Shown piece by piece: positions 1 to 64,000 of a stretch of DNA of 64,000 bases (positions are counted from its first letter, which is position 1; every line of letters starts with the position of its first letter). The notes below the pieces were generated by a model, which saw nothing but the letters and a program-made list of their open reading frames with translations, had not been told where the DNA came from and made no database searches. Source of the DNA: Lutibacter profundi (lineage in GTDB: Bacteria > Bacteroidota > Bacteroidia > Flavobacteriales > Flavobacteriaceae); the NCBI RefSeq assembly GCF_001543325.1, contig NZ_CP013355.1, positions 2,014,001-2,078,000 of the forward strand, given 5' to 3'. The translations under genes were made by a program, and so were the position numbers.

Positions 1-809
1 TGGTTTGGAAATTTGGAAAATCTGATACAGATGGAGATGGAATTAGAGATAAAGATGATGCATGTCCAAGAGTTGCAGGGTTGGCTGAGTTTAACGGTTG
101 TCCAGATACTGATGCTGATGATGATGGAGTTTCAGATTGCTGTGATGAATGTATAAACACACCGGGATTAATAGAGTTCAATGGTTGCCCAGATACAGAT
201 GGAGATGGAGTACCAGATAAAGATGACGCTTGTCCAGAAATTCCAGGTTTAATGGAGTTACAAGGTTGCCCAGATACAGATGGAGATGGAGTAGCAGATA
301 AAGATGATACTTGCCCAGACGTATTTGGACCAGAAGCAAATAGTGGATGCCCTTATATTGACAATGACGGTGATGGTGTAATTGATATTTTAGATAAATG
401 TATTACGGTTCCTGGACCTGCTTCTAATGAAGGTTGTCCAGAAGTATTTATGCAAAAGGAAACTATTGATATGGCTGCAAAAGGAATTAATTTTGATACA
501 GGAAAATATTCACTTAGACCAGGTGTTACAGAAATTTTAGATAAGGTAGCAAGTATTTTAAATCAAGAAGAAAATGTGCAATTTAATTTTGTAATAGGAG
601 GACATACCGATAGTACAGGTTCTACAAAAAGAAACTTAGTATTATCTGAAGCAAGAGCTAATGCAGTTAAAGATTATTTAATATCTAAAGGAGTTGATGC
701 GAATAGATTAACAGCAAAAGGTTATGGAGAATCACTTCCGATTGACACAAATTCAACTAAAGAAGGTAGGTTTAACAACAGAAGAGTAGAAGTTAAAGAA
801 AAAGAATAG
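1..809 (+). CDS. OmpA family protein with TSP3 repeats (5' truncated by window)
   Basis: The reading frame is already open at position 3, so the start lies before the window; an in-frame TTG at 81 is internal and not the start. The visible part begins with calcium-binding thrombospondin type 3 repeats (DTDGDG and related acidic loops with paired Cys-Pro motifs) and ends with an OmpA C-terminal peptidoglycan-binding domain containing GHTDSTG and the closing NNRRVEV motif. By family knowledge the missing N-terminus should hold a signal peptide and an outer-membrane beta-barrel, as in the paralogue at 926-2290. It probably ties the outer membrane to peptidoglycan. One repeat has an odd DCCDEC stretch with extra cysteines. 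Confidence 0.92.
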   Translation, partial: VWKFGKSDTDGDGIRDKDDACPRVAGLAEFNGCPDTDADDDGVSDCCDECINTPGLIEFNGCPDTDGDGVPDKDDACPEIPGLMELQGCPDTDGDGVADKDDTCPDVFGPEANSGCPYIDNDGDGVIDILDKCITVPGPASNEGCPEVFMQKETIDMAAKGINFDTGKYSLRPGVTEILDKVASILNQEENVQFNFVIGGHTDSTGSTKRNLVLSEARANAVKDYLISKGVDANRLTAKGYGESLPIDTNSTKEGRFNNRRVEVKEKE

Positions 810-830
810 AACATTTTCAAATATTAAATA

Positions 831-863
831 AAAAAGCTATTTCATTATGAAGTAGCTTTTTTA
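831..863 (+). terminator. Rho-independent terminator after first OmpA gene
   Basis: An inverted repeat AAAAAGCTA...TAGCTTTTTT with a short loop is followed by a T run, 22 bases after the stop codon at 807-809. It separates the two tandem OmpA genes. Confidence 0.75.
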
Positions 864-880
864 TTTAATATTTAAATACT

Positions 881-888
881 TATCTTTG
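881..888 (+). promoter_or_regulatory. Bacteroidota-type -7 promoter element (TATCTTTG)
   Basis: TATCTTTG matches the TAnnTTTG consensus of the Bacteroidota primary sigma factor and sits 37 bases before the ATG at 926, just after the terminator. A -33 TTTG-type box is not clear. Confidence 0.55.
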
Positions 889-925
889 CCAGCAAGACAT
901 AAATTATTAATTAAATTATATAAAA

Positions 926-2290
926 ATGAAACATTTAAAAGTAGCTTTTTTGGCTTTATTATTAATTATTGGTTTCAACAATATTAATGCGCAGGATAAA
1001 AATAATACTTGGGCAATTGGTTTAGGTGTAAATGCTATAGATTTTTACCCAACTAATTCAGGCCTCCCTGGACATGGTGGTTGGTTTGATGAGTTTGCCA
1101 ATACAGGAGACCATTTCAATATTGTTTCATCAATAAGTAAAATGAGCGTTAGTAAATATTTAGTGGATGGGTTTAGCCTTGAAGCAGCAGGAACATTAAA
1201 TAGAATAACTAGAGTAGGAGATAATACTATCTCAGAAATATCTTATTATGGTTTAGATGGAGCTGTTAAGTATGACCTTAACAATGTTATAGGTAACACC
1301 TCTAAATTTAACCCGTATGCTACTGTTGGAGGAGGTTATACGTGGTTAGATGAATTAGGAACAGCAACTTTTAACGCTGGTTTAGGAGTTAACTTTTGGT
1401 TCTCTGAAAAGGTAGGGTTAAATTTTGAAACAAAGTACAAACAAACATTTGAAAGTAACATAGTACAACATTTTCAACACTCTTTAGGACTTGTTCTTAA
1501 ATTTGGAGGAACCGATACTGATGGTGATGGTGTTTATGATCAATTTGATGCTTGCCCTGAAGTTTTTGGCTTAGTTGAATATAAAGGTTGCCCTGATTCA
1601 GACAGTGATGGAGTTATTGATTCAGAAGATGACTGTCCAAATGTTGCAGGTTTAGCATCTTTAAATGGATGTCCAGATGCCGATGAAGATGGAATTGCAG
1701 ATAAAAATGATGATTGCCCTAATGTTAAAGGCTCAAAAGCAAACAATGGATGTCCTGACACAGATGGAGATGGAGTGTTAGACAAAAATGATGATTGTCC
1801 TCAAGTATCAGGACCTGAAGCTAATAAAGGTTGCCCTTGGCCAGATACAGATGGAGATGGAGTATTAGATAAAGATGATAACTGTATTGATGAAGCAGGA
1901 CCTGCTTCTAACAATGGTTGTCCGGTAATTACTGAAGTAGAGATAGCAAAATTAGAAGAATTATTTAAAACTGTTTATTTTGATTCTGGAAGAGATATTA
2001 TTAAGGCAGAAACAGTTTCTAAATTAGATGAAGCCGCTCAAATAATGCTTAAATATACAACAGCAAAATTTAATATTTTAGGTTATGCAGATAGTACAGG
2101 AAGCAAAAAACGCAATCAAGAATTATCAGAAAATAGAGCGAATGCTGTAAAAGATTATATAGTAGGAAAAGGAGTTTCTTCAACTAATTTAACAGCTAAA
2201 GGGTATGGAGAAGCTATGCCAATTGCATCTAATAATACAAGAGCAGGTAGAGCTAAAAACAGAAGAGTTGAAGTAAAACTAGTTGACTAA
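926..2290 (+). CDS. OmpA family outer membrane protein with TSP3 repeats
   Basis: The 454-residue protein starts with a signal peptide (about residues 1-22, ending NAQ). An eight-strand-type outer-membrane barrel follows (about 25-190), then five to six thrombospondin type 3 calcium-binding repeats with DTDGDG loops (about 195-335), then an OmpA C-terminal domain (about 345-454) with GYADSTG and KNRRVEV. It is a full-length paralogue of the truncated gene just upstream, so the pair is a tandem duplication. The likely role is anchoring the outer membrane to peptidoglycan. It has its own promoter motif at 881-888 and its own terminator. Confidence 0.93.
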   Translation: MKHLKVAFLALLLIIGFNNINAQDKNNTWAIGLGVNAIDFYPTNSGLPGHGGWFDEFANTGDHFNIVSSISKMSVSKYLVDGFSLEAAGTLNRITRVGDNTISEISYYGLDGAVKYDLNNVIGNTSKFNPYATVGGGYTWLDELGTATFNAGLGVNFWFSEKVGLNFETKYKQTFESNIVQHFQHSLGLVLKFGGTDTDGDGVYDQFDACPEVFGLVEYKGCPDSDSDGVIDSEDDCPNVAGLASLNGCPDADEDGIADKNDDCPNVKGSKANNGCPDTDGDGVLDKNDDCPQVSGPEANKGCPWPDTDGDGVLDKDDNCIDEAGPASNNGCPVITEVEIAKLEELFKTVYFDSGRDIIKAETVSKLDEAAQIMLKYTTAKFNILGYADSTGSKKRNQELSENRANAVKDYIVGKGVSSTNLTAKGYGEAMPIASNNTRAGRAKNRRVEVKLVD

Positions 2291-2312
2291 CAATTATTAC
2301 ACTTTCTTTTAA

Positions 2313-2347
2313 TAAAAAAACCATTCATTTACGAATGGTTTTTTTAT
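2313..2347 (+). terminator. Rho-independent terminator after second OmpA gene
   Basis: AAAAAACCATTC and GAATGGTTTTTTT form a strong stem with a short loop, ending in a T run, 23 bases after the stop codon. Confidence 0.8.
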
Positions 2348-2370
2348 TTTTATAGTATATAAAAAATTAG

Positions 2371-5127
2371 ATGAACTCATTTATTTCAAAGGTTGTTAAT
2401 ACAATATTTAGTAAACATAAAAAATATGATAACTTAATATTTGTACTCCCTAGCCAGCGTGCCTGTTTATTTTTAAAAGAAGAAATTCAAAAAAAAATAC
2501 CCACCTCATCATTTTTACCTAAAATAATAAGCATTGAAAATTATATCCAAGAAATTGGCAATATTAATTTAATTGATAATACTCAGCTACTTTTTGAATT
2601 TTATAGTATATATAAACAAAACGTTCCAAAAGATAAGATAGAACCTTTTGATGTGTTTTCACAATGGGCAACTATAGCACTGCATGATTTTAATGAAATA
2701 GATAGTTACTTGGTAAATTCGAAAGAGTTTTTTACAAATTTAAGTGATATTAAAAAATTAAATGAATGGTTTCAAGATAAAAAACCAACCAAGCTAGTAG
2801 TAAATTATATTCAATTTTTTGAATATTTACACATTTTATATCAAACGTTAAGTGAAAAACTTAAAAACAATAAATTTGGTTATCAAGGATTAATTTATAG
2901 AGAAGCTAAAAATAATTTAGAATCATATATCAATAAAAACAAAAACAATCACATTTTTTTTGCGGGATTTAATGCATTGAATAAGGCAGAAGAATGTATA
3001 ATTAAGGAACTATTAACCAACAATATTGCTACAGTTTATTGGGATGCCAATGAGTCTATTCTTAATTCATCAAACGAGGCAGGTGTATTTTTGAGAAAAT
3101 ATAAAAATGAATGGAGTTATTATAAAAAGAACCCTTTCTTATGGATTGAGAATGAAAAACAAGTGAACAAAAATATAAATATAATAGGAGCCCCCAAAAA
3201 TATCACTCAAATAAAATATGTTGGAGAATTACTATCTAAATTAAATGATTTTAATAAAACAGCTCTAATATTAGCAGATGAAAATTTGTTAACACTCACC
3301 TTAAATTCATTACCAAATAATGTAAAAAATATCAATATTACCATGGGCTATCCTTTAAAAGATATTCCAATAGCAAATTTGTTTGAAAAATTATTTAAAC
3401 TACATTTAAATCAGCATAAGTTTCATAAAACAGAAGAGCAGCAATTTTATTATAAAGATGTATTAGAGGTATTAAATGATCCTTTTTTAAACAAAGTTCA
3501 AGGAAGCAATCTTCTTCAAAAAATTAGCACTCAAATTAAAAGTGAGAATAATATATTTTTGGAGGTTACATTATTAAAAAAGTATGTTTTACCAAATGAA
3601 GTAAATAAACTTACGCTATTATTTTCGCTACTTAATTTTTCAAAAGATATTAATAAAATAATTAAAAAGTGTAGTGAGTTAATACAGAATTTGAAGCAAC
3701 ATGCCATAGGTATTGAAAAAGAATATTTATATAGGTTTTACACCGTTTTTCAGCAATTAGAAACACTAAACAAAACATATAACCATATAACAGATTTAAA
3801 AACATTAGCATTATTTTACAATCAAATTTTACAGAACGAAAAACTTTTTTTTCAAGGAGAGCCACTTCAAGGTTTACAACTAATGGGAATGTTAGAAACT
3901 AGAGCCTTAGACTTTGAAACCATTATTATAACTTCAGTAAATGAAGGGGTTTTACCAGCTGGGAAAAATGAAACTTCATTTATCCCATTTGATGCTAAAA
4001 AACATTTTGGTTTACCTACATATCAAGAAAAAGATTCAATATTTTCATATCATTTTCAGCGACTTTTACAACGAACAAAAAATATATACCTGATTTATAA
4101 TACAGAGACAGACGGCTATGGGTCTGGAGAAAAAAGTAGATTTTTAACTCAACTCGAAATAAATAACCCAACAATTACAAAAACAATTATTAGTCCAAAC
4201 GTTCAATATTTAGAGTTTCCTTTAATTCAAATTAAAAAAACAGCAGAAGTTTTAGAAAAATTAAAAAAAGTATTTACAAGAGGTATTTCTCCATCAGCTT
4301 TGGCAACTTATATGTACAACCCTATACGTTTTTATGAACAAAAAATATTAGAAATTAAAGAAGATAATGAAGTAGAGGAAATTATTGAATCAAATACCAT
4401 GGGATCTGTAATTCATGGAGTATTAGAAGCAATGTACAAACCTTATTTAGGGAAGATATTAAATAAAAACAACATTGTTGAAATGCAAAAAAATTGTAGT
4501 ATACTGCTTCATAGATATTTTGAAAAATTGTACTTAAAAGGAAATATTATTTCTGGGAAAAATAAACTTATTTTTGAAGTAAGTAAAAATTATATCAACC
4601 GATTTCTACAACAAGAATTAATACTTATAAATCAGACAAAGCAACTAAAAATAATTGCTTTAGAAGAAAATTTAAGTGCTGAAATATTTATTGAAGGAAT
4701 AGATTTTCCAATAAGAATAAATGGATTTGTAGATAGAATAGATGAACTAGATGGGGTAACTAGAATTATTGATTATAAAACAGGTAAAGTTGAAGCGAGA
4801 GAGTTAAAAATAGCAGACTTTAGTGTAATTACTGAAGATTATAAATATACCAAAGCCTTACAAGTTATGTTGTATTCGTATTTATATGTATCAAAAATAA
4901 AGAAGCCTACTATTAAATTAGAGAGCGGTATAATTTCATTTAAAAATTTAAGTTCTGGATTTTTAAGAGTTAATTTATCTGAAGAACCAAGAGGTAAAAA
5001 TTATGAGGTTACTGAAGAAAAAATACAAAATTTCATGAATGAAATTAAAAACCTGATTAGGGAAATTTTAAATCCCGAAATACCTTTTATAGAAAATACT
5101 GATTTGCCTTTCAAAATAAAAAAATGA
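2371..5127 (+). CDS. PD-(D/E)XK nuclease family protein, AddB-like
   Basis: This 918-residue protein starts with a degenerate helicase-like region (NLIFVLPSQRACLFLKEEI near residue 21) and ends with a PD-(D/E)XK nuclease domain. The nuclease signature is visible as GFVDRID followed by RIIDYKTGK near residues 787-808. This is the pattern of the long Bacteroidota proteins related to AddB/RecB-type nucleases that process double-strand breaks. No AddA helicase gene is adjacent, so the partner must be elsewhere. The stop overlaps the next gene by four bases (ATGA), which suggests a translationally coupled operon with the hydrolase, GNAT and MATE genes. Confidence 0.82.
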   Translation: MNSFISKVVNTIFSKHKKYDNLIFVLPSQRACLFLKEEIQKKIPTSSFLPKIISIENYIQEIGNINLIDNTQLLFEFYSIYKQNVPKDKIEPFDVFSQWATIALHDFNEIDSYLVNSKEFFTNLSDIKKLNEWFQDKKPTKLVVNYIQFFEYLHILYQTLSEKLKNNKFGYQGLIYREAKNNLESYINKNKNNHIFFAGFNALNKAEECIIKELLTNNIATVYWDANESILNSSNEAGVFLRKYKNEWSYYKKNPFLWIENEKQVNKNINIIGAPKNITQIKYVGELLSKLNDFNKTALILADENLLTLTLNSLPNNVKNINITMGYPLKDIPIANLFEKLFKLHLNQHKFHKTEEQQFYYKDVLEVLNDPFLNKVQGSNLLQKISTQIKSENNIFLEVTLLKKYVLPNEVNKLTLLFSLLNFSKDINKIIKKCSELIQNLKQHAIGIEKEYLYRFYTVFQQLETLNKTYNHITDLKTLALFYNQILQNEKLFFQGEPLQGLQLMGMLETRALDFETIIITSVNEGVLPAGKNETSFIPFDAKKHFGLPTYQEKDSIFSYHFQRLLQRTKNIYLIYNTETDGYGSGEKSRFLTQLEINNPTITKTIISPNVQYLEFPLIQIKKTAEVLEKLKKVFTRGISPSALATYMYNPIRFYEQKILEIKEDNEVEEIIESNTMGSVIHGVLEAMYKPYLGKILNKNNIVEMQKNCSILLHRYFEKLYLKGNIISGKNKLIFEVSKNYINRFLQQELILINQTKQLKIIALEENLSAEIFIEGIDFPIRINGFVDRIDELDGVTRIIDYKTGKVEARELKIADFSVITEDYKYTKALQVMLYSYLYVSKIKKPTIKLESGIISFKNLSSGFLRVNLSEEPRGKNYEVTEEKIQNFMNEIKNLIREILNPEIPFIENTDLPFKIKK

Positions 5128-5972
5128 AAATAAATAAAAATATAATTGCAAAAAGCACTCACCATAACAAGCCAATTGTTACAGATACTTTTTACATTGA
5201 AAACAAGAATAAGAAACCAATAGTTGTTTTTTGTCATGGTTATAAAGGCTATAAAGATTGGGGAGCATGGAATATTGTTGCAGAAGCTTTTGCTAAAGCA
5301 AATTTGTTTTTTGTGAAATTTAATTTTTCACACAATGGAGGAACAATAAATAATCCAATAGATTTTCCAGATTTAAAAGCATTTGGAGAAAATAATTTAA
5401 CAATAGAACTAAACGATTTAGAAGATATTATAAATTGGATACTAAGTAATACTAATTTTAAAGACGAAATTGACATTGATAATATTACATTAATTGGACA
5501 TTCTCGAGGAGGTGGAATTGTAACGATAAAAGCTTCTGAAAATTCTAAAATAACAAAAGTAATAAGTTGGGCAGGAGTTTCAGATTATGGAGTGCGTTTC
5601 CCAAAAGGAGAACAGTTAAATGAGTGGAAAAAACAAGGTGTTTCATACATTTTAAATGCAAGAACAAAGCAAAAAATGCCTCATTTGTACCAATTTTATC
5701 AAAACTTTAAAGCCAATGAAAATAGACTAACAATTAAAAATGCGGTTAAAAAATTAAAAGTATCACAGTTAATTGTTCAAGGAAAAAAAGATGAAGTAGT
5801 GTTACCTATTGAAGCCAAAAATATACACTCTTGGAATAAAAAAAGTGAATTGTTTTTAGTTGATGAAATGAATCATACTTTGGGATGTGTTCAACCTTGG
5901 AATAACTCAAAAATGCCACTTCATTTAGAGCGTGTAGTTAACAAAAGTATACAATTTATCAATCAAAAATGA
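5124..5972 (+). CDS. alpha/beta hydrolase, dienelactone hydrolase-like
   Basis: The 282-residue protein has an alpha/beta hydrolase layout. The oxyanion region VVFCHGYKGYKDWG is near residues 34-47 and the nucleophile elbow GHSRGG near 125-130 (Ser127). The acid is in QGKKDEVV near 219 and the catalytic histidine is likely in DEMNHTLG near 250. There is no signal peptide, so it is cytoplasmic. The substrate cannot be told. It overlaps the genes on both sides by four bases, so it is translated as part of one transcript. Confidence 0.85.
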   Translation: MKINKNIIAKSTHHNKPIVTDTFYIENKNKKPIVVFCHGYKGYKDWGAWNIVAEAFAKANLFFVKFNFSHNGGTINNPIDFPDLKAFGENNLTIELNDLEDIINWILSNTNFKDEIDIDNITLIGHSRGGGIVTIKASENSKITKVISWAGVSDYGVRFPKGEQLNEWKKQGVSYILNARTKQKMPHLYQFYQNFKANENRLTIKNAVKKLKVSQLIVQGKKDEVVLPIEAKNIHSWNKKSELFLVDEMNHTLGCVQPWNNSKMPLHLERVVNKSIQFINQK

Positions 5973-6481
5973 TAACAAAAGCACTCACGTTAGATTTAGA
6001 AAAACTATACTCAATTACAAAATCTTGCGCAAAACAAATGATAGCAAAAGGTATTTTTCAGTGGAATGAAAATTACCCATCAAAAGAAATATTACAAAAA
6101 GATATTGAGTTGCAACAAATTTGGAAGTTAGAAGAGAAAGGTACTATTATTGGAATTATTGTGCTAACAGAAATTGAAGATAAGGAATATCAAGATGTTA
6201 AGTGGCTTACTAGAAACAATAACAATTTATACATTCATCGCTTGGCAATTAAGCCTGAATATCAAAGAAAAGGATATGCGCAAAAACTGATGAATTTTGC
6301 TGAAAATTATGCTTTACAAAACAATTACAATTCAATTAGATTAGATACATTTAGTAAAAATAAACGAAATCAAAAATTTTATAAAAAACGGAATTACAAA
6401 AAATTAGGAAATATTTACTTTTGTAACCAAAGTGAATTTCCGTTTTATTGTTATGAAAAGGTTTTAAATAAAAAGGGGTAA
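5969..6481 (+). CDS. GNAT family N-acetyltransferase
   Basis: The 170-residue protein has the acetyl-CoA binding motif of the GNAT fold, IHRLAIKPEYQRKGYAQKLM near residues 85-104 (Q/R-x-x-G-x-A type), followed by the typical RLDTFSKNKRNQKFYKKRNY segment. The acceptor substrate is unknown. Its ATG overlaps the hydrolase stop, and its stop abuts the MATE start directly. Confidence 0.9.
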   Translation: MITKALTLDLEKLYSITKSCAKQMIAKGIFQWNENYPSKEILQKDIELQQIWKLEEKGTIIGIIVLTEIEDKEYQDVKWLTRNNNNLYIHRLAIKPEYQRKGYAQKLMNFAENYALQNNYNSIRLDTFSKNKRNQKFYKKRNYKKLGNIYFCNQSEFPFYCYEKVLNKKG

Positions 6482-7816
6482 ATGTATAAAAAGTCTAACA
6501 TAACTTTTAAAGGAATTAATAAATTGGCAATACCTGCTATTATTGCAGGTATTGCAGAGCCGTTACTTTCAATTACAGACACTGCAATTGTAGGAAATAT
6601 ACAAGTAAATCCAACAGAAGCATTAGCTGCAGTTGGTATTGCAGGATCCTTTATATCTGCATTAGTATGGATATTAGCACAAACAAGATCGGCTATTTCA
6701 GCAACTATAGCTAAATATCTAGGGGCTAAAAAATTAGAAGAAATTGCTACATTGCCAGCTCAAATTATAGCAATTAATATATTTTTAAGTGTGTTAATTT
6801 ATGTTACAACTATATTTTTTGCAAACGAAATTTTTCAACTCTACAATGCAGATGGACTTATTTTAAACTATTCAGTTGAATATTTTAAAATACGTGCATT
6901 AGGCTTTCCTTTAACTCTTTTTGTTTTTTCTTCATTTGGTATATTTAGAGGTTTACAAAACACTTTTTGGCCCATGGTAATAAGTATTGTGGGGGCAGTT
7001 TTAAATGTAGGGTTAGATTTTTTATTAGTTTATGGTATTGAAGGCTTTATAAACCCAATGAATATAAAAGGAGCGGCTTGGGCAAGTGTTATTGCACAAG
7101 GAGTTATGGCAATTTTAGCATTAATTTTAATATTGAAAAAAACACCATTTAATTTAAAAATTACGTTTCCTTTAAATAAAGAAATAGGTAATTTACTAGC
7201 TATTAGTTTTAATTTAATTATAAGAGCAATTGCATTGAACGTTGCATTGTATTTGGCAAATTCTTATGCTACAAAATACGGAGATAATTACATTGCTGCA
7301 CAAACTATTGCTTTCCAAATTTGGTTATTTTTCGCTTTTTTTATTGATGGATATGCGAGTGTTGGAAATATAGTTTCAGGAAAATTATTAGGAGAAAACA
7401 ATTATAACCAAATGTGGAAATTGAGTGTTAAATTAAGTAGGTATTCAATAGTTGTTTCATTATTACTCGCTGTTATTTGTGCAGTTTTTTACATTCCAAT
7501 AGGAAGGCTCTTTTCACAAGATCCACTTGTATTGCAGTCGTTTTATAGTGTTTTTTGGATTGTACTTATTATGCAGCCAATAAATGCAGTTGCATTTGTT
7601 TTTGACGGAATTTTTAAAGGGCTTGCAGAAGCTGCCACACTTAGAAATTTGTTGTTATTTGCTACCTTTTTAGGCTTTGTGCCAGTTCTTTTAATTGGAG
7701 ATTATTTCAATTTAAAACTATATGCAATTTGGTTGGCTTTTACGGTTTGGATGTTATTAAGAGCCGGTATTTTAGTTGTAAAATTTAGAAGAAAATATTT
7801 GCATAAAAACACGTAA
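6482..7816 (+). CDS. MATE family efflux transporter, DinF-like
   Basis: The 444-residue integral membrane protein has about twelve hydrophobic segments and the family's N-terminal pattern (LAIPAIIAGIAEPLLSITDTAIVG near residues 15-38). Length and layout fit the DinF branch of MATE Na+ or H+ coupled drug/metabolite exporters. The start codon follows the GNAT stop without any gap. Substrate unknown. Confidence 0.92.
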   Translation: MYKKSNITFKGINKLAIPAIIAGIAEPLLSITDTAIVGNIQVNPTEALAAVGIAGSFISALVWILAQTRSAISATIAKYLGAKKLEEIATLPAQIIAINIFLSVLIYVTTIFFANEIFQLYNADGLILNYSVEYFKIRALGFPLTLFVFSSFGIFRGLQNTFWPMVISIVGAVLNVGLDFLLVYGIEGFINPMNIKGAAWASVIAQGVMAILALILILKKTPFNLKITFPLNKEIGNLLAISFNLIIRAIALNVALYLANSYATKYGDNYIAAQTIAFQIWLFFAFFIDGYASVGNIVSGKLLGENNYNQMWKLSVKLSRYSIVVSLLLAVICAVFYIPIGRLFSQDPLVLQSFYSVFWIVLIMQPINAVAFVFDGIFKGLAEAATLRNLLLFATFLGFVPVLLIGDYFNLKLYAIWLAFTVWMLLRAGILVVKFRRKYLHKNT

Positions 7817-7821
7817 CTTTG
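7814..7821 (+). promoter_or_regulatory. possible -7 element TAACTTTG overlapping the MATE stop codon
   Basis: TAACTTTG fits the TAnnTTTG consensus but lies only seven bases before the ATG at 7828, which would give a leaderless or nearly leaderless transcript. It may be coincidence, since the first three bases are the MATE stop codon. Confidence 0.25.
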
Positions 7822-7827
7822 ACCATT

Positions 7828-8583
7828 ATGAGTAATGGAAGTTTATACACACATATTCAAAATAATATTGCTACTGTTGAATTTTATCATCCTGCAAGTA
7901 ATTCTATGCCAAGTGAATTATTAGATAGGTTAACCGTTGCATTTAATGAATTGAGTAAAAATAAAGACGTTCATGTTATTATTTTAAAAAGTGAACAAGA
8001 TAAAACTTTTTGCGCTGGCGCATCTTTTAATGAATTGATTACTATTTCAACTATTGAAGAAGGAAAACAATTTTTTTTAGGCTTTGCAAATGTACTAAAT
8101 GCAATGCGTAATTGTTCTAAATTGATAATTGGAAGAGTACAAGGAAAAGCTATTGGAGGAGGAGTTGGTTTGGTAGCAGCTTGCGATTATTGTTTTGCAA
8201 CTGAACAAGCAGCAATTAAATTATCAGAATTTACTATTGGCATTGGTCCTTTTGTTATTGCTCCTTTTGTAAAGCGTAAAATAGGAGTAGCGGCATTAAG
8301 TGAACTAACATTAGATGCAACAAGTTGGCAAAATGCGTATTGGGCAAAAGAAAAAGGATTGTTTGCAAAAGTTTTTGAAACAATTAGAGAAATGGATTTA
8401 GAAGTTGAAAATTTAGCATTAAAACTTTCTAAATACAATCCAGATTCTTTAAAAGAAATGAAAAAAGCACTATGGAAAGATACAAATAACTGGGAAGTTT
8501 TATTAGCTAAACGAGCTGAAATTAGTGGCAAATTAGTGCTCTCTGAGTTTACCAAAAAAAACTTACAAAAATTTAAAAAATAG
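7828..8583 (+). CDS. enoyl-CoA hydratase/isomerase family protein
   Basis: The start at ATG 7828 (MSNGSLYTHI) was chosen over the in-frame TTG nine bases upstream because it matches the usual crotonase N-terminus. The protein is about 251 residues. The crotonase oxyanion-hole segments are FCAGASFNEL near residue 61 and AIGGGVGLVAACDY near 108-121. Members hydrate or isomerise acyl-CoA thioesters; the second catalytic glutamate of true hydratases is not obvious, so isomerase or other crotonase activity is possible. It follows the MATE gene closely. Confidence 0.87.
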   Translation: MSNGSLYTHIQNNIATVEFYHPASNSMPSELLDRLTVAFNELSKNKDVHVIILKSEQDKTFCAGASFNELITISTIEEGKQFFLGFANVLNAMRNCSKLIIGRVQGKAIGGGVGLVAACDYCFATEQAAIKLSEFTIGIGPFVIAPFVKRKIGVAALSELTLDATSWQNAYWAKEKGLFAKVFETIREMDLEVENLALKLSKYNPDSLKEMKKALWKDTNNWEVLLAKRAEISGKLVLSEFTKKNLQKFKK

Positions 8584-8586
8584 TAG

Positions 8587-8769
8587 ATGTTAGTTGGTTT
8601 CATTTCTCTTTTACAAGAGATAAATATTGAAGAAAAAATAAAGAACGCACCAAATAAAGGGTATGAAATAGGTGTTGTAATAGGAACGTATTTACCTTTT
8701 GTTTTATTGGTATTATTAGCATATTTGGTGTATTATAAAGCGAAGAATAGGAAAGATTTAGACGATTAA
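8587..8769 (+). CDS. small single-pass membrane protein, unknown function
   Basis: A 60-residue reading frame begins three bases after the crotonase stop. It has one clear transmembrane helix (about residues 29-48, VIGTYLPFVLLVLLAYLVYY) and a charged C-terminal tail KAKNRKDLDD. Spacing on both sides fits an operon gene ahead of queD. The family is not recognised. A long opposite-strand frame overlaps it but has no such protein-like features. Confidence 0.6.
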   Translation: MLVGFISLLQEINIEEKIKNAPNKGYEIGVVIGTYLPFVLLVLLAYLVYYKAKNRKDLDD

Positions 8770-8785
8770 TTGAAATTTTAAAGAG

Positions 8786-9238
8786 ATGAGTACTATTAGA
8801 ATAACAAAAAAATTTCATTTTGAAACAGGACATGCATTATACGGATATGATGGGAAATGTAGAAATGTTCATGGGCATAGTTATAAACTTTCTGTTACTG
8901 TGATAGGAACGCCTATAAGTAATTCAACAAATGTAAAATATGGAATGGTGATAGATTTTGGAGATTTAAAAAAAATTGTTGCTTCAGAAATTGTAGACAA
9001 ATTTGATCACGCAACAGTTTTTAATAAAAACACACCACATATTGAATTAGCAAATGAATTGGAAAAAAGGGGTCATAATATTATTTTGGTAGATTACCAA
9101 CCTACAAGCGAAATGATGTTAGTAGATTTTGCTAAAAAAATAAAAAATAGGTTGCCTAAAACTATAAAATTACACGCTTTAAAATTGCAAGAAACAGGGA
9201 CTTCACATGCAGAATGGTACGCTGAAGATCAATACTAA
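8786..9238 (+). CDS. queD: 6-carboxytetrahydropterin synthase / 6-pyruvoyl-tetrahydropterin synthase family (QueD)
   Basis: The 150-residue protein has the zinc-binding histidines of the family (FHFETGHAL, His16; NVHGHSY, His29 and His31) and the catalytic Cys25 in GKCRNVHGH. A late KLQETGTSHAEW segment carries the substrate-binding glutamate. The Cys plus HGH layout fits QueD, which makes 6-carboxytetrahydropterin for queuosine, although family members are hard to separate by eye. It ends two bases from the convergent pth gene. Confidence 0.85.
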   Translation: MSTIRITKKFHFETGHALYGYDGKCRNVHGHSYKLSVTVIGTPISNSTNVKYGMVIDFGDLKKIVASEIVDKFDHATVFNKNTPHIELANELEKRGHNIILVDYQPTSEMMLVDFAKKIKNRLPKTIKLHALKLQETGTSHAEWYAEDQY

Positions 9239-9240
9239 AA

Positions 9241-9864
9241 TTACGTTCCATTATAAGTATTCATTGTATTATTTAAACCAGCAGTACCAAATGATTTAAT
9301 AATTTCACAAGATTTTTTTAAACGCTCAGGCAATAAGTTGTTTTCATCTTCATTCCATTCTCCTAAAACATAATCTACCTGACGGCCTTTTGAAAACGCT
9401 GATCCAACTCCAAATCTAAATCGTGCATATTGTTGTGTTTGTAAAACAGCATTTATATCCTTTAATCCATTATGTCCACCGTCACTTCCTTTGGCTTTTA
9501 TTCTAATAGTACCAAAAGGCAAGTTCAAATCATCACAAATAATTAATAAATTTTCTAAAGGAATTTTTTCTTTAGTAAGCCAGTATTTTACAGCTTTACC
9601 ACTTAAATTCATAAAAGTTGAAGGCTTTAAAAGAACAAACGTTCTTCCTTTAAACCTAAATCTTGCAAGAGTTCCTAATTTTTCACTTTCAAAGGTTATA
9701 GTTTCTTTTGAAGCCAGTTCGTCAAGAATTTTAAAACCTATATTGTGCCTTGTATTGCTGTATTTTTCACCAATGTTTCCCAAACCAACAATTAAGAATT
9801 TTTTCATAAGATTTTTAGGAGCTTCTTTTTTTTGAATTCCGAATAATAACTTTATTAAACGCAT
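9241..9864 (-). CDS. pth: peptidyl-tRNA hydrolase
   Basis: The protein has the Pth core FLIVGLGNIGEKYSNTRHNIGF with the catalytic histidine, then the conserved FMNLSGKAV and ICDDLNLPFG motifs and GGHNGLKDI. It cleaves peptidyl-tRNA released by drop-off and recycles tRNA. The longest frame starts at 9864, giving 207 residues with a 19-residue charged extension. An internal ATG at 9807 (MKKFLIVGLGN) gives the standard length of about 188. The true start is uncertain. It lies downstream of prs and rplY on the same strand. Confidence 0.93.
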   Translation of the reverse strand: MRLIKLLFGIQKKEAPKNLMKKFLIVGLGNIGEKYSNTRHNIGFKILDELASKETITFESEKLGTLARFRFKGRTFVLLKPSTFMNLSGKAVKYWLTKEKIPLENLLIICDDLNLPFGTIRIKAKGSDGGHNGLKDINAVLQTQQYARFRFGVGSAFSKGRQVDYVLGEWNEDENNLLPERLKKSCEIIKSFGTAGLNNTMNTYNGT

Positions 9865-9903
9865 TCAACAAAAGTAATAAAAGAATACGGTTTTTTAAAA
9901 AAG

Positions 9904-9932
9904 AAAAAGCGTTGCAATTTGCAACGCTTTTA
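9904..9932 (-). terminator. terminator between rplY and pth
   Basis: AAAAGCGTTGC and GCAACGCTTTT form a perfect stem around a short AT loop, 25 bases past the rplY stop. It is symmetric enough to work on either strand. It would partly separate rplY from pth. Confidence 0.7.
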
Positions 9933-9955
9933 GATTGTGTTTGTTTGAAAGAATA

Positions 9956-10591
9956 TTATTCAGTAGCAGCACCCTCTTCGGTACTTTCACTAGCAGTTCC
10001 TTCTTCTCCTTCTTCTCCTGCTTCCTCATCGTCATCATCCAATATTGCTGCTCTAGCAGTTCTTACTTGAACAACTACGGTATTCTCTGGATGTAAAATA
10101 TGAAGTTTGTCGTTCGTTAATTCAGAAACTACTAATTTGTGACCAATTCGTAATTTTGAAATATCAGCATTAATAAAATCAGGCAAATCAGCTGGGAAAG
10201 CTCTAATACTTAATTTACGCATAGGGAAACTTAAAGATCCACCATTAATAACACCTGGAGATGTTCCAATTAATCTTACAGGAATATTCATTGTTACCAA
10301 TTTATCATCAAATAGTTGGTAAAAATCAACATGTAAAATTTTATCAGTTACAGGGTGGAACTGAATATCTTGTAAAATTGCATTATAAGTTGTTCCTTCT
10401 AATTCAATCGTTGCAGTATAAACGTTGGCTGTATACACTAATTTTTTGAACGAAATTTCGTCAGCTGAAAAGTGTAATGGTTTATCCCCTCCGTATAATA
10501 CGCAAGGCACCTTTCCAGCATTACGTAAGGCTTTAGTTGATACTTTGCCCACGCTTTCTCTTTGAGATCCTTTGATTGTAATTGATTGCAT
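9956..10591 (-). CDS. rplY: 50S ribosomal protein L25 / general stress protein Ctc
   Basis: The 211-residue protein begins with the L25 domain ([14 protein letters not shown]...[15 protein letters not shown]) and continues with the TL5/Ctc C-terminal beta domain. It ends in a long acidic tail of Asp, Glu and Ala that is common in Bacteroidota homologues. It binds 5S rRNA in the large subunit. It starts 21 bases after prs on the same strand, so prs-rplY is a likely operon. Confidence 0.95.
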
Positions 10592-10611
10592 TTATTTATA
10601 TATTTAATTAT

Positions 10612-11553
10612 TTACATTAAAAACTGTCCGCTAATGGATTTATTGTCTTGTACTTTATGCATCACATCAGCGAATAAAGGGGCGCAAGATACAATTTTTA
10701 TTTTAGAACTTTCCATTTTTAAAGGAATTGTATCTGATACAATTAATTCTAATAATTTTGAATTTTCAATGCGCTCATAGGCATTTCCAGAAAGTATTGG
10801 ATGTGTACATATTGCACGTACACTTATAGCTCCTTTTTCCATCATTAACTCAGCAGCTTTAGCAAGTGTTCCTCCTGTGTCAATCATATCATCAACTATA
10901 ATTACATGACGATTTTCTACATCTCCAATTAGTTCCATGGTAGAAATAACATTGGCTTTTAAACGTTGTTTGTAGCAAATAACAACATCACATTCTAAAT
11001 GTTTTGAATAAGCATAAGCACGTTTTGATCCTCCCATATCTGGAGAGGCAATAGTTAAATTAGGAAGGTTTAAATTTTTTATATAAGGAAGAAATAACGT
11101 TGAAGCAAATAAATGGTCAACAGGCTTTTCAAAAAAACCTTGAATTTGATCAGCATGTAAATCCATTGTCATAATTCTTGTTGCTCCTGCCGTTTGCAAT
11201 AAATTAGCTACTAATTTTGCTCCAATTGCAACACGAGGTTTGTCTTTACGATCTTGCCTTGCCCATCCAAAATAAGGAATAACAGCTGTAATATGACGAG
11301 CAGAAGCTCTTTTTGCTGCATCTAACATTAATAGCATCTCCATTAAATTATCAGAATTAGGAAATGTTGATCCAATAATAAAAATACGTCTACCTCTTAC
11401 TGATTCTACAAAAGCAGGTTGAAACTCTCCATCGCTAAACCTAGAAACTACTACATTTCCAAGTTTAATACCATAATATTTTGCAATTTTTTTAGCCAAT
11501 ATTTCACTTTGAGAACAAGCAAATATTTTAGGCTCTAAATGATGGTCTTCCAT
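10612..11553 (-). CDS. prs: ribose-phosphate pyrophosphokinase (PRPP synthase)
   Basis: The 313-residue class I enzyme shows the N-terminal FACSQSEILAKKIAKYYG, the ATP loop GWARQDRKDKPRVAIGAKLVAN and the PRPP-binding VIIVDDMIDTGGTL. It makes PRPP from ribose-5-phosphate and ATP for nucleotide, His and Trp synthesis. A TAnnTTTG element at 11607-11614 on the same strand gives it its own promoter, with rplY and perhaps pth downstream. Confidence 0.96.
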   Translation of the reverse strand: MEDHHLEPKIFACSQSEILAKKIAKYYGIKLGNVVVSRFSDGEFQPAFVESVRGRRIFIIGSTFPNSDNLMEMLLMLDAAKRASARHITAVIPYFGWARQDRKDKPRVAIGAKLVANLLQTAGATRIMTMDLHADQIQGFFEKPVDHLFASTLFLPYIKNLNLPNLTIASPDMGGSKRAYAYSKHLECDVVICYKQRLKANVISTMELIGDVENRHVIIVDDMIDTGGTLAKAAELMMEKGAISVRAICTHPILSGNAYERIENSKLLELIVSDTIPLKMESSKIKIVSCAPLFADVMHKVQDNKSISGQFLM

Positions 11554-11606
11554 GCTAATTAGTTGTGTTGTTTAGTTTAATTATAATGTGTTGTTGTTTT
11601 TGAGTA

Positions 11607-11614
11607 CAAATTTA
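11607..11614 (-). promoter_or_regulatory. -7 promoter element of prs (TAAATTTG)
   Basis: On the minus strand TAAATTTG fits TAnnTTTG and lies 54 bases before the prs start codon. Confidence 0.55.
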
Positions 11615-11678
11615 TAATTATTTAAATAGTTATAGTATAACTTAGTTAAGTTTTTACAATTTAAACAAAAATTATTTT

Positions 11679-11686
11679 TAAATTTG
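11679..11686 (+). promoter_or_regulatory. -7 promoter element of tRNA-Leu (TAAATTTG)
   Basis: TAAATTTGC fits the TAnnTTTG consensus and ends 18 bases before the mature tRNA, a sensible distance for a tRNA leader. Confidence 0.6.
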
Positions 11687-11703
11687 CATTTCAATTATCA
11701 TTT

Positions 11704-11785
11704 GCCTCGATGGCGGAACTGGTAGACGCGCTGGATTCAAAATCCAGTTCTTTCGGGAGTGCGGGTTCGATTCCCGCTCGAGGTA
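11704..11785 (+). tRNA. tRNA-Leu (anticodon CAA)
   Basis: All cloverleaf parts are visible: acceptor GCCTCGA with TCGAGGT (closing G-T wobble), a D-arm with GGTAGACGC, and anticodon stem CTGGA/TCCAG around a TTCAAAA loop that gives anticodon CAA. A class II long variable arm follows, then the T-arm GCGGG-TTCGATT-CCCGC. It reads UUG. The CCA is not encoded. Confidence 0.96.
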
Positions 11786-11800
11786 CTTTTTTAATAAGAA

Positions 11801-11876
11801 GGGAAAATAAAAGAAAACTAAAACACTGTAAAACAGTAGTTTAATAAAAAATAGTTTTTCTTATCTTCCCTTTTTT
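11801..11876 (+). terminator. long imperfect hairpin after tRNA-Leu, ending in a T run
   Basis: Left arm 11801-11820 and right arm 11852-11870 are complementary over about 19 bases with few mismatches. Inside lies a second small palindrome (ACTGTAAAACAGT, 11825-11837). Six T follow the right arm. It is most simply a double-decker terminator for the tRNA transcript, unusually long for that role. Confidence 0.55.
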
Positions 11877-12144
11877 AGTGCTTTTTTTCATATATTTGTT
11901 ACTGTGTTGATTGTATCGTTATACTAAAAGATGAGTTACAATAACCCCAAAGTTGGGAGCATAAACAATCGATTCTATTTTGTGTTTCTCCAAAAATATA
12001 GCCTGTTTTTAGTTCTTTTTTTAAATTTCAATTTTCCAAACTTCTAATACAACCTGTTTTGTTTCAAATAAGTAGACCACTTTATGTAGTTTATGAATAG
12101 CTTTTTTAAGTGTTTTTATAAATATACAGTACGTGATAGTACTA
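11877..12144. other. intergenic region, no gene seen
   Basis: AT-rich spacer between the tRNA hairpin and the 3' end of the FnIII-like lipoprotein gene. It contains a plus-strand TATATTTG (11891-11898) that fits the promoter consensus, but no convincing gene follows it. A 61-codon minus-strand frame overlapping the spacer lacks protein-like features. Confidence 0.5.
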
Positions 12145-12843
12145 TTAATCTGTTGTAAAACTCCAAATCTGTCCAATCGTTTCACCTCCATTATTATCTT
12201 TAACAATAATTTGCCAAAAGTAGTTTTGAGAAGATACTAATGAAACTTCTAATGATGTTTCATTTTGATTTGATGCTATTTTTGTACTTGGCGGATTTGC
12301 CGTTCCAAAGTAAACATCATAGCTTAAAATATCGTCAGTATCAACATCGTTAGCTGTCCATTGTAATGTACTTGTACTTGTTTGTACAATTTCATTACTA
12401 ATTGGACTTATTAATTCTGGTGTAAAAGGTAGGTAATTTGAAACTCCTGTTCCTTCTGTATAAAATTGATTTATAGATGAATATGGACTTGATAAACCCT
12501 TACTGTCTGTAGCCCGTACTCGCCAATAATAAGCAATCCCTTTTTCTAACGAGAGTGTTCTTAATGTTGATGATTCAGTTACGGTATGAACGAGTTGTGA
12601 AAACCCCATATCCTGAGCTACTTGTACTTGATATGTTATTACATCTCCATCTGGATCTGATGATGCGTTCCAATCGAAATTTAATACATTTTCTATACAC
12701 AATAAATTATTTGTTGGGTATACTAATGTTGGCACTGTTGGGGCATTATTAATTGGCGTTGGAGGAGATGGAGGAGGTGTATCACTTCCTCCACAAGAAC
12801 CCAAAATAATACCGAATGTTAGAATATAAACATATTTTTTCAT
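12145..12843 (-). CDS. lipoprotein with two fibronectin type III-like domains
   Basis: The 232-residue protein has a lipoprotein signal peptide (lipobox ILGSC, Cys about 17), a proline-rich linker (PPPSPPTP) and two similar beta-sandwich repeats of about 95 residues. Each repeat carries WNASSDPDGD/WTANDVDTDD and YYWRVRATDSKG/YFWQIIVKDNNG motifs of FnIII or SusE-like folds. It is probably exposed on the outer membrane and could bind polymers or other surface proteins. It starts two bases after the stop of the large TSP3/T9SS gene, so the two are co-transcribed and may act together at the surface. Confidence 0.8.
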   Translation of the reverse strand: MKKYVYILTFGIILGSCGGSDTPPPSPPTPINNAPTVPTLVYPTNNLLCIENVLNFDWNASSDPDGDVITYQVQVAQDMGFSQLVHTVTESSTLRTLSLEKGIAYYWRVRATDSKGLSSPYSSINQFYTEGTGVSNYLPFTPELISPISNEIVQTSTSTLQWTANDVDTDDILSYDVYFGTANPPSTKIASNQNETSLEVSLVSSQNYFWQIIVKDNNGGETIGQIWSFTTD

Positions 12844-12845
12844 AG

Positions 12846-15800
12846 TTACTGTTTTATTATTTTAACCGTGACAGGATTTTCTAAATGCACTTTGGCAAAA
12901 TATACTGCTGCTGGCAAGTTTTCAATATTTAATTGTACCTTCCCATTAACTACTGAATATGTTTTAGAAGAAATAAGTTGAAAATTTGTTGTAAATAACG
13001 CTATTTTAACTTCTTTTAATGACATAGGCAAGGCTATCTCAAAAATTCCGCTTGTTGGATTTGGATACATCGTAATTACTTTAAACAAATCAATTGTTTT
13101 TGAGAATATTCCTTCACAAGCTACACCAGTTTTTATTTCAATCAAATCACCGTGTTTTACATCTACAGTAAATAATGACGATACCGTTTGTAGTTGTTCT
13201 TTTCCGTTTATTAAAACAATATATGGAGGCGTACCCTGTGTAATTTCTATTGTTGCTTTATTTGATACTACACTAGCTTTACCTGATATGGTAGTTCCTT
13301 CTGAAATTACAATTTTGTAACAATATGAAGATGTTAGATTTGTAACAATTATACATACTTCATAGTTTCCTGGAGATAAATTGCCCACTGTTAAATTTGT
13401 TGTAAAATCATATTCAGCACCATTAATGGTTGCTTTATAATTTAAAGAAGATTGGGCGTTGATAATTATGTTACCATTGTTTTTATTTGGACATGTTTCA
13501 CTGATTGCTTCAATTGTAAAGTTATCTGAAGCTAACAGCATACATCCATTCGCATCAACCGTTTCACCCGTTGGTGTGTTTGGACAAGTATCAATGTTGT
13601 TCATAACACCATCGTTATCATCGTCTAATTGACTTTGAGAACAACCATTCGCATCAACCGTTTCACCCGTTGGTGTGTTTGGACAAGTATCAATGTTGTT
13701 CATAACACCATCGTTATCATCGTCTAATTGAGAATCAGAACAACCATTTACATCAACCGTTTCACCCGTTGGTGTGTTAATACACTGGTCTACGTCATCA
13801 GTAAGCCCATCTCCATCAGTATCTAATTGAGATGGCGAACATCCATTCGCATCAGCTATTTCTCCAGCTGGTGTGTTTGAACAGGTATCATTATTATCAG
13901 CAACACCGTCTTCGTCGGTATCTGGACAACCGTTTACTGTTCCCGGTGTATCAATACACTGGTCTATAGCATCTGAAAATCCATCATTGTCTGTATCTAA
14001 TTGATACAGTGCACATCCATGTTCATCAACTTCTTCTCCTGCTTGTGTGTTTGGGCAGATATCAATTGATCGTGGAACGCCGTCGCCATCAAAATCATTT
14101 TGTGAATCCGAGCAACCATTCGCGTCAACCCCTTCTCCTATTGGTGTATTTGGACAAGTATCATTTACGTCCAAAACCCCGTCATTATCACTATCCTCAT
14201 CACAAACATCACCAATACCATCAGCATCAGCATCCGCTTGATCAGAGTTAGCAATACTTGGACAATTATCTTGATTATCATATACGCCATCTCCGTCTGT
14301 GTCAGTTTGTGATACAGAACAACCATTTACATCAACCGTTTCACCTGTTGCTGTGTTTGGACAGGTATCAATGTTATTCATAACACCATCATTATCATCG
14401 TCTAATTGACTTTGAGAACAACCATTTACATCAACCGTTTCACCTGTTGCTGTGTTTGGACAAGTATCAATGTTGTTCATAACACCATCATTATCATCGT
14501 CTAATTGACTTTGAGAACAACCATTTGTATCTACGCTTTCTCCAAGAGGAGTAGCAGAACAAAGGTCATTGGTATCATATACGCCATCTCCGTCTGTGTC
14601 AGTTTGTGATACAGAACAACCATTTACATCAACCGTTTCACCTGTTGCTGTGTTTGGACAAGTATCAATGTTATTCATAACACCATCATTATCATCGTCT
14701 AATTGACTTTGAGAACAACCATTTGTATCTACGCTTTCTCCAAGAGGAGTAGCAGAACAAAGGTCATTGGTATCATATACGCCATCTCCGTCTGTGTCAG
14801 CTACAACTACATTTTGTAAGTAAACTTTTACATTTACCTCATTTGTAATTACTGGGTCAGAATTAACCCAAAGACCACCATCGGCCCAATCATACATAGG
14901 GATGTTTACAAAATAAACACCATCTACTTTTTGTATGTAAAGCTTTCCATATTCTTGTAAAGAATTAGAAGGATCTTCCCATACAGACCACCCTGTAGGT
15001 GCTGTATAACTAGCAATACTTGCTGGAAGTTGTGTTCCCACCAAAGCATCTAAATTAACATTTTGGGTTTGAATTACTGCAGAAAATTGATCTGCAGAAA
15101 CAATATTTCCATTAACAAGTTTTTTATTCATAAATACGCTTAGCCCACTTGCAGGTTGAATACTCAACTGTGCTGTAGGAACTGTAGTTCTATTATAATA
15201 AGAAATTGCTATGGGATTATTATTGCTTGTTGTTGGTAAGTCCTGCCCAGCTAATTGTACAATTGTATTATCAGCTGTTTTACGTGGAACAGATATATAG
15301 TATCCTATTCTCCAATAACCACTGGCCGTAAGGTCAAATAATTGAAAGTTTAACACTGGCGGGTTTAATCTAGGATAGTCTTCTAATTTTACCCCTGATT
15401 TTTTATACTTGAAATTCAGGTCTTTATCGTAATGATAAAAAGACCATATCTGTTTTCCATCATCAACACTAATATAATCGTTTGAAAGACCAACGGTAAA
15501 AATATACTCATTACTCGTTACAAAGACATTGTTCATGTTTTCATACGCAACCCTTGTGGTTGTTTTAAGAGTATTCCAATTAGCATCTACTAACTCGACG
15601 TATCTTTTTCTTACAATAATATAATTATTATCATATCCTGGTTTCATCCTTGCTTCTTCGGCAATATATTTTTGATGGGTAGTTGTTCCATCAAGATTAA
15701 TCCTCTCGAATCGTCCATTATTAAAATTTACCAAAAAACCATTTCCTGAAACAAGAGTTCCATCATCAATAGAACCATAATCATGTGATGAATCCATAAA

Positions 15801-16394
15801 ATGCTTTATCAAGGTTGGATTCATCGTAGTATCCAACTGAATAATAGAGGTTTCTGAATTTCCAGAATTAGCATAGGAATCGATAAGATTTCCCCAGTTA
15901 GCCCCTTGGGCTACACGATAATTACTACCTAAATAAGATACTGTTATATACATATATCCATTGTAGGAAACTAAAGACTGTATTGCTCCTTGTTCAAAAG
16001 AGAGTCTCTTTTGAAAATCAAAAGTTTTACTTACTAAGTCGTACATAAGTATAGCTGTTTCATCCCCTCCTACGTAGGCAGAGAAATATAGTTTGTTATT
16101 TACGATAAGCATATTATTAGAATCGCGTGTTTTTAAATGTGATGGGTAGCTGTCCTTTGAAGGGACATCCATTAATTTTTCTAACCAGACACCATTTGTG
16201 GTGTATTTGTTAATGGTAGCTCCTGTTACTGTATTTTCTGCTATATAAAAATAGCCAGCATAGTACAGTGCTGCATTCACAGGTTTATTCCATGTGCTCA
16301 CAGATTCAACCCCTGTTGGTGTTGTTGATTGTTGTGCATGGATGTTTATTAGAAATACAGATGTTATTAAAAATAAAAGTATTTGTTTTTTCAT
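12846..16394 (-). CDS. secreted TSP3-repeat protein with T9SS C-terminal sorting domain
   Basis: The 1182-residue protein has a signal peptide (about 1-20, ending IHAQ). A large N-terminal region of beta-propeller-like character follows (about 25-525), then roughly thirteen thrombospondin type 3 calcium-binding repeats (about 535-960; DTDGDG, DDDNDG loops). Next comes a beta-rich segment, then a C-terminal type A sorting domain starting YPNPTSGIFEI near 1113 and ending in VKIIKQ. The last part directs outer-membrane passage by the type IX secretion system and surface anchoring. Several repeat units are nearly identical at the DNA level. The substrate or partner of the N-terminal domain is not recognised. 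Confidence 0.87.
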   Translation of the reverse strand: MKKQILLFLITSVFLINIHAQQSTTPTGVESVSTWNKPVNAALYYAGYFYIAENTVTGATINKYTTNGVWLEKLMDVPSKDSYPSHLKTRDSNNMLIVNNKLYFSAYVGGDETAILMYDLVSKTFDFQKRLSFEQGAIQSLVSYNGYMYITVSYLGSNYRVAQGANWGNLIDSYANSGNSETSIIQLDTTMNPTLIKHFMDSSHDYGSIDDGTLVSGNGFLVNFNNGRFERINLDGTTTHQKYIAEEARMKPGYDNNYIIVRKRYVELVDANWNTLKTTTRVAYENMNNVFVTSNEYIFTVGLSNDYISVDDGKQIWSFYHYDKDLNFKYKKSGVKLEDYPRLNPPVLNFQLFDLTASGYWRIGYYISVPRKTADNTIVQLAGQDLPTTSNNNPIAISYYNRTTVPTAQLSIQPASGLSVFMNKKLVNGNIVSADQFSAVIQTQNVNLDALVGTQLPASIASYTAPTGWSVWEDPSNSLQEYGKLYIQKVDGVYFVNIPMYDWADGGLWVNSDPVITNEVNVKVYLQNVVVADTDGDGVYDTNDLCSATPLGESVDTNGCSQSQLDDDNDGVMNNIDTCPNTATGETVDVNGCSVSQTDTDGDGVYDTNDLCSATPLGESVDTNGCSQSQLDDDNDGVMNNIDTCPNTATGETVDVNGCSQSQLDDDNDGVMNNIDTCPNTATGETVDVNGCSVSQTDTDGDGVYDNQDNCPSIANSDQADADADGIGDVCDEDSDNDGVLDVNDTCPNTPIGEGVDANGCSDSQNDFDGDGVPRSIDICPNTQAGEEVDEHGCALYQLDTDNDGFSDAIDQCIDTPGTVNGCPDTDEDGVADNNDTCSNTPAGEIADANGCSPSQLDTDGDGLTDDVDQCINTPTGETVDVNGCSDSQLDDDNDGVMNNIDTCPNTPTGETVDANGCSQSQLDDDNDGVMNNIDTCPNTPTGETVDANGCMLLASDNFTIEAISETCPNKNNGNIIINAQSSLNYKATINGAEYDFTTNLTVGNLSPGNYEVCIIVTNLTSSYCYKIVISEGTTISGKASVVSNKATIEITQGTPPYIVLINGKEQLQTVSSLFTVDVKHGDLIEIKTGVACEGIFSKTIDLFKVITMYPNPTSGIFEIALPMSLKEVKIALFTTNFQLISSKTYSVVNGKVQLNIENLPAAVYFAKVHLENPVTVKIIKQ
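13540..14805 (-). repeat. tandem DNA repeats encoding TSP3 units
   Basis: Units of about 108 bp encoding QLDDDNDGVMNNIDTCPNT recur at least five times with near-identical bases, including a larger two-unit block present twice (about 14280-14805). Such identity at third codon positions points to recent duplication or ongoing recombination rather than selection on protein alone. Confidence 0.8.
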
Positions 16395-16472
16395 AATTTT
16401 TGATAGTAAATTTAACCTTTTAAATTTAAATTAATGTAAATGTATACGTAAACCTTCAATTTTAGTTTCTTA

Positions 16473-16488
16473 TGATAATTGATTATCA
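16473..16488. promoter_or_regulatory. Fur-box-like palindrome
   Basis: TGATAAT-TG-ATTATCA is a perfect 7-2-7 inverted repeat about 80 bases upstream of the T9SS/TSP3 gene start. It resembles the Fur core TGATAATnATTATCA but has a two-base spacer. Iron control of the surface operon is therefore only a suggestion. Confidence 0.35.
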
Positions 16489-16620
16489 TTAGTCATAAAT
16501 AAGACGCCTAGTTTGGCTGAGAATCATGTATTTTAATTAATTTTTCGGCCTGTTTCCAATATGTAATTAGTATTGGTTTTGTTTGTGTTCTAACCTAATG
16601 TTTAACAATACATAGTTATA

Positions 16621-17922
16621 TTACTTAAGTAAATTAGTAATAGTTTTAGACATTTTATCTGTTAATTTTACAACTAAAAAATTTCCCATTTCAAAATTAG
16701 TAGGAGGATTCAGCTCGTTTCTATCAAAATTGCTAAAATTACGTTTATTTATAGCTCTTTCATCTCCTTTAAATGAAACCCATTTGTTTAACCAATTATA
16801 TGTTTCGTTAAATTGATCTTGACTTAGCACTCTACCCGTTTTCACATCAAGAACCTTAAAAGATCCACTTAAAATAGCTTTAGATGATTTACTGCTTTCA
16901 TAGATATTTGCTGAAGCAATTCCATAAACACTTCTAGACTTAGTTTTCCCCTTACTATTAACATAACTTTCAGTACCTACAATAACTTCTTTCTGCACGG
17001 TGTAAGGATTATCATGGATAACCCGTTGATGCTCTGATGAAACTTGTGTAATTTTCCCTGTTACAATAATATGTACACCTAATAATTTTCCATATTCAGA
17101 TACTGTACTTTGATTTATATCTGATGACATATTTAATTGATGCTCTGCTATAAGCTTCCCTAACTCATCTCTTGATACTATTTCAGTAAATTCCATGGCT
17201 TCTTTATTATTAAATAGTTGAGCACTTAACTTATCAGAAACAGACTCTCCGATAGCACCAAAATTTCGGGTTCCAGATTTATTGTCAAATGCAAAAATTG
17301 CTATTCTAGTAGTACCATTTTTACGAGCTTCTTGATAAAGATTTAGACACTGTTTGTAGTTGGGAATATACTTTTCAGCTTTTTTAAATCTCTTTGCGGC
17401 TTTTTTAAAACTTTCTCTATCGTTATTTTTCATTAAATCTAAACCTTTAACATAGTGCATTTCTGCAGCCTCCTTTTTCCCTTCAATCAAACTTCTTTTT
17501 GCTTCAGTATATTCTTCTGATACATCTATACGGTCAAAACTTATATTGAATTTAGATTTTTTAATTATTTTTGTAATCTCATAAGATTTCTTGTCTAATT
17601 TTTTTAATATTTCGTATAATTTTACTATTCTTTTTCTTTGAGAAACAGTTATATCTCCGGTGAAATTTGTGCTCATAGATTTTAGATCTTCAATACTTTC
17701 AGTAAGATACTCTTGGGCTAACTCATAAGAAAAAGATAGTATTTCTTGAGGTTTTTTCTTTTTTGGTTTAATTCTCAATGCCTTTATTGATTCAAAACTT
17801 GCCTCTACGTAATTCCCTCTAGAATATGCTTTTTTTGCTCTTAAAATATGGCTACTTGCACTTTGACTAAAACTACTAATTGTGATAAAAAGTAAGATTC
17901 CTGTTAAATAAATATTTTTCAT
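16621..17922 (-). CDS. CsgG/HfaB-like domain protein with helical N-terminal region
   Basis: The 433-residue protein has a signal peptide (about 1-19). A Lys-rich helical region with TPR-like character follows (about 25-205). Then comes a CsgG-type domain: TRIAIFAFDNKSGTRNFGAIGESVSDKLSAQL near 209, ELGKLIAEHQLNMSS near 255 and LLGVHIIVTGKITQ near 285. CsgG family members build outer-membrane secretion channels for curli or act in related envelope complexes. There is no lipobox cysteine and no curli subunit gene nearby, so the exact role is open. Confidence 0.75.
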   Translation of the reverse strand: MKNIYLTGILLFITISSFSQSASSHILRAKKAYSRGNYVEASFESIKALRIKPKKKKPQEILSFSYELAQEYLTESIEDLKSMSTNFTGDITVSQRKRIVKLYEILKKLDKKSYEITKIIKKSKFNISFDRIDVSEEYTEAKRSLIEGKKEAAEMHYVKGLDLMKNNDRESFKKAAKRFKKAEKYIPNYKQCLNLYQEARKNGTTRIAIFAFDNKSGTRNFGAIGESVSDKLSAQLFNNKEAMEFTEIVSRDELGKLIAEHQLNMSSDINQSTVSEYGKLLGVHIIVTGKITQVSSEHQRVIHDNPYTVQKEVIVGTESYVNSKGKTKSRSVYGIASANIYESSKSSKAILSGSFKVLDVKTGRVLSQDQFNETYNWLNKWVSFKGDERAINKRNFSNFDRNELNPPTNFEMGNFLVVKLTDKMSKTITNLLK

Positions 17923-18022
17923 ATTTCAATTGATTAACTATTAATTTTTGTGATATTTTATAATTTCGAATTTTAATAATCTAGTTTTAAGCTATTTATT
18001 ATATACAATGCTATGGGGCTTT

Positions 18023-18289
18023 TTAAATATTATTTTTATACCTTATTATATAGCTATTTGAAATATGTAAATCTTTATCCATTTCAAGTTGTATTTTTTT
18101 TATTACCTTAAGTTTATTAGTTTTTTTAATTTCAATAATAATTTCGTCATCTTTTAATAATTTCTTTAGTTTTTCAAACGTAGAGTCAAATTTTTCAGTT
18201 TCTTCATTTATTTTACCTTGTAGTTTATCAATAATCGTTGTTTCCAAATTTGACTTTGTAGTAATAGTGTCACTTATTTTATTTTTCAC
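18023..18289 (-). CDS. hypothetical protein, charged, coiled-coil-like
   Basis: An 88-residue Lys/Glu-rich protein without signal peptide or membrane segment. Heptad-like spacing around residues 20-50 suggests a short coiled coil. Its start overlaps the end of the upstream membrane protein gene by 11 bases, so the two are probably translated together. Not recognised. Confidence 0.55.
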   Translation of the reverse strand: MKNKISDTITTKSNLETTIIDKLQGKINEETEKFDSTFEKLKKLLKDDEIIIEIKKTNKLKVIKKIQLEMDKDLHISNSYIIRYKNNI

Positions 18290-18689
18290 TTTTTTTAATA
18301 TTTATGAATTTTCTTCTTTCCATAACTACATAATAGCCATTTGCTGTTGTAAAAATAAATAAAGTTAGTAGCAATAATACTAACCGAAATATTGTTAAGA
18401 AAAGGTTACCACTATCTGCTGGAATCACTTGAACAACACTCCATCCATCAGCATTTTCTTTTTTTATTCTTCTATTTAACGTGCGTTGTGGTGAGTCTGC
18501 CAATAAACCTATTATCCCTCCATTTAATGTTACATTTATAACTTTATTGTTTTGCCAATCTTCAGTAGGGGAATAATCTTCTGATTTACTTGATTTCACA
18601 GCAACAATTATCGCTATTAATAAGACTATTGCTAATATCATTGGAATATTAGCACCAAAACTTCCTAAGAAAATATTTAATGTTATCAT
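18279..18689 (-). CDS. hypothetical two-helix membrane protein
   Basis: The 136-residue protein has an N-terminal transmembrane helix (about 12-31, ANIPMILAIVLLIAIIVAV), a middle domain of about 65 residues with NVTLNGGIIGLLADSPQRTLNRRI, and a second helix (about 99-118). The middle part, ending in NADGWSVVQVIPADSGN, may be a small soluble domain on one side of the membrane. It overlaps the next minus-strand gene by 11 bases. Family unknown. Confidence 0.6.
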   Translation of the reverse strand: MITLNIFLGSFGANIPMILAIVLLIAIIVAVKSSKSEDYSPTEDWQNNKVINVTLNGGIIGLLADSPQRTLNRRIKKENADGWSVVQVIPADSGNLFLTIFRLVLLLLTLFIFTTANGYYVVMERRKFINIKKSEK

Positions 18690-18772
18690 TTTTTAAATTA
18701 GATTAATCCTACTCCAAAATTCAGTTGGTGTTTCGGTTTGTTCCCAACACTGTAAATAATTACCTTTAAAAC

Positions 18773-19189
18773 TTACTGCTTTGTTAAAATTATTTCGATA
18801 GATGGTGTCAATTTATAAACAATGGTATTGGTAGCACCTTTACTAAATTTGTAAATAAGATTGGTAAGCCCGTTAGTTGTTATTCTTATTTCGTAACTAT
18901 TGCTGGTTATAATTTCTTCTATAGTTGTTATTCCAATATCAATAGCGCTTTGAAGACCTACCTTATAGTTTAAAATTTCAACGCCTTCGGCATTTAAATC
19001 AATTATATTATCGTTTGTAAATTTAAAACCTCCTACTTGTGTCCATTCGGGTTCGGTTTTATCTAGCCAAGTACCAATAATCCAACTTGGAGGGTTAAAA
19101 GACGATAATGAACTATCATCATCTTTAGAGCAAGAAAAGGTTAGTAATAATACGCCTATTATAAGTAGTGTTTTCGTGATTTTTTTCAT
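18773..19189 (-). CDS. small lipoprotein, lipocalin-like size, unknown function
   Basis: ATG at 19189 was chosen because it begins a clean lipoprotein signal peptide (MKKITKTLLIIGVLLLTFSC); the longer frame to 19330 has no signal. After the cysteine comes SKDDD, which fits the C-x-K-(D/E)2 type surface-export signal described for flavobacterial lipoproteins. The remaining 120 residues begin with IIGTWLDKTEPEW, as in small lipocalin-like proteins that open with a GxW motif. Ligand unknown. Confidence 0.65.
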   Translation of the reverse strand: MKKITKTLLIIGVLLLTFSCSKDDDSSLSSFNPPSWIIGTWLDKTEPEWTQVGGFKFTNDNIIDLNAEGVEILNYKVGLQSAIDIGITTIEEIITSNSYEIRITTNGLTNLIYKFSKGATNTIVYKLTPSIEIILTKQ

Positions 19190-19392
19190 GGTTATTAAAT
19201 TTGAAGAATATTTGTCAATTCTAGTGCATTTATTGAATGTTAATGAGTGAGATTTGTATTGTAAATTAATTTCAGATTTTAAAAATGGTTCTCGATACAA
19301 TTTTCTGTTGAAAATCAAGCGAACTGACATTTTTTTGTGTTAACGTATTAATAATCTTTTTCATAGCAATTTTACTTTAACAATAGTATCCT

Positions 19393-19698
19393 TTATTCTT
19401 TGCAGTTTCCTGTAACTTGTATTTTTTCAAATCCTAGTATAAAAAAGAATTTTGAAGAAACTGTAGTTCTAATATTTGTTACACCTTTAGTGCATTTATT
19501 ATCTAATTCCTGTAATAATAATTTAGATTCTTTGTGTGCATCCATAGGTGTAAGAGATAAAATATTAGTACCCTTTTTTTCTGAAGACACTTCTTGCCCT
19601 TTTCCTTGATAATTTGTTGGTGTAGAAACTATTCCTATCGTTCCACAACTTGTTAGTAACAACATTGAACAAGCAACTAAATAAATAGATTTTTTCAT
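19393..19698 (-). CDS. small lipoprotein, TRL-like
   Basis: The 101-residue protein has a lipoprotein signal peptide (LLLTSC, Cys18). The mature part contains GTNILSLTPMDAHKESKLLLQELDNK and a second small repeat ending FFFILGFEKIQVTGNC. This arrangement reminds me of TRL-like family lipoproteins, which have no known function; the match is from memory and weak. Confidence 0.6.
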   Translation of the reverse strand: MKKSIYLVACSMLLLTSCGTIGIVSTPTNYQGKGQEVSSEKKGTNILSLTPMDAHKESKLLLQELDNKCTKGVTNIRTTVSSKFFFILGFEKIQVTGNCKE

Positions 19699-19782
19699 AA
19701 TTATTAAATTTTAAGTACCCTTAGACCCAATAGGGTATTTTTATTAATTTTGAGTCTAACTTTTGCTGAAGTACTAAAAACT

Positions 19783-19815
19783 ACTACTATTCAACAAATG
19801 CTGAACAATAGTAGT
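19783..19815 (-). terminator. terminator of the LytTR/kinase operon
   Basis: ACTACTATT and AATAGTAGT form the stem, followed on the minus strand by AGTTTTTAG. It lies about 80 bases past the response regulator stop. Confidence 0.6.
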
Positions 19816-19892
19816 TAAGAATTATTTTATATGAAATATTTAATGATTTACCTAGGTAAAGAGATGAAATAGTATTTTTTTTTAATGAAAAT

Positions 19893-20693
19893 CTACTTTT
19901 GTAAATAAAAAGAGGTAATTCTTTTTAGCACTTCTTTTTTATATGTTTTTTCTATTTTATATTTTGTATTGTTAATGGATAAATAAGAACCATTTATTAG
20001 CCCATCAAAACTTCCCTTTTCTAAATTCACAATAAAATTGGCATTTACACGTACAAAGTTTAATGGTAAAACCCGATTTAAATTACTTAATGAAGAATAA
20101 TGAAATGTTTGTTTATTTTTAGAAACAATACAGGCATAATTATCTTGTAAGGATATTTTCTTACCTTCTTTGGTTGTAAAATTTTTGTTGGTAATGTGTA
20201 TAATATCTTCAAAATTTATTGGAAACCTGGTTATTTCATTATTACTATAGTTGTTACGTATATTCTCTTTAAAATCTATAGCACCCATTAACCCTTTTTG
20301 TGGGGTAATTTTCTTTTGTGTTCGGTTTAACACAGTATGTATGGTACGTACAATTTCTTTAACATTTAATGTGGGTTTTGTTTTAACAATATAATGTTCG
20401 TGATTGGTTTTTAAGCCTTGTTGAAAGGTTGTTTCATTATCTAAATTTGTAATGTAAATAAAGGGTATTTTATATTTAGTGTTTAAAATTTCACCTAAAT
20501 CTAAGCCGTCTTTTTCGCCGTCTAAATCTATATCTAACAAAACAATGTTAGGGGTTTTTGCCGTTATTCTTTTAATAGCATCATCAAAATTTTTGGTATA
20601 TTCATCTACAGTAAATCGTTCTTTTTCAAGTGCCGTACATAAACCATCATATAAAATGGCTTCATCTTCAACTATTAAAATGTGTGGCTTCAT
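19893..20693 (-). CDS. LytTR family response regulator
   Basis: The 266-residue protein has a receiver domain (about 1-120) with acidic pocket VEDEA, phospho-acceptor Asp in LLDIDLDGEKDG near residue 55 and the conserved lysine in VKTKPT. A LytTR DNA-binding domain follows (about 160-262; VRVNANFIVNLEKGS, YKIEKTYKKEVL). LytTR proteins bind paired direct repeats. It starts six bases after the upstream kinase stop, so the pair is a two-component system. Confidence 0.92.
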   Translation of the reverse strand: MKPHILIVEDEAILYDGLCTALEKERFTVDEYTKNFDDAIKRITAKTPNIVLLDIDLDGEKDGLDLGEILNTKYKIPFIYITNLDNETTFQQGLKTNHEHYIVKTKPTLNVKEIVRTIHTVLNRTQKKITPQKGLMGAIDFKENIRNNYSNNEITRFPINFEDIIHITNKNFTTKEGKKISLQDNYACIVSKNKQTFHYSSLSNLNRVLPLNFVRVNANFIVNLEKGSFDGLINGSYLSINNTKYKIEKTYKKEVLKRITSFYLQK

Positions 20694-20699
20694 AAATTT

Positions 20700-22703
20700 T
20701 TATTTTGGGAATTGTATGGTTAGTTTAACACCTTTTGAACCGTCTAACTCAAAGGTGCCATTAATTTGTTGGGTTAATAATTTCATAATTCTTAATCCAA
20801 AAGTTTTTGATTTTATACTATTAAAATTATCAGAAAATCCTTGTCCGTCATCAGCTAATTCTAAATTATAGTGGGTATCAGTTTCATTAAAACGGATTGA
20901 TATTTCACCTTTATCATCATTTGTAAATGCATATTTAAAAGAGTTGGTTAAAAACTCATTAATAATTAAACCAATGGGGAATGATTTATTGGCTTTTAGT
21001 TTTAACGATTGGTTAATATGTTGAGTAACAGTAATTTTTTTAGTTGGAAAAGTGCTTGCAACATTTTTACTCAACTTTTCAATATACTTTTGCATACTTA
21101 AATTGGTGACATCTTTATTGTTATATAATTGTTGGTGCACTTCATTAATACTTCCAATACGGTTTTGCAATTCAGATAATTTAGCGTCAAAAGCTTCATT
21201 GTTAAATTCTTCTTTTACAACATCAATAAATCTATTGATAATTGCTAGGTTGTTTTTAACTCTATGGTGGAGTTCTTTTTGTAAGTTTTCAATAATATTT
21301 TTTTTCTTTTTATTTTGTTGGTAGTAAAAACCAACAACACCTAGTGTAATTATTGAAATACCTAAACCACCACCCAAAATCCATTTTTCTTGTTTTTCTT
21401 TTTCAATAGTTAATAGTTGTACTGCTTTTTCTTGTTTTAATTGAAGGTTTTCCTTTTCTTTTTTTTCGGTTTGGTATTTGGTTTCAATATCAGAAAGCTC
21501 TTTTAAATTTTTAATTTCATTAAATTCTTTTAGTGAATTAGAAAATTTAGTTTGGTATTCGTATGCCAATTTATAATTCTTAAAATTATAGTCAATTTTT
21601 GACTTTAATTTATATAAGCTTATTTTTTGTTCAATTGTAAATTTTGGATTGATGGTATCCTTTAAAATAGAATTAATATACTTACTAGAAATTTTTATAT
21701 TTCCTATTTTAAAATAAGTCCTAGCTAAACTTAATGTTGCACCAAATATGTAATCTTCTAATTCAGTTTTAGAAGCAATATCAAGTGCATTTTTTTTTGA
21801 AATTATACTTTTAGGTATTTGGTTATTGTTAAAGTAAAAATCACCTAAGTTTAAATATACATCAATTAAATACATTGAATCATTGAGGTCTTTATAAATA
21901 TCAATAGCTTCTAAAAACATAGTTTCTGCTAATTTTTTATTAGATTTAGTTTCGGAATATAGCTTAGCGAGATAGAAGCTTGTATCTGCTAAGCCTTGTT
22001 TATGTTTTAGATTTTTAGATAATTCATAACCTTCTTTCAAATAAATTTCTGCTTTTTGATAGTTTTTAACATCTAGTAAGAGGTTTCCTAAATTAGTATA
22101 AACAGGAATAAGTCTTTTTTTAGATTTTAAATGATAGCTACTATCAATTGCTTGTAAATAGTATTGGATAGCCTTTTTGTGATTATTATCGTAGGAATAA
22201 AGAGCTGCTAAATTATTATAGACAGAGGTATATCGGTTTTTTAATTTGTGTTTTATAACTAAATCTTCAGAAAGTAAGTAGAATGCTTTAGAACTGTCAA
22301 TCATTCGGTTATACCTATAAACATTTCCTAGATTTGAGTAATTACCATATAGACCATCAATGAAATTTATATCCTTATATTGTTTCAATCCTTTTTTAAA
22401 AAATGTTGCAGCTTTAGAATATTCACCATTATACATATGATAGTTTCCATAATAATTATATGCAAAACCAATATTTCGTTTAAAACTATTTTTTTTTGAA
22501 ACAATTAAAATGGTATCAACATACTTTAAACCCTCTTTTATCTCAGAATAGAAATATTCTTGAGCTATTTTCACTAAGGTTTTAACTTTTGTTGAGTCAT
22601 TTTCTGAATGATTTAATTCATTTTTCAAACTATCAATTTTAGATTGTTGACCGTACGAACTAAAAAAAACGAGTGTTGCAATTATTAGAAGAACCTTTTT
22701 CAT
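20700..22703 (-). CDS. TPR sensor histidine kinase, HisKA_2 type
   Basis: The 667-residue protein has a signal peptide (about 1-18) and a periplasmic array of tetratricopeptide repeats (about 50-390). A Lys/Glu coiled linker follows, then one transmembrane helix (about 441-461). The phospho-acceptor box ELHHRVKNNLAIINRF is near 480, and an HATPase_c domain carries NEFLTNSFKYAF, ADDGQGF and TFGLRIMKLL. The HHRVKNN box marks the HisKA_2 branch. The TPRs probably sense a periplasmic protein or peptide. Its partner is the LytTR regulator six bases downstream. Confidence 0.92.
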   Translation of the reverse strand: MKKVLLIIATLVFFSSYGQQSKIDSLKNELNHSENDSTKVKTLVKIAQEYFYSEIKEGLKYVDTILIVSKKNSFKRNIGFAYNYYGNYHMYNGEYSKAATFFKKGLKQYKDINFIDGLYGNYSNLGNVYRYNRMIDSSKAFYLLSEDLVIKHKLKNRYTSVYNNLAALYSYDNNHKKAIQYYLQAIDSSYHLKSKKRLIPVYTNLGNLLLDVKNYQKAEIYLKEGYELSKNLKHKQGLADTSFYLAKLYSETKSNKKLAETMFLEAIDIYKDLNDSMYLIDVYLNLGDFYFNNNQIPKSIISKKNALDIASKTELEDYIFGATLSLARTYFKIGNIKISSKYINSILKDTINPKFTIEQKISLYKLKSKIDYNFKNYKLAYEYQTKFSNSLKEFNEIKNLKELSDIETKYQTEKKEKENLQLKQEKAVQLLTIEKEKQEKWILGGGLGISIITLGVVGFYYQQNKKKKNIIENLQKELHHRVKNNLAIINRFIDVVKEEFNNEAFDAKLSELQNRIGSINEVHQQLYNNKDVTNLSMQKYIEKLSKNVASTFPTKKITVTQHINQSLKLKANKSFPIGLIINEFLTNSFKYAFTNDDKGEISIRFNETDTHYNLELADDGQGFSDNFNSIKSKTFGLRIMKLLTQQINGTFELDGSKGVKLTIQFPK

Positions 22704-23134
22704 GTTTTTTGTTACAATTTAAGAAAAAAAATAAAATTTTAACAAAATTTTATGAGTATACACTTAATTTATAATCATTACAAGCACAATAGTATCCTTA
22801 ATTAACGATGATCTTTATGTGAAAACAGCGTATTTAATATAAAAAAGACGATATTTAAAGTGACAAAAATTTTAAATATTTAGTTAAACTTGGCCCTTTT
22901 CTATAATTGTACATATCTCTTGTTTATTTGATGAATTTTGTTTAAAATTTATTCCATTTCCAGGAAATAACCTCATTTCAAACGATAAAAAAAAGAATTC
23001 TAAAAAGTGGAATCTATTTATTAGATGTTGTGAAGTTGAAAAAGATAAAAAATTAAAATATAGCCAACCTAAAAAACCAAGAGAAAATATAACACAGTAC
23101 AAACAAGTACCTAATATGGGCTATTGTATAAGAA

Positions 23135-23263
23135 CGATTTTTTATAAGATTTGTGCGACATAAAAACCGTTAGATTTTTAGGTTGTAGTAAATTATTTGT
23201 TGAATGTTTGTAGGTTCGTTATTTAGTTTAAATGTAGACATAAATTTTATGAGGTGTTGCGTG
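23135..23263 (-). other. attC-like site of the ParDE cassette
   Basis: Right after the parE stop, the minus strand shows CACGCAAC then ACCTCATAAAATTTATG. It ends with GCACAAATCTTATAA shortly before the final G. The inner arms TCATAAAATTTATG and CACAAATCTTATAA pair over 14 positions, with the imperfect pairs becoming T-G wobbles on the other strand. The middle is a variable AT-rich loop. This matches the architecture of integron attC sites, which work as a folded single strand. Confidence 0.65.
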
Positions 23264-23271
23264 TAGTTTTT

Positions 23272-23574
23272 TTAATCTAGTCGTTCTTTTATATCCATTC
23301 TTTGATGCAAAATTCTTATTACTTCCACAATGTCGTTTTCTATTTTTCTATAAAAAATCAAATGTGATTTTATTTTAGTCACTCTATAATTTTTTCGTGT
23401 TTGCTCTGCTGATTTTCCAGTCAAAAATTTGTCAGAAATAAACTCAATTTCTCCAATTATTAAGTCGTAATATCTATCAGCTTGTTCTTTAGACCATTTA
23501 TTTAATGTATAAATCCAAATGGCATTTAAGTCTTTAATCGCCTGTTCACTTATGCGATATTTGTTTTTATTCAT
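23272..23574 (-). CDS. parE: ParE-family toxin of type II toxin-antitoxin system
   Basis: The 100-residue protein has the RelE/ParE fold pattern: YRISEQAIKDLNAIWIYTLNKWSKEQADRYYDLI at the N-terminus, then GKSAEQTRKNYRVTKIKSHLIFYRK and VEVIRILHQRMD at the end. ParE toxins usually inhibit DNA gyrase. It overlaps parD by four bases (ATGA). It is cargo of the cassette 23135-23880; toxin-antitoxin pairs are common cassette cargo because they stabilise arrays. Confidence 0.92.
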   Translation of the reverse strand: MNKNKYRISEQAIKDLNAIWIYTLNKWSKEQADRYYDLIIGEIEFISDKFLTGKSAEQTRKNYRVTKIKSHLIFYRKIENDIVEVIRILHQRMDIKERLD

Positions 23575-23813
23575 AAATATTGTCGGTGTAATTCTTTCAA
23601 ATTTTCTTTGGGGTTGAAATTTTCAATAAATCCACTTTTTTCCCCTATTTTCAAAGCTTTAATTAGTTCTTTTTCCTTAGTCTCTTCTCTTTCAAGAAGT
23701 CTCAAAGCAGAGCGAATAACTTCGCTTACAGAGCCATATTTTCCAGATTTAACCTCATTTTGAATAAATTCCTCGAAATGATTACCGATTGATATTGATG
23801 TGTTTTTTCCCAT
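23571..23813 (-). CDS. parD: ParD-family antitoxin
   Basis: The 80-residue protein starts with a ribbon-helix-helix domain (TSISIGNHFEEFIQNEVKSGKYGSVSEVIRSALRLLEREE) typical of CopG/ParD antitoxins. A C-terminal segment wraps the toxin (GEKSGFIENFNPKENLKELH). It should bind ParE and repress its own promoter. It is the first gene in the cassette, starting about 67 bases inside the cassette's left end. Confidence 0.93.
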   Translation of the reverse strand: MGKNTSISIGNHFEEFIQNEVKSGKYGSVSEVIRSALRLLEREETKEKELIKALKIGEKSGFIENFNPKENLKELHRQYL

Positions 23814-24181
23814 TTTAAATAAATTTTACTCAAATATACCAAATCTTGGTAACACAAAAAAATTTTCAAATTACACACAACAGGTGATATAATTCCGTTT
23901 AACCCAAATAAACCAATGTGTCATTAGGTTTGGAAAACTTGCATTAAATTTGAGGACTATGATTATCGAGAGGTATTTTGTTATAAAATAGGAAAAAGGC
24001 CTACTAGTAAAACTAGTATGAAAAACCCAATTTTGTAGAGTGTATGGTAACATTTTCAATGAATAAACCGTCTTTATTAGGCAATATACTTTTCCATTAA
24101 TTAAATTCTAGCACTTATAATTGCTTAAAATAGCAATAATACGTCACTTAACTACCTTAAAAAGTACCCGTTTAAGGTGTT

Positions 24182-24215
24182 AAAACCTGTTAATTATTTA
24201 ATTAGCAGGTTTTTT
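24182..24215 (+). terminator. plus-strand terminator, probably of the interrupted gene
   Basis: AAAACCTG and CAGGTTTT pair, with inner TTAATT/AATTAG extending the stem, followed by six T. The only plus-strand gene upstream is the split PLD-like remnant ending at 24038. Confidence 0.65.
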
Positions 24216-24330
24216 CTTCATTTTAAAGAGCTCAAATTCAACATAAAATAAATATTTTTTAACTTTTTTGTTAGTATTTAACATTTTGTAAGACTTATTC
24301 ATCATAAATGAAAATTATAAATTTTAAGGA

Positions 24331-24804
24331 ATGAAAAAAAAAATTATTAAATGGGGAATTATTATCGTATTAAGTGGCTTACTTATAGGCGGAGGAATAA
24401 TCTTCTATATGTTTAATCAGCCTCATAGAAATATACATGCAATAGCTCCAGATTATCAAATGAAAGCTTCAACATTAGTTCAAGAATATTTTACAGATGC
24501 AACATTAGCCAATGAAAAATATTTGCAGGATGAAGGGGAATCAAAAATTATTGCCGTAACAGGCACTATAGCTTCAATAACAGAAGATTTAAATCATCAA
24601 AAAGTAATATTACTAAAAGATGTAAATGAGAAAGCTGGTGTGAGTTGCACTTTTACTTCTGAAACAAATATGAATGCAAAAAATTTAAAAATTGGAGAAA
24701 CAGTTACCATTAAAGGTGTAATTCGTTCCGGAGCTGGTTATGATGAAGATTTAGAATTTTATGAAGATGTAATACTTGAAAAATGCAATATCGTAAACAA
24801 TTAA
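24331..24804 (+). CDS. membrane-anchored OB-fold protein (tRNA_anti-like)
   Basis: The 157-residue protein has an N-terminal anchor helix (about 7-29, KWGIIIVLSGLLIGGGIIFYMF). An OB-fold domain follows with VTGTIASITEDLNHQKVILLKD, GVSCTF and IGETVTIKGVIRSG motifs. This is the tRNA_anti-like arrangement often seen beside YceI genes in Flavobacteriia. The ligand is unknown. It lies 35 bases upstream of the YceI gene and is probably co-transcribed. Confidence 0.82.
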   Translation: MKKKIIKWGIIIVLSGLLIGGGIIFYMFNQPHRNIHAIAPDYQMKASTLVQEYFTDATLANEKYLQDEGESKIIAVTGTIASITEDLNHQKVILLKDVNEKAGVSCTFTSETNMNAKNLKIGETVTIKGVIRSGAGYDEDLEFYEDVILEKCNIVNN

Positions 24805-24839
24805 AAAATAGAAACTATAATAACTAAAAACAAATACAC

Positions 24840-25412
24840 ATGAGAAAAATAATTTTTACAATTGGAATAACAGGAATTTTAGCATTAACATTGGCCTTTA
24901 CAACACCAACAGTTAGTAAATTGGTTAGTAAAGCAGGTCATATTAATTTCTTTTCACACACAGCTATAGAAGATATAACGGCTGATAATTTTAAGGTAAT
25001 AAGTACGTTAGATACAGAAACTGGAGTTATCGTTTATTCTGTGCCAATGCAAGGGTTTGAATTTGAAAAAGCAATGATGCAAAAACATTACAACAGCTCA
25101 AAATTTTTAGATACTAAAAAATATCCAAAATCTAAATTTAAAGGGCAAATTACAAATATTGCCAATATTAATTTTGATAAAGATGGCACTTATAATGCTA
25201 CTGTAAAAGGAGAAATGACTTTGCATGGTGTTACAAAACCTATTACGGAAACAGCAATTATTACTGTTAAAGGAAATAAAGTAATTGTTGAAACCAAGCT
25301 AAAACTTACGTTAGCCGATTATAACATTAATTTTAAAAAAGGGAAACCTTCAACAAATATTGCAAAAACCATAGATGTTACTTCAAAATCTGAATATACA
25401 AAAGAAGATTAA
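24840..25412 (+). CDS. YceI family periplasmic protein
   Basis: The 190-residue protein has a signal peptide (about 1-25) and the YceI lipocalin-like barrel. Signatures are AGHINFFSHTAIEDITADN, HYNSSKFLDTKKYPKSKFKG and MTLHGVTKPI. Family members bind polyisoprenoids or related lipids in the periplasm. It follows the OB-fold gene and has its own terminator. Confidence 0.92.
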   Translation: MRKIIFTIGITGILALTLAFTTPTVSKLVSKAGHINFFSHTAIEDITADNFKVISTLDTETGVIVYSVPMQGFEFEKAMMQKHYNSSKFLDTKKYPKSKFKGQITNIANINFDKDGTYNATVKGEMTLHGVTKPITETAIITVKGNKVIVETKLKLTLADYNINFKKGKPSTNIAKTIDVTSKSEYTKED

Positions 25413-25434
25413 ACAGAAAAAAATAAGAATAATT

Positions 25435-25467
25435 AAACCCTTTTATGAATTAAATCTAAAAGGGTTT
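25435..25467 (+). terminator. terminator after YceI gene
   Basis: AAACCCTTTTA and TAAAAGGGTTT form a perfect 11-base stem, 22 bases after the stop codon, followed by AATTATTTT. Confidence 0.75.
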
Positions 25468-25532
25468 AATTATTTTATAGACCTTTGTGTTAGTTAACAT
25501 GATAATAATTAATAGTTAAACACATATAAAAT

Positions 25533-26459
25533 ATGAAGGCATTGGTAATATCAGGCGGAGGTAGTAAAGGAGCTTTTGCAGGTGGAGTTGCTGAATATTT
25601 GATAAAAAACGAAGGTAATAAATATGATATGTTTGTGGGTAGTTCAGTAGGAAGCCTATTAATAAGCCATTTGGCAATAAATAAAATTGACGAATTAAAA
25701 ACTATATTTTCAAACTTATCAAATAAAGATGTATTTAATATCTACCCTTTTAAAGTTAGAGAGAAGGAGGATGGCAAGTTTGATATTAAAATTAATCACT
25801 TTAACACACTTATATCTTTTTTAAAAGGATACAATACGTTTGGTCAGAGCAAAAATTTGAGAAAGTTTATACAAAAAGTTATTTCTAAAGATGATTTTAA
25901 AAAATTAAAACAACTAAACAATGTAACTTTTACGGTTTCAAATTTAACTCAACAAAAAGTTGAATATAAAAAAGCGGATCAATGTGAATACGAAGATTTT
26001 TGTGATTGGATGTGGGCATCAGCAAATTTTGTTCCTTTTATGAGTTTACTTAAAAAAGACAATTGTCAATATGCAGATGGTGGTTTTGGCAGTCATGTTC
26101 CAGTGCTGCACGCCATAGAAAATGGCGCTACAGAAATAGATGTTATTATATTAGACAGCGAAGAAGAGTCTATTGTTGATGAAGAAATGTATACAAACTC
26201 ATTTCAATCACTAATGGGAGTTTTTAAATTTATATCTAACCAAAGTGCTTTAAAAGATATATTAATTGGAAAACTAAAAGGAAAACAATCTAAAATTGAT
26301 GTGAAACTTTGGATTTTACCTGAAAAACTTACAGAAAATCCATTGTTTTTTAATCCTGTACAAATGAAAAAATGGTGGGAAAAAGGATATAATTTTGCCG
26401 AGAACACAGACCCAATTTGCCATTGTTTTATGCCTGATGGTGAAATAAATTATATGTAA
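25533..26459 (+). CDS. patatin-like phospholipase
   Basis: The 308-residue protein has the patatin catalytic set: oxyanion loop ISGGGSKGAFAGG near residues 6-18, nucleophile Ser in GSSVGS near 41-46, and the dyad Asp in ADGGFGSHVP near 183. It should hydrolyse acyl esters of membrane lipids. There is no signal peptide, so it is cytoplasmic or delivered another way. It starts after the YceI terminator and precedes the glutamate synthase-like gene by 28 bases. Confidence 0.9.
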   Translation: MKALVISGGGSKGAFAGGVAEYLIKNEGNKYDMFVGSSVGSLLISHLAINKIDELKTIFSNLSNKDVFNIYPFKVREKEDGKFDIKINHFNTLISFLKGYNTFGQSKNLRKFIQKVISKDDFKKLKQLNNVTFTVSNLTQQKVEYKKADQCEYEDFCDWMWASANFVPFMSLLKKDNCQYADGGFGSHVPVLHAIENGATEIDVIILDSEEESIVDEEMYTNSFQSLMGVFKFISNQSALKDILIGKLKGKQSKIDVKLWILPEKLTENPLFFNPVQMKKWWEKGYNFAENTDPICHCFMPDGEINYM

Positions 26460-26487
26460 TACAAACTCAATTAATACTTACAAAAGA

Positions 26488-28026
26488 ATGAAAGCACGAG
26501 AAAAATTTATTGTTATTTCTGTAATATTACTACTTGTAATAGGTGTTATTTCAATTAATTGGAAACCAATTTTATGGAGTTTACTACTCTTTGGTCCACT
26601 TATTTTAGTAGGGATTTATGATATTGTACAAAAAAAGCATGCAATCATAAATAATTTCCCAATTATAGGACATGGAAGATATTTATTAGAAAATATTCGT
26701 CCTGAAATAATGCAGTATTTTGTTGAAACAGATACAGAAGGAAGGCCTATTAATAGAATGTTTAGAAGTTTGGTGTATCAGCGCGCTAAAAACACAAATG
26801 ATACTGTTCCTTTTGGCACACAAATGGACGTTTACAAGGCAGGGTATGAATGGTTAGACCATTCAATGTATGCTTGTAATGATAATGATAAAAACGCTCA
26901 TCCAAGAGTGATTGTTGGAGGGGAAAATTGCAAAAAACCATATTCGGCAAGTTTATTAAATATTTCAGCAATGAGCTTTGGATCATTAAGTAAAAATGCC
27001 ATTTTAGCACTAAATAAAGGCGCTAAAAAAGGAGGGTTTGCACACAATACAGGTGAAGGAGGGCTTAGCCCTTATCATTTAGAAAATGGAGGTGATTTAA
27101 TTTGGCAAATAGGAACCGGTTATTTTGGTTGTAGAACAAAGGATGGCACTTTTTGTGAAGATACTTTTGCTAAAAAAGCAATTCTTGAAAATGTAAAAAT
27201 GATTGAAATAAAAATTTCACAAGGTGCAAAACCAGGTCATGGAGGTATATTGCCTGCAATTAAAAATACAAAAGAAATAGCTTCAATTAGAGGTGTTATA
27301 GCGCATACTGATGTACTTTCTCCACCGTCACATGCTGCTTTTTCAACCGCAGAAGAATTGATGAATTTTATACAATTATTAAGAGAAAAATCTGGAGGAA
27401 AACCAATTGGCTTTAAATTGTGTGTTGGTAAAAAACAAGAATTTATAGATTTGTGTAAAGCAATGGTTTTAACAGGGATAAAGCCCGATTTTATTACGGT
27501 TGATGGAGGTGAAGGAGGAACAGGAGCAGCACCTGTTGAATTTTCTAACTCTATTGGGATGCCTTTAAGAGATGCCTTGGCGTTTGTGTATGACATATTG
27601 GTTGGTTTCAATTTAAAAAAGGATATTAAAATTATTGCTTCAGGAAAAATTATTAGCGGTTTTCATATTGCTAGAAATATTGCTTTAGGTGCAGATATGG
27701 TAAATAGTGCTCGTGCTATGATGTTATCTCTTGGTTGTATTCAAGCATTACAATGTAATAATAATACGTGCCCTGTAGGAGTTGCTACTCAAAATAAATC
27801 GTTGATGAAAGGATTAAATGTAGACGATAAATCAGAAAGAGTAGCTAATTTTCACAAGGAAACATTACTTAGTTTTAGTGAGTTAATTGCTGCTACTGGA
27901 GTTGCAAATCCGGCCGATTTAAAACGAAAACACATTAACAGAAGAGTTAATATGAATACGGTTTTAAAATATGATGATATTTTCCCCTACATAGAAGAAG
28001 GAAGTTTGTTAAAAACAATAAGTTAA
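26488..28026 (+). CDS. FMN-binding glutamate synthase family protein
   Basis: The 512-residue protein has two N-terminal membrane helices (about 7-46), then the FMN-binding alpha/beta barrel of the glutamate synthase large subunit. Motifs are NISAMSFGSLSKNAI, TGEGGLSPYH, QGAKPGHGG, TVDGGEGGTGAAP and the cysteine cluster CNNNTCPVGVATQ near the end. The stand-alone membrane-bound form lacks the amidotransferase domain. Its true reaction is not settled. Confidence 0.88.
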   Translation: MKAREKFIVISVILLLVIGVISINWKPILWSLLLFGPLILVGIYDIVQKKHAIINNFPIIGHGRYLLENIRPEIMQYFVETDTEGRPINRMFRSLVYQRAKNTNDTVPFGTQMDVYKAGYEWLDHSMYACNDNDKNAHPRVIVGGENCKKPYSASLLNISAMSFGSLSKNAILALNKGAKKGGFAHNTGEGGLSPYHLENGGDLIWQIGTGYFGCRTKDGTFCEDTFAKKAILENVKMIEIKISQGAKPGHGGILPAIKNTKEIASIRGVIAHTDVLSPPSHAAFSTAEELMNFIQLLREKSGGKPIGFKLCVGKKQEFIDLCKAMVLTGIKPDFITVDGGEGGTGAAPVEFSNSIGMPLRDALAFVYDILVGFNLKKDIKIIASGKIISGFHIARNIALGADMVNSARAMMLSLGCIQALQCNNNTCPVGVATQNKSLMKGLNVDDKSERVANFHKETLLSFSELIAATGVANPADLKRKHINRRVNMNTVLKYDDIFPYIEEGSLLKTIS

Positions 28027-28093
28027 GAAAACGCAATTTTTACTTTACGTTTTATAATAACTTAAAAAGAGTAAATCAAAGCCATAGCAACAG

Positions 28094-28210
28094 TTAAAAA
28101 TACTTAATATTATTTAATAATTTAGCTGCATTCAGATTTAATATACTAGGAGTTAAAGTGCCTAAAAAAGAAGTAATAAAACCAAACATAAAATGAAGTG
28201 CTAAACCCAT
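28094..28210 (-). pseudogene. fragment of a LysE-type transporter gene
   Basis: A 38-codon minus-strand frame reads MGLALHFMFGFITSFLGTLT then PSILNLNAAKL, like the first helix of LysE-family exporters (GF..SF.G.L.P..LN..A.K). The frame stops at 28094; further decayed coding may continue to about 28030 in another frame. I read it as gene debris; the match is from memory. Confidence 0.35.
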
Positions 28211-28316
28211 CTAAATTTATGAATTAAAATCAAAATAATAAAACAATAGTAGGTAAGTCGTTTTGCAATTGATAAGATTACGATAAAACATTAAATTTAA
28301 AATTTGATAAAAAAAA

Positions 28317-28449
28317 TGAGGCTGTCTAAAAAGTGTCATTCTGAATGTAAATGAAGAATCTCCTTGAAATTAAACACTTATATATCAAGATGTTGGGATT
28401 TTTCACTTTGTTCAAAATGACAAGTATAATTGCTTTTCAGACAGCCTCA
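28317..28449. mobile_element. 133-bp MITE-like element with terminal inverted repeats
   Basis: The ends are TGAGGCTGTCTAAAAAG (28317-28333) and the reverse complement of TGAGGCTGTCTGAAAAG (28433-28449), matching 16 of 17. Inside, a second inverted pair (GTCATTCTGAA... from 28335 and ...TTCAAAATGAC to 28422) lets the whole element fold back. It has no coding capacity. Such GTCATTCTGAA / TTCNNAATGAC hairpins are a common repeat type in Flavobacteriia genomes. Target duplications cannot be seen because the flanks are A-rich. Confidence 0.7.
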
Positions 28450-28580
28450 AAACTAAAATAAAAATCCTTGAGGTAACTGTATTATGGTTATGAAATCAAC
28501 TTTATCATAGATAATAGAAAATTAGTTTAGTGATTTATTTTAAAAAATAGAAAGCACAAATAATTTATAGTAAATATTTT

Positions 28581-28745
28581 TCATTCTATCCCTAAGCGTT
28601 CAAATAACCCTTGAATATCTTTTGGGTAATTATTAATTTGTTGTTCAAAATTATTTGTTGAATTATTAGTATTTGTATTTTCTGAATTTGTATTATTTGT
28701 TGTTTTACGCATCTTCTTTTCGGGTTTAATTTTAACTTTCTTCAT
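28581..28745 (-). CDS. small Asn/Lys-rich protein (54 aa), unknown
   Basis: The frame starts at ATG 28745 with a GGAG motif 9-12 bases upstream (TCTGGAGCTAAAAAA) and encodes a basic N-terminus (MKKVKIKPEKKMRK), an Asn/Thr-rich middle and a conserved-looking end (NNYPKDIQGLFERLGIE). It lies alone in a gene-poor stretch. Real expression is uncertain. Confidence 0.4.
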   Translation of the reverse strand: MKKVKIKPEKKMRKTTNNTNSENTNTNNSTNNFEQQINNYPKDIQGLFERLGIE

Positions 28746-28977
28746 TTTTTTAGCTCCAGATTTGAGAATTATTTTTTAACATAACTATATAACTATCTAT
28801 ATATTAAACAACTATCTAATTTATCTGTGTAATAAATCTGGTTAAATAATTAATTTAAAGTTAGTAAGACTAAATTTATTTTTTTTTACTTTTTCCATAA
28901 AAAAAGAAGGCAAAAAGCCTACTAAACATATCAAATATTTTAGTAAATTTACAAACATCAAAATTTGACCCCTCCAA

Positions 28978-29703
28978 ATGCGCAACTATTTTATTATAGA
29001 TAACAACCCACGCTCTATTCAAAGAATTAAGAATGTTTTAGAAGATTTTTACGAATTTAATTGCATTGGTACTTCGTGTGATTATGATAAAGCAATGAAT
29101 ATAGTACTAAAAGAAACTCCTGATTTAGTTTTTTTTAATATTGAAAATGTTATTGATAAGCCGTTTGAATTTACACAAGAGTTAAATTTGTTTAAGGAGA
29201 CCTTTCCTGTTTTTATTGCAATATCTTCATCAAAAGAAAATGTATACGATGTTATAAAAAATGGTTTTTTTGATTTTTTGTTAAGCCCGTTGACTGAATT
29301 GGATATTAGAAAAACGGTTTTAAAGGTTTTAAAAAAGATTCCTGCACAATCTAGAAAAAACATTTGTTTAAAATCGTATAAAGATTATCAATACTTAAAA
29401 ACAGATGAGATCCTTTTTTTAAAAGCAGATAATAATGCAACAGATTTTTATATGAATGATGGCTCAATTATTAGTGCCTATAAAACCCTTAAAACTTTTG
29501 AAAGCATACTTCCTAATAATTTTCATAGAATTCATAAAAGCTACATTATAAATAAAAATTTTATTTCAAGAATTCAATATGGGAAACTTACGTGTACTAT
29601 TAAAAGAAATAGTTATGAGGTACCCTTTACTAAAACTTATATTGAGAATATTGAAAGTATAAATAAAGATTTAGCAGAGTATTCTTACATCTCTGTAAAT
29701 TAG
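28978..29703 (+). CDS. LytTR transcription factor with pseudo-receiver domain
   Basis: The 241-residue protein has a receiver-like N-terminus (about 1-120) and a LytTR DNA-binding domain (about 130-235; LKADNNATDFYMNDGS, FHRIHKSYIINKNFI). The usual phospho-acceptor Asp is replaced by Asn (PDLVFFNIENV, Asn about 58) and the acidic pair at the pocket is DN rather than DD. Phosphorylation is therefore unlikely, and a phospho-independent mode is inferred. Direct repeats of 21-bp period that could be its operator follow immediately. A kinase and a second regulator lie downstream. Confidence 0.88.
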   Translation: MRNYFIIDNNPRSIQRIKNVLEDFYEFNCIGTSCDYDKAMNIVLKETPDLVFFNIENVIDKPFEFTQELNLFKETFPVFIAISSSKENVYDVIKNGFFDFLLSPLTELDIRKTVLKVLKKIPAQSRKNICLKSYKDYQYLKTDEILFLKADNNATDFYMNDGSIISAYKTLKTFESILPNNFHRIHKSYIINKNFISRIQYGKLTCTIKRNSYEVPFTKTYIENIESINKDLAEYSYISVN

Positions 29704-29737
29704 TTATAAAATAATTAAATGGTGCTATTTTATAAAT

Positions 29738-29845
29738 AAACAGTATTGTTTTACAAATAAAATACCTGTTTTATATAATAAACGGTATGTTTTCACTAAT
29801 AAATAGTATGTTTTCACTAACAAACGGTATGTTTTCACTAATTTA
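29738..29845 (+). promoter_or_regulatory. 21-bp-period direct repeats, candidate LytTR operator
   Basis: The core (A)AACGGTATGTTTTCAC occurs at about 29781, 29802 (AAATAGTATG variant) and 29823 with exact 21-base spacing. Two weaker copies (CAGTATTGTTTTAC at 29741 and a degenerate one near 29763) extend the array upstream. LytTR proteins bind 9-bp direct repeats one to two helical turns apart, so this fits. It lies between the LytTR gene and the small lipoprotein gene. Confidence 0.6.
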
Positions 29846-29946
29846 TTAGTTTGTAAATAATAAAGTTCTTCTTAAAAAACTATGTTTGTGTTTTAAAGTA
29901 CTAAAAAACAATTTAACCTATATTTTAATTTTAAAACCCCAATATT

Positions 29947-30123
29947 ATGAAATCAATTAAATTTATTTTCGCTTTTTCCTTATTTTTAATGGCATTTACA
30001 GCTTGTACTTCTGACGATCAACTTTCTGCAGATGAAACACTTTACAACCCTAATACTATTGATATCAATGTTTATGCTACAGGAGACGAAGGTACTGCCG
30101 AAGTAATGAACGATAGAGATTAA
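29947..30123 (+). CDS. small lipoprotein (58 aa) next to LytTR locus
   Basis: ATG 29947 opens a 58-residue frame with a clear lipoprotein signal peptide (MKSIKFIFAFSLFLMAFTAC, Cys20). A short acidic mature peptide follows (TSDDQLSADETLYNP... ending EVMNDRD). A terminator follows the stop. It starts about 100 bases after the 21-bp repeats, which suggests it is the regulated target. The mature peptide of under 40 residues could be a surface peptide or a ligand for the downstream TPR kinase. Not recognised as a family. Confidence 0.65.
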   Translation: MKSIKFIFAFSLFLMAFTACTSDDQLSADETLYNPNTIDINVYATGDEGTAEVMNDRD

Positions 30124-30165
30124 CCAATTGCTTTAACGCATATTTAACTATATTTATTTTAATTA

Positions 30166-30206
30166 TAAAAAAAGCCTTAAACTTAATTGTTTAGGGCTTT
30201 TTTTAT
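30166..30206 (+). terminator. terminator after small lipoprotein gene
   Basis: AAAAAAAGCC..AAAC and GTTT..GGCTTTTTTT form a strong stem ending in a T run, about 40 bases after the stop. Confidence 0.8.
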
Positions 30207-30230
30207 TAGATTTGTTTAAAAACATAACCA

Positions 30231-32273
30231 TTGGGAGTTAAATTCAAAACAATAATAATACATGTATTTTATTTTTATATGTCACTGACCTTGGTTTCTT
30301 GTAGTGAAAATAAGAATAGTGATAAAAAAAATGAAAATACAGAAATAGATAGTATTTCGAATTGGATTAAGCAATCAAAAAACGTCAAAAACACACAATT
30401 TAAAAGAGAAAATTCATTAAATAAAGCCTTTGAAGCTACAAAACGTCAAAAATCAGATTTTGTTAAAAATAAATTATTATCAAAAATAGCCTTAGTAGCA
30501 TTTGATTTAGGAAATGATGAATTATTTAGAAAAGTAAACCTGAAAGCACTATTATTATCTACAAAACTTCGTGATACTTTTAGAATTGGCGATGCACATT
30601 GGAATTATGGCTCGTATTACACAAGAAAAGAAATTATAGATAGTGCATATTTTCATTATCATGAGGCGTATAAGAAGTTTAAATCAATAAAAAACGAATC
30701 TTATACAGCAAAAATGCTGTACAATATGGGCTATATTGAAGGACTTTTAAAAGATTATACTGGGAGTGAGGTTTCTATTTTTGAGGCGATAACTATTTTT
30801 AAAAAATTAGGTAAAGATTTAAATTTATATCAATGCTATAATTATTTAGGCTTAATTTATTACAACCTTAATGAGTTTAATAGAGCAATTTATTATCATA
30901 ACAAAGCATTAGAATATCTTAAAAATGTCAAAGAAAAAAGACTTTATAAAGAAGGTAGCTTAAGTAATTTAGGTTTGGTTTATCAAAAATTAAAAGATTA
31001 TGAAAAAGCCATTGAGAGTTTTGAAAAGGCTTTAAATAATAGCAATCTAAAAAAACGAGATATTAATTTTTATGCACGGTTGATAGATAATATTGCTTAT
31101 ACCAAATTTTTAGATGGAGATACTACCAATGTTGTAAAAGAGCTTTATAAATCTTTAAAAATAAGAGATAGCGTTAAAAACATCTCAGGAATTGTGGTTA
31201 ATAAATTGCATTTAGCAGAGTTGTATGCCTTAAAACAAGATACCTCAAAGGCTATTAAATTAGCAACCGAAGCACATGATTTAGCGAATAAAATAGAAAA
31301 TAACCGTGATAAATTAAAATCATTGTTACTACTTTCAAAAATAGATAATAAAAAGTCAAATACTTATTTAAAGAATTATGTTCACTTAAATGATAGTCTT
31401 CAAATTGAAGAGCGAAAAATAAGAAATAAATTTACAAGAATACGTTTTGAAACTGATGAATATATTAAAGAAACTGAAAAACTTTCACAACAAAAAATAC
31501 TAATTTCAGTTGGAGCTTTTTTTACTATTTTAATCCTTTCTTTCGCTTATTTTTTAAGAGTTCAAAGAGCTAAAAATAAAGAGTTGATTTTTGAAAGAGA
31601 ACAGCAAAAATCGAATGAAGAAATTTTTTCTTTAATGCTTAAACAGCAGTCAAAATTAGAAGAAGGGCGTTTAAAAGAACGGCATAGAATTTCAGAAGAT
31701 TTACACGACGGTGTTTTAGGAAAGATTTTTGGTACTAGAATTGGGCTCGGATTTTTAAAAATTAATGGAGATGAAGGCGCTATAAAAAAGCATCAATTTT
31801 TTATAGATGAACTTCAAACTATTGAAAAAGAGATTAGAACAATTTCACATGAATTGAAAAATGAAATTTTATCATCAAAAAAAGATTTCTTTAAAATTAT
31901 TGATAATTTAATAGAACAAAAAAGCAGTTTAGGAAATTTTGAATACAAAACGTTTTATGATAAAGAAATACATTGGGATAAAATTAATGATGCAATAAAA
32001 ATAAATTTGTACAGAATTTTACAAGAAGCATTGCAAAATATAATAAAATATGCACACGCAAGTAACGTAGAAATAGAGTTTAAAATAAAAGGAAATACCT
32101 TAAGTTTGCTAATTAAAGATAATGGAAAAGGGTTTGATATTTTTGAGAAAAGAAAAGGAATTGGAATAAAAAATATGAAATCTAGAGTTCGTAAATTGAA
32201 TGGTACTTTTAAAATAAATTCAACATTTAATAAAGGAACTGTTATATTTGTATCATGCCCTATACAAAGTTAA
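30231..32273 (+). CDS. TPR sensor histidine kinase, HisKA_3 type, with lipobox
   Basis: The 680-residue frame starts at TTG 30231; the next in-frame ATG (30279) would leave too short a signal. From the TTG the N-terminus is a lipoprotein-like signal (YFYMSLTLVSC, Cys24). Tetratricopeptide repeats follow (about 100-380), then one transmembrane helix (about 425-443). The phospho-acceptor box is ERHRISEDLHDGVLGKIFG and the HATPase_c motifs are LQEALQNIIKYA, DNGKGFD and GIGIKNM. The partner regulator starts four bases after its stop. The combination of a lipidated N-terminus and a later membrane helix is unusual. Confidence 0.88.
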   Translation: MGVKFKTIIIHVFYFYMSLTLVSCSENKNSDKKNENTEIDSISNWIKQSKNVKNTQFKRENSLNKAFEATKRQKSDFVKNKLLSKIALVAFDLGNDELFRKVNLKALLLSTKLRDTFRIGDAHWNYGSYYTRKEIIDSAYFHYHEAYKKFKSIKNESYTAKMLYNMGYIEGLLKDYTGSEVSIFEAITIFKKLGKDLNLYQCYNYLGLIYYNLNEFNRAIYYHNKALEYLKNVKEKRLYKEGSLSNLGLVYQKLKDYEKAIESFEKALNNSNLKKRDINFYARLIDNIAYTKFLDGDTTNVVKELYKSLKIRDSVKNISGIVVNKLHLAELYALKQDTSKAIKLATEAHDLANKIENNRDKLKSLLLLSKIDNKKSNTYLKNYVHLNDSLQIEERKIRNKFTRIRFETDEYIKETEKLSQQKILISVGAFFTILILSFAYFLRVQRAKNKELIFEREQQKSNEEIFSLMLKQQSKLEEGRLKERHRISEDLHDGVLGKIFGTRIGLGFLKINGDEGAIKKHQFFIDELQTIEKEIRTISHELKNEILSSKKDFFKIIDNLIEQKSSLGNFEYKTFYDKEIHWDKINDAIKINLYRILQEALQNIIKYAHASNVEIEFKIKGNTLSLLIKDNGKGFDIFEKRKGIGIKNMKSRVRKLNGTFKINSTFNKGTVIFVSCPIQS

Positions 32274-32277
32274 AGTT

Positions 32278-32955
32278 ATGAGTAAAATTTACAATGTATT
32301 AATAATTGATGATCATCCTATAATTGCTGACGCCTACAAAAGTGCTTTTGAATTTATAAGTTCTGAAAATAATAAAATTAATTTTAGCATATCAATAGTT
32401 CATAATTGTGATGATGCCATTCGAAAAATAGATGCTGTTTCAAAAGCAAAAAGTATACATATTGTTTTTTTAGATATTTCATTACCTCCATCAACCGACG
32501 GGGAAATTTTATCAGGAGAAGATTTAGGAATTAAAATTAGAGAACAACTACCAACCTGTAAAATTATTGTTGCCACAACCTTTAATGATAATTATAGAAT
32601 TCAAGCAATTCTTAAAAATGTTAACCCAGATGGGTTTTTAATTAAAAACGATGTTAACAAAGAAGAATTAATAGCTTGCATAAAAACGGTAATGGATAAT
32701 GTACCGTATTATAGTAAATCGGTGTTAGAATTATTTAGAAATCAAACTTCATTAGATTACAGATTAGATAAAATTGATAGGCAATTACTGTATGAAATGT
32801 CTATAGGTACCAAAATGAAACAACTTCCTAAGATTATTCCAATGTCTAAGGCGGGTCTTGAAAAAAGAAAAAAGCAGCTAAAAATATTATTTGACGTTAA
32901 TGAGAGTGATGATAGAGGACTAATTTTAAAAGCAAAAGAAAAAGGGTTTATCTAA
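32278..32955 (+). CDS. response regulator with receiver and divergent LuxR-like HTH
   Basis: ATG 32278 was chosen because it gives the standard receiver start MSKIYNVLIIDDHPIIADAY; the longer frame runs back into the kinase gene. The 225-residue protein has the phospho-acceptor Asp in VFLDISLPPS and the conserved lysine in LIKNDV. The C-terminal domain (about 165-225, MSIGTKMKQLPKIIPMSKAGLEKRKKQL) looks like a diverged LuxR/NarL helix-turn-helix. It pairs with the kinase just upstream. Confidence 0.88.
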   Translation: MSKIYNVLIIDDHPIIADAYKSAFEFISSENNKINFSISIVHNCDDAIRKIDAVSKAKSIHIVFLDISLPPSTDGEILSGEDLGIKIREQLPTCKIIVATTFNDNYRIQAILKNVNPDGFLIKNDVNKEELIACIKTVMDNVPYYSKSVLELFRNQTSLDYRLDKIDRQLLYEMSIGTKMKQLPKIIPMSKAGLEKRKKQLKILFDVNESDDRGLILKAKEKGFI

Positions 32956-32972
32956 TTAGATAAACCCTTTTT
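32939..32972 (+). terminator. terminator overlapping the regulator stop codon
   Basis: AAAAGGGTTTATCTA and TAGATAAACCCTTTTT form a near-perfect long stem that includes the end of the coding sequence. Confidence 0.8.
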
Positions 32973-33310
32973 AATTATAAAACTTTGGGGCTGTTTTTAC
33001 TATAAAAACAATTAGGGGTTGTTTGTTTATTCTTATAGCTATTTCAAATTTAGATTATTTTTAATGCAAAAAAAGAAATTTTTAATTTATTTTTAAATAT
33101 TTCGGAAAGTTTATGGATTGTGCCTTTTAAAGTAGGCAAAAAGCCTATTTTTAGTCTGTAAATAAATAATTTTCATTTAAAAGAGAATAAAATTAAATAT
33201 TTTATGAAAAATTTAACACGCTTAACAAAGGTAAAATAGTTAATAAAACGACATACTAACTATTATTGTTTAATTTTGGCAAATTATAACTAAAGAAACA
33301 AGCTTTTAAT
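32973..33310. other. intergenic region with palindrome and dsbD promoter element
   Basis: This 338-bp spacer has no gene. It holds the palindrome TAGGCAAAAAGCCTA (33133-33147), whose core also occurs upstream of the LytTR gene at 28908-28920, and a TAATTTTG (33272-33279) that fits the -7 promoter consensus 31 bases before the dsbD start. Confidence 0.5.
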
Positions 33311-35311
33311 ATGAAGAAAACAATTGCAATTCTATTTTTTTTAATAATAAGTGCTTCAAGTTTTTCACAAATTCTTAATCCTGTAAAATGGTCAACTTCT
33401 ATTGAAAAAGTATCGGAGACAGAATATGATTTAATAATTCAAGCAACTATTGAAGATGGCTGGCATTTATATTCTCAAAATGTACCTGAAGATGGTCCAA
33501 TACCAACCAATTTCACATTTGTAAAAATAGATGATTATGAGTTAGTAGGAAAAACTTCAGAAGAAGAAGGGCATACTGTTTTTGATGCTGTTTTTAATAT
33601 GAACATAAAATATTTTGAAAATAAAGCTGTATTCAAACAACGGGTTAAAACTCTTTCAAAAAGCAATTTTAAAATTACAGGAGAAGTTGAGTTTATGGTT
33701 TGTGATGATTCAAGTTGTTTACCACCCACATTTGTAGATCTAGATTTTTCAATTCCAGCTAATAAAGGAATAACAACTGTAAATTTCAACACAAAAGAAA
33801 AAAATGAAACAGCAAAATCTACTGAAACAAAAATTGAAACCAAATTAAAAAAAGAGAAAAAACCATTAGATAAAAGTTTATTAACCATATTTCTTATCGC
33901 TTTCTTATCGGGGTTTGCCGCATTGTTAACGCCTTGTGTTTTTCCAATGATTCCAATGACTGTTAGTTTTTTTACAAAACAAAGTAAAAGTAAGGCTGTA
34001 GGAATTAAGAATGCACTTATTTATGGCGCTTCAATTATAATTATTTATGTTGCTTTAGGCTGGTTGGTTTCATTCTTTTTTGGAGCAGATGCTTTAAATG
34101 CACTATCTACAAACGTTTGGTTCAATGTATTTTTCTTTGTTATACTAGTAATATTTGCAGTTTCCTTTTTAGGGGCTTTTGAAATAGTTTTACCAAGTTC
34201 TTGGGGAACAAAAGTTGATGAGCAAGCAGATAGAGGAGGAATAATAGGCATCTTTTTTATGGCATTAGCACTTGCAATTGTCTCATTTTCTTGTACAGGG
34301 CCAATTGTAGGTACCTTGTTAGTACAAGCTGCTGCAGGAGGAAATCATGTAGGGCCAATTGTTGGAATGTTAGGATTTTCACTAGCATTGGCAATTCCTT
34401 TTGCGTTGTTTGCTGCTTTCCCTGGTTGGTTAAATTCGTTACCAAAATCGGGAGGCTGGTTAAATACAGTAAAAGTAGTTTTAGGATTTTTAGAACTAGC
34501 ATTAGCATTTAAATTTTTATCAAACGCCGATTTAGTGTTGCAATTACATTGGTTAGAACGTGAAGTATTTTTAGCAATTTGGATTGCAATTTTTGGAACT
34601 TTAGCACTGTATCTTTTCGGAAAAATACAATTACCACATGATTCTCCATTAACACATATTTCTGTTGGAAGACTTACTTTAGGGTTAATAACACTGTCAT
34701 TTACTATATATATGATTCCTGGTTTATGGGGAGCGCCATTAAATTTAATTAGTGCTTTTCCACCGGCTCAACATTATGCAGAATCACCTTACGGAATAGG
34801 ATTTACAAAACTTAGCGAAGGTGTTGGTTCAAATAAAAATCATTCTGAAATTCCTGAAGGTGCTCATATCATGGCGCCTCATAATATTTTAGCTTTTAAT
34901 GATTATGATAAAGGATTGGCGTATGCTAAAAAAGTAAATAAACCAGTACTATTAGATTTTACTGGTCACGCTTGTGTTAATTGTAGAAAAATGGAGCAAA
35001 ACGTTTGGGCGAAAGATAAAATATTACCAATTCTTAAAAACGATGTCGTTTTAATTTCTTTATACGTTGATGATAAAAGAAAACTTCCCAATGGAGAAGA
35101 GATTGATTCTAAATTACGCCCTGGGAAAAAATTAAGATACATAGGTCAAAAATGGAGTGAAATGCAAACCATAAAATACGGAGCAAATGCACAACCTTTT
35201 TATGTCTTAATGAATCATAACGAAGAGAATTTAAATGACCCTGTTGCATATACACCTGATGTAGACGAATATTATAAATGGCTAAAAGAAGGAATAGCGA
35301 ATTTTAAATAA
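33311..35311 (+). CDS. dsbD: DsbD-type thiol:disulfide interchange protein
   Basis: The 666-residue protein has a signal peptide (about 1-19), an N-terminal DsbD alpha-like domain (about 22-160, with [11 protein letters not shown]), a membrane domain of about eight helices (about 190-470; [28 protein letters not shown]), and a C-terminal thioredoxin domain (about 530-666) with CVNC. It carries electrons from cytoplasmic thioredoxin across the inner membrane to reduce periplasmic disulfides or cytochrome c partners. It is the usual length for Bacteroidota members. Confidence 0.93.
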
Positions 35312-35353
35312 TTCAATTTTCACTTTTTAAATTAGTAAACTAACAAACGAATA

Positions 35354-36847
35354 ATGAGTAGTTATAAACAAAAAATACCTTCTTCTAAGTTAGAAGATTA
35401 TTTTCAGCAATTCAGAAAAAATATTGTAGGAATTAATCAAACATTTGAATCTCCCCATGGAGAAAAGGAAATTATTTATACAGATTGGACTGCAAGCGGA
35501 AGATTATACCGCCCTATTGAAGAAAGAATGTTAAACAAATTTGGTCCATTTGTGGCCAATACCCATACAGAAACCTCAATTACAGGTTCAGTAATGACTA
35601 CAGCCTATCACAAAGCAAGAAATATAATTAAGCAACATGTAAATGCGAATGAAGAAGATGTTTTAATAACAGAAGGAACAGGTATGACAGGTGTTATTAA
35701 TAAGTTTCAGCGTATTTTAGGATTAAAAATTTCCGAAAACTTAAAAGAACATACTAAAGTACCTGATGCTTTAAAGCCAATTGTATTTATAACGCATATG
35801 GAACACCATTCTAACCAAACATCTTGGTTAGAAACAATAGCAGATGTTGAAATAATTCCTTATCAAAAATCTGGCCTAGTTTGTTTTAAGAGTTTTAAAA
35901 AACTACTAACCAAATATAAAGACCGCCCCATAAAAATAGCTTCAATAACCGCTTGTTCAAATGTAACAGGAATAAGAACAGACTATTATAAAATAGCAGA
36001 GATAATTCATAAAAAAGGAGGACTTTGTTTTGTGGATTTTGCCTGTTCAGCACCTTATGTTAAAATTGACATGCATCCCAAAAAGAAAGAGGCTTATTTA
36101 GATGCTATTTTTTTCTCACCACATAAATTTTTAGGAGGCCCAGGAACTTCAGGAGTATTAATTTTTAATAAAAAACTATATAAAAATATTGTACCTGACA
36201 ATCCGGGTGGAGGAACAGTAAACTTTACAAACCCTTGGGGTAATAGAGATTATATTGATGATATTGAAACGAGAGAAGATGGTGGCACACCAGGTTTTTT
36301 ACAAACAATTAAAATTGCACTTTCAATTCAGTTAAAAGAAGAAATGGGAACTGAAAATATGTTAGATAGAGAACATGAGATTAATGATATTATTTTTGAA
36401 CAACTTTCTAAGGTGCCAAACTTAAAGCTATTAGCAGGTCAACATACAAATAGGTTGGGTATTTTTTCTTTTTTTATTGAAGGGGCACATTTTAATTTAA
36501 TAGTGAAGTTGTTAAATGATAGATTTGGCATTCAAACTCGTGGAGGTTGTAGTTGTGCGGGTACTTATGGTCACTTTCTTTTACATGTAGATCCACAAAC
36601 TTCAAAAAATATTGAAGAGCAAATTAGTGACGGATGCTTAATTGAACGACCAGGATGGGTTCGCATGTCTATTCATCCAACATTAACAAACAAGGAAGTA
36701 TTTTATGTGTGTGATAGTATAAAGCAAGTAGCGAAAAATTATGAGGAATGGGGTAAAGAATATACCTATAACGCTACAAAAAATGAATTTACTCACAATT
36801 CAGCTAAACCCATCGAAAAAGCTATTGTAAACAATTTGTTTGAGTAG
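35354..36847 (+). CDS. aminotransferase class V-fold PLP enzyme
   Basis: The 497-residue protein has the class V fold of cysteine desulfurase relatives. The PLP lysine is in FFSPHKFLGGPGTSGVL near 250-265, with a MEHHSNQTSWLE segment and RGGCSCAGTYGH near 395. The cysteines could allow desulfurase-like chemistry, but no Fe-S assembly genes are adjacent, so the substrate is unclear. It follows dsbD by 42 bases. Confidence 0.88.
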   Translation: MSSYKQKIPSSKLEDYFQQFRKNIVGINQTFESPHGEKEIIYTDWTASGRLYRPIEERMLNKFGPFVANTHTETSITGSVMTTAYHKARNIIKQHVNANEEDVLITEGTGMTGVINKFQRILGLKISENLKEHTKVPDALKPIVFITHMEHHSNQTSWLETIADVEIIPYQKSGLVCFKSFKKLLTKYKDRPIKIASITACSNVTGIRTDYYKIAEIIHKKGGLCFVDFACSAPYVKIDMHPKKKEAYLDAIFFSPHKFLGGPGTSGVLIFNKKLYKNIVPDNPGGGTVNFTNPWGNRDYIDDIETREDGGTPGFLQTIKIALSIQLKEEMGTENMLDREHEINDIIFEQLSKVPNLKLLAGQHTNRLGIFSFFIEGAHFNLIVKLLNDRFGIQTRGGCSCAGTYGHFLLHVDPQTSKNIEEQISDGCLIERPGWVRMSIHPTLTNKEVFYVCDSIKQVAKNYEEWGKEYTYNATKNEFTHNSAKPIEKAIVNNLFE

Positions 36848-36870
36848 GGTTTTTTAGATACAATTTTTTC

Positions 36871-36878
36871 TATATTTG
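36871..36878 (+). promoter_or_regulatory. -7 promoter element (TATATTTG) before hupE
   Basis: TATATTTG fits TAnnTTTG and lies 22 bases before the ATG at 36900. Confidence 0.55.
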
Positions 36879-36899
36879 AAAGAAAAAAATTAAATTTTA

Positions 36900-37484
36900 A
36901 TGGACAATTTCATTTTTTACGTTAGGCAAGGTCTTTTCCATGTATTAGATTGGAATGCTTATGATCATATCTTGTTTTTAATAGCTTTAGCTGTTATTTA
37001 TGATTTTAAAAACATAAAAAATATAATTTGGCTAATTACATTATTCACAGTTGGCCATACACTATCTCTAATACTTGCAGCATATAACATTGTTGAAATA
37101 TCCTATAAATGGATAGAGTTTTTAATACCAGTTACAATTATAATAACGGCATTAGCAAATATCATTTTTATTAAAAATACAACAAAAAACACCAAAACAA
37201 ACATAAATCTACTTTTCGCCTTATTTTTTGGCTTAATTCATGGTTTTGGATTTTCTAGCTATTTTAAATTGCTAGTTGGAACAACACATAATAAATTTAT
37301 TCCATTATTAGAATTTGCTTTAGGTGTAGAGTTAGCTCAAATAGTAATTGTAACTATTGTTTTAATTGTAGGATTTATTTTTCAACATATTTTTCGGTTT
37401 TCAAAACGAGATTGGGTACTTATAATTTCTTCCATTGTTATTGGAATTGTACTTCCAATTCTTAAAGGCGCAATTTTTTGGTGA
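36900..37484 (+). CDS. HupE/UreJ family membrane protein
   Basis: The 194-residue protein has six to seven transmembrane helices and the HupE-type motifs GLFHVLDWNAYDHILFL, FTVGHTLSLIL and FGLIHGFGFSSYF, whose histidines are thought to handle metal (nickel) transport. There are no hydrogenase or urease genes in the window, so the role here may differ. It has its own promoter element. Confidence 0.85.
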   Translation: MDNFIFYVRQGLFHVLDWNAYDHILFLIALAVIYDFKNIKNIIWLITLFTVGHTLSLILAAYNIVEISYKWIEFLIPVTIIITALANIIFIKNTTKNTKTNINLLFALFFGLIHGFGFSSYFKLLVGTTHNKFIPLLEFALGVELAQIVIVTIVLIVGFIFQHIFRFSKRDWVLIISSIVIGIVLPILKGAIFW

Positions 37485-37541
37485 AAATTTAACATTGATT
37501 TTGTAAGAATCTTACTACTTTCGTAGTCATTTAAAAAATTT

Positions 37542-37961
37542 ATGCAAAAAAAACAATTGAAATATGACCAAGCATATATGCGCATGGCATTTGAATGGGC
37601 AAAATTATCATATTGCGAAAGAAAACAAGTTGGCGCGTTAATTGTAAAAGATAGGATGATAATTTCTGATGGATTTAATGGTACTCCTACAGGGTTTGAA
37701 AATTGTTGTGAAGAAGGAGGAAACACAAAATGGTATGTATTACATGCAGAAGCTAATGCAATTTTAAAAGTTGCAAGTTCAACACAATCTTGTAAAAATT
37801 CAACACTGTATATAACTTTATCACCTTGTAAAGAGTGTAGTAAATTAATTCATCAATCAGGTATAAAAAGAGTCGTTTATGCAAAGGCATATAAAGATAC
37901 TTCGGGTCTAGATTTTTTAGAAAAAGCAGGGGTAGAGTTAACACATATTAATAAAAAATAA
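37542..37961 (+). CDS. deoxycytidylate (dCMP) deaminase family protein
   Basis: The 139-residue zinc deaminase shows the catalytic HAEANAIL motif (His and Glu near residues 68-70) and the zinc cysteines SPCKECSKL near 93-101. The C-rich N-terminal segment CCEEGGNTKW is typical of the dCMP deaminase/ComEB branch. It makes dUMP for thymidylate synthesis. Its stop overlaps the start of the S41 protease by one base (TAATG). Confidence 0.92.
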   Translation: MQKKQLKYDQAYMRMAFEWAKLSYCERKQVGALIVKDRMIISDGFNGTPTGFENCCEEGGNTKWYVLHAEANAILKVASSTQSCKNSTLYITLSPCKECSKLIHQSGIKRVVYAKAYKDTSGLDFLEKAGVELTHINKK

Positions 37962-39589
37962 TGATTAAAAGAAAAGTAAATATTCCAATTTTTATTGGGC
38001 TTTCTATTGTAGTAGGGATTTTTATTGGTACTACATTTAACTATAAAAATAAATCGGTTTTATTTAGTTCAAATTCAAATGAAGTTAAAATAAAAAAACT
38101 TATTAATTACATACAATACGATTATGTTGATGAAGTAGATACAGATAGTTTGTTAGATGATGCTATTACCAATATGTTGGTAAAGTTAGATCCTCATTCT
38201 GTATATATTCCAAAAGAAGACCTACAACAGGTTACTGAAAGTATGCAAGGAAAATTTGTTGGTATTGGTGTCTCTTTTCTAATGTATCAAGATTCTGTTA
38301 CCGTTACAAGTGTTATTGAAGGAGGCCCAAGTGAAAGGGCGGGATTGAAAGTAGGAGATAGAATTATAATTGCAGATAAAGACACGCTATTTGGTGAAAG
38401 TATTCTTAAAAAAGCAAAAATTAAAGAGAATGAAATAGGAACATTTGTAGGGAATAGAAAAATTAATGAAGCAGTAATTAAGGCATTAAAAGGAGAACCA
38501 GATACAAATGTTGATATTTCAATTTACAGGCGATCAATTAATAAAATTTTAGAAATACCTATTACACGAGGTGAAGTTTCTATAAAAAGTGTTCCATCTT
38601 TTTATATGATTAACAATACATTAGGATATATTGAGGTTAATCGTTTTGCAAGAACTACTTATAACGAATTCAAAGTAGCTTTAGATAAATTAATTTCAAA
38701 AGGGATGAAATCTTTAATTTTAGATTTAAGAGGAAACCCGGGTGGTTTTATGGACATTGCAGAGAAAATTGTTGATGAATTTTTAGAAGATGGAAAACTA
38801 ATAGTTTTTACCAAAAATAAAAATGGAGAAGTAAATAAATCATATGCCACAAGTGATGGAGATTTTGAAAAAGGGAAAGTGTATGTTCTAATTAATCAAA
38901 ACTCTGCTTCTGCTAGTGAAATTGTTGCGGGAGCTCTTCAAGATAACGATAAAGGTGTTATTGTAGGAAGACGTTCATTTGGGAAAGGATTAGTACAACA
39001 AGAAATGGATTTAGGTGATGGCTCAGCTGTAAGGTTAACAACATCTCGTTACTATACACCAACAGGAAGATCAATCCAAAAACCATATAACTCAAAAGAT
39101 ACAAAAGCATATAATAATGATTATATTGAAAGAATTCATAATGGAGAATTAATTTCAAAAGATAGTATTAAAGTTGATGACCATTTAAAATATACAACTC
39201 CAAAAGGGAAAATTGTTTATGGCGGCGGAGGTATTATACCAGATGTTTTTGTTCCTATTGATACCTTAAATAGTTTTAGCAATAGGTTATATGGTAAATT
39301 GAATGATTTTGTTTTTAAATATGTTGATAATCATAGAGAGGAAATGAATAAATGGAAATTAGACAATTTTGTAAAGGACTTTGATAAAGACAATAAAATT
39401 TTTAATATATACCTAAAACAGTTAGATTTAAAGAAGTCTATTTCTGATAACTCAAGAGAAAATATGGAAATTTATTTTAAAGCTTTAGTAGCTAGAAATT
39501 TATTTGGAGAAACAGGTTATTTAAAGATTGTTCAGAAAAAAGACAATATGATTTCAAAAGTGTTAGAATTAGAAAAAAGCACAAATTAA
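37961..39589 (+). CDS. S41 family C-terminal processing peptidase
   Basis: The 542-residue protein has an N-terminal anchor helix (about 8-25), a PDZ domain (about 85-190, KFVGIGVSFLMYQDSVTVTSVIEGGPSERAGLKVGD), and the S41 catalytic domain. The nucleophile Ser is in NQNSASASEIVAGAL and the lysine in RRSFGKGLVQ. It acts in the periplasm, trimming or degrading proteins from their C-termini. It is translationally coupled to the deaminase gene. Confidence 0.93.
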   Translation: MIKRKVNIPIFIGLSIVVGIFIGTTFNYKNKSVLFSSNSNEVKIKKLINYIQYDYVDEVDTDSLLDDAITNMLVKLDPHSVYIPKEDLQQVTESMQGKFVGIGVSFLMYQDSVTVTSVIEGGPSERAGLKVGDRIIIADKDTLFGESILKKAKIKENEIGTFVGNRKINEAVIKALKGEPDTNVDISIYRRSINKILEIPITRGEVSIKSVPSFYMINNTLGYIEVNRFARTTYNEFKVALDKLISKGMKSLILDLRGNPGGFMDIAEKIVDEFLEDGKLIVFTKNKNGEVNKSYATSDGDFEKGKVYVLINQNSASASEIVAGALQDNDKGVIVGRRSFGKGLVQQEMDLGDGSAVRLTTSRYYTPTGRSIQKPYNSKDTKAYNNDYIERIHNGELISKDSIKVDDHLKYTTPKGKIVYGGGGIIPDVFVPIDTLNSFSNRLYGKLNDFVFKYVDNHREEMNKWKLDNFVKDFDKDNKIFNIYLKQLDLKKSISDNSRENMEIYFKALVARNLFGETGYLKIVQKKDNMISKVLELEKSTN

Positions 39590-39628
39590 AAAGAATGTTT
39601 ATCTTTAAATACTTAATTTAAATAAAGT

Positions 39629-40375
39629 TTGGTAATAAATAAAAAAATATATTTTGCTTCTGATCAACATTTTGGAGCACCCACAATTGAGCAAAGCAAA
39701 GTTCGTGAACAAAAGTTTATAGACTGGCTTGATACTATAAAAAGTGATGCTGAAATTATTTTTTTATTAGGTGACTTATTTGATTTTTGGTTTGAATACA
39801 AAAAAGTTGTTCCAAAAGGATTTATTAGAGTTTTAGGAAAACTAGCAGTATTGAGAGATAGCGGAATACAAATTTACTTTTTTGTTGGAAACCACGATCT
39901 TTGGATGCATGATTATTTTGACAAAGAATTAAATATTAAAGTATTTCATCAAATAAAAGAATTTACATTTAATAATAAAATTTTTTTAATAGGTCATGGA
40001 GATGGTTTAGGTCCTGGAGATAAAGGATATAAACGGATGAAAAAGTTATTTACCAATCCTATTTCTAAATGGTTTTACAGGTGGTTACACCCAGATATTG
40101 GTATACGCTTAGCGCAATATTTATCAATAAAAAATAAACTGATTTCAGGAGAAGAAGATGTAAAATATTTAGGAGAAGATAAAGAATGGTTAGCTCAGTA
40201 TTGTAAAAAGAAATTAACAGAAAAACATTACGATTATTTTGTGTTTGGCCACAGACACCTTCCACTTGAAATAGCTATTTCAGAAAACTCCAAATATATT
40301 AATACTGGAGATTGGATTACTCATTTTACGTATGGAGAATTTGATGGTGAAGAACTGGTACTGAAAAAATTTTAA
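39629..40375 (+). CDS. lpxH: UDP-2,3-diacylglucosamine diphosphatase (LpxH-like)
   Basis: The 248-residue calcineurin-like phosphoesterase shows the metal motifs SDQHFG, GDLFDFWFEY, GNHDLWM and GHGDGLGPGDKG, with FGHRHLP near the end. It cleaves UDP-2,3-diacylglucosamine to lipid X in lipid A synthesis. No ATG is available before IYFASDQHF, so the start is the TTG at 39629 and the exact N-terminus is uncertain. Confidence 0.9.
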   Translation: MVINKKIYFASDQHFGAPTIEQSKVREQKFIDWLDTIKSDAEIIFLLGDLFDFWFEYKKVVPKGFIRVLGKLAVLRDSGIQIYFFVGNHDLWMHDYFDKELNIKVFHQIKEFTFNNKIFLIGHGDGLGPGDKGYKRMKKLFTNPISKWFYRWLHPDIGIRLAQYLSIKNKLISGEEDVKYLGEDKEWLAQYCKKKLTEKHYDYFVFGHRHLPLEIAISENSKYINTGDWITHFTYGEFDGEELVLKKF

Positions 40376-40380
40376 TTATA

Positions 40381-40411
40381 AAAAAGGAGACTGTTAAGCC
40401 TCCTTTTTTTA
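40381..40411. terminator. bidirectional terminator between lpxH and TonB receptor
   Basis: AAAAAGGAG and CTCCTTTTTTT flank a ten-base loop. It sits between two convergent genes and can serve both. Confidence 0.75.
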
Positions 40412-40432
40412 TGAATATATGCTACTTCTAAT

Positions 40433-43078
40433 TTAGAATTTATAACTTAAACCAGCTCTTAAAATAGTACCATTAAATCCAAATTGATTTACTTCCCAAG
40501 GATATTTAAAACGACCACCAAGATCAGTAACAAAGTCTCCTTTAGTATCAATAGCATCAGGATACACATTTAATAAGTTATTTATAGATAAATTAACGGA
40601 TACTTTTTCTGAGAAATTGTAATTAAAATTAATATCTGTTACTACTTTTCCCGCAAAAGTTTGATCTTTAGCTGGGTCACTAGCATGTTGCCAAGTAACT
40701 TCTCCAAAATAAGTATTGTTTAATTGCGCACTAAAGTCATTAAGCTTATAATCAAACCCTAGCATTATTTTAGTTTTTGGTCTAGAATCTGTAATTCTTG
40801 CTTGTTCTTTTCTATTAAAAATATCATAACCATTTTCAGCTAAAACTTGAGGTGTAGCAATTTGACCAACTATTTTTGTATTGTTAAAGTTTCCTGCAAA
40901 ATTAATACCTAAAGAACCCCCACCAAAATTAATATTTGAAAAACTAGCTACAAAATCAGCTCCATTAGTTTCTGTATTCACAGCATTAATAAAGAATTTA
41001 ATACTTGTAACGTTATAGTCGTTTAATATTTGCTCAACAGGATTAATAGTGTTATTATCACCATCAAATCCTACTTCACCTGTAAATAAAACTCTGTTAT
41101 CAACATTAATTTTATAGAAATCTAATGAAAAAGAAAAATTATTACTTGGTTTAAGTGTAATACCTGCTGATAAGTTTTTAGATTCTTCAGCGTTTAATTG
41201 AGGAACACCCAAACCATCTCGTATTACAGGGTCAACATTGTTAAAAGTACCTTGATTTGAAATAGTACCTCCAGAAACTAATGTTTGTATATTACTTAAA
41301 TAAATTTGATGCAATGAAGGGGCTCTAAATCCTGTTCCGTAAGAAGCTCGTAGTGCGCCTTTTTTTCCTAATTTGTATCTTGAACTAATTTTCCATGCAG
41401 AATTACTTCCAAAATCTGAAAAATCTTCATAACGAATAGCTCCACCTATCAAAAAGTTTTCTGAAGCATCCCAATCAAGATTTGCATAAACACCATAATT
41501 TGTTCTATCTTCATCTACAGCATTGGTAGGCTGAATACCTGGAAATGATTGTGCTCCACTGCCAAAATAAGAATCAGGTTCACCAGCGTCTGCTTTGAAG
41601 TATTCTTTTCTAGCTTCAGCTCCTAAAGCTAAACTTAATTGACCAAAACTTCTGTTTAAATCAAAGTTTGCTATTAAATTACTAAAAGTATAACCACCTG
41701 CTTTAAAATTTGTAGGACTTGCGGCTCCTAAATCAGGGTTTAAAGTATTTCCAATAGTATAGTCAACGCTGTTCATACCATAAGTTCCACTTAAATCAGC
41801 ATTGAAACCAAAAAGGTCAAATTTAAAACCTATACTGTTAAATAAATCTTGAATATTAGTTTCAAATGTAGGTTGAAATCCTTGATACTCAGTTCCTGCT
41901 TCGTGCAATAAATTAAATGGATCTGGCACCCAATAAGGAGTTCTGTATAAGGCAAAACTAGTTCCTTTTCTAGTGTTTAAACCACCAAAAGCATAAAATT
42001 CTCCTGAATCATTTTTAAAAGGTAGTGCCATATTATAAAAGAATTCACCTTTTTTCATTTCAGGTTGACCAACAGTCATACCCATATCAGGGTTTTGTTG
42101 TAACCAAGGAAGCGTACCATTTAAAATAGCATCATCACCAAAAATAACACCAAATAAGCCATCTCCACCTGGAGATCCAGCTCTATTGGTTAATTCTTGT
42201 TGATAATATGATAATGTGAAATTTGCATATCCACCATTTTCACCAATGCTTAAAGTTGAATTTATATCAGCTCCAATATTAAAACCATCGCCTTTGGTTG
42301 TGATACCAGAATTTACATTTAAGTTGGTATACTCAACATTTTTCTTTAAAACAATGTTTATTACACCAGCAATTGCATCAGAACCATATTGAGCAGATGC
42401 ACCATCTCTTAAAACTTCAATTCTTTCAATAGCAGCTGTAGGTATACTCTTCATATCTGTACCAACCTCACCTTTACCGGGTGTATCATTAATATAAACT
42501 AAAGCACTTTGATTTTTACGTTTACCATTTATCAATACAAGTGTTCTACTTGGACCTAAACCTCTTAAATCAGCTGGGTCAAAATGTGCAGTTGCATCGG
42601 AAATTGTTTGATTTGTGGAGTTATAAGAAGGAACCTTATAAGTTAACATTTGATCAATAGTAGTTTGTCCACTTGATTTTAGTTCGTTTACTCCAATATT
42701 ATCAATTGGTACAGGAGAATCTAATACCGTTCGAGGTTTAGCTCTGTTTCCAGTTACAATTACTTCGTCTAAACCAAAACTTTCTTCTACCAAAGAGATG
42801 ATTATATTGTTTGCTGAAGAAATAGTTATTGTTTGTGTTTTGAAGCCAATAAATGAGGCTTTTAAATTTGTAGGAAGCTTAGAAACGTTTAAGTGAAAAG
42901 CTCCGTTTTCATCAGAAGTAGTACCATTTGAAGTACCTCCTTCTATAATTGTAACAAAAGGAATACCTTCTCCCTTAGAATTTATTACTTTACCTGAAAC
43001 TGAAGTTTGCGACCAAGTTATGAAAGGTATAAGTAATAAAAGTGTTAAAATTTTTAAATTTGTTAATAATTTTTTCAT
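40433..43078 (-). CDS. TonB-dependent outer membrane receptor
   Basis: The 881-residue protein has a signal peptide (about 1-23, ending TWSQ), a carboxypeptidase-regulatory-like domain (about 25-105; VSGKVINSKGEGIPFVTI), a plug (about 112-240; LDEVIVTGNR, LINGKR, IERIEVLRDGASAQYGSDAIAGVINIVLK) and a 22-strand barrel ending in the aromatic RAGLSYKF. There is no SusD partner next door, so it is more likely a metal, cofactor or peptide receptor than a SusC. A TAACTTTA sequence upstream is only a weak promoter match. Confidence 0.94.
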   Translation of the reverse strand: MKKLLTNLKILTLLLLIPFITWSQTSVSGKVINSKGEGIPFVTIIEGGTSNGTTSDENGAFHLNVSKLPTNLKASFIGFKTQTITISSANNIIISLVEESFGLDEVIVTGNRAKPRTVLDSPVPIDNIGVNELKSSGQTTIDQMLTYKVPSYNSTNQTISDATAHFDPADLRGLGPSRTLVLINGKRKNQSALVYINDTPGKGEVGTDMKSIPTAAIERIEVLRDGASAQYGSDAIAGVINIVLKKNVEYTNLNVNSGITTKGDGFNIGADINSTLSIGENGGYANFTLSYYQQELTNRAGSPGGDGLFGVIFGDDAILNGTLPWLQQNPDMGMTVGQPEMKKGEFFYNMALPFKNDSGEFYAFGGLNTRKGTSFALYRTPYWVPDPFNLLHEAGTEYQGFQPTFETNIQDLFNSIGFKFDLFGFNADLSGTYGMNSVDYTIGNTLNPDLGAASPTNFKAGGYTFSNLIANFDLNRSFGQLSLALGAEARKEYFKADAGEPDSYFGSGAQSFPGIQPTNAVDEDRTNYGVYANLDWDASENFLIGGAIRYEDFSDFGSNSAWKISSRYKLGKKGALRASYGTGFRAPSLHQIYLSNIQTLVSGGTISNQGTFNNVDPVIRDGLGVPQLNAEESKNLSAGITLKPSNNFSFSLDFYKINVDNRVLFTGEVGFDGDNNTINPVEQILNDYNVTSIKFFINAVNTETNGADFVASFSNINFGGGSLGINFAGNFNNTKIVGQIATPQVLAENGYDIFNRKEQARITDSRPKTKIMLGFDYKLNDFSAQLNNTYFGEVTWQHASDPAKDQTFAGKVVTDINFNYNFSEKVSVNLSINNLLNVYPDAIDTKGDFVTDLGGRFKYPWEVNQFGFNGTILRAGLSYKF

Positions 43079-43411
43079 TTGAATTGAGTTTTTAATATTC
43101 GGTAAATATTAAAAAAATGTTAAAGTTACACAACATTATAGTTGATTAATACAACAATTATTATTAATTGTTAACTATTTAACAAAAAATCAACTAAAAC
43201 GTTATAGTATTCTATTTTTTCTAAATTAAATATATTTTATATAATTTTTAAAACAGAAACTCAAAGAGGACGAAAGCGATGTTAAAATAGTATTAAACCT
43301 TCTATTTTACAGCTATTTTTAACCAATTTTTAACAAGAATTTCAATTTTTTTTTCAGCTATTTGCATTGTGTAATAAAGCATGTTAAATTCACGCGGTAA
43401 AAACAATAGAA
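43079..43411. other. divergent intergenic region between TonB receptor and moxR
   Basis: This 333-bp AT-rich spacer separates divergent genes and must hold both promoters. I see no perfect TAnnTTTG element, no palindrome of note and no ORF. Confidence 0.5.
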
Positions 43412-44419
43412 ATGATTGAAGAAAATAATATTTCAGTAGATATAAAAGCTATCAATGAAAAAATTGAAAAAGAGAGTGCTTTTGTAGATTTGTTAATGAT
43501 GGAAATGAACAAGGTAATTGTTGGCCAAAAACATATGGTTGAACGATTATTAATTGGTTTGTTGGGGAATGGACACATTTTATTAGAAGGTGTACCAGGG
43601 TTGGCAAAAACATTAGCAATTAATACATTGTCTAAAGCTGTTCATGGAAAATTTAGTAGAGTTCAATTTACACCAGATTTATTGCCAGCGGATATTGTTG
43701 GAACGATGATTTATAGTGTAAAGGATAATGATTTTACAATTAAAAAAGGGCCCATTTTTGCAAATTTTGTATTGGCAGATGAGATTAATAGAGCGCCAGC
43801 AAAAGTACAATCAGCACTATTGGAAGCGATGCAGGAACGCCAAATTACTATTGGAGATACTACGTTTAAATTAGAAGAACCATTTTTAGTAATGGCAACT
43901 CAAAACCCAATAGAACAAGAAGGAACATACCCATTACCAGAAGCACAAGTTGACCGTTTTATGCTAAAAACGGTAATTGATTATCCTAAAATTTCTGAAG
44001 AACAGTTAATAATGCGTCAAAACTTAAAAGGAAACTATGAAAAAGTGAATGCAGTAGCTTCATTAGAGCAAATTAATAGAGCAAGACAAGCTGTAAAAGA
44101 AGTATATATGGATGAAAAAATAGAAAAATACATACTTGATCTTGTTTTTGCAACACGTTACCCTGAAAAATATAACTTACCCAATTTAAAAGGATTAATA
44201 AGTTTTGGAGCTTCTCCCCGTGGAAGTATTAACTTAGCAATGGCGGCAAAATGCTATGCCTTTATTAGACGTAGAGGTTACGTAATTCCTGAAGATGTTA
44301 GAGCTATTGTTTTGGATGTTTTACGCCATAGAGTTGGTATTACCTATGAGGCTGAAGCCGAAAATATTACTTCTGAAGACATTATAAATAAAATTGTTAA
44401 CGAGGTAGAGGTTCCATAG
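43412..44419 (+). CDS. MoxR family AAA+ ATPase
   Basis: The 335-residue protein has the MoxR AAA+ core: Walker A EGVPGLAKT near residue 70, Walker B VLADEINRAPAKVQ near 125, sensor ATQNPIEQEGTYPLPEAQVDRF near 170. It is the first gene of a seven- to eight-gene plus-strand operon with a DUF58 protein and the Bat proteins. In such loci MoxR is thought to act as a chaperone for the VWA proteins. Confidence 0.95.
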   Translation: MIEENNISVDIKAINEKIEKESAFVDLLMMEMNKVIVGQKHMVERLLIGLLGNGHILLEGVPGLAKTLAINTLSKAVHGKFSRVQFTPDLLPADIVGTMIYSVKDNDFTIKKGPIFANFVLADEINRAPAKVQSALLEAMQERQITIGDTTFKLEEPFLVMATQNPIEQEGTYPLPEAQVDRFMLKTVIDYPKISEEQLIMRQNLKGNYEKVNAVASLEQINRARQAVKEVYMDEKIEKYILDLVFATRYPEKYNLPNLKGLISFGASPRGSINLAMAAKCYAFIRRRGYVIPEDVRAIVLDVLRHRVGITYEAEAENITSEDIINKIVNEVEVP

Positions 44420-44533
44420 AATATGTTTATTTGTGTAGCTGTTGATTTGTTTAAATCTAATTGTAATTAATTAGGTAAAAATGGCAATAGCAGTTCAATA
44501 AGTACACTTTTCAACAATTCAATAATAATATAG

Positions 44534-45406
44534 ATGGATACTAAAGAAATATTAAAAAAAGTTCGAAAAATTGAAATCAAGACACGTAGGCTGTCTGATC
44601 ACATATTTTCAGGTGAATATCATAGCTCGTTTAAAGGTAGAGGTATGACCTTTTCTGAGGTAAGGCAATATCAATATGGTGATGATGTTAGAGCAATAGA
44701 CTGGAATGTAACTGCAAGGTATAATGAGCCTTTTGTAAAAGTATTTGAAGAAGAACGCGAATTAACGATGATGTTATTGGTTGATATAAGTGGTTCAGAA
44801 TACTTTGGAACAACGCAACAGTTTAAACGAGATACCATTACCGAAATTGCTGCAACACTGGCTTTTTCAGCAATTCAAAACAATGATAAAGTAGGTTTAT
44901 TGTTATTTTCAGATAATGTTGAATTATTTATTCCTCCTAAAAAAGGAAAGAGCCATGTATTACGTATTATTAGAGAATTAATAGAGTTTCAACCTAAAAG
45001 TACTAAAACAAACATTAGTGAAGCGCTTAAATTTTTATTAAGCGTAATGAAGAAAAAAGCCATTGTTTTTATGCTATCGGACTTTATGGATGAAAATTAC
45101 GAATCTACACTAAAAATTGCCGGTAAAAAACACGATTTAACAGGTATTAGAGTATATGATAAACACGATGTTTCAATTCCAAATTTAGGCATGGTTTCAA
45201 TGTTAGACGCAGAAACAGGAAAAACAATGTTAGTTAATACAGCTTCAAAAAGTGTTCGGAATAGCTATAAAGCGTATTATTTAAAAATGGTAGCATATTA
45301 TGAAAAATCATTTAGCCATAGCGGATCAGGAACCATTAGTTCTCGAATAGATGAAAGTTATGTAAAAAAGTTACTGGGCTATTTTAAAAATAAAGGAGCG
45401 AGATAG
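44534..45406 (+). CDS. DUF58 domain protein of the Bat operon
   Basis: The 290-residue protein shows the DUF58 signature GRGMTFSEVRQYQYGDDVRAIDWNVTAR near residue 37-64. A VWA-like domain follows with LLVDISGSEYFG, where the MIDAS motif is partly kept. It is cytoplasmic. It sits between moxR and the membrane Bat genes, the standard order in Bacteroidota. Confidence 0.92.
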   Translation: MDTKEILKKVRKIEIKTRRLSDHIFSGEYHSSFKGRGMTFSEVRQYQYGDDVRAIDWNVTARYNEPFVKVFEEERELTMMLLVDISGSEYFGTTQQFKRDTITEIAATLAFSAIQNNDKVGLLLFSDNVELFIPPKKGKSHVLRIIRELIEFQPKSTKTNISEALKFLLSVMKKKAIVFMLSDFMDENYESTLKIAGKKHDLTGIRVYDKHDVSIPNLGMVSMLDAETGKTMLVNTASKSVRNSYKAYYLKMVAYYEKSFSHSGSGTISSRIDESYVKKLLGYFKNKGAR

Positions 45407-45439
45407 CTTTATGATTTTAATGAGGAGAAAAATTTAAAA

Positions 45440-47032
45440 ATGAAAAAAAAATTAGTTTATATATTATTTTTAATTGGTTTTATTGGGTTAGCTCAAGAAA
45501 TTCCTGTTTCTATAGCAACAGATACTACTGCTATTAAAATTGGAGAGCAAATTCAATTAAAAATAACTGTAAATGAAACAAACAATGTAATTTTTCCTAA
45601 ACTACAACTGGATAGTTTAAGAAAAGTTGAAGTTATAGAATCCTTACCTGTTGATACTTTAAAAAATAGATTAGAAAAAAAGTACCTACTTACAAGTTTT
45701 GATAGTGGGCAATATGTTTTGCCAAAACAGCAAGTTATTATTGGGAACAAGAAGTTTTTTACAGATTCACTTTTAATAAATGTTACAACAGTAAAAGTAG
45801 ATACGCTTAAGCAAAAAATGTTTCCTATAAAATCAATTAAAAAGGAACCAAAAACATTAGATGATTACAAATATTTACTGTGGTGGCTAATACCAATTTT
45901 AGTTATTTTAGCGATAGTGTTATATTATATTTTCAGAAAGAAAGAGAAAAAAGAAACACAAAAAATATATGTTACTCCAATAAATGAAGCGTTACAGCGC
46001 TTAAAAGAATTAGATGAAAAACAATTATTAGAACAAAATAAAATAAAGGTCTATTATTCTGAACTTACTGATATTGTTAGAACATATCTTGAAAAAGATA
46101 TGAATATACCAGCTTTAGAATCAACAACAAATGAATTGATTGAAACAATTAATGATTTTAATGAATCGAGCAACTTGGGAATTTCAAAAGAAACAATTAA
46201 ACAATTGAAAGAAGTTTTACAAAGTGCCGATTTGGTTAAGTTTGCAAAATCAAAACCTGTAATTGACGAAATAAAAAGAGATAGAACTATTGCTGAAAAT
46301 ATTCTTAAAAACACACAAAATGCGGTTCAAATTAAACAGGACGAGCTTGTGGATGATAATGTTCAAGAAATTATTGTTTCACAAAAATCACCGATAAAAA
46401 GCAACAATATATTTAAAAAGTATCTTATTGTTTTTATAACTACTATTGTGCTTATTGTAAGTGTTTTAGGGTATTTTGGATATAAATATGTTAAAGGTAA
46501 ATCTATTGAAAAAACCGCCTCTGAAATGTTAGAGGAGAAATGGTACACTTCTTCTTATGGTTCACCTGAAGTAACTATTGAAACACCTAAAAAACTACAG
46601 AAGCAAACGATAGAGATTCCAGAAAATTTAAAATCAATAATTCAAAGCCAAACTACCTATAACTATGGAAGTTTAACAGGCAACATTTATATTGAAGTAA
46701 CATCAATTAATTTTGTTAATGAATTAGAAAACTTTAGTTATGATACTGGAATTCAAGCAATTTTACAACAGATTTCACAAAAAATAGGAGCTAAATTTAC
46801 GGGGCTGCATGAAGAAATTAGAGTTAACAATGGGGTAGAAGGAAGAATAATTACAGCTAATTATGAATTGGAAAATAAAATAACACAACAACAAAACAAA
46901 TATAAATTTACGCTGTTGTTTTTTGCAAACACTAAAAATATTCGTCAGATACTTGTAACTCAGTTAAATGGTGATGATAAAGCATTAGAAGTTAGTAATA
47001 GAATTATAAATTCAGTTTCTTTAAAACCATAA
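45440..47032 (+). CDS. membrane protein of the Bat operon, BatD-like / DUF4381-like
   Basis: The 530-residue protein has a signal peptide (about 1-18). A periplasmic BatD-type beta domain follows (about 20-130), then a transmembrane helix (about 148-167, LLWWLIPILVILAIVLYYIF). A cytoplasmic helical region (about 175-320) has the EALQRLKELDEKQL...YYSELTDIVRTYLEKD pattern of DUF4381. A second helix (about 330-350) leads into a C-terminal periplasmic domain. It is placed between the DUF58 gene and batA and ends two bases before the batA start. Its exact role is not known. Confidence 0.78.
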   Translation: MKKKLVYILFLIGFIGLAQEIPVSIATDTTAIKIGEQIQLKITVNETNNVIFPKLQLDSLRKVEVIESLPVDTLKNRLEKKYLLTSFDSGQYVLPKQQVIIGNKKFFTDSLLINVTTVKVDTLKQKMFPIKSIKKEPKTLDDYKYLLWWLIPILVILAIVLYYIFRKKEKKETQKIYVTPINEALQRLKELDEKQLLEQNKIKVYYSELTDIVRTYLEKDMNIPALESTTNELIETINDFNESSNLGISKETIKQLKEVLQSADLVKFAKSKPVIDEIKRDRTIAENILKNTQNAVQIKQDELVDDNVQEIIVSQKSPIKSNNIFKKYLIVFITTIVLIVSVLGYFGYKYVKGKSIEKTASEMLEEKWYTSSYGSPEVTIETPKKLQKQTIEIPENLKSIIQSQTTYNYGSLTGNIYIEVTSINFVNELENFSYDTGIQAILQQISQKIGAKFTGLHEEIRVNNGVEGRIITANYELENKITQQQNKYKFTLLFFANTKNIRQILVTQLNGDDKALEVSNRIINSVSLKP

Positions 47033-47034
47033 GT

Positions 47035-48039
47035 ATGTTTCAAAATTTCGAATTTTTAAATCCACAGTTTTTATGGTTATTATTAGGAATACCGGTGTTA
47101 GCGGTTTGGTACTTTTTTACCCAAAATAAAGATAACGCAACTTTAACCATTCCAACTACTAAGGGATTTGAAACGTCTCCTTCAATTTTATCAAAATTAA
47201 AACCATTGCTCTATATTTTAAGGTTATTAGCATTAACATTATTAATAGTTGCATTGGCCAGACCAAGAAATGTTTCGGTAAGTAAACGAACAAAAACGAA
47301 TAAAGGGATTGATATTGTAATGGCAATTGATGTATCTGCAAGTATGCTTGCACGAGACTTAAAACCTAACAGATTGGAAGCATTAAAAAAAGTAGCAACT
47401 GAATTTGTTAATGAACGACCAAATGACAGGATTGGAATTGTGGTTTATGCAGGTGAAAGTTTTACGAGAACTCCAATTACGAGTGATAAACGTATTATTA
47501 GAAAAACCATTTCAGAAATAAAATGGGGAGAGTTAGATGGAGGTACAGCAATAGGTATGGGGTTAGGCTCAGCGGTTAATCGTTTAAAAGAAAGTAAAGC
47601 CAAAAGTAAAGTTATTATTTTGTTAACTGACGGTGTAAACAATACGGGTTTTGTAGATCCAAAAACAGCAACAGAATTAGCGATTGGCTTAGGTATAAAA
47701 GTGTATACAATTGGGTTAGGAACAAATGGAACAGCATCCTTTCCTTACGCACAAGACCCAAAAACAGGAAAGTTACTCTTTAGAAATTCACCAGTTGAAA
47801 TAGATGAAAATTTACTTCAATATATTGCAAAAGAAACGGGAGGTAAATATTTTAGAGCAACTGATAACACCAAATTAAAAGCAATTTATAACGAGATTAA
47901 CAAGTTAGAAAAAACGGAGATTGAAGAATTTAAATATTATAATTATCAAGAACAATATAGATTTTTGGTACTATTGGCAGGGTTGCTAATAGTAATTGAA
48001 ATAATTTTAAAACATACAATTTTTAGGAGTTTTATATAA
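47035..48039 (+). CDS. batA: BatA: VWA domain membrane protein
   Basis: The 334-residue protein has two N-terminal membrane helices (about 8-27 and 56-76), a von Willebrand A domain (about 90-280) with an intact MIDAS motif DVSASML and LLTDGVNNTG, and a C-terminal helix (about 308-328). Bat VWA proteins form a periplasm-facing complex linked to aerotolerance and envelope stress in Bacteroides. It starts two bases after the preceding stop. Confidence 0.92.
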   Translation: MFQNFEFLNPQFLWLLLGIPVLAVWYFFTQNKDNATLTIPTTKGFETSPSILSKLKPLLYILRLLALTLLIVALARPRNVSVSKRTKTNKGIDIVMAIDVSASMLARDLKPNRLEALKKVATEFVNERPNDRIGIVVYAGESFTRTPITSDKRIIRKTISEIKWGELDGGTAIGMGLGSAVNRLKESKAKSKVIILLTDGVNNTGFVDPKTATELAIGLGIKVYTIGLGTNGTASFPYAQDPKTGKLLFRNSPVEIDENLLQYIAKETGGKYFRATDNTKLKAIYNEINKLEKTEIEEFKYYNYQEQYRFLVLLAGLLIVIEIILKHTIFRSFI

Positions 48040-48067
48040 ATTTTTCTTAAGGAAATTAAAAAGAGTT

Positions 48068-49117
48068 ATGTATCAAATAGAAGAGCCAACATATTTTGTG
48101 TATTTAGCAATTATTCCAGTAATATTTGTGATGTTTTTAATGGTCTTTTGGTGGAAAAAAAGAACTCAAAAGCAATTTACAACTAGTAAATTAATTGAAA
48201 AATTAAGTCCGGAAAAATCTACATTTAAATCCTTTTTAAAAATTATTGTTGTTAGTTTAGGACTTGCATTTTTAATTATTTCGCTTGCAAACCCTAAAAT
48301 GGGAACAAAACTAGAAACAATTAAGCGTCAGGGAGTTGATATTGTTTTTGCTTTAGACGTTTCTAAAAGTATGTTGGCAGAAGATATTGCACCAAGTCGT
48401 TTAGATAAAGCAAAGCAAATTATTACTAAAATAATTGATAATTTAGGAAGTGACAGAGTAGGAATAATTGTATACGCAGGGAATGCATATCCCTTACTAC
48501 CAATTACAACGGACCACGCAGCTGCGAAAATGTTTTTACAAAATGCCAATCCAGATATGGTTTCAAGTCAAGGTACAGCAATTAATGAAGCTATTGAGAG
48601 AGCCTTAACTTATTATGATGATAATGAACAAACAAACCGATTCTTATTTATTGTATCTGATGGAGAAGACCATGCTGAAAATGATTTTTCAGCTATAAAT
48701 CAAGCTGTACGAGAGGGTATAAAAACGTATACTATTGGTGTTGGAACAGAAGGTGGAGGCCCAATTCCATTAAAAAATACTATTGGAGGAATTAGCTATA
48801 AAAAAGATAGTAAAGGAGAGGTTGTAATAACTAAAATGAAGACGCAAACGTTACAAGATATTGCTAACAAAGGAAAAGGGAAATACATCAACGGAAATAA
48901 AACACAAGAAACAATTAATACAGTTAGTGATTTACTTTTAAAAGCTGAAAAAAATGAATTTGAAACCAAACAATTTTCAGATTATAAAGATCAATTTCAA
49001 TGGTTTATAGGTTTTGGTCTATTATTCTTAATAATAGATGTATTATTGCTTGAAAAGAAAACAAAATGGATTCAGAAATTAAATTTATTTAATCAAACAG
49101 AAGTATTAAAAAAATAG
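48068..49117 (+). CDS. batB: BatB: VWA domain membrane protein
   Basis: The 349-residue protein repeats the BatA plan: two N-terminal helices (about 10-28 and 58-76), a VWA domain with MIDAS DVSKSMLAED and IVSDGEDHAEND, and a C-terminal helix (about 311-330). It is the second VWA subunit expected in the Bat complex and lies directly before batC. Confidence 0.92.
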   Translation: MYQIEEPTYFVYLAIIPVIFVMFLMVFWWKKRTQKQFTTSKLIEKLSPEKSTFKSFLKIIVVSLGLAFLIISLANPKMGTKLETIKRQGVDIVFALDVSKSMLAEDIAPSRLDKAKQIITKIIDNLGSDRVGIIVYAGNAYPLLPITTDHAAAKMFLQNANPDMVSSQGTAINEAIERALTYYDDNEQTNRFLFIVSDGEDHAENDFSAINQAVREGIKTYTIGVGTEGGGPIPLKNTIGGISYKKDSKGEVVITKMKTQTLQDIANKGKGKYINGNKTQETINTVSDLLLKAEKNEFETKQFSDYKDQFQWFIGFGLLFLIIDVLLLEKKTKWIQKLNLFNQTEVLKK

Positions 49118-49124
49118 GTGATAA

Positions 49125-49928
49125 ATGAAAAATATTTTATTCATAGTATTCTTATGTTTAACAACTGTTATTTTTTCTCAAGAAAAAACTTCTAAAAAGC
49201 TTGAACGTGAAGCTAGAAAAGAGATTAGAGAAGGAAACAAACTATACAATCAATTAAATTTTAAAGAAGCTGAAATAGCTTATAAAAAAGGACTTTCTAA
49301 AAATAAGAACTACCCTAAGGCTATGTATAATTTAGGGAATGCAATTTATCAACAAGATAGGTTTAAAGAAGCAATAAATCAATTTGAATTGGCTGAAAAA
49401 ACAGTTAAAAATAAAATGGACAAAGCAGAAGCTTTTCATAATATGGGAAATTCTTTTATGAAGGAAAAACAGTATGGAAAAGCTGTAGAAGCGTTTAAAA
49501 ATGCTTTAAGAAATAATTCAAAAGATGATGAAACACGTTATAATTTGGCGCTAGCTCAAGAGTTATTGAAACAGCAACAACAACAAAACAAGAATAATAA
49601 AGATAAAAACAAAGACAAAAACAACAAGGATAAAAACAACAAGGATAAAAAAGATAATAAAGAGGGAGATAAGGATAAGAAAGACGATAAGAATAAAGAT
49701 AAAGACAAAGGAAAAGATAAAAAAGACAAAAAAGGAGATGAAAAGAAAAACAAAGACAAAAAACAAAATAAAGATAAACAACAGCAAAAACCTAGGCCAA
49801 ATCAGTTATCTCCTGAGCAAATGAGGCAATTGCTTGAGGCTATGAATAATGAAGAAAATAAAACGCAAAAAAAATTGAATGCAAAAAAAGCAAAGGGGAG
49901 AAAAATAAAACAAGAAAAAGATTGGTAA
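49125..49928 (+). CDS. batC: BatC: TPR protein with Lys/Asp-rich low-complexity tail
   Basis: The 267-residue protein has a signal peptide (about 1-18) and three tetratricopeptide repeats (about 35-150; YPKAMYNLGNAIYQQDRFKEA, AEAFHNMGNSFMKEKQYGKA). A long KDKNK/KDKKDK low-complexity stretch follows (about 155-225), then a conserved C-terminal box LSPEQMRQLLEAMNNEE. The charged stretch is a repetitive DNA region and may vary in length. It starts seven bases after batB. Confidence 0.9.
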   Translation: MKNILFIVFLCLTTVIFSQEKTSKKLEREARKEIREGNKLYNQLNFKEAEIAYKKGLSKNKNYPKAMYNLGNAIYQQDRFKEAINQFELAEKTVKNKMDKAEAFHNMGNSFMKEKQYGKAVEAFKNALRNNSKDDETRYNLALAQELLKQQQQQNKNNKDKNKDKNNKDKNNKDKKDNKEGDKDKKDDKNKDKDKGKDKKDKKGDEKKNKDKKQNKDKQQQKPRPNQLSPEQMRQLLEAMNNEENKTQKKLNAKKAKGRKIKQEKDW

Positions 49929-49929
49929 A

Positions 49930-51696
49930 ATGAAAATGAGAAGAGTTTACATACTAGCTGTTTTAGTGTTTACAACACAAATGCTTTTTGCTCAAGTTGA
50001 GTTTAAAACTATTGTAAGTAAAAATAAATTAGGTGTAAATGAGCGATTTAGAATTGAATTTATAGTAAATAAACAAGGTGCAGATCATTTTGTACCTCCA
50101 TCATTTTCTAATTTTAAAGTTGTTGGAGGGCCTAGTTCTTCTGTAAATCAATCTTGGATAAATGGAAAATCAACCTATTCTCAAGCCTATATCTATGTTG
50201 TGGAACCTAAAAGAGAAGGTGAATTTACAATTCAACCGGCAAAAATAGAGTATAAAGGTAAAATAGTAAAATCTAACAAGGTTAAAATAACTGTAACAAA
50301 AGCAATAGAAATACCTAAAGACCCGAACAATCCAAATTATATTGCTCAACAAAATATTCATTTAGTGGCTGAAGTTTCAAATTTGAATCCATATGTTGGT
50401 GAGGGAATTTATGTAGTTTATAAGTTGTTTGTAAGCCAAAATATAAGTGTGAATGACTGGCGAGTTAGTGATTCACCTCAATATAATGGTTTTTGGAATC
50501 AAGATATTGAGGTGAAAAATGGCAATGTAAAAAAAGGGAGTTACAATGGAGAGCCTTACAGATATATTATTTTAAAAAAAGCAGTATTAATTCCACAGAG
50601 ATCGGGTAAGTTATTAATTGAACCCATTAAAATGGATTTTTCAGTTGGCATACCAACAGGAAGAGGAGATTTTTTTGGAAATATGATTACTAGAAATATT
50701 AATTATACAACAAAATCAATTGTAAAAACAGTAAATGTTAAAGCATTACCAGAAAAAGGGAAACCAATGGGTTTTTCAGGAGCAGTAGGAGAGTTTGATT
50801 TTAAAGTTGAGACAACTAAAAATGTATTAAAAGCAAATGAGGCAGCTCAAATTAAAGTTGAAGTATCTGGAAGAGGTAATTTAAAACTTTTTGATATTCC
50901 AAAAATTACTACACCAGCCGAATTAGAAGTATACACCCCTGAGCATAAAGAACAAGTTGTAACATCTTTAAACGGATTGAGAGGAAGTATTCAAGATTCG
51001 TACACCATAGTTCCTCAATTTAAAGGGAAATATAAAATACCAGCAGTTACATTTTCATACTTTAATCCAAAAATTAAAAAATATATAACAATACAATCTG
51101 AAGCTATTATTGTTAATGTTACAGAAGGAAAAGAATTACTTTCTAACAATAGTAATTTAAATAATAGTAATAAACAACAAGTGGTTGCTAATGCTAATAA
51201 TTTTAGATTTATTGCTTTAAAAACAACATTTAAATCAAAAAACAGAAAAGAATTTTTAAACTCAACTAAGTTTTACTTATTACTATTACTACCCTTTTTA
51301 GCAATTCCTATTGGTGTAATACTAGGTAAAAAAAGAGCGCAACGAGCAGGTGATGTATTTGGGAATAAAATTAGGAAAGCTGATAGGTTGGCTCGTAAAT
51401 ATTTATCTGAAGCTAAAAAACAATTGGGAAATCAAGAAGCATTTTACATTGCTTTAGAGAAGGCATTACACAATTTTTTAAAAGCAAAACTTTATTTGGA
51501 AACATCAGAAATTTCAAAAGAAAAAATTATAGATTTATTACAAACTAAAAAAGTTGATGAGTCATCAATAAATGAATTTATGGATGTTTTAAATAATTGC
51601 GATTTTGCCCGTTATACACCAACAACAAATGTGCTAATGAAGCAGGATTTTGAAAAAGCAAAAAAAGTAATAACCAACATAGATAAACAATTGTAA
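49930..51696 (+). CDS. batD: BatD: oxygen-tolerance family membrane protein
   Basis: The 588-residue protein has a signal peptide (about 1-23), two to three beta-sandwich domains typical of BatD (FKTIVSKNKLGVNERFRIEF, FKVVGGPSSSVNQSWINGKS), a transmembrane helix (about 446-466) and a cytoplasmic helical domain ending near residue 588. It is the large subunit-like partner of the VWA proteins. It starts one base after batC. Confidence 0.92.
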   Translation: MKMRRVYILAVLVFTTQMLFAQVEFKTIVSKNKLGVNERFRIEFIVNKQGADHFVPPSFSNFKVVGGPSSSVNQSWINGKSTYSQAYIYVVEPKREGEFTIQPAKIEYKGKIVKSNKVKITVTKAIEIPKDPNNPNYIAQQNIHLVAEVSNLNPYVGEGIYVVYKLFVSQNISVNDWRVSDSPQYNGFWNQDIEVKNGNVKKGSYNGEPYRYIILKKAVLIPQRSGKLLIEPIKMDFSVGIPTGRGDFFGNMITRNINYTTKSIVKTVNVKALPEKGKPMGFSGAVGEFDFKVETTKNVLKANEAAQIKVEVSGRGNLKLFDIPKITTPAELEVYTPEHKEQVVTSLNGLRGSIQDSYTIVPQFKGKYKIPAVTFSYFNPKIKKYITIQSEAIIVNVTEGKELLSNNSNLNNSNKQQVVANANNFRFIALKTTFKSKNRKEFLNSTKFYLLLLLPFLAIPIGVILGKKRAQRAGDVFGNKIRKADRLARKYLSEAKKQLGNQEAFYIALEKALHNFLKAKLYLETSEISKEKIIDLLQTKKVDESSINEFMDVLNNCDFARYTPTTNVLMKQDFEKAKKVITNIDKQL

Positions 51697-51697
51697 A

Positions 51698-52449
51698 ATG
51701 AAAAAATTATTTTTATTTTTTTGATATTTTTTAGTTTGGTTTTAGAAGCTCAAAACGCAAATGAATTATTTTCAAAAGCAAATAATTTGTATAAAAATGG
51801 CGAATATTCAAAAGCCATCGAATTGTATTCTGCTATTGAGAAGCAAGGTTTAGAATCGGATGAATTATTTTTTAATTTAGGAAATTCATACTACAAACTT
51901 AATAAAGTTGCTCCATCTATTTATTATTATGAAAAAGCACTAAAAATAAACCCATCAAATGAAGATGCTTTAACTAATTTAAGTTTTGCAAAGCGTATGA
52001 CTATTGATGTAATTGAAGATTTGCCAAAAACATTTTTACAACGGTTTTCAACAAATATTATTCAAAAATTATCATTTGATACTTGGGCTACTATTGCAGT
52101 TGTATCTTCTTTTTTAGTTGCTGTATTATTTTTGTTATACTATTTTTCTTTTTCATCTAAAAAGAAATTAGTATACTTTAATACAACAATATTTACGGCT
52201 TTTGTATTAATTATAAGCGTGTTTTTTGGGTATAACAATTATAAAACGGTAAAAAATAATAGAGTAGCTATCATTTTTGTGCCAAAAGTTGAAATTAAAA
52301 ATGCTCCATCAACTAATAGTGATGAGGTATTTGTACTTCATGAAGGTACCAAAGTGATTATTTTAGATGAACTTGATAATTGGAAAAAAATTAAAATTGC
52401 TGATGGTAAAATTGGCTGGATATACGCCGATGATTTAAAAGAAATTTGA
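51698..52449 (+). CDS. batE: BatE: TPR and SH3 domain protein, signal peptide out of frame
   Basis: The mature protein is read from about 51721 and has TPR repeats (about 12-95; ELFFNLGNSYYKLNKVAPSI), two membrane helices (about 121-139 and 152-170) and a C-terminal SH3 domain (VPKVEIKNAPSTNSDE...GWIYADDL). The natural ATG at 51698 encodes MKKLFLFF but then meets TGA at 51722 after a run of seven T. One added T, or a -1 ribosomal slip there, would give MKKLFLFFLIFFSLVLEAQ, a perfect signal peptide. The only in-frame alternative start is TTG 51721, which lacks basic residues. Confidence 0.75.
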
Positions 52450-52468
52450 TGTTTTTTTACAACAGTAC

Positions 52469-53590
52469 TTATTTATTAAACAAGGATTCTATTTTTTCTT
52501 TTAAATGTTTTCCATGAATATTTACGGCAATAATTTTACCTGTTGAGTCAATTAAAAAGTTTGTTGGTAAGGCGGTAATTCCATATTCAGTTGATACGGG
52601 TGTGTTAAACCCTTCAACTGTAGAAACCTCTGTCCATACTCGTTTATCTTTTTCAATAGCTTTAATCCAGCTAGAACGCTTTGAATCTAGAGAGATACCA
52701 TAAATATCAAATCCTTTTGAGTGATATAATTTGTACAAATTGTTTAATAATACACTTTCTGTTCTACAAGGCGGACACCAACTTGCCCAAAAATCAACTA
52801 AAGTATACTTTCCTTTAATAGTATTTAGTGAAATTATTTCACCGTTTTTATTTGGCATTTCAATATTTCCAATAAAACCCCCAATACTTGTTTTTTGAAG
52901 TAAGTTAAGTTTATTTTTAAGTTTTTGGGTAATTTCTATGTTAGAATGTGTTTTTTCAAAATTAGAAACTAAAGATTGTAAAAACGGTAAATTATCGCCA
53001 CCATTCCATCGAGGTGAAGTAGCGTAAATAGCAATGGATGTCCCCATTTTATCTTTTACAAAAGTAATTAATTCATTTAAATGTTTTTTGTAATTTTCAA
53101 CTTCAAGCTCTCTTAATTCAGCTATTTTACGTTCGTTTTCACCAGCCTTTTTTAAGGCTTTAATATTATTTCTAACAGATTTTACCAAACGGTTTAATGA
53201 AGCTACTCTAAAAGCCTCATAATCATTTAATAATTGTGTATCAACAGATCCTTTCACAGTTAAATTTTCAATAGAATTTCCATTAATTTCAATATTTTGA
53301 CCTTTGTCAATAGCAAGTTCAATAGTTTTTTTATCAAAAGTTAAATTATAGATGCCAGGTTCTAAAAAATAAACAGAATTAAACCGTCCTCGATTATTAA
53401 TTTTTAAGGTATCAATAAATAGTGTAGTTTTCTTTTGAATGTTTTTAATTTTTGATAATAACGCATAATTATTATTTAAACCACTTATCTTTCCTGAAAT
53501 ACTAAAAGAGTTAGGGTCTTTTGTTGAACAACTTAAAAAAATTAAAGTAAAGACAACGCTGAGAGAAATAAAAGAATTTTTAAAAGACAT
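52469..53590 (-). CDS. TlpA-like thioredoxin-fold lipoprotein with DUF4369-type domain
   Basis: The 373-residue protein has a lipoprotein signal (LIFLSC, Cys about 21), an N-terminal DUF4369-like beta domain (about 28-120; SISGKISGLNNNYALL), a helical linker, and a C-terminal thioredoxin-like domain (about 235-373) with the active site WASWCPPCR. These proteins reduce periplasmic disulfides, and the DsbD at 33311 could be the electron donor. It is convergent with batE. Confidence 0.9.
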   Translation of the reverse strand: MSFKNSFISLSVVFTLIFLSCSTKDPNSFSISGKISGLNNNYALLSKIKNIQKKTTLFIDTLKINNRGRFNSVYFLEPGIYNLTFDKKTIELAIDKGQNIEINGNSIENLTVKGSVDTQLLNDYEAFRVASLNRLVKSVRNNIKALKKAGENERKIAELRELEVENYKKHLNELITFVKDKMGTSIAIYATSPRWNGGDNLPFLQSLVSNFEKTHSNIEITQKLKNKLNLLQKTSIGGFIGNIEMPNKNGEIISLNTIKGKYTLVDFWASWCPPCRTESVLLNNLYKLYHSKGFDIYGISLDSKRSSWIKAIEKDKRVWTEVSTVEGFNTPVSTEYGITALPTNFLIDSTGKIIAVNIHGKHLKEKIESLFNK

Positions 53591-53647
53591 AAACTGTTTT
53601 TTATATTAGATTTTTAATTTTCGAATATAAAACAAATGTTTCATAAA

Positions 53648-54163
53648 TCAATCACTCATAATTTTTTCCGATTTTTTTTCAACAATTTCTAAAAAATTTG
53701 GAAAAAGAGTTGGTGCCAAATTTTTAATAGGTTTATATAATATAGAATTTTGGGTCTGTTCTTCAGAAATAAAAGGGATAGTGTTATTTAGTTTGTTGAA
53801 AATAAGTAGAATAACACTAAATACAAGTCCAATTTTAAGAGCGCCAAAAACACCGCCAAATAATTTATTGAGCAAACCTAAAGAAGCAAAATCAGCTATT
53901 TTAGTAAATAATTTACCTAATAAACCAATAGCCAAAACTATAATACCAAAAGTAATAGCAAATGAAATAATAGTAATATATTTTTCATCCCAAGAAATAT
54001 AGTTAACCATTAAATTACCAATAAAGTATGAAAAATGAATTGCACCATAAACACCTGCGATAAGAGCAATTAATGAAGCTACTTCAACAAACAAACCCTT
54101 TAAAATGCCTCTAATAAAGCCAAAAACTAAAAAAGCTACAATTATAATATCAAAAGTATTCAT
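53648..54163 (-). CDS. CvpA family membrane protein
   Basis: The 171-residue protein has four transmembrane helices with the CvpA start FDIIIVAFLVFGFIRGILKGLFVEVASLIALIAG. Family members affect colicin V production, purine metabolism or envelope function, but the mechanism is unclear. It is divergent from the conserved hypothetical gene at 54229. Confidence 0.88.
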   Translation of the reverse strand: MNTFDIIIVAFLVFGFIRGILKGLFVEVASLIALIAGVYGAIHFSYFIGNLMVNYISWDEKYITIISFAITFGIIVLAIGLLGKLFTKIADFASLGLLNKLFGGVFGALKIGLVFSVILLIFNKLNNTIPFISEEQTQNSILYKPIKNLAPTLFPNFLEIVEKKSEKIMSD

Positions 54164-54199
54164 TTACTGAGTTTTTGTAAATATACATGAATGGATTTG

Positions 54200-54207
54200 T
54201 ATATTTG
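54200..54207 (+). promoter_or_regulatory. -7 promoter element (TATATTTG)
   Basis: TATATTTGC fits TAnnTTTG and lies 22 bases before the ATG at 54229. Confidence 0.55.
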
Positions 54208-54228
54208 CATTTGAATTAAAAATTTCAA

Positions 54229-54582
54229 ATGTCAAGAGATCAAAAACTAAAAGAAGATTACGAACAGTTACTAGCAATTTTAGCAACTAAATTTGGCGAA
54301 GGTGAGCAACTAAATTTAGACGCAATTATTTATTTAATTGGCGTACAAGAATTGGGAAAAGGAACTATTGAATACAAAAAAGATGATAAAGTAAATTTAA
54401 TGCATATAGCAATTTGCAGATTGTTAGAACCATTTGGGTATTATGAGTTTGATTTTTTTGACAATGATGGTTGGCCTCATTACAAAGTTTTAGAAGAATT
54501 ACCTGCGCTAAAACCAGGAGAACAAACAGTACTTATAAAAGAGGCAATTGTATTGTATTTTAAGGAAAAGGAATTGATATAA
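54229..54582 (+). CDS. conserved hypothetical protein of Bacteroidota
   Basis: The 117-residue soluble protein contains LNLDAIIYLIGVQELGKG, NLMHIAICRLLEPFGYYEFDFFDNDGWPHY and PGEQTVLIKEAIVLYF. I recognise it only as a conserved flavobacterial hypothetical. There are no catalytic motifs or membrane segments. It has its own promoter element and is the last core gene before the repetitive accessory island. Confidence 0.75.
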   Translation: MSRDQKLKEDYEQLLAILATKFGEGEQLNLDAIIYLIGVQELGKGTIEYKKDDKVNLMHIAICRLLEPFGYYEFDFFDNDGWPHYKVLEELPALKPGEQTVLIKEAIVLYFKEKELI

Positions 54583-54635
54583 GTACGAAACTGAATTTTT
54601 AAGATTAAATTTACCTTTACGGGTTAAATATTTGT

Positions 54636-54785
54636 TTATTTATAATTATAAGCTCTCCACGAGCTTGGAATAGTTTTAGCAGTTGGTAATTTAGAGTCTG
54701 AATTATAAAGCAGACCCGAAGATAACGATGAAAACACAAAAAGAAAAACGAATAGTAGGGGTGTTATAAATTTTTTGTTTTTTAT
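54636..54785 (-). pseudogene. possible small exported peptide lacking a start codon
   Basis: A 49-codon minus-strand frame reads like a signal peptide (KNKKFITPLLFVFLFVFSSL) and a short tail SGLLYNSDSKLPTAKTIP. It begins with ATA where ATG would be expected, with a stop just upstream. It is either a decayed small gene or uses a rare start. The rest of 54583-54899 shows no other gene. Confidence 0.25.
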
Positions 54786-55068
54786 GGATTTAAATTTAAA
54801 TAACGGCTGAAATCAATACTAAAATACGTTCCTTATAAGGCTAAGTCTAAAAAAGGTTTAATACCATAAGGTTCGAAGGAGTATTAAAACTAGGTTGTTT
54901 ATACTTCGACAGAAACAAAAACAGAAAAATTGCATTACAACACTAAAAAATTAACACTAACAAATAGTAAGCATTTACCGTACATATTTTATGGTTTTAC
55001 CCTACCACAAAGTGAGATATTTTAAGTATTCTTGAAAATTAAAAATAAACACTTAAATTTAAACTTTT

Positions 55069-55378
55069 ATGAAAAGAAAAGAAAAGAAAAGAAAAGAAAC
55101 AACAAACTTTTAAAAAGGTAATATTCCTACTTGGAATATCCCTACTGCTATGGAATTGTAACAAAGAAGAAATAGGATATTTAGAGAATAGCGAAGCTAA
55201 AATAAGGCATATCTCTTATAGCGATTTTAAGGCTAAGGATAATTTTTCGCTATTAATTAACAAAATAGAACACAAATACTTTGATAGGTTAAAAGAAGCA
55301 GAAAAAAATAAATTTCAAGGAAAAACTGTTTATTCTACTAACAGTACTTTTTATATCCAAACCGATTTAATATATTGA
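55069..55378 (+). pseudogene. effector copy 1, N-terminal part, phase-OFF
   Basis: ATG 55069 is followed by five GAAAA units and runs out of frame into a stop after 14 codons. The lipoprotein frame (KKVIFLLGISLLLWNC then NKEE) has no start here, because a TGA precedes it at 55070. The C-x-K-(D/E)2 pattern after the cysteine fits a flavobacterial surface-lipoprotein signal. The frame ends at TGA 55376, one base out of register with the effector body that continues from 55371. As read, this copy cannot make a full protein. Confidence 0.7.
55071..55095 (+). repeat. (GAAAA)5 pentanucleotide tract, copy 1
   Basis: Five perfect GAAAA units overlap the start codon's G and are followed by GAAAC. With five units neither the ATG at 55069 nor the upstream TTG at 55032 is in frame with the signal peptide. 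Confidence 0.9.
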
Positions 55379-56801
55379 AACCATTAAAGACGCTATTACG
55401 AATTATACATTTAAAATTGAAAGACCTCAAATAGAGAATATTAAAACAGAAAATTTAATTGTTTCTTTAAATAACAATACAAATGAAATTAAGTTATATC
55501 TTCTTGAAATGAATGAAAGTGATATTCAAAATGATATAAAGTTTTATCCATTAGATATAAACACAATAGACAGTGATGCTCTTTTTTCAAATAAAACAGC
55601 AATGATTAATGGAGTAGCTGTAACAGTACCTGATTGTACAACTATTTATTATCTCCCTTGTAATGGAATTCAAAATGCAGATGGTCACGCAGGAACTACC
55701 AACTGTGATGGTAGCACTACTATTTTAGATTTCTCTAATTGCGGTACAGGTTACGATGATGATGCTTCATCTTATGGCGGCGGAGGAATAGGAGCTCCTA
55801 ACCCTACAGATAACTCTTCAACAAGTGGTGGAGGAACAGGAAGTACTACCAACACATCTAATAACAATGAACTTATTGAAGGAGCTATTGGTATTATAAG
55901 GTATAATACTACTGCAGCAAGTGCATTAAAAAACAACCTCCTATTAACTTCTAATCAAATAGCTTGGATAGGAGATTCTAAAAATAATACCGAAGTTACC
56001 CTTATTTTTAACTTCTTAGAAAAAAATAAAATTGGTGAGGATTATACCTCTGAAGCTAAAAATTTTGCTAAACTTGCTGTTGAAGCTTATGATAATGGTG
56101 GTGATGTGGATTGGGTGGATATGATTATTAATAATCTTTCTCCTAAAGCTGATTGTGTGTATCAAAAGTTAAAAAGTAATAGTACAGGTTTCAAAAATGC
56201 AATTAAGAAGTTTGATGGAGAATTTCCTGTAAGTCATTTAAATTTTATAATGGAAGATTTAGGTAATACAAGAGCGCAAACTCAAGCTCCTGACAATTAT
56301 ATTAATACTACTTCTGCTGATTATATCATTACAATTGCTCTAAATAATAATTCAAATATTCATGGTGTAAAATATAGACCAAATCTTATGACAGCCAAAA
56401 CAATTGTTCATGAGGTTATACACGCTGAAATGTATAGGAAATTATTGTCTTTAGCTAATCAGGGACATTTGAGTTTTACTGGTTGGACAATTCAACAGCA
56501 AAAAGATTATATGATAAGTATTAAAAATAATTTTCCTGGAATTTATGACTACTATAGAAGGTATAAAAATTGGCAGCATCAACAGATGGCTACACATTAT
56601 AGACAAACAATTGCTAACATTTTAAAAGAGTTTGATAATTCACTAAATACTGACCAGTTTTACATGGATTTAGCTTGGGAAGGATTGGATAAGACAAGTA
56701 TAGTAGGATGGCAAGATGGTGTTTCAGAAAATGATAAAATTAGAATACTAAAAGTAATTTCAGATTACATAAATATAAATAAAAATGAAAATTGTCAATA
56801 A
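55371..56801 (+). CDS. effector copy 1 body with HEVIH metallopeptidase-like domain
   Basis: The frame opens right after a TAA at 55368-55370 and the first ATG is at 55509 (430 residues from there). A conserved N-domain (DINTIDSDALFSNK, CNGIQNADGHAGTTNC) leads to a Gly/Ser/Asn linker, then GAIGIIRYNTTAASALKNN. The variable C-terminal region contains TAKTIVHEVIHAEM, the HExxH zinc-protease motif, then NWQHQQMATHYRQTI and LAWEGLDKTS, ending NENCQ. I infer a secreted or surface zinc metallopeptidase toxin or effector. The following small gene overlaps its end by 17 bases, as immunity genes often do. Confidence 0.7.
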   Translation, partial: YIETIKDAITNYTFKIERPQIENIKTENLIVSLNNNTNEIKLYLLEMNESDIQNDIKFYPLDINTIDSDALFSNKTAMINGVAVTVPDCTTIYYLPCNGIQNADGHAGTTNCDGSTTILDFSNCGTGYDDDASSYGGGGIGAPNPTDNSSTSGGGTGSTTNTSNNNELIEGAIGIIRYNTTAASALKNNLLLTSNQIAWIGDSKNNTEVTLIFNFLEKNKIGEDYTSEAKNFAKLAVEAYDNGGDVDWVDMIINNLSPKADCVYQKLKSNSTGFKNAIKKFDGEFPVSHLNFIMEDLGNTRAQTQAPDNYINTTSADYIITIALNNNSNIHGVKYRPNLMTAKTIVHEVIHAEMYRKLLSLANQGHLSFTGWTIQQQKDYMISIKNNFPGIYDYYRRYKNWQHQQMATHYRQTIANILKEFDNSLNTDQFYMDLAWEGLDKTSIVGWQDGVSENDKIRILKVISDYININKNENCQ

Positions 56802-57261
56802 TATAAAATATAAAATATTAATGCTTTTCTTAATCAGTACTATAAATTGTATTTCTCAATCTAAAAAAGAAACAGTTTACATACTATTCGATGGAAACAG
56901 TAAGGAGAAATGTAGATTAGAAGTAGAATATTCATCGGACAATGATGGTAGACTTGATGGTTATCAAACAGTAAATAAGTATCGAAAAAAATATAAGAAT
57001 AATAGAATTATATTCGAAATTTATAATGAAAATTTTGTTTTTGATAAACAAAAATTTGAACCGGATACATGTAGCGTTCAAAATTTTAATAAAATAAAAC
57101 TTGAGACAATCGAAAGTATTAACAAAAAAGTAAAAGATTCAGATTTAGGCTATCTTTTTAAGAATTCTCTTTTTAATAAAATTTATCTTGTCGAGAAAAT
57201 ATCTGAAACTAGAATAATTAAATATGAAGTTTATTGGGCTGGAGAATTGACTTCTGAATAA
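56785..57261 (+). CDS. exported immunity-like protein 1
   Basis: The 158-residue protein has a signal peptide (about 1-25) and a small alpha/beta domain with ETVYILFDGNSKEKC and a C-terminal KIYLVEKISETRIIKYEV. The last motif recurs in the proteins at 60452 and 61542, so they form a family. It overlaps the metallopeptidase-like effector gene by 17 bases, which suggests translational coupling. An immunity role in the periplasm or outer membrane is inferred, not shown. Confidence 0.6.
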   Translation: MKIVNNIKYKILMLFLISTINCISQSKKETVYILFDGNSKEKCRLEVEYSSDNDGRLDGYQTVNKYRKKYKNNRIIFEIYNENFVFDKQKFEPDTCSVQNFNKIKLETIESINKKVKDSDLGYLFKNSLFNKIYLVEKISETRIIKYEVYWAGELTSE

Positions 57262-57274
57262 TAAAGTTGAGTAG

Positions 57275-57485
57275 GTAAAGGTGGAAATCCAACACAAATA
57301 TATGACTGATTACTATAGAATTTCGATTGAAGAAGGTTTAAGGGAATCCTCCACGTGGAAAGGTTGTTCCACATATTCACCTCCAAGTCTTTAATTCAAA
57401 TTGGTCTCAAAGTTTGGATCCAGCAAATTATTTACAAACAAAGTTCGATTCTAACTACAACCCAATATCTAATAATTGTCAATAA
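57275..57485 (+). pseudogene. detached effector tails (metallopeptidase tail fused to PHIH tail)
   Basis: A first piece, read from 57275, contains IQHKYMTDYYRISIEEGLRE and aligns with WQHQQMATHYRQTIANILKE of the effector at 55371. From 57342 another frame gives GNPPRGKVVPHIHLQVFNSN, then DPANYLQTKFD and a closing ISNNCQ. Its PHIH motif and the CQ ending shared with other effectors suggest a second toxin tail. No start codon or N-terminal domain is present, so it is a displaced cassette end. Confidence 0.55.
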
Positions 57486-57496
57486 AAATTTATATT

Positions 57497-57963
57497 ATGA
57501 AAAAATAATTTTAATATTTAGCATATTAATAGTGAGTTTTACCTGTAAAGCACAGGATAATACCATAAATTATAATGAATTAACTATAAATGACATTAAT
57601 TTTCTAGGGAATAATGTTAGTTTAGTAATTCAACATCTAGGTCAACCAAATACTATTGAAGAGTATTACTTTGAAATGCAAGATGTAATGTCACAAAAAT
57701 ATAAATATAATGACATTATATTTACAGTAATAAACAATAGAACTTATTCATTTGAAATTATAGGGAGTAATTATACTTTTACAAGTAATAATATAAATGT
57801 GGGAGATAATATTAACAAGTTACAACCCATCTATCCATTAAGTTTTACAAGTAAGAGTTCAGATGCATTATCTTTAGATTTTGTCGATATGGATAGGTTC
57901 ATTATAATTTCTTTTAATTCTATAAATAACATAATTGATAAAATAGAAACATATAGTTATTAA
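57497..57963 (+). pseudogene. exported immunity-like protein 2, frameshifted in its signal peptide
   Basis: ATG 57497 is followed by six A and then TAA. One more A would give MKKIILIFSILIVSFTCKAQ, a good signal peptide, continuing in the open frame to 57963 (YNELTINDINFLGNN...IDKIETYSY). The mature domain of about 135 residues is not recognised. Its place right after the PHIH tail suggests it was that toxin's immunity protein. The single-base defect could be real or a homopolymer reading error. Confidence 0.5.
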
Positions 57964-57999
57964 TAATACAAAAACCACAACCACATATATAAAAAACAG

Positions 58000-58035
58000 C
58001 AGAAAAGTGTCATACCAAAACCTGATACTTTTCTG
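58000..58035 (+). terminator. hairpin/terminator before 5' module copy 2
   Basis: CAGAAAAGTGTC and GATACTTTTCTG form a 12-base stem. The same structure, with small base changes that keep pairing by wobble, occurs at 62935-62970 before copy 3. Confidence 0.6.
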
Positions 58036-58226
58036 TTAACTTTATAAACTAGACGAAAAAATCACAACGAATTAACCTGCTACTGTTCATTTACTCACCG
58101 TTTTGGTCTATACTTCGACAGAAACAAAAACAGAAAAATTGCATTACAACACTAACAAATAGTAAGCATTTACCATACATATTTTACGGTTTTACCCTAC
58201 AACAAAATGAAATATTTTAAGTATTC

Positions 58227-58568
58227 TTGAAAATTAAAAATAAACACTTAAATTTAAACTTTTATGAAAAGAAAAGAAAAGAAAAGAAACAACAAACTTT
58301 TAAAAAGGTAATATTCCTACTTGGAATATCCCTACTGCTATGGAATTGTAACAAAGAAGAAATAGGATATTTAGAGAATAGCGAAGCTAAAATAAGGCAT
58401 ATCTCTTATAGCGATTTTAAGGCTAAGGATAATTTTTCGCTATTAATTAACAAAGTAGAACACAAATACTTTGACAGGTTAAAAGAAGTAGAAAAAAATA
58501 AATTTCAAGGAAAAACTGTTTATTCTACTAACAGTACTTTTTATATCCAAACCGATTTAATATATTGA
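58227..58568 (+). CDS. effector copy 2, N-terminal part (TTG frame open with 4 repeat units)
   Basis: With four GAAAA units the upstream TTG 58227 is in frame with the lipoprotein signal peptide (KKVIFLLGISLLLWNC, then NKEE), while the ATG at 58264 is out of frame and stops after 15 codons. From the TTG the signal has a very long basic n-region. The product would be 113 residues because of the same TGA frameshift as in copy 1 (58566-58568). Loss of one repeat unit would put the ATG in frame instead. Confidence 0.6.
   Translation: MKIKNKHLNLNFYEKKRKEKKQQTFKKVIFLLGISLLLWNCNKEEIGYLENSEAKIRHISYSDFKAKDNFSLLINKVEHKYFDRLKEVEKNKFQGKTVYSTNSTFYIQTDLIY
58266..58285 (+). repeat. (GAAAA)4 pentanucleotide tract, copy 2
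   Basis: Four perfect units followed by GAAAC. The copy-number difference from copy 1 (five units) within one genome is direct evidence that the tract changes length. Confidence 0.9.
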
Positions 58569-58757
58569 AACCATTAAAGACGCTATTACGAATTATACAT
58601 TTAAAATAGAAAGACCTCAAATAGAGAATATTAAAACAGAAAATTTAATTGTTTCTTTAAATAACAATACAAATGAAATTAAGTTATATCTTCTTGAAAT
58701 GAATGAAAGTGATATTCAAAATGATATAAAGTTTTATCCATTAGTTACCATATATAT

Positions 58758-59585
58758 ATGAAAAAAATTTTGCTACTTATACTTGCCCTTATGTTAATTA
58801 AATGTTCAAATCTAAAGTATTTGGATGCTTATAATGGGTTGAAAGGGAAACCAAAAATGATAGAATCAACAACTTACAAAATTAATTTTATTGACAGTTT
58901 AGAAAATGAAATAGTTGCTTTCAAAATAATGTTTCATTTTGATTCAAAAGGGCGAATTCTAAAATGCCCACATTTAAATAAAGATGGGACAATAGGCTAT
59001 GGTGAAACAAAGTATATTTATGACAAAAAAGGTAATATGATTGAATATATAAGATATGGTAAAGATAGTTTTGTAAATATTCAAAATAAATATGAATATA
59101 ATAAGTATGGAAAACTATTAAAGAGAGAATCTTATTTTAATGGAAACATAAAAGCTATAACTAAATATAATTATGATATAAATAATAGAGAAGCAAGGAT
59201 AATAATGAGAAATAGTGATGGCTCTTTTAGAGATAATGCACTAGAGAAATATGATAGAAACTGGAATGATACTGAGTTAATTAGTTATGATAGTTTAGGA
59301 AATCAAAAATCTAGAATTGAATTTGAATATGACAAAAGAGGGAATAAATATTTATATAAATATTACAGTTCAAAAAACGAATTATATAAAATTTCCAAAA
59401 CAATATTTAACGAATATAATGATCCTATTTGGGCAAGTAGTATTCAATTTTCAAGTAAAGATACTATAAAAGGAAAGGTAACTGAATTCAAATATTTGTA
59501 CGATACTAAAAATAATCCAATTGAAGAAAAATCAATTGTTAATGGAAAAACAGTTTGGATTACTAGAAATAATATTATGTATTAA
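58758..59585 (+). CDS. cassette-borne lipoprotein with YD/RHS-like repeats
   Basis: The 275-residue protein has a lipoprotein signal (LILALMLIKC, Cys16). It is built of repeated short beta hairpins with FHFDSKGRILK, YIYDKKGNMIEY, YEYNKYGKLLKR, FEYDKRGNKY and YLYDTKNNPIEE, the Y-x-Y-D-x-x-G-N pattern of RHS/YD repeats. It is the sole cargo of the cassette and starts 13 bases from its left end, as integron cassettes do. The function may be surface binding or toxin-like; it is unknown. Confidence 0.8.
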   Translation: MKKILLLILALMLIKCSNLKYLDAYNGLKGKPKMIESTTYKINFIDSLENEIVAFKIMFHFDSKGRILKCPHLNKDGTIGYGETKYIYDKKGNMIEYIRYGKDSFVNIQNKYEYNKYGKLLKRESYFNGNIKAITKYNYDINNREARIIMRNSDGSFRDNALEKYDRNWNDTELISYDSLGNQKSRIEFEYDKRGNKYLYKYYSSKNELYKISKTIFNEYNDPIWASSIQFSSKDTIKGKVTEFKYLYDTKNNPIEEKSIVNGKTVWITRNNIMY

Positions 59586-59591
59586 ATACAT

Positions 59592-59718
59592 ATGGTAACA
59601 CCTCATAAAATTTATGCTTACATTTAAACTAAATAACAAACTGACAAACATTCAACTAACGATTTGCTACAACCGAAAAATCTCCGATTTTCCAGTCGCA
59701 CAAATCTTATAAAAGCCG
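59592..59718 (+). other. attC-like site of the second cassette
   Basis: ATGGTAAC, then ACC, then TCATAAAATTTATG form the left half; CACAAATCTTATAA, AAGCC and G form the right half, with the core completed by TTACCAT at 58745-58751. The central part differs from that of the ParDE cassette, but the long arms are nearly identical. Confidence 0.65.
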
Positions 59719-60452
59719 ATATAAACACAATAGACAGTGAAGCTCTTTTTTCAAATAAAACAGCAATGATTAATGGAGTAGCTGTAACAGTACCTGATTG
59801 TACAACTATTTATTATCTCCCTTGTAATGGAATTCAAAATGCAGATGGTCACGCAGGAACTACCAACTGTGATGGTAGCACTACTATTTTAGATTTCTCT
59901 AATTGCGGTACAGGTTACGATGATGATGCTTCATCTTATGGCGGAGGAGGAATAGGAGCTCCTAACCCTACAGATAACTCTTCAACAAGTGGTGGAGGAA
60001 CAGGGAGTACTACCAACACATCTAATAACAATGAACTTATTGAAGGAGCTATTGGTATTATAAGGTATGATACTACTGCAGCAAGTGCATTAAAAAACAA
60101 CCTCCTTTTAAGTTCTGCTCAAATAGCTTGGATAGGAGATTCTAAAAATAATACCGAAGTTACCCTTATTTATAACTTCTTAGAAGCAAATAAAATTGGT
60201 GAGGATTATACCTCTGAAGCTAAAAATTTTGCAGAACTTGCTGTAAATGCTTATATTAATAAAGGTACTGTGGATTATGTAGATAGAATTATTCTCGATC
60301 AAACTTTTGTAAACTCAGTAGCTAAAGCGGGTTTAAATAAAACCTCATATTTTAAAAGTTTAGATTCCACAACGCAAACTAATGTTTTAAATATGCATTC
60401 CTATTTGAAAGCTAATGGAAAGAAAATAACAAACGCTAAAACTTGTCAATAA
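59719..60452 (+). CDS. effector copy 2 body, metallopeptidase core deleted
   Basis: The sequence resumes at NTIDSEALFSNK and matches copy 1 almost exactly through the linker and GAIGIIRYDTTAASALKNN to about 60290. It then lacks the HEVIH region and continues with AGLNKTSYFKSL...NAKTCQ, which aligns with the last 40 residues of copy 1 (EGLDKTSIVGW...NENCQ). The frame is open through the attC-like site from TTG 59664. It is an N-domain joined to a bare tail, probably the result of an internal deletion. Confidence 0.65.
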
Positions 60453-60913
60453 TGAAAAATTGTATCCTAACACTACTTATTTTTCAATATCTTCTTGTTT
60501 CTTGTCAAAATAAAAAAGACTTATATCTTTTATTTAAAGAAGTACCTGAAAAAGTATATATAAATCCATCTCAAAAATCATTACAAGGTTTTGATATTTT
60601 TACTTATAGAGTTAAAATAGACAAAGATTATGAAGAGGAAATTTTCTTTAATACTGTTACTATAGAGGAAGAAAGAAAATACATTGACAGTAATGGTAAG
60701 TATAAAATTAAATTACATCAAAGAGTAATAGGTTTAGATAAATTGAAAAATTATAATGTAAAAGATTATAAATGGTTAGAAAAAACAATAAAGGATTTTA
60801 CTCCTTTCCAAGCGTTATATCAATTTTATGATAAAATTTATATTGTACAGAAAGATTCTATTTATAAAAAAGCGAGACTTACAGAAGTAGTTAATGTTGA
60901 AATTGTAGAATAA
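60452..60913 (+). CDS. immunity-like lipoprotein 3
   Basis: ATG 60452 overlaps the effector stop by one base (TAATG). The 153-residue protein has a lipoprotein signal (YLLVSC, Cys about 16) and a mature domain with KDLYLLFKEVPEKVY, a YNVKDYKWLEKTI motif and KIYIVQKDS. The VKDYKWL motif is shared with the protein at 61542. Its position directly after an effector gene fits an immunity protein. Confidence 0.6.
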   Translation: MKNCILTLLIFQYLLVSCQNKKDLYLLFKEVPEKVYINPSQKSLQGFDIFTYRVKIDKDYEEEIFFNTVTIEEERKYIDSNGKYKIKLHQRVIGLDKLKNYNVKDYKWLEKTIKDFTPFQALYQFYDKIYIVQKDSIYKKARLTEVVNVEIVE

Positions 60914-60922
60914 GTAGAGTAG

Positions 60923-61066
60923 GTAAAGGTGGAAATTTAACACAAATATATGACGGATTACTATAGAATTTCGATTGAAGAAGGTTTAAGGGAATACGCT
61001 ACTTTAATAGGTAACTCATATCAATGATATAAAGCTTTAGCTTGGCAAGGCTTAAAACAACATTAA
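60923..61066 (+). pseudogene. detached effector tail, decayed
   Basis: The sequence is very close to the tail at 57275 (HKYMTDYYRISIEEGLRE) and continues YATLIGNSYQ, a stop, then YKALAWQGLKQH and a final stop. It matches the THYRQTI...LAWEGL end of the metallopeptidase-like effector but carries in-frame TAA and TGA codons. Confidence 0.55.
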
Positions 61067-61080
61067 TTGAAAAATTTATT

Positions 61081-61506
61081 ATGAAATTTATATTTTGTCT
61101 CTTTCTGATTTGTTCATTAACATCTTATTCGCAAAATGGAAAAATTGTTAATATGTCATATAACTTGAATAATGAAATTATTAATGAAAATTATCGAAAA
61201 ATAATTGAGAAAAACGGAGAAATCACTTTTTATATTAAGGGAAATTATTTCAAGTATATTAAAAATTCAGAAATAATTAATGTACCACAAGATGAAATTG
61301 AAAAAATAAATTTCAAACCTCTTTCTGACTTAATTAGTTATAGAAATAAATTAATCAAAAAAAATAGTAAGGATTCTAAAAAAAACGGAAAACTAAAAAT
61401 TTTAGAAAACTCAGAGGTTTATAAACAGATTTATATATTTGAAAAGGAAAAAGGATTGATATTAAAATACCCTGTGACTTGGTTAGAAGTTATAGAATGT
61501 CAGTGA
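61081..61506 (+). CDS. exported immunity-like protein 4
   Basis: The start at ATG 61081 gives a clean signal peptide (MKFIFCLFLICSLTSYSQ). The 141-residue product has a basic mature domain (NGKIVNMSYNLNNEI...ILKYPVTWLEVIECQ). It follows the decayed effector tail by 14 bases. It shares no clear motif with the other small proteins, except that it pairs with a tail in the same way. Function inferred only from context. Confidence 0.5.
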   Translation: MKFIFCLFLICSLTSYSQNGKIVNMSYNLNNEIINENYRKIIEKNGEITFYIKGNYFKYIKNSEIINVPQDEIEKINFKPLSDLISYRNKLIKKNSKDSKKNGKLKILENSEVYKQIYIFEKEKGLILKYPVTWLEVIECQ

Positions 61507-61541
61507 AATTGAATAAAAAAACCAGCTAGCTGCCAACTCTA

Positions 61542-61985
61542 ATGAAACTCAAAATTGTAATTAATATAAAAAAAATAATTTTACTAGTAATTATAAGCTT
61601 AATTATAAATTCATGTGCATCTACTACTGATGTAGCAGAACATTCTGTACAGAAATATTATTTTTATTTTGACAAAACACATCCCAAAATGAGGACATAT
61701 GGAAAACCTTATGAATTAAGATATTTGTATGAAATAAATAACCCATATAACTCTGAACCTGTAATTTTCACCCCGAAAGATTCTATAGTTAAAAAAATAA
61801 GTATTAAAAAATTAAGAAACTATCATGTAAAAGACTACAAGTGGTTAAATAGTTTTAGTGGTTTAGATATAGATAAGTTTTTTTTAAAAAACACACCGAA
61901 GAAAGAATTTTATTTAATTGAAAAAATAGAGTCTCATAAAATATTATATTTAAGGAGCGTAGATTTTATTATGGAAATAGAATAG
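61542..61985 (+). CDS. immunity-like lipoprotein 5
   Basis: The 147-residue protein has a lipoprotein signal (LIINSC, Cys about 25) and contains KYYFYFDKTHPK, YHVKDYKWLNSFSG and KEFYLIEKIESHKILYL. These place it in the same family as the proteins at 56785 and 60452. It has no effector gene directly before it, so it looks like an extra immunity gene. Confidence 0.55.
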   Translation: MKLKIVINIKKIILLVIISLIINSCASTTDVAEHSVQKYYFYFDKTHPKMRTYGKPYELRYLYEINNPYNSEPVIFTPKDSIVKKISIKKLRNYHVKDYKWLNSFSGLDIDKFFLKNTPKKEFYLIEKIESHKILYLRSVDFIMEIE

Positions 61986-62006
61986 AATAGAGTAAAAGTC
62001 TAGTAA

Positions 62007-62246
62007 GTAAAGGAGGAAATCCAACATGAATATATGATGACCCATTATGTTACTCCTATCTCTCAGGCAATACGCAGATTGGATAATAATTCTTATCCTA
62101 TTGAATACTATTATGGTTTTGGTTGGTCAGGATTAGAGAGATATGGAATTCTAAATAATTTACTAACCGTACAAGAACAGGAATATAATGAAAGTCTAAA
62201 AAACAATGTGAATATAAACTCTACTTATGGCTCTAACTGCAATTAA
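62007..62246 (+). pseudogene. detached effector tail overlapping the next gene
   Basis: Open from 62007, it reads IQHEYMMTHYVTPISQAIRR, then GFGWSGLERYGILNNLL and ends GSNCN. It aligns with QHQQMATHYRQTI...LAWEGLDKTS...NENCQ of the full effector. It lacks the HExxH part and any N-domain. The following gene starts inside it (62227), as in the intact effector/immunity pair at 56785. Confidence 0.55.
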
Positions 62247-62820
62247 AATAAAAAGTATCCATCTATTTTTGTTTATAATGCTTAGTTCTTTATTTCTCTC
62301 AAGTTGTGATTCTAATGAGGATAAAGATATTGAAGATATTGTTTCTTTACTTATAAAAAAAAGTATAGAAGATGATATGCTTTATAAGAATGATTCTTTG
62401 ATGATTAAAGAAAATCTCTTTATTAACGGTAAATTTATTGTCGCAGTACATAATGAAATGACTCCTATTTTGAATAATTTTGGGCTTAGAAAACACCAAA
62501 ATGAATTTAAAGAAACATTCCAAAAGTTACAATCCTTAAAACAAAGTAAAAAAATTAATTTTCAAATTGATAATTCTTTAAAAGATGTATTGATTACTGA
62601 TTTTACACCTGAATTAAGGGAAGATTTTAGTAAAGGAAAGATTTATAAATCTTATCATATGGTTAACTCATTTTCTAGAGTTGCAATTGTTAATAACAAG
62701 GCATTAGCAACTTACTCTATATCTTATTCTCCTTTAGATGGAATATCATACCTAGTCTATTTGAAGAAAGAAAATGGAACGTGGTACATTTTCGATCGCC
62801 AATTATTATCTATTTCTTAA
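62227..62820 (+). CDS. immunity-like lipoprotein 6
   Basis: The 197-residue protein has a lipoprotein signal (LFLSSC, Cys about 27) followed by acidic DSNEDKDIEDIV. The mature part has a C-terminal sheet with KALATYSISYSPLDGISYLVYL and NGTWYIFDRQLL, like NTF2/Cif-type small domains. It overlaps the preceding effector tail by 20 bases. The family is not known to me. Confidence 0.55.
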   Translation: MALTAIKIKSIHLFLFIMLSSLFLSSCDSNEDKDIEDIVSLLIKKSIEDDMLYKNDSLMIKENLFINGKFIVAVHNEMTPILNNFGLRKHQNEFKETFQKLQSLKQSKKINFQIDNSLKDVLITDFTPELREDFSKGKIYKSYHMVNSFSRVAIVNNKALATYSISYSPLDGISYLVYLKKENGTWYIFDRQLLSIS

Positions 62821-62934
62821 ACTTAATTAAAAATAATGAAAAGTCTTGGCAGAATTTCGTTAAGGTTTTTCTTTATCAGAGTATAAATATATCTTAGTAG
62901 AAATACAAACCACAACCACATATATAAAAAACAG

Positions 62935-62970
62935 CAGAAAAGTGTCATACCAAAACCTGATGCTTTTCTG
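62935..62970 (+). terminator. hairpin/terminator before 5' module copy 3
   Basis: CAGAAAAGTGTC and GATGCTTTTCTG pair around the same loop as at 58000-58035. Confidence 0.6.
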
Positions 62971-63037
62971 TTACCTTTATACACTAAACGAAAATAGTAA
63001 TATTTAACCCGCTACTTTTTATATACACACCGTTGTT

Positions 63038-63288
63038 TATACTTCGACAGAAACAAAAACAGAAAAATTGCATTACAACACTAACAAATAGTAAGCATTT
63101 ACCCTACTTTTTTTACGGTTTTACCCTACAACAAAATGAAATATTTTAAGTATTCTTGAAAATTAAAAATAAACACTTAAATTTAAACTTTTATGAAAAG
63201 AAAAGAAAAGAAAAGAAACAACAAACTTTTAAAAAGGTAATATTCCTACTTGGAATATCCCTACTGCTATGGAATTGTAACAAAGAAG
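63038..63288 (+). repeat. 5' module copy 3 (leader, pentanucleotide tract, signal peptide only)
   Basis: Nearly identical to copies 1 and 2 from TATACTTCGACAG to three codons after the lipidated cysteine, then completely different. The break right after the signal peptide shows that the leader and signal form a unit that can be attached to different passengers. Confidence 0.85.
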
Positions 63289-64000
63289 TATCTATTGAAC
63301 CTCTTAACGGGGAATTAAATGTACTGGGCACAAAAATAGGGTATATTATAGGTAAAGATATACCTGAAATTATTAATGTGTTAACTGCTTATACAGGAAA
63401 AATATCTTCTAAAAAAGCTATTTATTCTAAAACCTTAAGTTATAAAAAAGCACGTATTGATATAGAATCAATATTGAAAGTCAAAGACTACAATAGCATT
63501 GTAAATTATACGTTTAATATAATAATAGATGATGCTCCTGAAAACGAATTTTATAACTTAGTAATAAATGAACAGCCTAACGGAGAATTAAAATTGCCTT
63601 ATGTAACTAAATACGTTGTGGATAACGATGCTTTGGCAAATTATTTGGCTAATAATAAAGATTTCCGTTATTTTAAAGGTAAAAATTATACAATGTCTTT
63701 TAATAGTTTCTTTGATAATTACGATACTTCAGGCAAATCATTAAGTGATTGTCCTCCAGATGAAACCACTATCAACAATACAAATACAGGGGGAAATGGT
63801 AATTTTAATGATATTCCAAGTGATAACTTTATACAAGTAGATGCTTCTAATTTTAATTATTCAACAAGTGTAATTCAAGGGCAAAGTTTTGAAGTATTTC
63901 TAAATAGTTTTAATACAACTACACTAGAAACAACTTCGTATTCAGCAATAATAATGAATACTGCGATACCTATAACAACTACTGCTCAACCCATTAACCC
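63156..64000 (+). CDS. surface lipoprotein with a different passenger domain (3' end outside window)
   Basis: With four GAAAA units the TTG at 63156 is in frame with the signal peptide (LLGISLLLWNC) and the frame stays open to the window end, about 281 codons. The ATG at 63193 is out of frame. The mature part (NVLGTKIGYIIGKDIPEIINVL...SDCPPDETT...FEVFLNSFNTTT) differs from copies 1 and 2 and is not recognised; Asn/Thr-rich spacing near the end suggests another linker and C-terminal domain beyond the window. Confidence 0.65.
   Translation, partial: MKIKNKHLNLNFYEKKRKEKKQQTFKKVIFLLGISLLLWNCNKEVSIEPLNGELNVLGTKIGYIIGKDIPEIINVLTAYTGKISSKKAIYSKTLSYKKARIDIESILKVKDYNSIVNYTFNIIIDDAPENEFYNLVINEQPNGELKLPYVTKYVVDNDALANYLANNKDFRYFKGKNYTMSFNSFFDNYDTSGKSLSDCPPDETTINNTNTGGNGNFNDIPSDNFIQVDASNFNYSTSVIQGQSFEVFLNSFNTTTLETTSYSAIIMNTAIPITTTAQPIN
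63195..63214 (+). repeat. (GAAAA)4 pentanucleotide tract, copy 3
   Basis: Four perfect units followed by GAAAC, the same state as copy 2. Confidence 0.9.

What the first reader, a model, noticed from the sequence alone, without database searches (positions are those of the whole stretch)
59592..59718. Two attC-like sites with self-complementary but cassette-specific end boxes and no integrase nearby
The sites at 59592-59718 and, inverted, 23135-23263 are near-identical over the long arms (ACCTCATAAAATTTATG... and ...GCACAAATCTTATAA). Their terminal boxes differ (ATGGTAAC versus CACGCAAC), yet each pairs with its own cassette start (GTTACCAT, GTTGTGTG). That covariation is the hallmark of integron attC sites, and mismatches in the inner arm become T-G wobbles on the opposite strand, the strand integron integrases use. 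Both targets have a G at the cut (G-AT and G-TT). Single cassettes at scattered secondary sites, far from any integron platform, would be an unusual, dispersed integron ecology in Flavobacteriia.
Basis: partly seen in the sequence, partly recalled or inferred. Interest (0 to 1): 0.92.

Follow-up and report, generated by a model that had tools for sequence, protein, structure and literature searches.

The report
Hidden integron-like system across Bacteroidia
The two odd sites belong to single gene cassettes that match a 100-kb gene-collecting array elsewhere in the same chromosome, apparently run by a recombinase related to integron integrases but lacking the part thought to be essential for them, and the same arrangement turns up in many related bacteria.

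Summary
The sites end single cassettes (window 58744-59717 +; 23136-23881 -). The same chromosome holds 68 related sites in one orientation at 610-707 kb, directly after a 397-aa tyrosine recombinase and an attI-like site. Cassette ends pair with the cassette's own start, and sites fold better on the bottom strand (192 of 197), as in integrons. An uninterrupted paralogue in the window shows the empty target of cassette 1. The recombinase is not IntI by definition: most of the IntI-specific stretch is missing and it scores below the IntI cut-off; yet it groups with IntI apart from XerA/XerD. Most stems (164 of 197) need no bulged base, and show G-T wobbles at fixed positions. Relatives occur in 194 of 395 genomes of the class; cassettes follow them in 31 of 35, 18 of 20 and 25 of 34 loci, against 2 of 20 XerD controls. 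Best reading: an integron-type system, sister to classical integrons, without the I2 domain or extrahelical bases. Recombination was not tested. Ten library searches listed no description.

The parts
58744..59717 (+). Cassette 1 (974 bp): start box, 275-aa gene, end box and attC-like site
   Evidence: start GTTACCATATATAT pairs with the end box (score 15.6); joined flanks match the uninterrupted paralogue with no gap at the insertion point.
58744..58757 (+). Cassette 1 start box (GTTACCATATATAT)
58758..59585 (+). Cassette 1 gene, 275 aa, no Pfam family at E 0.001
59586..59599 (+). Cassette 1 end box (ATACATATGGTAAC), complementary to its own start
59600..59717 (+). Body of the attC-like site: spacer, inner stem 5' arm from 59603, variable middle, inner stem 3' arm 59698-59712, spacer AAGCC
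   Evidence: model R1 hit at 59597-59720, bottom strand, E 2.9e-6
59718..59720 (+). Target triplet GAT at the insertion point
   Evidence: the paralogue reads TCCATTAGATATAAAC
58227..58743 (+). Sequence upstream of the insertion, matching the paralogue
   Evidence: 98% identical
59718..60452 (+). Downstream part of the interrupted reading frame
   Evidence: 95% identical to the paralogue over 576 bp
55007..56129 (+). Uninterrupted paralogous stretch: natural empty site
23136..23881 (-). Cassette 2 (746 bp), ParD/ParE toxin-antitoxin pair plus a decayed attC-like site
23868..23881 (-). Cassette 2 start box (GTTGTGTGTAATTT)
23571..23813 (-). ParD-like antitoxin gene
   Evidence: PF03693, 9.2e-27
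23272..23574 (-). ParE-like toxin gene
   Evidence: PF05016, 1.2e-17
23256..23269 (-). Cassette 2 end box (AAACTACACGCAAC)
23136..23255 (-). Body of the second attC-like site, decayed
   Evidence: not found by model R1 at E 0.01

Best explanation
The sites are the 3' recombination sites of gene cassettes of an integron-type system that has its own recombinase. SHOWN by sequence: a recombinase gene, then a conserved attI-like site (TATCC-type motif about 50 bp before the junction; ATATAACNA^GTT), then tens of head-to-tail cassettes. A typical cassette starts GTTR, ends with the reverse complement of its first 10-14 bases, and is followed by a 116-122 bp (sometimes about 180 bp) site with an inner stem of about 16 bp. 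Covariation and the bias of wobbles show that the bottom strand is the one kept foldable. INFERRED: the recombinase binds the folded bottom strand of a cassette circle and recombines it into attI next to the G of GTT. Cassettes are excised and reinserted and now and then land at GWT-like secondary targets; the two window cassettes are such landings. Strand choice is set by G-T wobbles at fixed stem positions rather than by bulged bases, and arm contacts at attI may come from the extra N-terminal domain.
For: Own genome: 68 model-R1 sites, one strand, 610-707 kb (the model includes array sites); 33 bp between the recombinase stop and the first cassette start. Box pairs over score 12: 36 of 51 parsed cassettes, 0-1 in five shuffles. 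Relatives: 152 such pairs in 311 kb after set-A recombinases (31 of 35 usable loci), 107 in 193 kb after set B (18 of 20), 2 in 234 kb after XerD genes of 20 genomes of the same sets (2 of 20 loci); 25 of 34 usable class-wide loci. attI-like motif within 300 bp of the stop in 35 of 40 set-A loci, chance rate 0.025; TATCC-type motif at -53 to -41 in 30 of 36 sites, background 1.4%, including 4 of the 5 that lie over 100 bp past the stop. Folding: inner stem in 176 of 210 sites, 1 of 210 after shuffling; A.C 405 against G.T 30; bottom strand more stable in 192 of 197; covariation 0.500 against 0.123 shuffled, slides at most 0.121. Insertion: paralogue as empty site. R235, K260, H324, R327, H350 and Y359 invariant in 51 recombinases (catalytic roles recalled). 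Tree: family plus IntI against XerA and XerD rows, 100/98. Genome-level link: recombinase in 36 of 40 site-rich, 7 of 20 site-poor and 1 of 20 site-free genomes. 40 of 43 longest cassette frames of 60 aa or more point with the cassette.
Against: No reaction, circle or excision was observed. Four of 40 site-rich genomes had no recombinase at the threshold used. Four of 35 set-A, 2 of 20 set-B and 9 of 34 class-wide loci showed no pair over 12; five set-A loci lack the attI motif. In the own array 15 of 51 parsed cassettes score 12 or less. Model R1 also matches 59 genomes of other classes of the phylum, many with a single match, so the sites are not confined to the class. The wobble at box position 11 was favoured by my score, and the 70 sites were chosen for pairing. 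Site-free genomes are small (17 of the 20 tested are 1.9 Mb or less), which confounds the link. Tree sampling of other tyrosine recombinases is thin, and whether the family is one clade or lies around IntI is open (69/79; p-AU 0.374).
Confidence: 0.87

Rival explanations
1. Ordinary integrons: the recombinase is simply a divergent IntI and the sites are plain attC.
For: Same layout; the family groups with IntI in the tree; NCBIfam's nearest model is titled 'site-specific tyrosine recombinase/integron integrase'; a 2021 classification notes that the insertion is not fully conserved in its integron-like subgroup (PMC8138268, section 7 read).
Against: 63 residues of IntI 2a3v (180-242) stand unaligned against 20 positions of the family profile; the best IntI-model E-value among 51 members, 1.3e-64, implies that none reaches the cut-off (inferred from the own protein's 198.5 bits); extra N-terminal domain; no bulge needed in the 16-bp stem of 164 of 197 sites; core is GTTR but not GTTRRRY; model R1 hits only 1 of 9 loci around true IntI genes of the phylum.
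Confidence: 0.08
2. MITE-like transposable units with variable terminal inverted repeats, moved by a transposase.
For: Each unit has complementary ends and some are dispersed.
Against: Ends differ from cassette to cassette but covary; no target duplication at the one insertion shown, beyond a shared G; head-to-tail arrays starting at a fixed point after the recombinase.
Confidence: 0.02
3. RNA elements (terminators or attenuators) at the ends of genes.
For: Hairpins lie 3' of genes.
Against: The sense RNA equals the top strand, where the mismatches are A.C; the bottom strand folds better in 192 of 197 sites (DNA energies). Rfam at gathering level finds only a tRNA in the window.
Confidence: 0.01
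4. Relics: the arrays are remnants, handled if at all by XerC/D or a foreign IntI in trans.
For: Site 2 is decayed; some site-rich genomes lack a recombinase hit; some recombinase frames carry stops (3 of 60 fetched A/B loci set aside for this).
Against: Catalytic residues are invariant in the 51 aligned recombinases; recombinase and array lie side by side in many genera; identical or near-identical cassette copies lie apart within one array.
Confidence: 0.04

Closest known systems
Integron (IntI - attI - attC), large chromosomal form
   Same: Recombinase, adjacent attI-like site, long head-to-tail cassette array, cassette-specific end complementarity, bottom-strand folding, mostly genes in one direction.
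   Different: Recombinase lacks most of the IntI-specific stretch and has an N-terminal domain; in the loci fetched around set A and B the gene points the same way as the cassettes; stems carry fixed wobbles and usually need no bulged base; box is GTTR plus variable bases, 10-14 bp.
'Integron-like' subgroup of simple tyrosine recombinases (PMC8138268)
   Different: In the section and passages I read, no cassettes, sites or function are given for members without the insertion.
XerA / NF040815 recombinases
   Same: Best-scoring curated and solved relatives.
   Different: The two XerA rows lie on the XerD side of the tree; XerD controls have no arrays.
attG insertion of integron cassettes (Loot et al. 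2024; seen only as a reference; the paper is not held)
   Same: Single cassettes at scattered genomic targets; the GWT-like target is recalled, not read.
   Different: Here in a system without IntI.
CTXphi integration by XerCD (passages of PMC4792948)
   Same: Recombination of a folded strand by recombinases without I2, on a stem without extrahelical bases.
   Different: CTXphi borrows host XerCD; here a dedicated recombinase sits beside the array.

Membership tests
Integron | Tyrosine recombinase with the IntI-specific additional (I2) domain | tested here: not met
   2a3v residues 180-242 (63) unaligned against 20 profile positions of the 51-row family profile; IntI cut-off not reached by the own protein nor, by inference, by the others. 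Passages of PMC9668308 and PMC2426708 use the domain as a criterion.
Integron | Recombinase gene next to an attI site and cassette array | tested here: met
   (attI function inferred from conservation)
Integron | Cassette ends complementary to the cassette's own start | tested here: met
   (36 of 51 parsed own-array cassettes over score 12)
Integron | Bottom strand is the folded strand | tested here: met
   In silico only:
Integron | Extrahelical bases in the attC stem | tested here: not met
   An ungapped 16-bp inner stem fits 164 of 197 sites and no bulge after it raises pairing; wobbles sit at fixed positions instead. The other 33 sites were not analysed further, and stem position 17 is mispaired in 81 of 119 sites of the largest group, so an unpaired base at the apical end is not excluded.
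Integron | GTTRRRY core (recalled) | tested here: not met
   Position 5 is T in 88, G in 83, C in 38 and A in 1 of 210
Integron | Match to the published attC covariance model | not testable with these tools
   Model not on hand
Integron | Excision and integration by the recombinase | not testable with these tools
   Needs the bench
XerC/XerD | Falls with the chromosome-dimer recombinases | tested here: not met
   25 of 25 genomes searched have a separate XerD-type gene; the tree separates the family from XerD and XerA rows, 100/98. XerC was represented at most by one unlabelled own protein.

The most novel reading that the evidence does not exclude
A widespread, undescribed sister class of integrons, the main cassette system of the class Bacteroidia, that recombines folded single strands without the I2 domain and without extrahelical bases. 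If so, hairpin cassette recombination preceded, or does not need, the feature thought to have created integrons.
Probability: 0.6. Interest if true: 0.95.

Novelty: new variant of a known kind. Interest (0 to 1): 0.9.

Why it matters
Integron surveys use the IntI domain as a criterion (passages of PMC2426708 and PMC9668308), and one large survey reports a single complete integron within Bacteroidetes proper, in Salinibacter (passage of PMC9024848). Here a related recombinase is found in about half of the sampled genomes of the class (194 of 395), with cassettes behind most of the loci checked, and matching sites in 265 of 299 genomes of the window's family. That would be a large unseen gene-exchange system. 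PMC4792948 suggests that gaining an I2-like domain permitted recognition of single-stranded sites (passages); a sister system without I2 and, as far as tested, without extrahelical bases makes that suggestion directly testable.

Tried and rejected
Rfam scan of the window gave only a tRNA. Empty-site search for cassette 2 in 38 genomes of the genus (own included): matches covered the coding gene beyond the target, plus one 70-base stretch, not the target itself, so its empty site is not shown. The reverse-complement parse of the array scores high by symmetry and is no control. My first, looser parse also gave 30-32 'cassettes' per shuffle; stricter ones are used. Set B was fetched as a contrast but proved to have arrays too; XerD loci then served as control. 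A promoter reading of the TAnnTTT[GA] element before attI (19 of 36, background 5.6%) is left open, because its fixed distance fits a binding site as well. VIA alignment was not available. Four site-rich genomes without a recombinase hit (G019, G041, G066, G071) are unexplained, as is the 33-site remainder.

Full report
CHECK OF THE OBSERVATION. The two sites are at the stated places. Site 1 closes a 974-bp cassette (58744-59717, +) whose start GTTACCATATATAT pairs with its end box. Site 2 closes a 746-bp cassette on the - strand (23881 to 23136) with a ParD/ParE pair. Site 1 folds well only on the bottom strand (-19.8 against -9.0 kcal/mol); site 2 is decayed (-8.0 against -7.3).

THE PLATFORM. 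A DNA search of the window's own genome (one contig, 2.97 Mb, unnamed; nearest named relatives are Lutibacter) listed 40 copies, 37 of them in one direction at 610-707 kb. Directly before them lies a 397-aa tyrosine recombinase, 608003-609196, on the same strand. A covariance model (R1, built partly from array sites) finds 68 sites in that array, all on one strand, plus one at 788 kb and window site 1; window site 2 is missed. Several quite different site families share the array. A parse gives 51 cassettes, 36 with box-pair score over 12 (five block shuffles: 1, 0, 0, 1, 1); 15 score lower, and not every site is parsed. Ends less than about 1 kb apart mostly pair nearly perfectly, while longer intervals hold further, divergent sites.

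THE INSERTION. The stretch interrupted by cassette 1 has an uninterrupted paralogue 3-4 kb upstream in the window (55007-56129). The joined flanks match it at 97% over 1,123 columns; the only gap is a 5-base repeat difference far from the junction. The empty site reads TCCATTA^GATATAAAC, and no bases are duplicated beyond the shared G. So a cassette landed at a GAT, early in a reading frame. For cassette 2 no empty site could be shown. A third single cassette lies at 788 kb.

RELATIVES. Seven named loci encode a relative: four Lutibacter, two Seonamhaeicola and one weak Cyclobacteriaceae match. At E 1e-60 it is found in 130 of 299 genomes of the family. I fetched 40 loci of higher (set A) and 20 of lower similarity (set B). 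Among loci with at least 300 bp downstream, box pairs over 12 number 152 in 311 kb for A (31 of 35 loci) and 107 in 193 kb for B (18 of 20), against 2 in 234 kb (2 of 20) downstream of XerD in 20 genomes of these sets; over 15 the numbers are 102, 68 and 0. Five A loci were too short. Class-wide, 40 loci were fetched: 6 were too short, and 25 of the other 34 have such pairs. The A1 profile matches 194 of 395 genomes of the class at 1e-80; some matches lack the N-terminal part. True IntI over the cut-off occurs in 105 of 395 phylum genomes; 1 of these is listed as same class and 0 as same family. How many same-class genomes were in that draw was not printed. The tools give no class name; Bacteroidia is inferred from the named relatives.

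ATTI. In 35 of 40 set-A loci TATAACNNG[TA] lies within 300 bp of the stop; the chance rate is 0.025. With the own locus, 36 aligned sites share ATATAACNA^GTT, and 30 of 36 carry a TATCC-type motif at -53 to -41 (background 1.4%), as do 4 of the 5 sites more than 100 bp beyond the stop. Set B has other sequences there (0 of 20 with the A motif).

THE SITE. From 57 loci I took 236 sites, 210 distinct. An inner stem scoring at least 9 is present in 176 of 210, and in 1 of 210 shuffled spans. Stem mismatches are 405 A.C (a T.G wobble on the bottom strand) against 30 G.T; 181 sites lean one way and 4 the other. In the outer box the A.C at position 11 is in all 210, but my score favoured it. In the largest group of 119 sites, wobbles are fixed at stem positions 7 (92 of 119) and 12 (98 of 119), and position 17 is mispaired in 81. 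An ungapped 16-bp stem fits 164 of 197 sites. The bottom strand is more stable in 192 of 197, the top in 5. On 70 sites chosen for inner pairing, 97.4% of cells pair, covariation is 0.500 against 0.123 shuffled (0 of 500 as high), and slid versions reach at most 0.121; two other measures are less striking (pairs with changes on both sides: 80 of 500 shuffles as high; further pair types: 7 of 500).

LINK AT GENOME LEVEL. R1 matches 265 of 299 family genomes, with at most 11 candidates scored per genome. I then took 20 of the 34 genomes without a match (those listed), 20 of those with 1-2 matches and 40 of those with 11: the recombinase (1e-80) is in 1, 7 and 36 of them. Of the 20 without sites, 17 are 1.9 Mb or smaller, which confounds. 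In a phylum-wide draw R1 matches 90 of 247 genomes, 59 of them of other classes and often with one or two matches. In 9 loci around true IntI genes R1 hits only one. In one other-class genome that also has IntI, an R1 array sits near a 306-aa recombinase closer to this family (203 bits) than to IntI (156). XerD control loci gave 1 R1 hit in 262 kb.

THE RECOMBINASE. Its best curated models are XerA-type (212.5 bits, cut-off 220) and IntI (198.5, cut-off 265). The IntI structure 2a3v aligns up to residue 179 and again from 243; the 63 residues between stand against 20 positions of the family profile. R235, K260, H324, R327, H350 and Y359 are invariant in 51 sequences. The model (pLDDT 88, pTM 0.68) shows an extra N-terminal alpha/beta domain of about 80 residues; the nearest solved folds are XerA, then IntI4. 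In trees of 52 and 41 rows the family and IntI lie together against the Xer rows (100/99 and 100/98); whether IntI is inside or beside the family is not resolved.

CARGO. Of 43 parsed cassettes whose longest frame is at least 60 aa, 40 have it in cassette direction. Of 34 cassette proteins scanned, matches include a type IIG restriction enzyme, ParE and YoeB-like toxins and a DndB-like protein; the count without any family was not printed. Identical cassettes occur at separate places in one array, and similar ones (83-93%) in different genomes.

WHAT IS KNOWN. PMC9024848 (passages) reports one complete integron in Bacteroidetes proper, Salinibacter, besides Chlorobi and Ignavibacteriae. PMC8138268 (section 7 and passages) notes an insertion not fully conserved in its integron-like subgroup. 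PMC4792948 (passages) says that I2 accommodates extrahelical bases, had not been identified elsewhere, and that its gain may have permitted single-strand sites. PMC9668308 and PMC2426708 (passages) use the domain as a criterion. PMC8618304 (passages) lists Bacteroidota among phyla with integrons. Ten library searches listed no paper whose title or abstract start describes this system; I did not read all listed papers, and subscription papers and preprints are not held, so it may be in print elsewhere.

VERDICT. An integron-type cassette system that fails defining tests of integrons (IntI domain; extrahelical bases, as far as tested) and meets the architectural ones. It works like an integron, in my reading; it is not a member as integrons are now defined.

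Noticed in passing
L032:9150-9232 (own recombinase 3' end) and set-A loci: The conserved C-terminal residues such as LSGN/LSRN of many recombinases are encoded by the TATCCGG motif of the attI-like site, so site and gene end overlap; in 4 of 5 loci where attI lies over 100 bp away the motif is found with attI.
   Followed up: partly
L033:5933-7111, L033:14457-15635, L036:3371-4549, L036:16424-17602: Transposase genes (393-aa frames; one scanned: rve and HTH domains, weak IS481 zipper match) sit inside array cassettes; the last three lie in stretches over 99% identical.
   Followed up: no
window 55007-60452: The block hit by cassette 1 is a recent 97% duplication; weaker relatives of the protein lie in the array at 651 and 674 kb.
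   Followed up: partly
L242:17857-18774: A 306-aa family-type recombinase transcribed away from an R1-type array, in a genome that also carries a true IntI.
   Followed up: partly
L109, L110, L113, L116, L119: Contigs end 36-206 bases after the recombinase, as expected if repeated sites break assemblies; this may be one reason the arrays were overlooked.
   Followed up: no
Sites: Site lengths fall into two main groups, about 110-129 bp and about 170-189 bp.
   Followed up: no
G157, G113 and G131: Sites lie at several separate places per chromosome, so dispersed cassettes may be common in this family.
   Followed up: no
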